From: a virus
Reading direction: 5' to 3' (one strand)
Virus record (IMG/VR): IMGVR_UViG_3300025896_002001
Span: 1-21,811 of that record
DNA length: 21,811 nucleotides
The translations under genes and the position numbers were made by a program. The notes beneath the pieces were generated by a model. The model made no database searches and had not been told where the DNA came from. It saw only the letters and a list, made by a program, of their open reading frames with translations. Shown here in pieces: positions 1-21,811 of this stretch; position 1 is the stretch's first letter; each line of letters starts with the position of its first letter.

Positions 1-18
1 CCCCAAATTCCACCTAGA

Positions 19-36
19 AAGGCCCGCCCGGGCCTT
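19..36 (+). terminator. Hairpin after an unseen upstream gene, possible terminator
   Basis: AAGGCCC pairs with GGGCCTT around a four-base GCCC loop. The tail after it is only weakly T-rich, so termination is uncertain. A stop codon at 15-17 could end an upstream gene cut off by the window edge. The same order (hairpin, GGAGG, GTG start) recurs at 20676-20719, which supports a unit boundary here. Confidence 0.45.
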
Positions 37-58
37 GTTGCGCCCGGAGGTGCCCCCC

Positions 59-94
59 GTGGCTGGTGTTTCAGCCCCGATTGGGGCGTTCTGA
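59..94 (+). CDS. Possible 11-codon leader peptide coupled to terminase
   Basis: A strong ribosome binding site (GGAGG, 46-50) sits eight bases before a GTG that opens an 11-residue reading frame, MAGVSAPIGAF. Its TGA shares one base with the terminase ATG. Terminase itself has only a weak GGGG-type site, so translation of this short frame could deliver ribosomes to it. A small hairpin (GCCCC, GATT, GGGGC, 74-87) lies inside the frame. Alternatively the frame, which is open to the window edge, is the end of an upstream gene. The sequence cannot decide between these. Confidence 0.3.
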   Translation: MAGVSAPIGAF

Positions 95-1578
95 TGGCCT
101 CTCGAGCCGATGGCAATGCCGCCAAGCGAGTCAAAACGACGGGGCCGGCTCCGTGGGAATCGTGGCCCGAGACGGATCGTGCCGAGCGGGCCATTCGTTG
201 GATCGAGACGTACTGCAAGCTGCCGAAGGGTTTCGGCGCTGGCGAGCTCATCACTCTGGCTCCGTTTCAGCGGGATTGGCTCGTCCAGGTGCTCGCCGAC
301 GGCGTTTCGGCGGCGGTGATGGCGCTTCCTCGAGGGAATGGCAAGTCGACGTTCTTGGCGTGCGTGGCCCTGTGGGCTTTGTTCGATCCTGACGCCGGCC
401 AGTCGCCGCAGGTACCGATCGTCGCGACGACGGTGAATCAGGCGATTCGCAGCTGTTACGGCGTTGCGTTGAACATGATTGCCAAGAGCTCGGTGCTGAC
501 CGAGCGGGTCACGATCTATTCGGGAACGGGTTCGCAGCGAGTCAAATATCCCCGCAACAACGGCGAGATGTTTCCGATCGCGAACGAGCCCGACGGTCTT
601 CAGGGTTTGGATCCGTCGGTGGCGATCGCCGACGAGATTGGGTTCATGCCGATCGAGTCGTGGGATTCGTTGTTGTTGGCATCTGGGAAGCGGCCTCGGT
701 CGTTGGTCGTCGGGATCGGCACTCCTGGGTTCGATAAGCATTCGGCGTTGTGGCATCTTCGAACTCGGGCGTTGTCTGGCGACACGATTCTCGGGTTTTT
801 GTTCACCGAATATGCAGCCGATGAGGGTTGCGACGTGTTGAACCGTTCTCAATGGGCGGTCGCCAACCCGGCGCTCGCTCAGGGCTACATGAACCCTCAG
901 GCGCTCGAGACGGCGGTGGCTCTCAGCCCCGAGTCTCATTTTCGGATCTTCCGGTTGGGCCAATGGATCGACGGTGTCGAATCTTGGCTGGGTGATGATG
1001 GTCGCAACTTGTGGCGGTCGCTCGAGGATCCGTGGGCGATGGAGCCCGGTGCGGAAACCTGGGTGGGAATCGACGTTGCGTTGAAGCACGACAGCACGGC
1101 GATCGCTTGGGCGCAACGGCGTCCCGATGGTCGGTTCCATGTGAAGGCGAAGATTTGGCATCCGCAGCCAGATGGTCGCCTCGATGTGACGGATGCTCAA
1201 CATTGGATCCGTGAACTTGCGGCGATGTACCGGGTTGTTTCGATCGCGTATGACCCCCGGTTCTTTGATCTGCCGGCGCAGCAGCTGCTCGATGAGGGTT
1301 ATCCGGTTTTGGAGTTTCCGCAAAGCCTTGAACGTATGACTCCTGCGATCGGGTCGACGTATGAGGCGATCAAGCGTGGCGAACTTTCCCATGATGGCGA
1401 TCCTGAGCTTGAGGCCCAGGTGTTGAACGCCGTGCCCCGTTTCAACGAGCGAGGGTTCACCCTTGCGAAAGCCAAATCGAAGGGGAAGATCGACGGATGT
1501 ATCGCCATGTGTTTGGCTTTGTCCGGCGCGTCGGCGCCTCCGCAGTCGCTGCAAGTCATTTCGCTAGCCGATTTGTAG
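94..1578 (+). CDS. terL: Terminase large subunit
   Basis: This is the ATPase and nuclease motor that cuts concatemeric phage DNA and pumps it into the prohead through the portal. The 494-residue product has a Walker A motif (PRGNGKST, about residues 79-86) and a Walker B with its catalytic acid (VAIADE, D180-E181). The C-terminal RNase H-like nuclease shows D327 in GIDVALKHDS, D387 in YDPRF and D467 in KGKIDG. Length and domain order are normal for the family. The ATG overlaps the stop of a tiny upstream frame, and the next in-frame codons upstream offer no ATG or GTG. No small terminase subunit is visible next to it, so that gene is either upstream of the window or elsewhere. Function is highly likely. 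Confidence 0.95.
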   Translation: MASRADGNAAKRVKTTGPAPWESWPETDRAERAIRWIETYCKLPKGFGAGELITLAPFQRDWLVQVLADGVSAAVMALPRGNGKSTFLACVALWALFDPDAGQSPQVPIVATTVNQAIRSCYGVALNMIAKSSVLTERVTIYSGTGSQRVKYPRNNGEMFPIANEPDGLQGLDPSVAIADEIGFMPIESWDSLLLASGKRPRSLVVGIGTPGFDKHSALWHLRTRALSGDTILGFLFTEYAADEGCDVLNRSQWAVANPALAQGYMNPQALETAVALSPESHFRIFRLGQWIDGVESWLGDDGRNLWRSLEDPWAMEPGAETWVGIDVALKHDSTAIAWAQRRPDGRFHVKAKIWHPQPDGRLDVTDAQHWIRELAAMYRVVSIAYDPRFFDLPAQQLLDEGYPVLEFPQSLERMTPAIGSTYEAIKRGELSHDGDPELEAQVLNAVPRFNERGFTLAKAKSKGKIDGCIAMCLALSGASAPPQSLQVISLADL

Positions 1579-1601
1579 CGGGTGGGGTTCAACTGGCCGG
1601 G

Positions 1602-1733
1602 ATGGCTTTGTTCGCGGTTGGTTGCGGGTTGTTTGCTCTGCCGGTCGGCGTGATCGTCGCTGGTGTTGAGCTTGTTGTTGTCGGGGTCGCGCTCGAGTTC
1701 AGAAAGAAGCCAAATGCTGGCGAGACTGTTTGA
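1602..1733 (+). CDS. Small two-segment membrane protein
   Basis: This is a 43-residue, strongly hydrophobic product with two probable membrane segments (about residues 2-16 and 14-34, split by a Pro-Val-Gly turn) and a basic end, EFRKKPNAGETV. The frame is open further upstream to an ATG at 1497, but that version would overlap the conserved end of terminase. The ATG at 1602 lies after the terminase stop, behind a G-rich stretch at 1581-1587. The 3' end overlaps the portal start. Small hydrophobic proteins at this position occur in other actinophages, without a known role. I do not assign a function. Confidence 0.55.
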   Translation: MALFAVGCGLFALPVGVIVAGVELVVVGVALEFRKKPNAGETV

Positions 1734-2931
1734 AAGTCGCGCGATTCGTGACCCTAATTGGGCTTCGTGGGGTCGTGGCGACCAGTTCTATGGGCCTGGG
1801 TCCGCGGCGGGTGTTGCTGTCACGGAAGATTCGGCGCTTCAACTGTTGAGCGTGTTCGGTTGTATCCGAGTCATTTCGGATTCGATCGCGATGCTGCCGG
1901 TTGATACGTTTCGGCGTCGTCAGGGGTTGCAGGAGCAGCTGCCGAATCCGGTTTGGTTGGATCAACCGAACGTCGACACGGACCGCATTTCGTTCATGGC
2001 GCAGAGTCTTGTGTCGTTGTTGCTGCGGGGTAATGCGTACTGGCTGGTGATTCGGAATCCTTTGGGTTCTCCGGTCGAGTTGTGGAACTTGCATCCCGAT
2101 TGGGTGTCGGTTCGTCGTGTTCGTCGAGCCCAATCGACCCGTGAATATCATTTGTTGGGTCAGCCGTTCGATGGTGAGATCGTGCAGATCCCGGCGGTGA
2201 TGTTGCCTGGTGCGATTCGTGGTGTCGATCCGATTACTGCGGCTCGAGATGCGATCGGGATGGGTATTGCCGCTCAGACGTTCGGCAGCAAGTTCTTTGC
2301 TCAGGGTGCGACACCGTCTGGGGTGATTCAAGCTCCGGGGATGGTGACGCCCGATCAGGCACGCGAGCTCGCGTCGGGTTGGCGTGCCGCTCATGGTGGA
2401 GTGAACAAGTCGAACTTGCCGGCGATTCTGACTGGCGGGATGACGTATACGCCGGTGAGTGTGACGCCGGAACAAGCCCAGTTCTTGGAGACTCGCCGTT
2501 ACACCGACGAGCAGATTCGTGAATTGTTCGGGTTGACTCACCCGTTCGAGCGTGGTGGTGGCGGCGTCAAGATGACGTATGCGAACACCGAGATGCTCGG
2601 CCAGGACTTCACCCGCTTCACGTTGATGCCTTGGACCGCTCGGCTCGAATCGGCGTTGGCTCGTCTGTTGCCTCGCCCGCAGTATGCGAAGTTCAATCTG
2701 GATGCGTTCTTGCGAGCCGATTTGTCGACTCGTTATGACGCCTATTCGGTGGGGATCGCTGCCGGTTTCTTGACGGTCAATGAGGCGCGCGACAAGGAGA
2801 ATCTGGAGCCGCTGCCCGATATGGCGGTCGCACCGGATCCGTCGTTGCCGGATGCGCCTGCTCCGTTGCAGTCGGCGCCGACACCGCCGTCGATGCCGTT
2901 GACGCCTGGCGCTGTCCGTCAGATCGACTGA
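1714..2931 (+). CDS. Portal protein, HK97 type
   Basis: The portal is the dodecameric ring at one capsid vertex through which DNA enters and leaves. It docks terminase and later the head-tail connector. Family hallmarks include SVFGCIRVISDSIAMLPVDTF near the N-terminus, followed by GNAYW and the WNLHPDWVSV segment. The last 40 residues are rich in Pro, Ala and Asp, as is common for portal tails. I chose the ATG at 1714 (405 residues, starting MLARLFESRAI) over an ATG at 1663 because the extra residues are low in complexity and a purine-rich AGAAAGAAG lies just upstream. It overlaps the small membrane gene by 20 bases, and its TGA shares a base with the next ATG. Confidence 0.93.
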   Translation: MLARLFESRAIRDPNWASWGRGDQFYGPGSAAGVAVTEDSALQLLSVFGCIRVISDSIAMLPVDTFRRRQGLQEQLPNPVWLDQPNVDTDRISFMAQSLVSLLLRGNAYWLVIRNPLGSPVELWNLHPDWVSVRRVRRAQSTREYHLLGQPFDGEIVQIPAVMLPGAIRGVDPITAARDAIGMGIAAQTFGSKFFAQGATPSGVIQAPGMVTPDQARELASGWRAAHGGVNKSNLPAILTGGMTYTPVSVTPEQAQFLETRRYTDEQIRELFGLTHPFERGGGGVKMTYANTEMLGQDFTRFTLMPWTARLESALARLLPRPQYAKFNLDAFLRADLSTRYDAYSVGIAAGFLTVNEARDKENLEPLPDMAVAPDPSLPDAPAPLQSAPTPPSMPLTPGAVRQID

Positions 2932-4187
2932 TGGCCGATACGTTCACGCCGCCTCAGGGTGTGCGAGAAGAAGCTGCTCGAGCGGTCCGTTGGATCGCTG
3001 ATGGTCAAGCCGGTTCTGGTTTCACCAATGTTGGTCGTGCTCGGGCGCATCAGCTCGCCGATGGCGACCCGGTCAGCCTCAACATCATTCGTCGCATGGC
3101 GTCCTTTCTGGCTCGCCATCGAGTCGACAAGGAAGGCGAAGGTTGGCGTCCCGGCGAGGCCGGCTATCCGAGTCCGGGCCGAGTGGCCTGGGCCGCCTGG
3201 GGTGGCGACCCTGCTGTTTCGTGGACCAATTCGATTTTGGAAACTGTCAACAGCCGCGCCCAAACACCGAGGAGTGTCATGCTCGCCAATGAGCGTCGGT
3301 TCTATGCCACCGAGTTCGAAGCTCGAGATGTCGGTAATGAGTTCCGCATTTCGGGTCATGCTGCGGTGTTCAACAAGTCAAGCCAAGACCTCGGTGGCTT
3401 CGTGGAGCGAGTCGCACCCGGAGCGTTCGCGAAGACAATCTCGCAGGCCGATGTACGAGCCTTGTTCAATCATGATCCGAACATGATCCTTGGGCGTTCC
3501 CGTGCTGGTGTTGGCACGCTCCGCCTGGGCGAAGATTCCCAAGGCTTGTCGTATGACGTCAGCCTGGATCGCCGCCAGTCGTATGCGAACGATGTTGCGA
3601 TCGCCATCGAGCGAGGCGACATCACCCAAAGTTCGTTCGGTTTCCGAACGATTGCCGACAGTTGGGACCGCACCGATGACGGTTACCCCCTACGGACCCT
3701 GACCGAAGTGAGCTTGAACAACGGTGACGTGTCACCGGTCACTTATCCGGCTTATCTCGATGCTGATGTGGCAGCCCGTGCCCTCCACCATGTTTCCGCC
3801 AAGATCGGCGTCACCGCCGACGACCTCCTCGTCGCTTTGCGCGACGGACGACTCCCCGGAGAAATCAACCCGATGGACACTATTCCCGATGTTCGTGCGA
3901 TGGGTTACACCGCCGACACTCCCGCCGAGATCGCCAACGCTCTCGATGTGCTGATCGACCAGTATGAGGCGGCGATGGTTCCCGGTGTCGACCCGTCAGT
4001 TTGCGCTGGCCTGTTCACCGCGATCGACAACCTCGTCGACGACCTTTGCATGTTGCTCGGTGTGTCCGACCCAGACGAGATGGCCGAAGCTGTGTCCGAG
4101 GCGGCGGCCTCCAATACTGCTGGCATGGCAAACGAGATGAACTCGTTGCGGCTTGCCCTCCTCGCCAAGCGTCACAGCCCAGTCTGA
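2931..4187 (+). CDS. Prohead protease with extra N-terminal domain
   Basis: This is the serine protease that trims capsid protein and scaffold during prohead maturation (HK97 prohead protease, peptidase family S78). The catalytic core is about residues 118-290. H181 lies in FNHDP, S235 in QSSFGF, and the LTEVSL...PAY segment follows. Residues 1-115 form a separate domain rich in conserved-looking positions (GRARAHQLADG, IRRMASF, PSPGRVAWAAWGGD). I recognise it from other actinophage head proteins but cannot give it a function. The last 120 residues are acidic and helical, possibly a scaffold-like tail. An internal ATG at 3279 with its own ribosome binding site could yield the protease without the N-terminal domain. 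The start overlaps the portal stop (TGATG). Confidence 0.88.
   Translation: MADTFTPPQGVREEAARAVRWIADGQAGSGFTNVGRARAHQLADGDPVSLNIIRRMASFLARHRVDKEGEGWRPGEAGYPSPGRVAWAAWGGDPAVSWTNSILETVNSRAQTPRSVMLANERRFYATEFEARDVGNEFRISGHAAVFNKSSQDLGGFVERVAPGAFAKTISQADVRALFNHDPNMILGRSRAGVGTLRLGEDSQGLSYDVSLDRRQSYANDVAIAIERGDITQSSFGFRTIADSWDRTDDGYPLRTLTEVSLNNGDVSPVTYPAYLDADVAARALHHVSAKIGVTADDLLVALRDGRLPGEINPMDTIPDVRAMGYTADTPAEIANALDVLIDQYEAAMVPGVDPSVCAGLFTAIDNLVDDLCMLLGVSDPDEMAEAVSEAAASNTAGMANEMNSLRLALLAKRHSPV
3269..3281 (+). promoter_or_regulatory. Internal ribosome binding site in the protease gene
   Basis: GAGGAG is followed after four bases by an in-frame ATG (M117 of the fusion), exactly where the S78 protease core begins (MLANERRFYATEF). 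A product from here would have 302 residues, close to stand-alone prohead proteases. The full-length start at 2931 has no comparable site and relies on overlap with the portal stop. Confidence 0.5.
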
Positions 4188-4204
4188 GACGCTTTCGAAT
4201 CGTT

Positions 4205-4270
4205 GCGGAACGGACCGCCAGAAGCATCCGTCCGCAGCTTGCCAATCCGCCGACCGCCAGAAGCATCGGC
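4205..4270 (+). promoter_or_regulatory. Two leader hairpins with the same 12-base loop
   Basis: A direct repeat GACCGCCAGAAGCATC occurs at 4213-4228 and 4252-4267. Each copy is the loop and upper stem of a hairpin, both with loop CCGCCAGAAGCA. Hairpin 1 pairs GCGG-ACGGA (one bulged A, 4205-4214) with TCCGTCCGC (4227-4235). Hairpin 2 pairs GCCGA (4249-4253) with TCGGC (4266-4270). The stems differ in sequence but both close, as expected when structure and loop are under selection. They lie 50 to 115 bases before the major capsid start, in a stretch with no convincing gene. The role is unknown; a protein- or RNA-binding site controlling capsid expression is one possibility. Confidence 0.55.
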
Positions 4271-4285
4271 ATTCAACCCAACCGC

Positions 4286-4315
4286 CCTGTGCCCGGGGCC
4301 TAACTCCACAAGGAG
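4286..4315 (+). promoter_or_regulatory. Capsid leader element and ribosome binding site
   Basis: CCTGTGCCC lies 24 bases (start to start) before AAGGAG, which is five bases from the capsid ATG. The same pair, 25 bases apart, precedes the tail tube gene at 12502-12532, with GCCTA also shared in between. The two most abundant virion proteins therefore share a leader element. Whether it acts in transcription or translation cannot be told. Confidence 0.5.
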
Positions 4316-4320
4316 ACTCA

Positions 4321-5592
4321 ATGTCCACCAAGGACTACCTGGGCAACCTTCGGGATGCCCGCAACCGGGCGTGGGGCGAGGCGCAGGAGCTCCTCGACCG
4401 CGCTACCAGCGAAAACCGCACTTTCACCTCCGAGGAGGAGGCGAAGTGGACGGCGATCAACGCCGACATCGACACCAAGGATGAAAGCATCCGGTCGATT
4501 CTCGACATCGAGCACCGTGAGCGTGAAGCCGCTGTGGCCCGAGAGGCGTACGCGCCGATCCTGGGCGACGCCGGCCTCGAGTCCACGGACCGTCGTTCGG
4601 TCGACGAGGTTGCCAAGTTCCTCCGGGGCGAGACTCGCTCCCTCGAGCTTGACTTCCGCGGTATCGCTCGTGAGAAGCGTGCGATCCGTTCGGGCGCCGA
4701 CGCTCGCGAGCTCCGTGATCTCGGCGAGGACACCACCACCGCCGGTGGTTACGCGGTGCCCACGTCGTTCCTGCGGTCGCTGTACGACTACCTGGAGTTC
4801 TACACGGGTGCCCGCCAGCTCGGCGTGCAGATCGTGACGACCGCTTCGGGTGAGCCGATCCAGATTCCGTCGGTGTCCGCTCACGGCACGGCTGCTCTTC
4901 GCGGTGAGGGTACGGCGCTCGGCGAGGCCGACGCGGCGTTCACCCAGGTCACGATGAACGCCTGGAAGTACGGCACGCTCGTCCAGGTCAGCAGCGAACT
5001 TCTCGCTGACACCGGTATCGACGTTCTCGGTTTTATCGCCGAGGACACGGCCCGTGCGATCGCCCGTGCGACCGACACGGCCTACGTCACCGGTTCTGGG
5101 AGTGCTCAGCCGAAGGGCATCATCTCGACTCAGGCTATTGGTGCGACTGTGCAGACCGGCTCGACCGGTGTGCCGTCGTATGCCAACCTGGTTGACTTCG
5201 TTTACTCGGTCAACCCGATTGCCCGTCAGGCTGGCGCTCAATGGTTCACCCTGGACCGCAACGTCGCGGCGATGCGGAAGATCGTCGACAACTACGGTCG
5301 GCCCCTGTGGGAGCCGAACGTGCAGGTCGGCGAGCCGGACCGTTTCCTCGGCTACCCGATCGTCCAGGACCCGAACGTCGCGGCGTTCGCAACTGCCGGC
5401 GGTACGCACGCTGCGTTTGGCGACTTCCGGTCCTACATGATCCGTGATGTCGGCACGCTTCGCTTCGAGGCGTCGCCCGACTTTGCTTTCAGCTCCGACC
5501 TGATGACCTACCGGGCCATCATGCGGACCGACGGCAAGTGGATCAACGGGTCCAACGGAGAAGTCAAGCTTCTCAAGGCCCCGACTTCCTGA
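4321..5592 (+). CDS. Major capsid protein, HK97 fold
   Basis: This is the main shell protein. The 423-residue product starts with a charged, helical region of about 100 residues (the delta or scaffold domain typical of HK97-like capsid proteins, normally removed by the prohead protease), then the shell domain from about AGGYAVPTSFLRSLYDYLE. Further typical segments are WKYGTLVQVSSELLAD, a run resembling TGSGSAQPKGI, and GYPIVQDP near the end. I chose the ATG at 4321 because AAGGAG sits five bases upstream; the in-frame ATG at 4153 would run back into the protease gene. Codon use is strongly biased: all of about 30 leucines use CTN and none uses TTG, unlike the terminase and portal genes. The stop codon lies within a UUCG hairpin. 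Confidence 0.95.
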   Translation: MSTKDYLGNLRDARNRAWGEAQELLDRATSENRTFTSEEEAKWTAINADIDTKDESIRSILDIEHREREAAVAREAYAPILGDAGLESTDRRSVDEVAKFLRGETRSLELDFRGIAREKRAIRSGADARELRDLGEDTTTAGGYAVPTSFLRSLYDYLEFYTGARQLGVQIVTTASGEPIQIPSVSAHGTAALRGEGTALGEADAAFTQVTMNAWKYGTLVQVSSELLADTGIDVLGFIAEDTARAIARATDTAYVTGSGSAQPKGIISTQAIGATVQTGSTGVPSYANLVDFVYSVNPIARQAGAQWFTLDRNVAAMRKIVDNYGRPLWEPNVQVGEPDRFLGYPIVQDPNVAAFATAGGTHAAFGDFRSYMIRDVGTLRFEASPDFAFSSDLMTYRAIMRTDGKWINGSNGEVKLLKAPTS

Positions 5593-5604
5593 TCTTCGGA
5601 TCAG
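5589..5604 (+). other. UUCG hairpin enclosing the capsid stop codon
   Basis: CTGATC pairs perfectly with GATCAG around a TTCG loop closed by C-G, the extra-stable cUUCGg tetraloop. The TGA of the capsid gene is within the left arm. No T-run follows directly, so it may stabilise the mRNA end or add to the hairpin just downstream rather than terminate alone. Confidence 0.65.
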
Positions 5605-5613
5605 TTCGTGCAG

Positions 5614-5641
5614 GGTGGGTCGGCCTTCGGGTCGGCCCACC
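5614..5641 (+). terminator. Probable intrinsic terminator after the capsid gene
   Basis: A 12-base-pair stem (two G-T wobbles) closes on a TTCG loop, again of the cUUCGg type, and is followed by a moderately T-rich TTCGCATTATTTC. It would cut transcription between the highly expressed capsid gene and the sugar cassette, allowing partial read-through. The T-run is interrupted, so strength is uncertain. Confidence 0.65.
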
Positions 5642-5670
5642 TTCGCATTATTTCTTGCCGCGTTTCTGAT

Positions 5671-5720
5671 CGTGATCTCGGGGGGAAGGGCTGGGCACGG
5701 TCCCAACCCCCGAGATCGCG
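5671..5720 (+). other. Long hairpin before the sugar cassette
   Basis: CGTGATCTCGGGGG (5671-5684) pairs with CCCCCGAGATCGCG (5707-5720), giving 14 base pairs with a single wobble and a 22-base loop that holds a smaller TGGG/CCCA stem. It ends 10 bases before the ribosome binding site (GGAG, 5731-5734) of the next gene. No T-run follows, so it looks like a leader structure more than a terminator. No gene is evident between 5593 and 5738. Confidence 0.55.
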
Positions 5721-5738
5721 TGCCCCGATTGGAGCCCC

Positions 5739-5927
5739 ATGCCCGCGTTTCGTGTCATCGTCGATGGCGATACTTCTGCTGCTGCCCAGTTGGTCGCAGC
5801 GGTCACCGCTTGTGAAAAGACCGGCGCGATCGTGTCGGTGATGCGTGTCGACGATTCGTTTGTGATCGTCACCGAAAAGCGACCTCGAGCGTCAACTCGG
5901 AAGACTGGTCCGCAGGAGACCCGGTGA
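5739..5927 (+). CDS. Small hypothetical protein opening the sugar cassette
   Basis: The 62-residue product begins MPAFRVIVDGDTSAAAQLVAAVTACEKTG, alternates beta-like and helical stretches and ends in a basic tail (EKRPRASTRKTGPQETR). GGAG lies four bases before the ATG. Its TGA overlaps the GTG of the first glycosyltransferase (GTGA), so the two are probably translated together. The fold could be a small alpha/beta domain. I do not recognise a family and assign no function. Confidence 0.6.
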   Translation: MPAFRVIVDGDTSAAAQLVAAVTACEKTGAIVSVMRVDDSFVIVTEKRPRASTRKTGPQETR

Positions 5928-7105
5928 AGATCTGTTGGGCTTCGAACAGCCCGCAGGCACCCACCGGATACGGTCAGCAGACGGCCCAGATGTTGCCTCG
6001 GTTGCGTGACGCCGGCCACCAGGTGGCGGTCGCCGCCAACTTCGGTGTTCAGGGCGGGCCGCTCGAATGGGATGGCGTTCGGATCTACCCGTGCGGTCGC
6101 GACTATTCGAACGACACAATTCCGTTGCACGCCATGCATTGGTTCGATCGGGATCCCGGCTGGCTGATCTTCCTGTACGACGCCTGGACGCTCCGCAACC
6201 CTGTGTACGCCGAAATGAACACGGCGGTATGGGTTCCGATCGATCATCGGCCCGCCCCGCCGCTCGTCGTTCAACATTTCAAGGATTACGGGTCGGTCCC
6301 GATCGCCATGTCCCGATTCGGGGAGGAGCAGCTCCGAGCTTCTGGGCTGGAGCCGCTGTACGCCCCCCATGGGATCGACACCAACGTGTTCGTCGCCCAC
6401 GACAAGGCCGCAGCGAAAAAGGCTTTGGGTGTTCCCGAGGATCGGTTCCTCGTCGGAATGATGTCGACGAACAACAGCGCCCAGCCGTCCCGTAAGGCGT
6501 ACCCGGAGGCGTTCGCAGCGTTCTCGCTGTTCGCCCACGACAAGCCTGACGCCCTCTTGTACGTCCACGCTGAGAAGGCTGGCGCACAGGGCGGCATGGA
6601 ACTCGACATCTGCGCGCAGGGCCGCGGGATTCGTCCCGACCAGCTCGCGTTCGTTGACCAGTACCGGTACCGGGCGGGAGCGATCTCGCAGGCCGAACTG
6701 GCATGGATCTACTCGGCGTTCGACGTGCTGCTTTTCCCGTCGATGGGGGAGGGGTTCGGCATTCCGGCGATTGAGGCGCAGGCGTGTGGCACTCCGATCA
6801 TCGTGTCGGACTACTCTGCACAGACCGAACTGGTCGCTTCGGGAGCCGGCTATCTCGTCGCCGCTCAGCCATACTGGGATTCGCCGCAAGCAGCGGATTT
6901 CTGTATCCCATCGATCGAAGACATTTACGAAAGTCTGTCTCACGCCTATCAGAACCGGGATCGGCTGGCCGCCTGGGCGCCGCAATGCCGAGAGTTCGCT
7001 CTTCAGTACGACGCCGACCAGGTCTTCAAGCAGTATTGGATTCCGATCCTCGACCGTCTCGAGGCCGAACTGCCCACGGTCGAACCGATCGAGCTGCGCC
7101 GATGA
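5924..7105 (+). CDS. GT-B glycosyltransferase, GT4-like
   Basis: This is a retaining glycosyltransferase of the two-Rossmann-domain (GT-B) type that moves a sugar from a nucleotide-sugar to an acceptor. Of its 393 residues, the N-terminal half has the acceptor-side motif SPQAPTGYGQQT, and APHGIDTNVF marks the linker. The C-terminal donor half carries the E-x7-E signature of family GT4 (E276 and E284 in GEGFGIPAIEAQACGTP). The GTG start follows AGGAG at 5912-5916. The gene lies behind the capsid terminator and is coupled at both ends by 4-base overlaps. The likely target is a virion protein, inferred only from its position between capsid and connector genes; sugar and acceptor are unknown. Confidence 0.88.
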   Translation: MKICWASNSPQAPTGYGQQTAQMLPRLRDAGHQVAVAANFGVQGGPLEWDGVRIYPCGRDYSNDTIPLHAMHWFDRDPGWLIFLYDAWTLRNPVYAEMNTAVWVPIDHRPAPPLVVQHFKDYGSVPIAMSRFGEEQLRASGLEPLYAPHGIDTNVFVAHDKAAAKKALGVPEDRFLVGMMSTNNSAQPSRKAYPEAFAAFSLFAHDKPDALLYVHAEKAGAQGGMELDICAQGRGIRPDQLAFVDQYRYRAGAISQAELAWIYSAFDVLLFPSMGEGFGIPAIEAQACGTPIIVSDYSAQTELVASGAGYLVAAQPYWDSPQAADFCIPSIEDIYESLSHAYQNRDRLAAWAPQCREFALQYDADQVFKQYWIPILDRLEAELPTVEPIELRR

Positions 7106-7788
7106 ACATCACGGCGTGCATCTTGACGTTCAATCTGATCGTCAACGGACGTGAGGATCTGTTCTGGGAGACGCATCACAGTCTGAACGAGGCTGGTGTG
7201 ACCGTCATCCCCGTCGACAACGGTTCCGGCGACGGCACCCACAAGATCGTCGAAAAGCTCGGTGGGTTCTGCTGGCAAGGCTGGAACACCACATCCGGCC
7301 ACGGGACGAACCTGTGTGCTCGGGTGGCGTTGGGCACCAACCCGGATCTGTGTGTCCTGTCCGACGATGACATGGTGTGGAATCTCGGATGGGCTGACAC
7401 GTTGACCGCCTGGTGGGCCGAAGCCCCCGACGACCTGATGCTGACCGGCTGCCACTTGGAGCCGTTCTTCCCGTGGAACGAACCGTATGCGAAGGTCACC
7501 TATGGCGGCACGACCGGTCTGACGCGCGCCTCGACAGGCGCAGCATCATGGTCGTTTCGGCCTGCTGACTGGCCGAAGATCGGACCCATCCCCCAGCAGA
7601 TCCAAGGTCACGGCGACGTACCGGCCTGCCAGAACGTATGGGCCAATGGTGGCCGCATCGCCCAGATCGACCTTGCCACCCACATCGGGCAGGGCAAATC
7701 GATATGGGGGAATCGCACCGGCGTCATGTACGGCTGGGATGTCGACCCGGTCCGTGAACTCATCGCTGAGGGGGAAACGGTCCGATGA
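7102..7788 (+). CDS. GT-A glycosyltransferase, GT2-like
   Basis: The 228-residue product fits a single-domain GT-A transferase. It starts with a beta strand (MNITACILTFN) and has VDNGSGDGTHKIVE (the nucleotide-binding region of GT2-like enzymes). The metal-binding acidic motif is SDDDM at residues 87-91. A glycine-rich TTGLTRASTGAASWSFRP segment and a His-containing QGHGDVPAC follow. The start ATG overlaps the previous stop (ATGA), and the end overlaps the epimerase start in the same way. The frame is open far upstream, but those codons belong to the GT4 gene in another frame. Sugar and acceptor cannot be told. Confidence 0.8.
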   Translation: MNITACILTFNLIVNGREDLFWETHHSLNEAGVTVIPVDNGSGDGTHKIVEKLGGFCWQGWNTTSGHGTNLCARVALGTNPDLCVLSDDDMVWNLGWADTLTAWWAEAPDDLMLTGCHLEPFFPWNEPYAKVTYGGTTGLTRASTGAASWSFRPADWPKIGPIPQQIQGHGDVPACQNVWANGGRIAQIDLATHIGQGKSIWGNRTGVMYGWDVDPVRELIAEGETVR

Positions 7789-8714
7789 ACGTGCTCGTTA
7801 CTGGCGGTTCCGGTTTTATCGGCACTCACGTCGTCCGTCGGCTCCTCCTGCGTGGTCATCTGCCAGTCATTTTCGATCGGCATCTCCGCAAGTCGCCGCC
7901 GGGTTGCGAACTGATCCTCGGCGATGTGCGCGATCCCGTTGCGGTCACCGAAGCAGCTGCCCACGTCGACGGTGTGATCCACCTGGCTGCCGTACTCGGC
8001 ACGCAAGAGACGATCAGCAACCCTCGGCCCGCCGCCGAAACCAATGTGCTGGGTGCCCTGAACGTGTTCGAAGCGGTCGCTCAATACGGTCTCCGAGCCG
8101 CCTACGCTGCTGTCGGGAACCATTGGATGGACAACGGCTATTCGATCTCGAAGACCGCCGCTGAACGTTTCGCGAAGATGTATAACGCCGAGCGGGACAC
8201 CCGGATCGGCATTGTGCGAGCATTGAACGCCTATGGGCCAGGCCAGTCGGTCGCCGCCCCCTACGGGTACAGCAAGGTCCGCAAGATCATGCCGGCGTTC
8301 GTCTGCCGAGCATTGTGCGGCCATCCGATCGAGGTGTACGGCGACGGCCTCCAAATCATGGACATGGTGCACGTCGACGATGTTGCCGACATTTTTGTCC
8401 GAGCCATGGAAGTCGGCCCGACCGACGACTGGCCGATCTACGAGGCGGGACCAGGCCGCCCGACCACCGTCCTCGAGATCGCCGAAACGGTTCAATGGTT
8501 GGCCGCCGAACTGACCGGCGACGTCGTCGAAATCGTGCATCTGCCGATGCGGCCAGGAGAACCCGAACATTCTGAAGTGCTCGGCGACCCGTCGAGCCTC
8601 GCTCCGCTGCTCGGGGAGACGTACGGATTCGTCAGCCTCGAGGACGGTGTCCGAGAAACGGTCCGTTGGTATCAGGCGAACCATGGGATCACCTGGATGT
8701 ATTCGCCCCGATGA
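7785..8714 (+). CDS. NAD-dependent nucleotide-sugar epimerase or dehydratase
   Basis: This is an extended short-chain dehydrogenase of the UDP-glucose 4-epimerase type, 309 residues. The N-terminal TGGSGFIGTH gives the NAD-binding GxxGxxG loop, D31 closes the second strand (NAD preferred), and GDVRD at 46-50 is typical. The catalytic YxxxK is Y119-K123 in GYSISK. The Ser/Thr that normally precedes it in STSxVYG is not evident: the matching region reads YAAVGNHWMDNG and is short. The enzyme may therefore be slow, altered, or use another residue. It probably supplies the sugar donor for the transferases around it, with which it shares 4-base overlaps. The exact substrate is unknown. Confidence 0.85.
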   Translation: MNVLVTGGSGFIGTHVVRRLLLRGHLPVIFDRHLRKSPPGCELILGDVRDPVAVTEAAAHVDGVIHLAAVLGTQETISNPRPAAETNVLGALNVFEAVAQYGLRAAYAAVGNHWMDNGYSISKTAAERFAKMYNAERDTRIGIVRALNAYGPGQSVAAPYGYSKVRKIMPAFVCRALCGHPIEVYGDGLQIMDMVHVDDVADIFVRAMEVGPTDDWPIYEAGPGRPTTVLEIAETVQWLAAELTGDVVEIVHLPMRPGEPEHSEVLGDPSSLAPLLGETYGFVSLEDGVRETVRWYQANHGITWMYSPR

Positions 8715-9391
8715 TTCCCCAGGTGGTGCATCGCATCTGGTTCGGGGATCGGCCAATGCGACGCGAGCTCGTCGAGTTCGGTCGGGCTTGGGAACGTCTC
8801 GGCTACGAGGTTCGACTCTGGACCGAACAGAACCTGCCCGAGCTCATCAATCGTGAGGTGTACGACCAGATTGCCCTCAGAGGCGTCAACAGCGGCGGTG
8901 GCGACGCCACATTGGGCGTATGGGTCCAACGGGCCGACATCGTCTCCTATGAGCTCCTGTGGCGTTACGGCGGCATTTACGCCAACACCGACATTGAACC
9001 CCGTCGTCCGATTCCCGTCGATGGCATCACCGCGTTCGCCGGGTTCGAAGACGACACGTTCCTGTGCAATGCGTTGATGGGCTGCACACCCGACCACGAC
9101 TTCTTCGCCCAGGTGATCGCCGAAATCCCCGCCCGGTACGAACGGCATTGGGCGCAGCCGATGAACTACACGACTGGCCCGCATCTCCTCACCGAAATCT
9201 GGAATCGGCATCCGGGGGGCCTCACCACATTTCCTCGCGAGGCGTTCTACCCAGTCGGATTCCATGCGGAGCAGATGCGCTCCGAATGGGATGACTATCC
9301 CGACAGTTTCTGTGTCCACCATTGGGGCCACACCCGCCGGCGCTGGTCCGAAGAACCATCCGACGAGTTCCTCGACGCCCGGTTCAGCTGA
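8711..9391 (+). CDS. GT32-like sugar transferase with altered DxD motif
   Basis: The 226-residue product matches the glycosyltransferase family whose members share a DxD-containing sugar-binding region (Gly_transf_sug, GT32). It opens with IPQVVHRIWFGD and has WERLGYEVRLWTE, then LLWRYGGIYANTDIEP. In most relatives that last motif reads GGIYxDxD; here the first acid is Asn (N92-T93-D94), although D94 remains. The enzyme may still bind metal through D94, or may be weakened. The C-terminal CVHHWGHTRRRW also fits the family. The ATG overlaps the epimerase stop, and the TGA shares one base with the next ATG, so it is part of the coupled cassette. Donor and acceptor are unknown. Confidence 0.82.
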   Translation: MIPQVVHRIWFGDRPMRRELVEFGRAWERLGYEVRLWTEQNLPELINREVYDQIALRGVNSGGGDATLGVWVQRADIVSYELLWRYGGIYANTDIEPRRPIPVDGITAFAGFEDDTFLCNALMGCTPDHDFFAQVIAEIPARYERHWAQPMNYTTGPHLLTEIWNRHPGGLTTFPREAFYPVGFHAEQMRSEWDDYPDSFCVHHWGHTRRRWSEEPSDEFLDARFS

Positions 9392-9930
9392 TGCTCATCA
9401 CCGTCATCACCCCGACGTTGCCGGAACGAGTCGAACTTCTCGCCGACCTGACCGCCGATCTCGACGCCCAAACATTTCAAGATTGGATCTGGCTGCTCCG
9501 CACCGACGAATCTCGACGTGGCCCAGCCGCACTACGAAATGAACTGGCGATCGAAGCGACCACCGACTGGTTGGCATTCATCGACGACGACGACCGCGTC
9601 GATCCCGATCATCTTCAAATCCTCGCCGATCATTCAGATCATGGCGACATCATCTATACGCAATGTCGAGTCGAAGGTCGATCCTGGCAACCCGACCACG
9701 ACTGCACCCACGAATCTTTAGCGACGTTCAACACGGTGCCAGTCACCACATTGGTGCGACGCAGCGTCTTTCTGGCGGTCGGCGGTTTTCCGTTGGGTGT
9801 CCACGAAGAAGATTGGCATCTGTGGCGAAACCTGCAAGCCGAAGGCGCGGTGTTTCGTTGCATTCATCAGACGACCTGGACATATCGATTTCACGATGTG
9901 GGCCAGGGGAACAGGACTTGGAATGGCTGA
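9391..9930 (+). CDS. Small GT2-family glycosyltransferase
   Basis: The 179-residue GT-A enzyme begins with the family 2 pattern LITVITPTLPERVELLADLTADLDAQTFQDWIWLL. It carries the acidic metal and nucleotide motif FIDDDDRVDPDHL (residues 64-75) and ends with the GGFP...EDWHLWRNL region, in which ED resembles the catalytic base motif. It is short for GT2 and lacks any membrane segment, so it probably acts in the cytoplasm. The start ATG shares a base with the previous stop. Its end overlaps the head-tail connector start by 8 bases, so the sugar cassette runs directly into head-completion genes without a break. Confidence 0.85.
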   Translation: MLITVITPTLPERVELLADLTADLDAQTFQDWIWLLRTDESRRGPAALRNELAIEATTDWLAFIDDDDRVDPDHLQILADHSDHGDIIYTQCRVEGRSWQPDHDCTHESLATFNTVPVTTLVRRSVFLAVGGFPLGVHEEDWHLWRNLQAEGAVFRCIHQTTWTYRFHDVGQGNRTWNG

Positions 9931-10552
9931 CACGCTCGATGTCATCACGCTCACCGAAGCGAAAAACGCCATCAACATCGCTGCGAGCGACACCAGCCAG
10001 GACACCGAACTTGCCGGCTATGTGACTGCCGTTTCTCGACGACTGGACACGTTGTGTGGTCCGATCGTGCAACGCACCGTCAGCAACGAAACGTATTACG
10101 TCAGTTACGACCAGACGTTCATTGATCTCAAGGTGCGTCCAGTCGCCTCGATCACCAGCTGCACCGAATACACCTGGGCGGGTGACGCTACGACTCTGAG
10201 CCAGGAGACGGTGTCGGTCAAACCGAACGATGCGTATCTGCTGGATCCGTCACCGTTGGTGCCGTACCGGTTGCAACGTCGCGTGTCGGGTGTGCCCTAC
10301 CGGTTCTATCCGGGCGGGTCGGTCGTCATCACCTATGTCGCCGGTCGTGCCGATGTGACTGCGAACGTCGACCCGGTGTTCAAGCAGGGTGCCGCAATCA
10401 TGCTGTCGCAGCTGTGGCGCCGCGAGCAGGGTGTCGGCACCCAGACGTTCGGGCTGCCCGACCAGGGGGGCACGATGATCCCAACGTTTGCGGTTCCTCG
10501 AGCGGTCATCGAACTGCTGGCCGAGCATCTTCGCCCGATGGGTGTTGCCTGA
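9923..10552 (+). CDS. Head-tail connector protein, HK97 gp6-like
   Basis: This is the adaptor ring that docks under the portal and closes the filled head. The 209-residue product starts MADTLDVITLTEAKNAINIAASDTSQDTELAGYVTAVSRRLDTLCG, the helical N-terminal pattern of gp6-like connectors. A beta-rich middle (YYVSYDQTFIDLKVRPVASITSC) and a helical end (QGAAIMLSQLWRREQG ... IELLAEHLRPMG) follow. I chose the ATG at 9923 rather than the upstream ATG at 9797 because the extra residues lie over the GT2 gene in another frame and break the family pattern. An AGGAC lies seven bases upstream. Its stop shares a base with the next start. Confidence 0.85.
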   Translation: MADTLDVITLTEAKNAINIAASDTSQDTELAGYVTAVSRRLDTLCGPIVQRTVSNETYYVSYDQTFIDLKVRPVASITSCTEYTWAGDATTLSQETVSVKPNDAYLLDPSPLVPYRLQRRVSGVPYRFYPGGSVVITYVAGRADVTANVDPVFKQGAAIMLSQLWRREQGVGTQTFGLPDQGGTMIPTFAVPRAVIELLAEHLRPMGVA

Positions 10553-11073
10553 TGGATTTCCGAATTGTCGGTGCGGTCGATTCGGCATTGAAAGCCTCAA
10601 AGAAAATGGATGCGTTCAGCCCTCGGATCTCCAAAAACTTGGAGTATGCGGTTGGTGCTGGTGCCCTGTATGCGAAGCAGCAGATTTTGGCGATCACTCC
10701 CGCCAAGTTGCGGGGCGTGTCATACAAGAAGGGCGGTTCGAAGCTCGGCGTCAGCTACAAGATGTATTCCAAGGGTGGGATGCCCTACGCGATCGAATCG
10801 GCCACCGGCCAGTTTCATCTGTGGGAACGGGATACGAAACAACATGCGGTTCCCACCCGGGGCCGCAAAGGTGTTCCGCGCCGGATGTTGCTTGGGCAGC
10901 TTGGTTCCAACAACTGGATCTCAGTTTCAAAGGACAAGCCGATCATGGCCGGCGGATCGCAGGGTCATCACACATTCGGTAAGGGTGCCGAGGCGGCAAA
11001 ACCCATGATCGGGAAGATCATGCGTGACGCCCAAGCCCGAGCGTTACGCGAGTCGTTCACGGGAGCGCTCTGA
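10552..11073 (+). CDS. Head-tail joining or tail completion protein, HK97 gp10-like
   Basis: The 173-residue basic protein lies between connector and tail terminator, where gp10-type completion proteins are encoded. It has ISKNLEYAVGAGALYAKQQILAITPAKLRGVSYKKGG, close to the pattern in which small helical regions precede a TP.rtG.L segment. It also has an RGRKGVPRRMLLGQL stretch and a helical end (MIGKIMRDAQARALRESF). The order connector, this gene, tail terminator is the standard head-to-tail block of HK97-like phages, and that order carries much of the assignment. One-base TGATG overlaps on both sides suggest coupled translation. Confidence 0.7.
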   Translation: MDFRIVGAVDSALKASKKMDAFSPRISKNLEYAVGAGALYAKQQILAITPAKLRGVSYKKGGSKLGVSYKMYSKGGMPYAIESATGQFHLWERDTKQHAVPTRGRKGVPRRMLLGQLGSNNWISVSKDKPIMAGGSQGHHTFGKGAEAAKPMIGKIMRDAQARALRESFTGAL

Positions 11074-11468
11074 TGGCCTCTACAAGCCTCGCTGGGGCTC
11101 GCGCTGACCTGTATGCGCTCCTGGCCGCCAACACGACGACAGGGGCTCCACACGCCTCCCTGGCGCAGATCACCCGGGTGTACGACCACGAACCGTTGCC
11201 AGGCGATTTGTTCAAGCCGGTGTCGGTCACGATCGTCGCAGGCAACGTCGACCCAGACTTCTTCACGTTCGAAGTCAGGATTTATGCGACCGACGGCACC
11301 CAGCAGATCACCCAGAAGAACTTGGATGCGGCAATCGACCAGGTCGACGCCCGCCTGCGAGCCACCGCCGAGTTCGGCCCGTCAACCTGGCAGATTTCGT
11401 GGATCGATTCGATCGCCGCTTGGGTTGCCCTCACCAGCATCATGTCGGGACGGCAGGACTACTACTAG
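11073..11468 (+). CDS. Tail terminator protein
   Basis: Probably the protein that caps the tail tube and joins it to the head. The 131-residue product has an N-terminal helix with LAGARADLYALLAANTTTG, then RVYDHEPLPGDLFKPVSVTIVAG, the strand pattern seen in tail terminators of lambda gpU and HK97 gp9 type. A FFTFEVRIYATDGTQQITQKNLDAAIDQVDARL segment follows. Position and length both fit. The ATG overlaps the previous stop. The gene ends one base before the CgeB-like gene, so the usual direct link to the tail tube gene is broken by a glycosyltransferase. Confidence 0.75.
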   Translation: MASTSLAGARADLYALLAANTTTGAPHASLAQITRVYDHEPLPGDLFKPVSVTIVAGNVDPDFFTFEVRIYATDGTQQITQKNLDAAIDQVDARLRATAEFGPSTWQISWIDSIAAWVALTSIMSGRQDYY

Positions 11469-12491
11469 ATGCGGGCGTTGCTGGTTCGTCCTGGGCCACA
11501 GTTCTCGGTTGCCGACGTTCACAACGGTTGGCGAGACGCCCTCATCAGCCTCGGCATCGATGTCGCCGAATACGAGCTCGATGCTCGCCTCAACTTTTTC
11601 AGCCACGCAAAACTTCAAATCGACGGGGAACTCCGCAACGCCTTTTCGGGTGATGCTGCGGCTCGTCTTGCCGCCGCCGGCGTCAAGCAAGCCCTCTACG
11701 ATTTTTGGCCCGATGTGGTGCTCGTCACCAGCGGGTTCTTCATCCCACCCGAGTTCTATGAAGTGATCCGAGCTCGAGGCCACAAACTCGTTGCCTTGTT
11801 TACCGAATCCCCCTACGAAGACGATCGGCAGCTCGCCCGCGCCCACCATTTCGACCTGGTGCTCATCAACGATCCGACGAACCTCGAGCAGTTCCGAACG
11901 ATCAACCCGAACACCCATTACGTTCCGCACGCCTACCGGCCTGAGATACACAAACCTGGACCCATCGATCCAGATTTGATGTGCGATCTTGCCTTCGTCG
12001 GTACTGGATATCCGTCTCGCACCGAGTTCTTCCGGGCTTGCGACCTCGACGACCTCCAAGTGAAGTTCGCTGGCAACTTTCAAGCGGTCAAAGACGACCC
12101 ATGGTTCGTCGACCGGATGTGCCATCCCATCGAGTTTTGCTGCGACAACGCTGATGCGATCCGGCTGTACCAGTCGGCTCGAGCCAGCCTGAACCTGTAC
12201 CGCAAAGAAGCATCGGCGGAACTCCTCGCCACCGGCTGGGCGATGGGGCCTCGTGAAGTGGAACTTGCTGCGACCGGCACGTTCTTCCTTCGGGAACCCC
12301 GCCCAGAAGGTGACGAGGTGTTCTCGATGTTGCCGACGTTCACCGAACCTGCCGAAATCCGACCGCTGCTCGACTGGTGGCTGGCGAATCCGGCAGCGAT
12401 CGAACGAGCGACGGTCGCAGCTCGCGCCGCGATCGCCGACCGCACCTTTGCAAATCATGCCCGGTGGCTCCTCGAGCTCCTGGCTTTTTGA
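11469..12491 (+). CDS. CgeB-like glycosyltransferase beside the tail tube gene
   Basis: This 340-residue GT-B type protein resembles CgeB and related glycosyltransferases. The N-terminal half has FWPDVVLVTSGFFIPPEF and LVALFTESPYEDDRQLARAHHFDLVLINDPTNLEQF, followed by HYVPHAYRPEIHKPG. The C-terminal half has AIRLYQSARASLNLYR, AATGTFFLREP, EVFSMLPTFTEPAEIRPLLDWWL and FANHARWLLELL. These match the Glyco_trans_1_2-type domain. The gene starts directly after the tail terminator stop and is followed by a 48-base leader and the tail tube gene. Tail proteins are a reasonable guess as acceptor, but only from position. No family-typical catalytic acid could be assigned with certainty. Confidence 0.82.
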   Translation: MRALLVRPGPQFSVADVHNGWRDALISLGIDVAEYELDARLNFFSHAKLQIDGELRNAFSGDAAARLAAAGVKQALYDFWPDVVLVTSGFFIPPEFYEVIRARGHKLVALFTESPYEDDRQLARAHHFDLVLINDPTNLEQFRTINPNTHYVPHAYRPEIHKPGPIDPDLMCDLAFVGTGYPSRTEFFRACDLDDLQVKFAGNFQAVKDDPWFVDRMCHPIEFCCDNADAIRLYQSARASLNLYRKEASAELLATGWAMGPREVELAATGTFFLREPRPEGDEVFSMLPTFTEPAEIRPLLDWWLANPAAIERATVAARAAIADRTFANHARWLLELLAF

Positions 12492-12501
12492 TCTGTCAAC
12501 G

Positions 12502-12532
12502 CCTGTGCCCAGGCACCGCCTATACCAAGGAG
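12502..12532 (+). promoter_or_regulatory. Tail tube leader element and ribosome binding site
   Basis: CCTGTGCCC followed 25 bases later by AAGGAG repeats the arrangement in front of the major capsid gene. Here GTGCC and GGCAC can also pair around a two-base gap, a weak hairpin that is not clearly kept in the capsid copy. AAGGAGG lies six bases before the GTG start at 12540. Confidence 0.5.
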
Positions 12533-12539
12533 GGATCCC

Positions 12540-12938
12540 GTGGCCCGTATTCACGGAAGGAACGGTCGGCTCTACGCCGGCATCGCAAGTGCAGGTACTG
12601 CTGAGCCCGTCGCGTTCTTGAACGCATGGTCTTTGAGTGCGGCCACCGACGACGTCGAAATCACGGCGTTCGGAGACACCAACAAGACCTATGTGGCTGG
12701 CCTGCCCGACATTGCGGGCAGCTACAAGGGTTTCTTCGACAGCGCCACCGCCCAGACTTGGACGGCAGCAACCGACGGCGTGGCCCGCAAGGTGTACCTC
12801 TACCCGGACAACACCGCTACCGGCACCTACTGGTACGGAACTGCCACGTTCGACTTCGCGGTCGACACGGCAGTCGGTGCTGCTGCCACCATTTCCGGCA
12901 ACTTCAAGGCTTCGTCGGCCTGGACGAAGGTCGGCTAA
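12540..12938 (+). CDS. Major tail tube protein
   Basis: This is the stacked-ring subunit of the siphovirus tail tube. The 132-residue product is beta-rich and begins MARIHGRNGRLYAG, the start common to short actinophage tail tube proteins. It then has FLNAWSLSAATDDVEITAFGDTNKTYVAGLPDIAGSYKGFFD, the family's core, and ends in GNFKASSAWTKVG. A very strong AAGGAGG precedes the GTG start. The size is at the small end for tail tubes. The following tail chaperone and tape measure genes confirm the assignment. Confidence 0.88.
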   Translation: MARIHGRNGRLYAGIASAGTAEPVAFLNAWSLSAATDDVEITAFGDTNKTYVAGLPDIAGSYKGFFDSATAQTWTAATDGVARKVYLYPDNTATGTYWYGTATFDFAVDTAVGAAATISGNFKASSAWTKVG

Positions 12939-12969
12939 CTCACAACACTTGTTCCTCTAAGGAGAAATC

Positions 12970-13272
12970 GTGCCCGAACAGGTATGGGCGGTGCGATACG
13001 CCGACCGGGATACCCAGATCAGGGATCTTCCGGTCGGCGTCATCGCAGATATCGCCAAGCGCACCGATGTGTCATGGCTTTTGGTTCAAGCTGCTCCGCT
13101 CATGGACGCCAACGTCGCCCAAGAGCTGGTAGCCGCCGCCTGCCAACACAACCACATTGAACCTCCCGTCGGTTTGACTGGCCGCCAGATCATCGACCTG
13201 TTCGTTCAGGTCGACGATGATCTTCCGACCGAGTTCACGGACGGGATCCCTCCCGAGGCGGCCGCACCTTAG
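12970..13272 (+). CDS. Tail assembly chaperone, short form
   Basis: The 100-residue product sits in the fixed slot between tail tube and tape measure, where lambda gpG-like chaperones are encoded. They coat the tape measure during tail assembly and are absent from the virion. It is helical (VIADIAKRTDVSWLLVQAAPLMDANVAQELVAAACQ) and ends acidic (FTDGIPPEAAAP). AAGGAG precedes the GTG by five bases. A probable -1 frameshift near its end makes a longer form. Confidence 0.82.
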   Translation: MPEQVWAVRYADRDTQIRDLPVGVIADIAKRTDVSWLLVQAAPLMDANVAQELVAAACQHNHIEPPVGLTGRQIIDLFVQVDDDLPTEFTDGIPPEAAAP

Positions 13273-13394
13273 ACGCATGGATCGTCATGCTGTGCCGGCC
13301 GCCTTCTTCGTTGACCCCACATCGAGTTCGTTCCGAGTTCACGTTGCGTGATTTGGAGCTGCTCAATTTGTCGGTGTCAGAGGCGGACTACTGA
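12970..13394 (+). CDS. Tail assembly chaperone, -1 frameshift long form
   Basis: The -1 frame is open from 13221 to a TGA at 13392-13394 that shares a base with the tape measure ATG, exactly where the gpGT extension of lambda-like phages ends. Slipping back one base within the overlap would add RTLDAWIVMLCRPP and FTLRDLELLNLSVSEADY, the helical end typical of such extensions. If slippage occurs at CCT (13249-13251), the product has 141 residues. The best slip site is CCCTCCC (13248-13254), with a strong stem just behind it. The heptamer is not the classical XXXYYYZ, so the exact site is a proposal; that the extension exists is much more certain. Confidence 0.7.
13248..13305 (+). promoter_or_regulatory. 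Proposed frameshift site and downstream stem
   Basis: CCCTCCC is read CCT CCC in the chaperone frame. Moving back one base lets a proline tRNA re-pair CCT to CCC. Right behind it GAGGCGGCCG (13255-13264) pairs with CGGCCGCCTT (13296-13305), a 10-base-pair stem with one wobble. Its 31-base loop encloses the zero-frame TAG and an inner hairpin (GCATGG, ATCG, TCATGC, 13275-13290). The stem starts closer to the slip site than is usual, so its base may be opened by the ribosome. Confidence 0.5.
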
Positions 13395-15343
13395 TGGACT
13401 TTCAGGATCGCATCGCGTTCTTCATTCAAGCCAACGCTGACCAGGCGATCGGCGAATTGAAGAAGGTTGGTCTTGTCACCAAGGAGTCGATGGCAGAAGC
13501 GGAGGGTGCGTCGGGGAAGTTCTCCGCAGCGTTTTCTGGTTCGTCGCTGCTCATCAAGGCGGCGGCGGGTGCCGCGGCGCTCGGCATTGCCGAAATGGCA
13601 GTCAAGGGCGCTAAGGATTTTGTGGCGTTGACTGCTGAGGTGCGGGGATATCAACGCACGTTGGGTGGTACTGCCGAATCAAACTCGGTGTTGGCCGCGC
13701 AGATGCGAATGCTCGGCGTCGATTCGGCTACCGCCGAAAAGTCGTTTGGGATGCTCGCGAAGCGTATCGGTGAAGGCCAAGACACTTTGTCTCAATGGGG
13801 CGTCACCGTCGCTCGAGACAAGAACGGCAACGTCGATATGCAGAAGACGTTGCTGAACATGGGTGACGCCTACAAAAGCATTCAGGATCCGACGCAGCGC
13901 GCCGCGTTTGCTTCGGAGCAGCTTGGGCGTGGCTATCAGGCGTTGGCTCCGTTCCTCGGCAAGTCTCGGGAGGAACTGAAAGCGTTTGGTGAAGAAGCCG
14001 CGAAGAACCACATGGTGTTTGACCAGTCGCAGCTCGATAAGGGTCGCGAGATGGGGCTCACCATGAAGCAGATGAAAGAAGCCGTTCAAGGCTTGTTTCT
14101 GGCGTTGGGCGAAGACTTGGTTCCCATGATGACGACGCTGACGAAGGGCCTCACCGCGGTCATCGGAACGATGGACAAGTTCGGAACGGCCATTGGAGCT
14201 GGCAACATCTCGATTGTTGCGATGGGCGCCTCCATCGGTGCGATGGTCGGCGGTCCCATGGGTGCCTTGGCCGGCGCTGGGACTGGTTTGGTCGCGATGC
14301 TCGCCACCATGCAGCATGGTTGGCAGGTCAACACCGAGGGACTCAAAAAGTTTGCCGACGAGATCTCGGGTGTCAACGTTGATACTGCTGTCGCAAAGTT
14401 CAAGCAGCTGCAAAATCTGAAGTTGCCTGACTGGGCGATGGGCAACGCTTCCCTCAAGGTGTTTCACGAACTTGCTGCCGCGTCTCCCGCCGCAGCTCAA
14501 AACTTGATCGACTCACTCAAAGGTACGGGAGACTCCACCGACGGCTACCAGGCAATCTTGGATCGTGCGATCAAGAAACGTCAAGAAGATGCTGCTGCCG
14601 CCGACAGTCAATCGGCAGCCAATGAGAAACTGACCAGCACAGTTCTGGACGTGCAGGCAGCGGTCATCAAATCGTTGGGTGGTTCGCTCGGCTATCAGCA
14701 GTCGTTGATCGACCAGCAGAAAGCTCAAACTGCGTACAACGATGCGGTCGCTCAATTTGGCCGAGAATCCGATCAGGCCAAAGAGGCCGAGATTCGGTTG
14801 CAGCAGGCACACATCGCGACTGCCAGCGCAATCTTCACCCTGGAAGGTGCAAACCAGAACCTCGAGGCGACCTATCGCGGCAACATCGCTGCCGTCGACG
14901 AAGAAATTGCTCGCCTGAAGTTCCTGGCCGGTCAATCGCAGAACAATGCGGCGGCGTTGCAACCCCTCATCGACAAGCTCAACGAGTACCGCAACGGGAT
15001 TGATTCGGTTCCCGATTACAAGACGACCGTGCTGGATCTCCAGACCACGTTGTCGGGAATCAATATCAATGGTTTGACGCAGACGCCGCCATCGTTCCCA
15101 GGCGGTTTTGATGGCAACCCGGACACTCCGTACCCGCTGGCGTCGGGCGGGATTGTGTTGGGTCCGACTCGAGCGTTGATCGGTGAGGCTGGTCCCGAGG
15201 CGGTCATTCCGTTGTCGGGCCGTTCGGGGCAGGGCACCACGATCAATCTTGTGCTTGATGGGCAGATGATCGCCCAGGTCGTCCGCGATGACCTTTTTTC
15301 GATTGGGCGGGCCAACGGGTCCGCTCTTGGCCGTTTCGCCTAG
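13394..15343 (+). CDS. Tail tape measure protein
   Basis: This protein sets tail length, helps DNA leave the head and spans the tube lumen. The 649-residue product has long helical stretches, an Ala- and Gly-rich hydrophobic segment (about residues 276-308, GNISIVAMGASIGAMVGGPMGALAGAGTG and following) likely to cross membranes, and coiled-coil-like regions. The C-terminus carries LASGGIVLGPTRALIGEAGPEAVIPLSG, a frequent tape measure ending. By the usual figure of about 0.15 nm per residue, the tail would be near 100 nm, which is short. The ATG overlaps the end of the frameshift product (TGATG). Confidence 0.92.
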   Translation: MDFQDRIAFFIQANADQAIGELKKVGLVTKESMAEAEGASGKFSAAFSGSSLLIKAAAGAAALGIAEMAVKGAKDFVALTAEVRGYQRTLGGTAESNSVLAAQMRMLGVDSATAEKSFGMLAKRIGEGQDTLSQWGVTVARDKNGNVDMQKTLLNMGDAYKSIQDPTQRAAFASEQLGRGYQALAPFLGKSREELKAFGEEAAKNHMVFDQSQLDKGREMGLTMKQMKEAVQGLFLALGEDLVPMMTTLTKGLTAVIGTMDKFGTAIGAGNISIVAMGASIGAMVGGPMGALAGAGTGLVAMLATMQHGWQVNTEGLKKFADEISGVNVDTAVAKFKQLQNLKLPDWAMGNASLKVFHELAAASPAAAQNLIDSLKGTGDSTDGYQAILDRAIKKRQEDAAAADSQSAANEKLTSTVLDVQAAVIKSLGGSLGYQQSLIDQQKAQTAYNDAVAQFGRESDQAKEAEIRLQQAHIATASAIFTLEGANQNLEATYRGNIAAVDEEIARLKFLAGQSQNNAAALQPLIDKLNEYRNGIDSVPDYKTTVLDLQTTLSGININGLTQTPPSFPGGFDGNPDTPYPLASGGIVLGPTRALIGEAGPEAVIPLSGRSGQGTTINLVLDGQMIAQVVRDDLFSIGRANGSALGRFA

Positions 15344-15352
15344 GAGCTCTTG

Positions 15353-16027
15353 ATGGCTGACAACGTTGCGATCACCGCCGGTTCGGGCACGAACATCGCA
15401 GCAGACGACATTTCGTCGGTGCTGTATCAGCGGGTCAAGATGACGATCGGTGGCGACGGTACGAACACCGGCGATCTTGCTGGCCGTCAGGTGTCTGGAG
15501 CGACGGATGTCGCCGCCTATTTCGATCCTCGTCCCTACCGGTCAATCTTTTCGATCACTCCGGCGATTTCTTCGTCGCCGGCCTATTCGACCGGTGACTG
15601 TTTGGGTGCGGTGAACACCGTCGCGAACGCTGCTCGAGTGTCGGGCGGTGGGGGAGTGATCCAGTCGATCACGGTGCTCGACAAGACGCAGGCGCAACGT
15701 TCGGCATTTGACATTCTGCTGTTCAACTCGAGTATCACGGCAACGACCGATAATGCGGCGTTCGCTGGATCCGACGCCGACATGGCGAAATGTGTCGGCA
15801 TCATTTCGGTGCTGACCACGGATTACAACACGGCGTTCGCAGGAACTCCGTTGAACTCGGTGGCGTTCAAGCCGAACACGATAACGGCTACCTACCCGCA
15901 ATCAATGGCGATTCCGTACAACTGTTCGGGTGGCACCAGCCTCTATGTGCAGTTCGTGGTTCGTGGCACGCCTACCTATACGTCGACGACAGACCTCATC
16001 GTTCAGCTCAACTGCATTCTGGATTGA
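15353..16027 (+). CDS. Conserved phage virion protein of unknown role
   Basis: The 224-residue beta-rich protein opens MADNVAITAGSGTNIAADDISSVLYQRVKMTIGGDG. It continues with RVSGGGGVIQSITVLDKTQAQRSAFDILLFNSSITATTDNAAFAGSDADMAKCVGIISV and ends with LYVQFVVRGTPTYTSTTDLIVQL. This pattern recurs in many tailed phages in proteins that are part of the particle, though their precise role is not established. AGGAG lies six bases before the ATG; a TTG one codon earlier is a less likely start. Its place after the tape measure suggests a tail or tail-tip component. Confidence 0.7.
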   Translation: MADNVAITAGSGTNIAADDISSVLYQRVKMTIGGDGTNTGDLAGRQVSGATDVAAYFDPRPYRSIFSITPAISSSPAYSTGDCLGAVNTVANAARVSGGGGVIQSITVLDKTQAQRSAFDILLFNSSITATTDNAAFAGSDADMAKCVGIISVLTTDYNTAFAGTPLNSVAFKPNTITATYPQSMAIPYNCSGGTSLYVQFVVRGTPTYTSTTDLIVQLNCILD

Positions 16028-16029
16028 CG

Positions 16030-17994
16030 ATGCCGCTTCTGACGTTGCCTCAGGCAACATCGGCACAATCCACGTTCCCGGTCTCTTGGTTCGGAGCTGC
16101 CGACTGGGCAGTCGATTGGTCTCCGACGACGCTGCCTGGTCAAACCCCGATCTGGGTGGAACTGACCTCGAGTGTCATGTCGATCAGTATCAACCGGGGA
16201 CGCCAACGAACCCTGGATCGTTTCGAGGCGGGCACGGCCACAATCGTGCTGAAGAACGCCGATCGGAAGTTCGATCCGTCGAACACGGCCGGCATCTATT
16301 ACGGGTCGCTCCTCCCGATGCGCCAGTTCCGTATCCGCCTGCAATATGGGAATGCGACGTACACCCGTTTCGTCGGGTTCGCCGATTCGTACGAGCAGAA
16401 CTATGACCGGTCGAACCGGTTTGCGACTTGTGTGATCAAGCTGACGGATGCATTCAAGATTTTGGCGTTGACGAAACCGCCGTCGCCGTGGGCAGCGAAG
16501 ATCAACAGTTATGGCAGTCAGGTGTCTGCGTGGTTCCGTATGTCGGAATCGGAGGCGACTGCCGGGATGCGCGACTCGAGCCAATATCAGCGAGATGGCG
16601 TCTATTCGGGTTCGCCGACGATGGCTCAGACGGGCCTGGTGACCAACGACGCGAATGGGTGCGTTCAGTTCGTTCCGTCGTCGTACGGGTATTCGGATCA
16701 GATTCCGGCGGTGAACGCTCAGATCGCCTTGGAATGCTGGTTCTCGTCAAGTTCGGCGACTGCTCAGACGATCGTGGCGTATGGCGACCCGAACTATGGG
16801 GCGTTGCATTGCTCCATTGAGCTGGATGCGACCGGCCACCTGGTGTACCGCTTTGCCGACAATGGCAATGGCGTTGTGTATTCGGATACGACGACCTCGA
16901 CGTACAACGATGGCAACGCCCATCATGTGTCGCTCTACATGAGCGAAACGGTCGGTGGCAACGTCGGGTTTGGGCCCGTTGAGGTTGGCAAGAGTTTCAC
17001 GCCGACGTTGCAGAAATCGTTGGTTGAGGTTGACGGTGCAGTTCCGGCGACAACCCGGGCCAGCGCCGCGTTTTCAGGGTTCCCTGCGGTCGCTGGTCGG
17101 CTCGTCATCGGATCGAACTTCGGTTCGGGCCAATACATGACTGGCAAAATCGACGAAGTGGTGGTCTACATGGATCCCACCGTGTCGATCAGCCTCGCCG
17201 GAAACTATGCGACCGGTTCAGCCCCCTATGCGAATCAGCAGACCGGCACTCGAGTGTCGACTGTCCTTGACCTGATCGGCTGGTCGGCAACGGAACGCAC
17301 AATCTCCACGGGGAACAGCACCCTGCAAGCCGCCGCGTTCTCAGGATCTGTCCTCGATCATTTCCAGGCGGTCAACCAGACGGAACAAGGCCGACTCTTT
17401 GTCGGCGCCGACGGCAAAATCGTGTTCCAGGCCCGCCAATCCACGTTGGGCGCCCAACCTGCAGTCACGTTCAACGACACAACTGCCGGCGTCCAATTTT
17501 CTGATGTCCAGTTCACCTACGACGACACCCTGATCCGCAACTCGGTGATCGCTCAACGCACCGGTGGCGGGCAACTCACCGTCCAAGATCCCACAAGCGT
17601 CGCCGCCTATTTCGAACGGACCTACTCGGCATCGGGGTTGCTTCACAACAACGACAACCAGACGCGCGACTGGGCGGCGTTCATCGTCAACCGGTACAAA
17701 GATCCGGCGTTGCGGATCTCGTCGTTGCGAGTGCAACCGGAACGGAATCCTGCCCAGATTTATCCGGCGGTCGGCCAGATCGAGCTTGGCACCGTCCTCA
17801 CCGTGAATCGCACACCCCAAAGCGTCGGATCAACAATTTCGGCGACGGTGACCGTTGAAGGCATCACCGAAACGGTGACTCCCGACCGGTACGAGATCAC
17901 CTACCGGATTGAGACGGCCAACACTTCGTACTATTGGATCCTCGAGGATTCAACGTACGGGGTTTTGGGCACCACGACGCTGCTCGCCTACTAG
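16030..17994 (+). CDS. Minor tail protein with embedded LamG-like domain
   Basis: The 654-residue tail-tip or baseplate-like protein appears to have three parts. Residues 1-155 (SVMSISINRGRQRTLDRFEAGTATIVLKNADRKFDPSN, then RFVGFADSYEQNYDR) are the beta-rich start common to actinophage minor tail proteins. Residues 166-390 form a jelly-roll domain of the LamG/concanavalin type (VSAWFRMSESEA, GCVQFVPSSYG, IALECWFSSSSATAQTIVAYGD, GKIDEVVVY). Residues 400-654 resume the tail fold. The middle insert is probably a carbohydrate-binding module for the host surface. Only two bases separate the ATG from the previous stop and no good ribosome binding site is seen, so the start probably relies on coupling. 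Confidence 0.8.
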   Translation: MPLLTLPQATSAQSTFPVSWFGAADWAVDWSPTTLPGQTPIWVELTSSVMSISINRGRQRTLDRFEAGTATIVLKNADRKFDPSNTAGIYYGSLLPMRQFRIRLQYGNATYTRFVGFADSYEQNYDRSNRFATCVIKLTDAFKILALTKPPSPWAAKINSYGSQVSAWFRMSESEATAGMRDSSQYQRDGVYSGSPTMAQTGLVTNDANGCVQFVPSSYGYSDQIPAVNAQIALECWFSSSSATAQTIVAYGDPNYGALHCSIELDATGHLVYRFADNGNGVVYSDTTTSTYNDGNAHHVSLYMSETVGGNVGFGPVEVGKSFTPTLQKSLVEVDGAVPATTRASAAFSGFPAVAGRLVIGSNFGSGQYMTGKIDEVVVYMDPTVSISLAGNYATGSAPYANQQTGTRVSTVLDLIGWSATERTISTGNSTLQAAAFSGSVLDHFQAVNQTEQGRLFVGADGKIVFQARQSTLGAQPAVTFNDTTAGVQFSDVQFTYDDTLIRNSVIAQRTGGGQLTVQDPTSVAAYFERTYSASGLLHNNDNQTRDWAAFIVNRYKDPALRISSLRVQPERNPAQIYPAVGQIELGTVLTVNRTPQSVGSTISATVTVEGITETVTPDRYEITYRIETANTSYYWILEDSTYGVLGTTTLLAY

Positions 17995-18002
17995 GAGCTT
18001 CT

Positions 18003-18551
18003 GTGCCAGACGACATCACGCTCCGAGCCGATGGCAGCATCCTCGCCGATGTGGGTCTCCCAACCCGGCTGGTAATCCCTGAAGCTGGGCCGACCAGCCC
18101 GATGGAAGACCAGGCCGACGACGGCTACCCGGACATCATCGTCGATCAACGGCGCGGCTATCACGCCCTCGAAACCGAATCGGTCGATGAGATCGTCAAC
18201 TATTGGGTGCGGTTCCTTGCGAATCATCGACCCCCGAAACAGATCATCGAAACTGGTTTGGAAATTGTTCCGTACATCAACGGTGGCCGTTGGGTTGCCG
18301 ATTGTGAGTGTGCGGGCGGCATGTTGTGTTGGGATCGGAATCCGACTGCTTGCTGTTTGAGTTGTGGCCGGCGGTATTCGGTGCGGTGGCAGTTACCGGC
18401 GTTGCGGTCCGAGGTGATTCGTACGTTGGCGTGCCGTCCTGTGTCGAATCAGAATTGGGATCCCCGTCTGGTTGATGACCTGGGCGAGATGGTCGAGTCA
18501 GTCACGTTCCTGCAACGTGAGAATCTTTTGATGCTCGGAAAGGCGTACTGA
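18003..18551 (+). CDS. Cysteine-rich protein of the tail module
   Basis: The 182-residue product has an acidic N-terminal half (MEDQADDGYPDIIVDQRRGY) and a Cys-rich segment, WVADCECAGGMLCWDRNPTACCLSCGRRY. Its cysteines C101, C103, C109, C117, C118 and C121 could bind one zinc ion in a ribbon-like knuckle. A helical end follows (LVDDLGEMVESVTFLQRENLLMLGK). I chose the GTG at 18003 because AGGAG lies five bases before it, overlapping the end of the previous gene. Proteins with a similar knuckle occur in the tail regions of other actinophages. The function is unknown; structural, or binding nucleic acid or protein. Confidence 0.65.
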   Translation: MPDDITLRADGSILADVGLPTRLVIPEAGPTSPMEDQADDGYPDIIVDQRRGYHALETESVDEIVNYWVRFLANHRPPKQIIETGLEIVPYINGGRWVADCECAGGMLCWDRNPTACCLSCGRRYSVRWQLPALRSEVIRTLACRPVSNQNWDPRLVDDLGEMVESVTFLQRENLLMLGKAY

Positions 18552-19060
18552 TGGCGTACACATCGGATAAGACGTGGGCTGCGGGATCAGTCGTGTTGGC
18601 TTCCGATTTGCAAACCTATGTTTCTAACAACTTGAAATGGCTGAGCACCGACAAGCCGTTGGCTCGCGCAACAAACACGGCGGTCCTTTCGGTGGCCTCT
18701 GGTGGTTCGACTGTCACGTTTGACACGGTGACGTTCGACAACTCGTCGATCAGGTCGGGAAGCACCACCCGATTCACGATCCCGTCGGGCGGTGCTGGCA
18801 AATACTTGTTCGGCGGTTACATCTCGTTCGCAGGTTCTGCAACCGGTGTCTATCGAGCTCTGACCGGTCGTTACAACGGGTCGAACGTCGCAACTCAGGT
18901 CACGTCATCGTCGGCAACTCATAACTCGCAAACAAACCTTTCGTTCATGTATAGCGCTGCCGCCGCAGGCTATTTCGAACTGTTTGCTTCTCAGGACACC
19001 GGTGGTGCGTTGAACACTCAGACCGATCATTTCGGTTGGCTTCTGTGGGTAGGTATCTGA
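18551..19060 (+). CDS. C1q-like putative tail fibre or receptor-binding protein
   Basis: The 169-residue protein starts with a short helical part (SDKTWAAGSVVLASDLQTYVSNNLKWLS), a pattern often seen at the base of phage fibres. The rest looks like a C1q/TNF jelly roll: STVTFDTVTFDNSS, TRFTIPSGGAGKYLFGGYISFAG, a GRYNGSNV turn, and closing SGYFELFASQDTGG-like and HFGWLLWVGI strands. Such domains trimerise and bind surface molecules. It is the last structural gene before lysis, the usual place for a host-recognition protein. One-base overlaps join it to both neighbours. The target is unknown. Confidence 0.7.
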   Translation: MAYTSDKTWAAGSVVLASDLQTYVSNNLKWLSTDKPLARATNTAVLSVASGGSTVTFDTVTFDNSSIRSGSTTRFTIPSGGAGKYLFGGYISFAGSATGVYRALTGRYNGSNVATQVTSSSATHNSQTNLSFMYSAAAAGYFELFASQDTGGALNTQTDHFGWLLWVGI

Positions 19061-19371
19061 TGCAGACGTTCATTGCTGATCTTCTGGAACGGTCCTACAA
19101 GACGTTCCTTCAAGCGTTTCTCGCAACGTTCTCCCTTGCGTTTGCCGCCCCCAAAAACGTGTTGGATGCAGGCGCATGGAAAGCAGCGGCGATCGCCGCA
19201 GTTGTCGCCTCGGTATCCGCCGCTGTTTCTGCGGTCACATCAATGCTTTCGAAGCGGTTCGGTGATCCGAACTCGGCCAGCCTGATCGCTCCCGCCGTCG
19301 CGCCGACACCCGACGCAGGAATTGAACTGCCAGACCTGCCGGAAGCAGCTCCTCGAGGCCCGTTCGGATGA
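19060..19371 (+). CDS. Holin, r1t-like
   Basis: The 103-residue membrane protein has two hydrophobic segments, about residues 15-30 (TFLQAFLATFSLAFAA) and 40-63 (WKAAAIAAVVASVSAAVSAVTSML). The sequence LERSYKTFLQAF before the first and SKRFGDPNSASLI after the second match the r1t-type holin pattern. Holins open the inner membrane at a set time so that the endolysin can reach the cell wall. The Pro- and Glu-rich tail (PDAGIELPDLPEAAPRG) is probably cytoplasmic. The start ATG shares a base with the previous TGA; the stop overlaps the endolysin start by 4 bases (ATGA). Confidence 0.85.
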   Translation: MQTFIADLLERSYKTFLQAFLATFSLAFAAPKNVLDAGAWKAAAIAAVVASVSAAVSAVTSMLSKRFGDPNSASLIAPAVAPTPDAGIELPDLPEAAPRGPFG

Positions 19372-20285
19372 CCCTCGCCGCTGACTTTTCGTGGACTCAT
19401 CCCGATCCGGCTGATCTGGTCGCGAACGACATCAGCGACTGCCTGATCTATTGCGGGCCAGCAATGCCCGACAGCGGGTATGTGCAGCAGCTCCTCACCG
19501 CAGGCTTGTCCGTCACGTTCATTGAAGAAACCCGCCAAGACCCGTATGTCGGCGGATATGACGCCGGTGTGGCCCGTGTCCGCTATGCCGAAGCCCGAGT
19601 CGTCGCCGCCGGCTACCCGGCTGATTGCACCATCGTCTACGTCCTGTCCGATCAGAACGTCGCAATGCCTGGCGCAGCGCAGGAGGCGATGGTCGCCGAC
19701 CATGCTCGAGGAATCGACGATGCGACGACCCGACCCGCCTGGATGGGTTACGGCAACCGCAACGCGATCGACGCTGCCCGCACCACCAGCCCAAAGATGC
19801 TTTACAGCTGGGTGCCAGCCACCTGGCGGTACGACGCGACCGACACGCTCGTACAGCAGATCGGCAGCCCCATCAACGGCACCGATGTCAACGTGATCCA
19901 AACCCCGAACTGGGGCCAATGGGGCGGATCGTCTCCTGGTCCCGCTCCCGCATCCCCGGAGGTTGCCGAAATGTTCATTGCTGTTGGCCGCACCATTTAC
20001 GGTGTCGCCGTCGCATTTCTTGTGTCGGGTGGCCGCACGTTCCGCACATTTGACGGGGCGGAAGGCGGCTACGGAATCCCGCAGTCGGCACTCGACTGGA
20101 AGGCACAACCCGGCAGGGACGGTGTCCCATTCATTTTTGTTGATGCGGACACGTTGGGTCAGATGGCTGCGCCCTGGCCGACGAAGCAGACCGTGACGCC
20201 AGTTCCGCCCGTGGTGACTCCTCCCGTTCCCACGCCGAAGCCCCTGCCGAAGCCCACGCCGAAGCACAAGCTCTCTCGGCCATAA
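19368..20285 (+). CDS. Putative endolysin with DUF1906 glycoside-hydrolase-like domain
   Basis: The 305-residue protein contains the DUF1906 (Rv2525c-like) TIM-barrel-type domain of about 215 residues. It has CLIYCGPAMPD, then AGLSVTFIEET, GGYDAGVARVRYAEARVVAAGYPADCTIVYVLSDQNV and PKMLYSWVPATWRYD. This fold is related to GH25-type muramidases and is used as a lytic enzyme in actinophages. The catalytic residues and the exact bond are not certain for this family. No signal peptide is seen, so export would depend on the holin encoded just before it. The end is a Pro-, Thr- and Lys-rich tail (PVPPVVTPPVPTPKPLPKPT) that may bind the cell wall. Confidence 0.8.
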   Translation: MTLAADFSWTHPDPADLVANDISDCLIYCGPAMPDSGYVQQLLTAGLSVTFIEETRQDPYVGGYDAGVARVRYAEARVVAAGYPADCTIVYVLSDQNVAMPGAAQEAMVADHARGIDDATTRPAWMGYGNRNAIDAARTTSPKMLYSWVPATWRYDATDTLVQQIGSPINGTDVNVIQTPNWGQWGGSSPGPAPASPEVAEMFIAVGRTIYGVAVAFLVSGGRTFRTFDGAEGGYGIPQSALDWKAQPGRDGVPFIFVDADTLGQMAAPWPTKQTVTPVPPVVTPPVPTPKPLPKPTPKHKLSRP

Positions 20286-20385
20286 CTCACATTTGTAGGT
20301 TTGCGGGACGGAGCCCCAACGCGGCGGCGCTCCATTCTGGGAAACGCGCACCCTGGTGGGGGGGTCCGCACTTCTCGGAGCCCCA
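20286..20385 (+). other. Noncoding leader with an 11-base repeat
   Basis: CGGAGCCCCAA occurs at 20309-20319 and again at 20376-20386, where it forms the ribosome binding site and start of the next gene. The first copy is followed by CG instead of TG, so it looks like a lost start. GCGG-GAC (20303-20309) can pair with GTCCGC (20364-20369), with CCCC and GGGG pairing further in. No gene or clear terminator is seen. Confidence 0.35.
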
Positions 20386-20649
20386 ATGTCTCTTCTGATC
20401 GTTGCTTATCTGCCTGTTTGGGTCACCGACGTTGGTCAGATTGTCGCGATTCTTCTCGCTTCGCTCGGTGTCATCACCGTCGTCACCAAATGGATCACGA
20501 AGCAGATTGGTCGCCTCATCGACGACAAACTTGATGTGGTGTACCGGCGGCTCGACGCCCACATGACCAGCGAAGACGCCTCACTCCACGAAGTGGCCCA
20601 GGCGCTTCGAACAATTGCCGCTGCCGTCAACGTCGATTTAGATATCTGA
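20386..20649 (+). CDS. One-segment membrane protein of the lysis module
   Basis: The 87-residue product has one long hydrophobic segment (about residues 3-32, LLIVAYLPVWVTDVGQIVAILLASLGVITVV) that could also be two short ones. A Lys-rich stretch (TKWITKQIGR) and a helical, probably coiled-coil end (LDVVYRRLDAHMTSEDASLHEVAQALRTIAAAV) follow. Next to holin and endolysin, such proteins often act as a second holin, an antiholin or a spanin-like aid, but the sequence does not decide. I chose the ATG at 20386 because GGAG lies five bases before it. A strong terminator follows. Confidence 0.7.
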   Translation: MSLLIVAYLPVWVTDVGQIVAILLASLGVITVVTKWITKQIGRLIDDKLDVVYRRLDAHMTSEDASLHEVAQALRTIAAAVNVDLDI

Positions 20650-20675
20650 CCGTCGTTTCCACAACAACCGTGCCG

Positions 20676-20710
20676 AAGCCCCGCCCTCGAGGCGGGGTTT
20701 CTGTTTTGGA
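20676..20710 (+). terminator. Intrinsic terminator closing the lysis module
   Basis: AAGCCCCGCC pairs with GGCGGGGTTT (one wobble) around a CTCGA loop, followed by TTTCTGTTTT. This is a textbook intrinsic terminator and marks the end of the late unit. The ribosome binding site of the next gene (GGAGG) comes directly after it. Confidence 0.85.
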
Positions 20711-20716
20711 GGTGCC

Positions 20717-20932
20717 GTGATTCCCCGAATGGTGTGCGACGCCTGCGATGTCCTGTGGACCGACACCGGCCATTTGTCGTGCTGTTGGAACTGCGGTCTT
20801 CCTGGCCGGCAAACCGGCAACTGGGAACTTCGACCAGCAGGCGTCCATGTTCACGCCATGTCTTCCACCTACACGATGGTCCACGGTCAAACCTGGCCGA
20901 TTCCCGACGAGCTGGAGCCGGTCCTGTGGTGA
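20717..20932 (+). CDS. Small zinc-ribbon protein
   Basis: The 71-residue product has C7 and C10 (CDAC) and C22, C23 and C26 (CCWNCG), spaced like a four-cysteine zinc ribbon. The rest is rich in His, Trp and Met (GVHVHAMSSTYTMVHGQTWPIP). GGAGG lies just upstream of the GTG. It is the first gene after the terminator. If the terminator is fully efficient, a promoter must lie in or before these few bases or in the read-through; none could be recognised. The role is unknown; nucleic acid or protein binding is plausible. Confidence 0.65.
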   Translation: MIPRMVCDACDVLWTDTGHLSCCWNCGLPGRQTGNWELRPAGVHVHAMSSTYTMVHGQTWPIPDELEPVLW

Positions 20933-21168
20933 AAGCATCGCTCACCGGCGCATTCGAATCGCAACCAGCAACCCGCAAGGGTCCACGCTGCTCCGTTGCG
21001 ATCATGCTCCTGAGGATGGATTCCACCGATCGAGAAGCGGTAATCGCAGCGTTCAACAACGATGCCCTGCGATCCAAGTTCATCGCGCAGCAACTCACCA
21101 AAAATGGTTGGTTGATCCATGGGCACACCATCGCCCGCCACCGGCGGAAGGACTGCACATGCCCCTAA
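20926..21168 (+). CDS. Helix-turn-helix-like small protein
   Basis: The 80-residue product has a CSVAIMLLRMDSTDREAVIAAFNND helical part, then a helix-turn-helix-like LRSKFIAQQLTKNGWLIHGHTIARHRRKDCTC. The final RHRRKDCxC matches a pattern frequent in small actinophage proteins thought to bind DNA. Two tandem GTG codons (20926 and 20929) are possible starts, with GGAG at 20912. The GTG overlaps the end of the zinc-ribbon gene, and its end overlaps the next gene by 10 bases. It might be a regulator or take part in packaging as a small terminase-like protein; both are speculation. Confidence 0.6.
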   Translation: MVKASLTGAFESQPATRKGPRCSVAIMLLRMDSTDREAVIAAFNNDALRSKFIAQQLTKNGWLIHGHTIARHRRKDCTCP

Positions 21169-21811
21169 GCGACGATCTCGCCGCGCATGACGACATCCAA
21201 CGAGCTCGGAACGATTCCCTCGCCGACGAGGTCGGCAGGCTCCGTCGAGTCATCACCGATCAGCAGGGCCGCATCGACGCCCTCGAGCGGGCCATCGACT
21301 ATTCGGGACGCGCCCTGACCATTCCCAAATGGTTGACGAGACGCACCCCGAAAGGCGACAAGATCGCCACGTTGTGCAGCATCCTGTCCGACACCCATTT
21401 CGACGAAGTGGTCAACCCGGCGGAACTCGACGGCAGAAACGCCTACGACCGGCGAATCGCCGAACTACGCCTCGAGAAGTATTTCACCGGGATCTGCCGG
21501 CTGTCTGCCGACTATCTGACCGGCATGACTTACGACGGCCTGGTCCTCATGCTCGGCGGCGATCTCGTGTCCGGCGACATCCACGAAGAACTGACCGAAA
21601 CGAACGCAGCCTCCATGTTGGACACCGTCCTGCATTGGTCCGGGCAGATCGCCTCCGGCCTTGAGCTTGTCGCCGACACCTTCGGATCCGTTCACGTTCC
21701 CGTCGTTGTCGGCAACCATGGGCGCCGATCCCGCAAACCGAGGATGAAGGGACGTGCTCGAGACAACTTCGACTGGATGATCGGCCAGATCCTCGCCAGC
21801 CAATTCGACGG
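21159..21811 (+). CDS. Metallophosphoesterase, 3' end outside the window
   Basis: The frame is open from the ATG to the window edge (217 residues visible). It begins with a charged helical, possibly coiled-coil part (DDIQRARNDSLADEVGRLRRVITDQQGRIDALERAI). The calcineurin-like metal motifs follow in order: SDTHFDE (D-x-H, about residues 78-84), LGGDLVSGD (GD) and VVGNHGR (GNH). The enzyme would use two metal ions to cleave phosphoesters. Relatives are encoded by many phages, with nucleic acid or nucleotide substrates suspected. The ATG lies inside the end of the helix-turn-helix gene. The last catalytic His motifs should lie beyond the window. Confidence 0.85.
   Translation, partial: MPLSDDLAAHDDIQRARNDSLADEVGRLRRVITDQQGRIDALERAIDYSGRALTIPKWLTRRTPKGDKIATLCSILSDTHFDEVVNPAELDGRNAYDRRIAELRLEKYFTGICRLSADYLTGMTYDGLVLMLGGDLVSGDIHEELTETNAASMLDTVLHWSGQIASGLELVADTFGSVHVPVVVGNHGRRSRKPRMKGRARDNFDWMIGQILASQFD

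Follow-up and report, generated by a model that had tools for sequence, protein, structure and literature searches.

Twin hairpins conserved upstream of HK97-fold capsid genes in phages, a candidate mRNA operator of capsid production

The analyzed stretch of 21,811 nucleotides (hereafter the window) derives from an uncultivated virus, of which it is a 21.8-kb fragment. It encodes a terminase, a portal, an S78 prohead protease and an HK97-type major capsid protein (MCP), besides a glycosyltransferase, an epimerase and tail proteins. Two adjacent hairpins, referred to here as the twin, are placed in the gap that separates the protease stop (4187) from the capsid start (4321). The features of this region are as follows.

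2931..4187, + strand: S78 prohead protease gene, 5' of the element (Pfam PF04586, E-value 1.4e-42; PHROG_80)
4205..4235, + strand: hairpin 1, GCGG.A.ACGGA-[CC]-GC-CAGAA-GC-[A]-TCCGT-CCGC, in the minimum-energy fold
4249..4270, + strand: hairpin 2, GCCGA-[CC]-GC-CAGAA-GC-[A]-TCGGC, in the minimum-energy fold
4284..4299, + strand: third hairpin, tentatively part of the leader, GCCCTG-TGCC-CGGGGC, seen in the fold
4304..4315, + strand: possible hairpin covering the Shine-Dalgarno sequence (tentative), CTCC-ACAA-GGAG, in the minimum-energy fold
4321..5592, + strand: HK97-fold major capsid gene, 3' of the leader (Pfam PF05065, E-value 7.3e-54; PHROG_10)

The N-terminal domain of the protease gene (about 110 residues; 2931-3260) corresponds to PHROG_2859, a family without assigned function, and recurs in many IMG/VR contigs.

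Both hairpins are present in the minimum-energy fold, also when longer sequence context is included. The outer stem of hairpin 1 consists of GCGG, a bulged A and ACGGA, paired with TCCGT and CCGC. An exact 16-nt repeat, GACCGCCAGAAGCATC, at 4213-4228 and 4252-4267 forms the core common to both hairpins, and the flanks of each copy pair in the fold, as the preliminary description of twin hairpins with one repeated core and different arms had proposed. The same description treated the repeated part as a 12-nt loop; the repeat stands, but it is not a single open loop, as it comprises a CC/A internal loop, a GC/GC mini-stem and the pentaloop CAGAA. Pentaloop and mini-stem change among relatives and CCG...CA stays. 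The conserved core is thus the asymmetric CC/A internal loop with the G-C pair closing a short inner stem, not the 12-nt loop.

The fold energy of the window leader by itself is ordinary (z -1.48); the evidence for the element comes from comparison. The third hairpin has a counterpart in the related locus L124, where the TGCC loop is retained and the stem is AGAACCTG/CGGGTTCT, with two two-sided changes between the two lineages compared. Other hairpins occupy this place in L128, L130 and L248. The Shine-Dalgarno region of the window has a mean unpaired probability of 0.49 and tentatively lies in a weak hairpin; the covering stem is identical in L124 with a different loop, and no covariation was observed.

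MCP relatives of the window were collected from IMG/VR and genome contigs. Both hairpins were found in the protease-capsid gap of all distinct MCP relatives of at least 63 % identity having the leader, and their stems differ yet pair. Pairing of hairpin 1 is retained in L122-L124, L126, L128, L130, L248 and L251. In L124 the two hairpins are CGAG-CC-GCC-TCACC-GGC-A-CTCG and GCCGG-CC-GC-CCAGAA-GC-A-CCGGC; the latter, the counterpart of hairpin 2, has the outer stem GCCGG/CCGGC, in which an A-U pair has become G-C on both sides with the internal loop unchanged. L126 carries the stems GAACG/CGTTC and GCTTGG/CCGAGC around CC-GC-CGAAA-GC-A, and further examples are L128 and L248 (CCGTCGG-CC-GGTT-CGC-AACC-A-CCGACGG, with a wholly different inner stem). 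The window-clade form was also present in L260, a metagenome-assembled genome labelled actinobacterium.

When 14 distinct hairpins of this clade were scored, the outer pairs and the closing G-C were formed in 98.8 % of cells and covariation was 0.780, compared with 0.221 for shuffled data (0/500); it fell to 0.13-0.17 once the partner was slid by one column. Wobble-type cells comprised seven G-U and no A-C, the pattern expected for coding-strand RNA. The 5'-side unpaired CC, the 3'-side unpaired A and the G-C pair closing the inner stem (CCG...CA) are constant in the clade; the inner stem, apical loop and outer stem are variable. The element sits outside the protease frame here. The compensatory change suspected from the window alone was recovered in related as well as distant phages (see below), and a structured element linked to the capsid gene is strongly supported. 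An extra hairpin with a changing stem and a CGTGC(C) core was observed before the twin in L128 (4700-4735), L130 (6350-6385) and L248 (2835-2870).

When the window-clade motif was scanned on distant MCP relatives, twins were observed in L256 and L259, whose MCPs are about 31 % identical to that of the window. Relatives of these two were fetched by MCP alone (L394-L397), and three of the four retain both hairpins; in L397 the first hairpin is intact and the second shortened. This second-clade form is GAG-CC-GG-N6-CC-A-CTC, with stems such as tgag/ctca, gcgag/ctcgc, ccgag/ctcgg and cgcgag/ctcgcg. Beside the upstream twin, L392-L395 and L397 have a strongly conserved hairpin-like sequence, GCGTGCCCT(AG)AAAGGACGC, which contains the Shine-Dalgarno and lies directly 5' of the capsid start.

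IMG/VR DNA was also scanned without any protein information for the pattern AGCCGG-N6-CCACT occurring twice with 13-43 nt between the copies. A total of 97 contigs matched, and a long same-strand ORF began at most 300 nt downstream in 85 of them; among the 74 non-identical downstream ORFs, 69 were PHROG_10 major head proteins. The stem bases flanking the pattern, which were not selected, were paired at the first position in 153/153 and at the second in 142/153 distinct hairpins, with several pair types. For 100 distinct hairpins, taken from a single contig for each capsid lineage below 70 % identity, covariation was 0.311 against 0.068 when shuffled (0/500), and 0.02-0.08 when slid. The CC, the A and the G-C pair are fixed by the definition of the pattern; their constancy had been established beforehand in the window clade. 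Internal cells of the second clade comprised four G-U and ten A-C. The wobble test was not used as proof of an RNA strand because it gave 7:0 in one clade and 4:10 in the other.

A generic scan (CCG...CA twins with outer stems of at least 4 pairs) was applied to all loci not picked by the twin pattern. It recovered 17 distinct twins, of which 15, including that of the window, lie directly before a same-strand capsid ORF, in a locus set that was enriched for capsid genes by the way it was fetched. The orientation was sense in every case with a capsid ORF following. We propose to define the element as two hairpins at most 60 nt apart, each of the form outer stem-CCG...CA-outer stem, in sense orientation before a capsid gene, and the window twin has all these properties. 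The window hairpins are missed by a covariance model built on the AGCCGG form (a profile of AGCCGG-N6-CCACT against hairpin 2 gave 5.8 bits and an E-value of 9.5), the model being over-specific as its columns were fixed by the search. The two forms are tied by architecture, copy number, strand and place and not by a profile match that would support common descent. The structure, its conservation, the copy number of two and the fixed pre-capsid place were established by these comparisons.

We also tried short strings as markers. The loop 14-mer ACCGCCAGAAGCAT and the string GGCCGCCGAAAGCACC were rejected as their matches were mostly chance sites within unrelated genes, and matches of GGCCGCGCNNNACGCACC were mostly noise. 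The loop itself is therefore not a marker.

Among the named carriers are a plasmid of Nonomuraea gerenzanensis that contains a phage head operon (L505), Olleya phage Harreka_1 (L496) and Flavobacterium phage snusmum9-1 (L498; its second outer stem has 3 pairs only). Together with L260, they indicate that the hosts span at least Actinomycetota and Bacteroidota. The generic twin was absent from the 700-900 nt scanned upstream in HK97, TG1, Euratis, phiBT1, phiPsal1, phi19:1, Shoya, Evi, QHHSV-1, Klebsiella phage 1, KS9, Eyre, RHph_Y3_1, Yong-L1-251 and Javan181 and on the plasmids of Corynebacterium atypicum, Streptomyces NBC_01335 and Planctopirus. The AGCCGG twin pattern was found in 0 of 396 actinobacterial genomes (a reversed control pattern gave three matches). 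Neither DNA similarity among annotated phages nor an initial scan of genomes for the window capsid yielded a match. In Pontimonas phage phiPsal1 (L262), two near-identical small motifs, AGCGTTAGCG and AGCGTAAGCG, occur shortly before the capsid start at 1875, and the capsid gene is followed by a glycosyltransferase gene as in the window; the motif pair is perhaps another element of the same kind.

On the capsid tree, presence of the element is clustered yet patchy, with six changes, of which the starred (well-supported) branches force at least four; the deep part of this tree is unsure because of long branches, and absence was judged by the CCG...CA twin motif only. The element was thus gained or lost several times, and a partner strictly tied to the capsid lineage is not required. 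The distance from the twin to the capsid start varies from about 38 to 290 nt.

No relevant match to the window leader was found among the 4227 families of Rfam 15, even at E-values up to 5, and eight carrier loci gave no match at the gathering score. No description of the twin was found in the open-access full-text literature; an earlier description is possible, as subscription papers are mostly outside that corpus. In two surveys of bacterial structured RNAs (PMC2864571, PMC8040213) the word 'capsid' does not occur and no capsid-associated motif is named. We conclude that a structured element before phage capsid genes is real, widespread and apparently undescribed.

As to its function, we infer action as RNA, protein binding, capsid expression as the output, a direction of regulation and a partner. 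Judging from the sequence comparisons, we consider it about an even call that the twin is a cis-acting bipartite protein-binding operator in the late mRNA that sets capsid expression. Each hairpin would display one recognition unit, the asymmetric CC/A internal loop closed by the G-C pair, on an exchangeable stem, and two copies 5-43 nt apart would let a dimeric or oligomeric partner bind with avidity. Most likely this partner would be a protein of the phage head module (capsid or protease) or, failing that, a conserved RNA-binding protein of the host, and binding of the partner would adjust the amount of capsid relative to the protease encoded directly upstream. Simple occlusion of the ribosome site is unlikely given the variable distance to the capsid start. 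The patchy distribution on the capsid tree fits less well with an operator whose partner is strictly capsid-bound.

Several other explanations were weighed. That a short repeat closes by chance is exceedingly improbable, even though the fold energy of the leader alone would allow it. A twin of the window architecture did not arise in 5,000 dinucleotide shuffles of the window leader, twins of this form arose at most 4 times per 10,000 shuffles for any leader, and the generic twin was absent from 120 loci fetched by an unrelated 14-mer (1.9 Mb of viral DNA, both strands counted). Since relatives retain the twin and neither shuffles nor background DNA yield one, chance closing was rejected; the reservation that the second stem, at 5 bp, might have closed in this way was not borne out, about 5 bp being the usual length of the outer stem. 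A repeat at the protein level is very unlikely as well. The twin lies within a long frame running into the 3' end of the protease gene in 90 of the 97 pattern carriers, and 88 carriers share one reading phase, in which E/Q/K-P-x-x-T/S-T (EPxxTT) is encoded twice, so the protease tail might need this peptide twice and the DNA repeat might merely be its code. However, the motif codon (GAG, CAG or AAG) pairs with the first base of the codon after the motif in 102/102 cases, and these first bases covary (GAG with C.., CAG with G.., AAG with T..). The wobble base of the fourfold codon preceding the motif and the second base of the codon that follows the motif are complementary in 63/67 cases (permutation control: mean 32, maximum 45 in 10,000), and pairing of synonymous bases with the next codon indicates that the nucleotide structure is selected. 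The Olleya and Flavobacterium phages, moreover, retain the structure with other peptides. Together with the location of the window-clade element outside the protease frame, these results rejected the peptide repeat as the sole cause. The protease C-termini of L398-L494 have EPxxTT twice in most carriers, and a protein motif constraint may exist besides the nucleic-acid structure.

The main rival, which we regard as possible but on the doubtful side, is mRNA processing or stability, with a nuclease cutting at or near the hairpins or the hairpins protecting a new 5' end. Somewhat doubtfully, too, a short-lived portal/protease message would thereby be split from a long-lived capsid message, which would set the protein ratio. 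Such processing tolerates a variable distance to the start codon, and the element sits precisely at the junction across which expression has to jump; in those 90 carriers whose element falls within the 3' end of the protease frame, cleavage would inactivate the protease message and release the capsid message. On the other hand, a plain protective hairpin would not require its internal CC/A loop to be constant, about 5 bp of stem is short for RNase III, and the duplication is left unexplained. An RNA acting on transcription or sensing a ligand, by put-like antitermination on the polymerase or as a tandem-hairpin small-molecule sensor, is unlikely: both known kinds take the form of tandem small hairpins with constant internal letters, but no terminator-like site adjoins the element in the window (3900-4500), no Rfam match was found and the apical loops vary, and for a ligand sensor the tie to one structural gene across phyla is hard to explain. 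Slightly less credit still is due to a DNA-level site, in which extruded or single-stranded DNA hairpins would be bound by a recombinase or another DNA-binding protein. The stems are mostly strict Watson-Crick and G-U is not favoured over A-C in the second clade, both of which speak for such a site; against it, G-U prevails in the window clade, the element is always on the coding strand directly before one gene, and a recombination site there has no known reason.

Returning to the operator, we consider the chances roughly balanced that the twin represents a widespread, undescribed class of mRNA operators, in part lying within protease coding sequence and shared by HK97-fold phages from two or more bacterial phyla (Actinomycetota and Bacteroidota), through which a head protein or a conserved host factor would set capsid production. 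How tailed phages obtain hundreds of capsid subunits for every few copies of protease and portal, all encoded in one operon, is for the most part unexplained. Across phyla, a small element that is conserved in structure and not in sequence sits exactly at the protease-capsid junction, and it makes this question of the capsid ratio directly testable. In addition, the twin can mark capsid genes in raw sequence and is a candidate part for expression control that is missing from RNA family databases.

In the single-stranded RNA phages MS2 and PP7, the coat operator is a small hairpin whose stem is interrupted by unpaired sequence a few base pairs beneath its apical loop, and protein binding to it tunes translation. 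The twin hairpins are likewise short, interrupted below the apical loop and near a viral shell gene. Unlike MS2 and PP7, the carriers are double-stranded DNA phages with HK97-fold capsids, and neither an RNA-phage genome nor its coat fold is found in the window, which has a PF05065 Phage_capsid shell in a tailed-phage operon with terminase and portal. There are two copies, protein binding is putative, the constant letters are CC/A and a G-C pair instead of a bulged A and an ANYA-type loop, and the twin lies upstream of the shell gene and not on the replicase start. The guanidine-II (mini-ykkC) riboswitch and other tandem motifs are built from two small hairpins that have their constant letters in common while the stems can be exchanged, a form that the twin shares. 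It differs in the absence of ACGR apical loops (its loops are CAGAA, CGAAA, CGACA, CGCAA, TCACC, NNGAGN and others) and of an Rfam match, and in its tie to a capsid gene. The put RNA of phage HK022 and the boxB RNA of lambda are phage hairpins that either bring in a protein or act on the polymerase. In contrast to these, the twin is located at the protease-capsid junction in the middle of a structural operon, no terminator context was seen and its apical loop is unconserved. It resembles the structured RNAs that comparative surveys (PMC2864571, PMC8040213) located in the neighbourhood of phage or prophage genes; these are likewise covariation-supported candidates in phage DNA.
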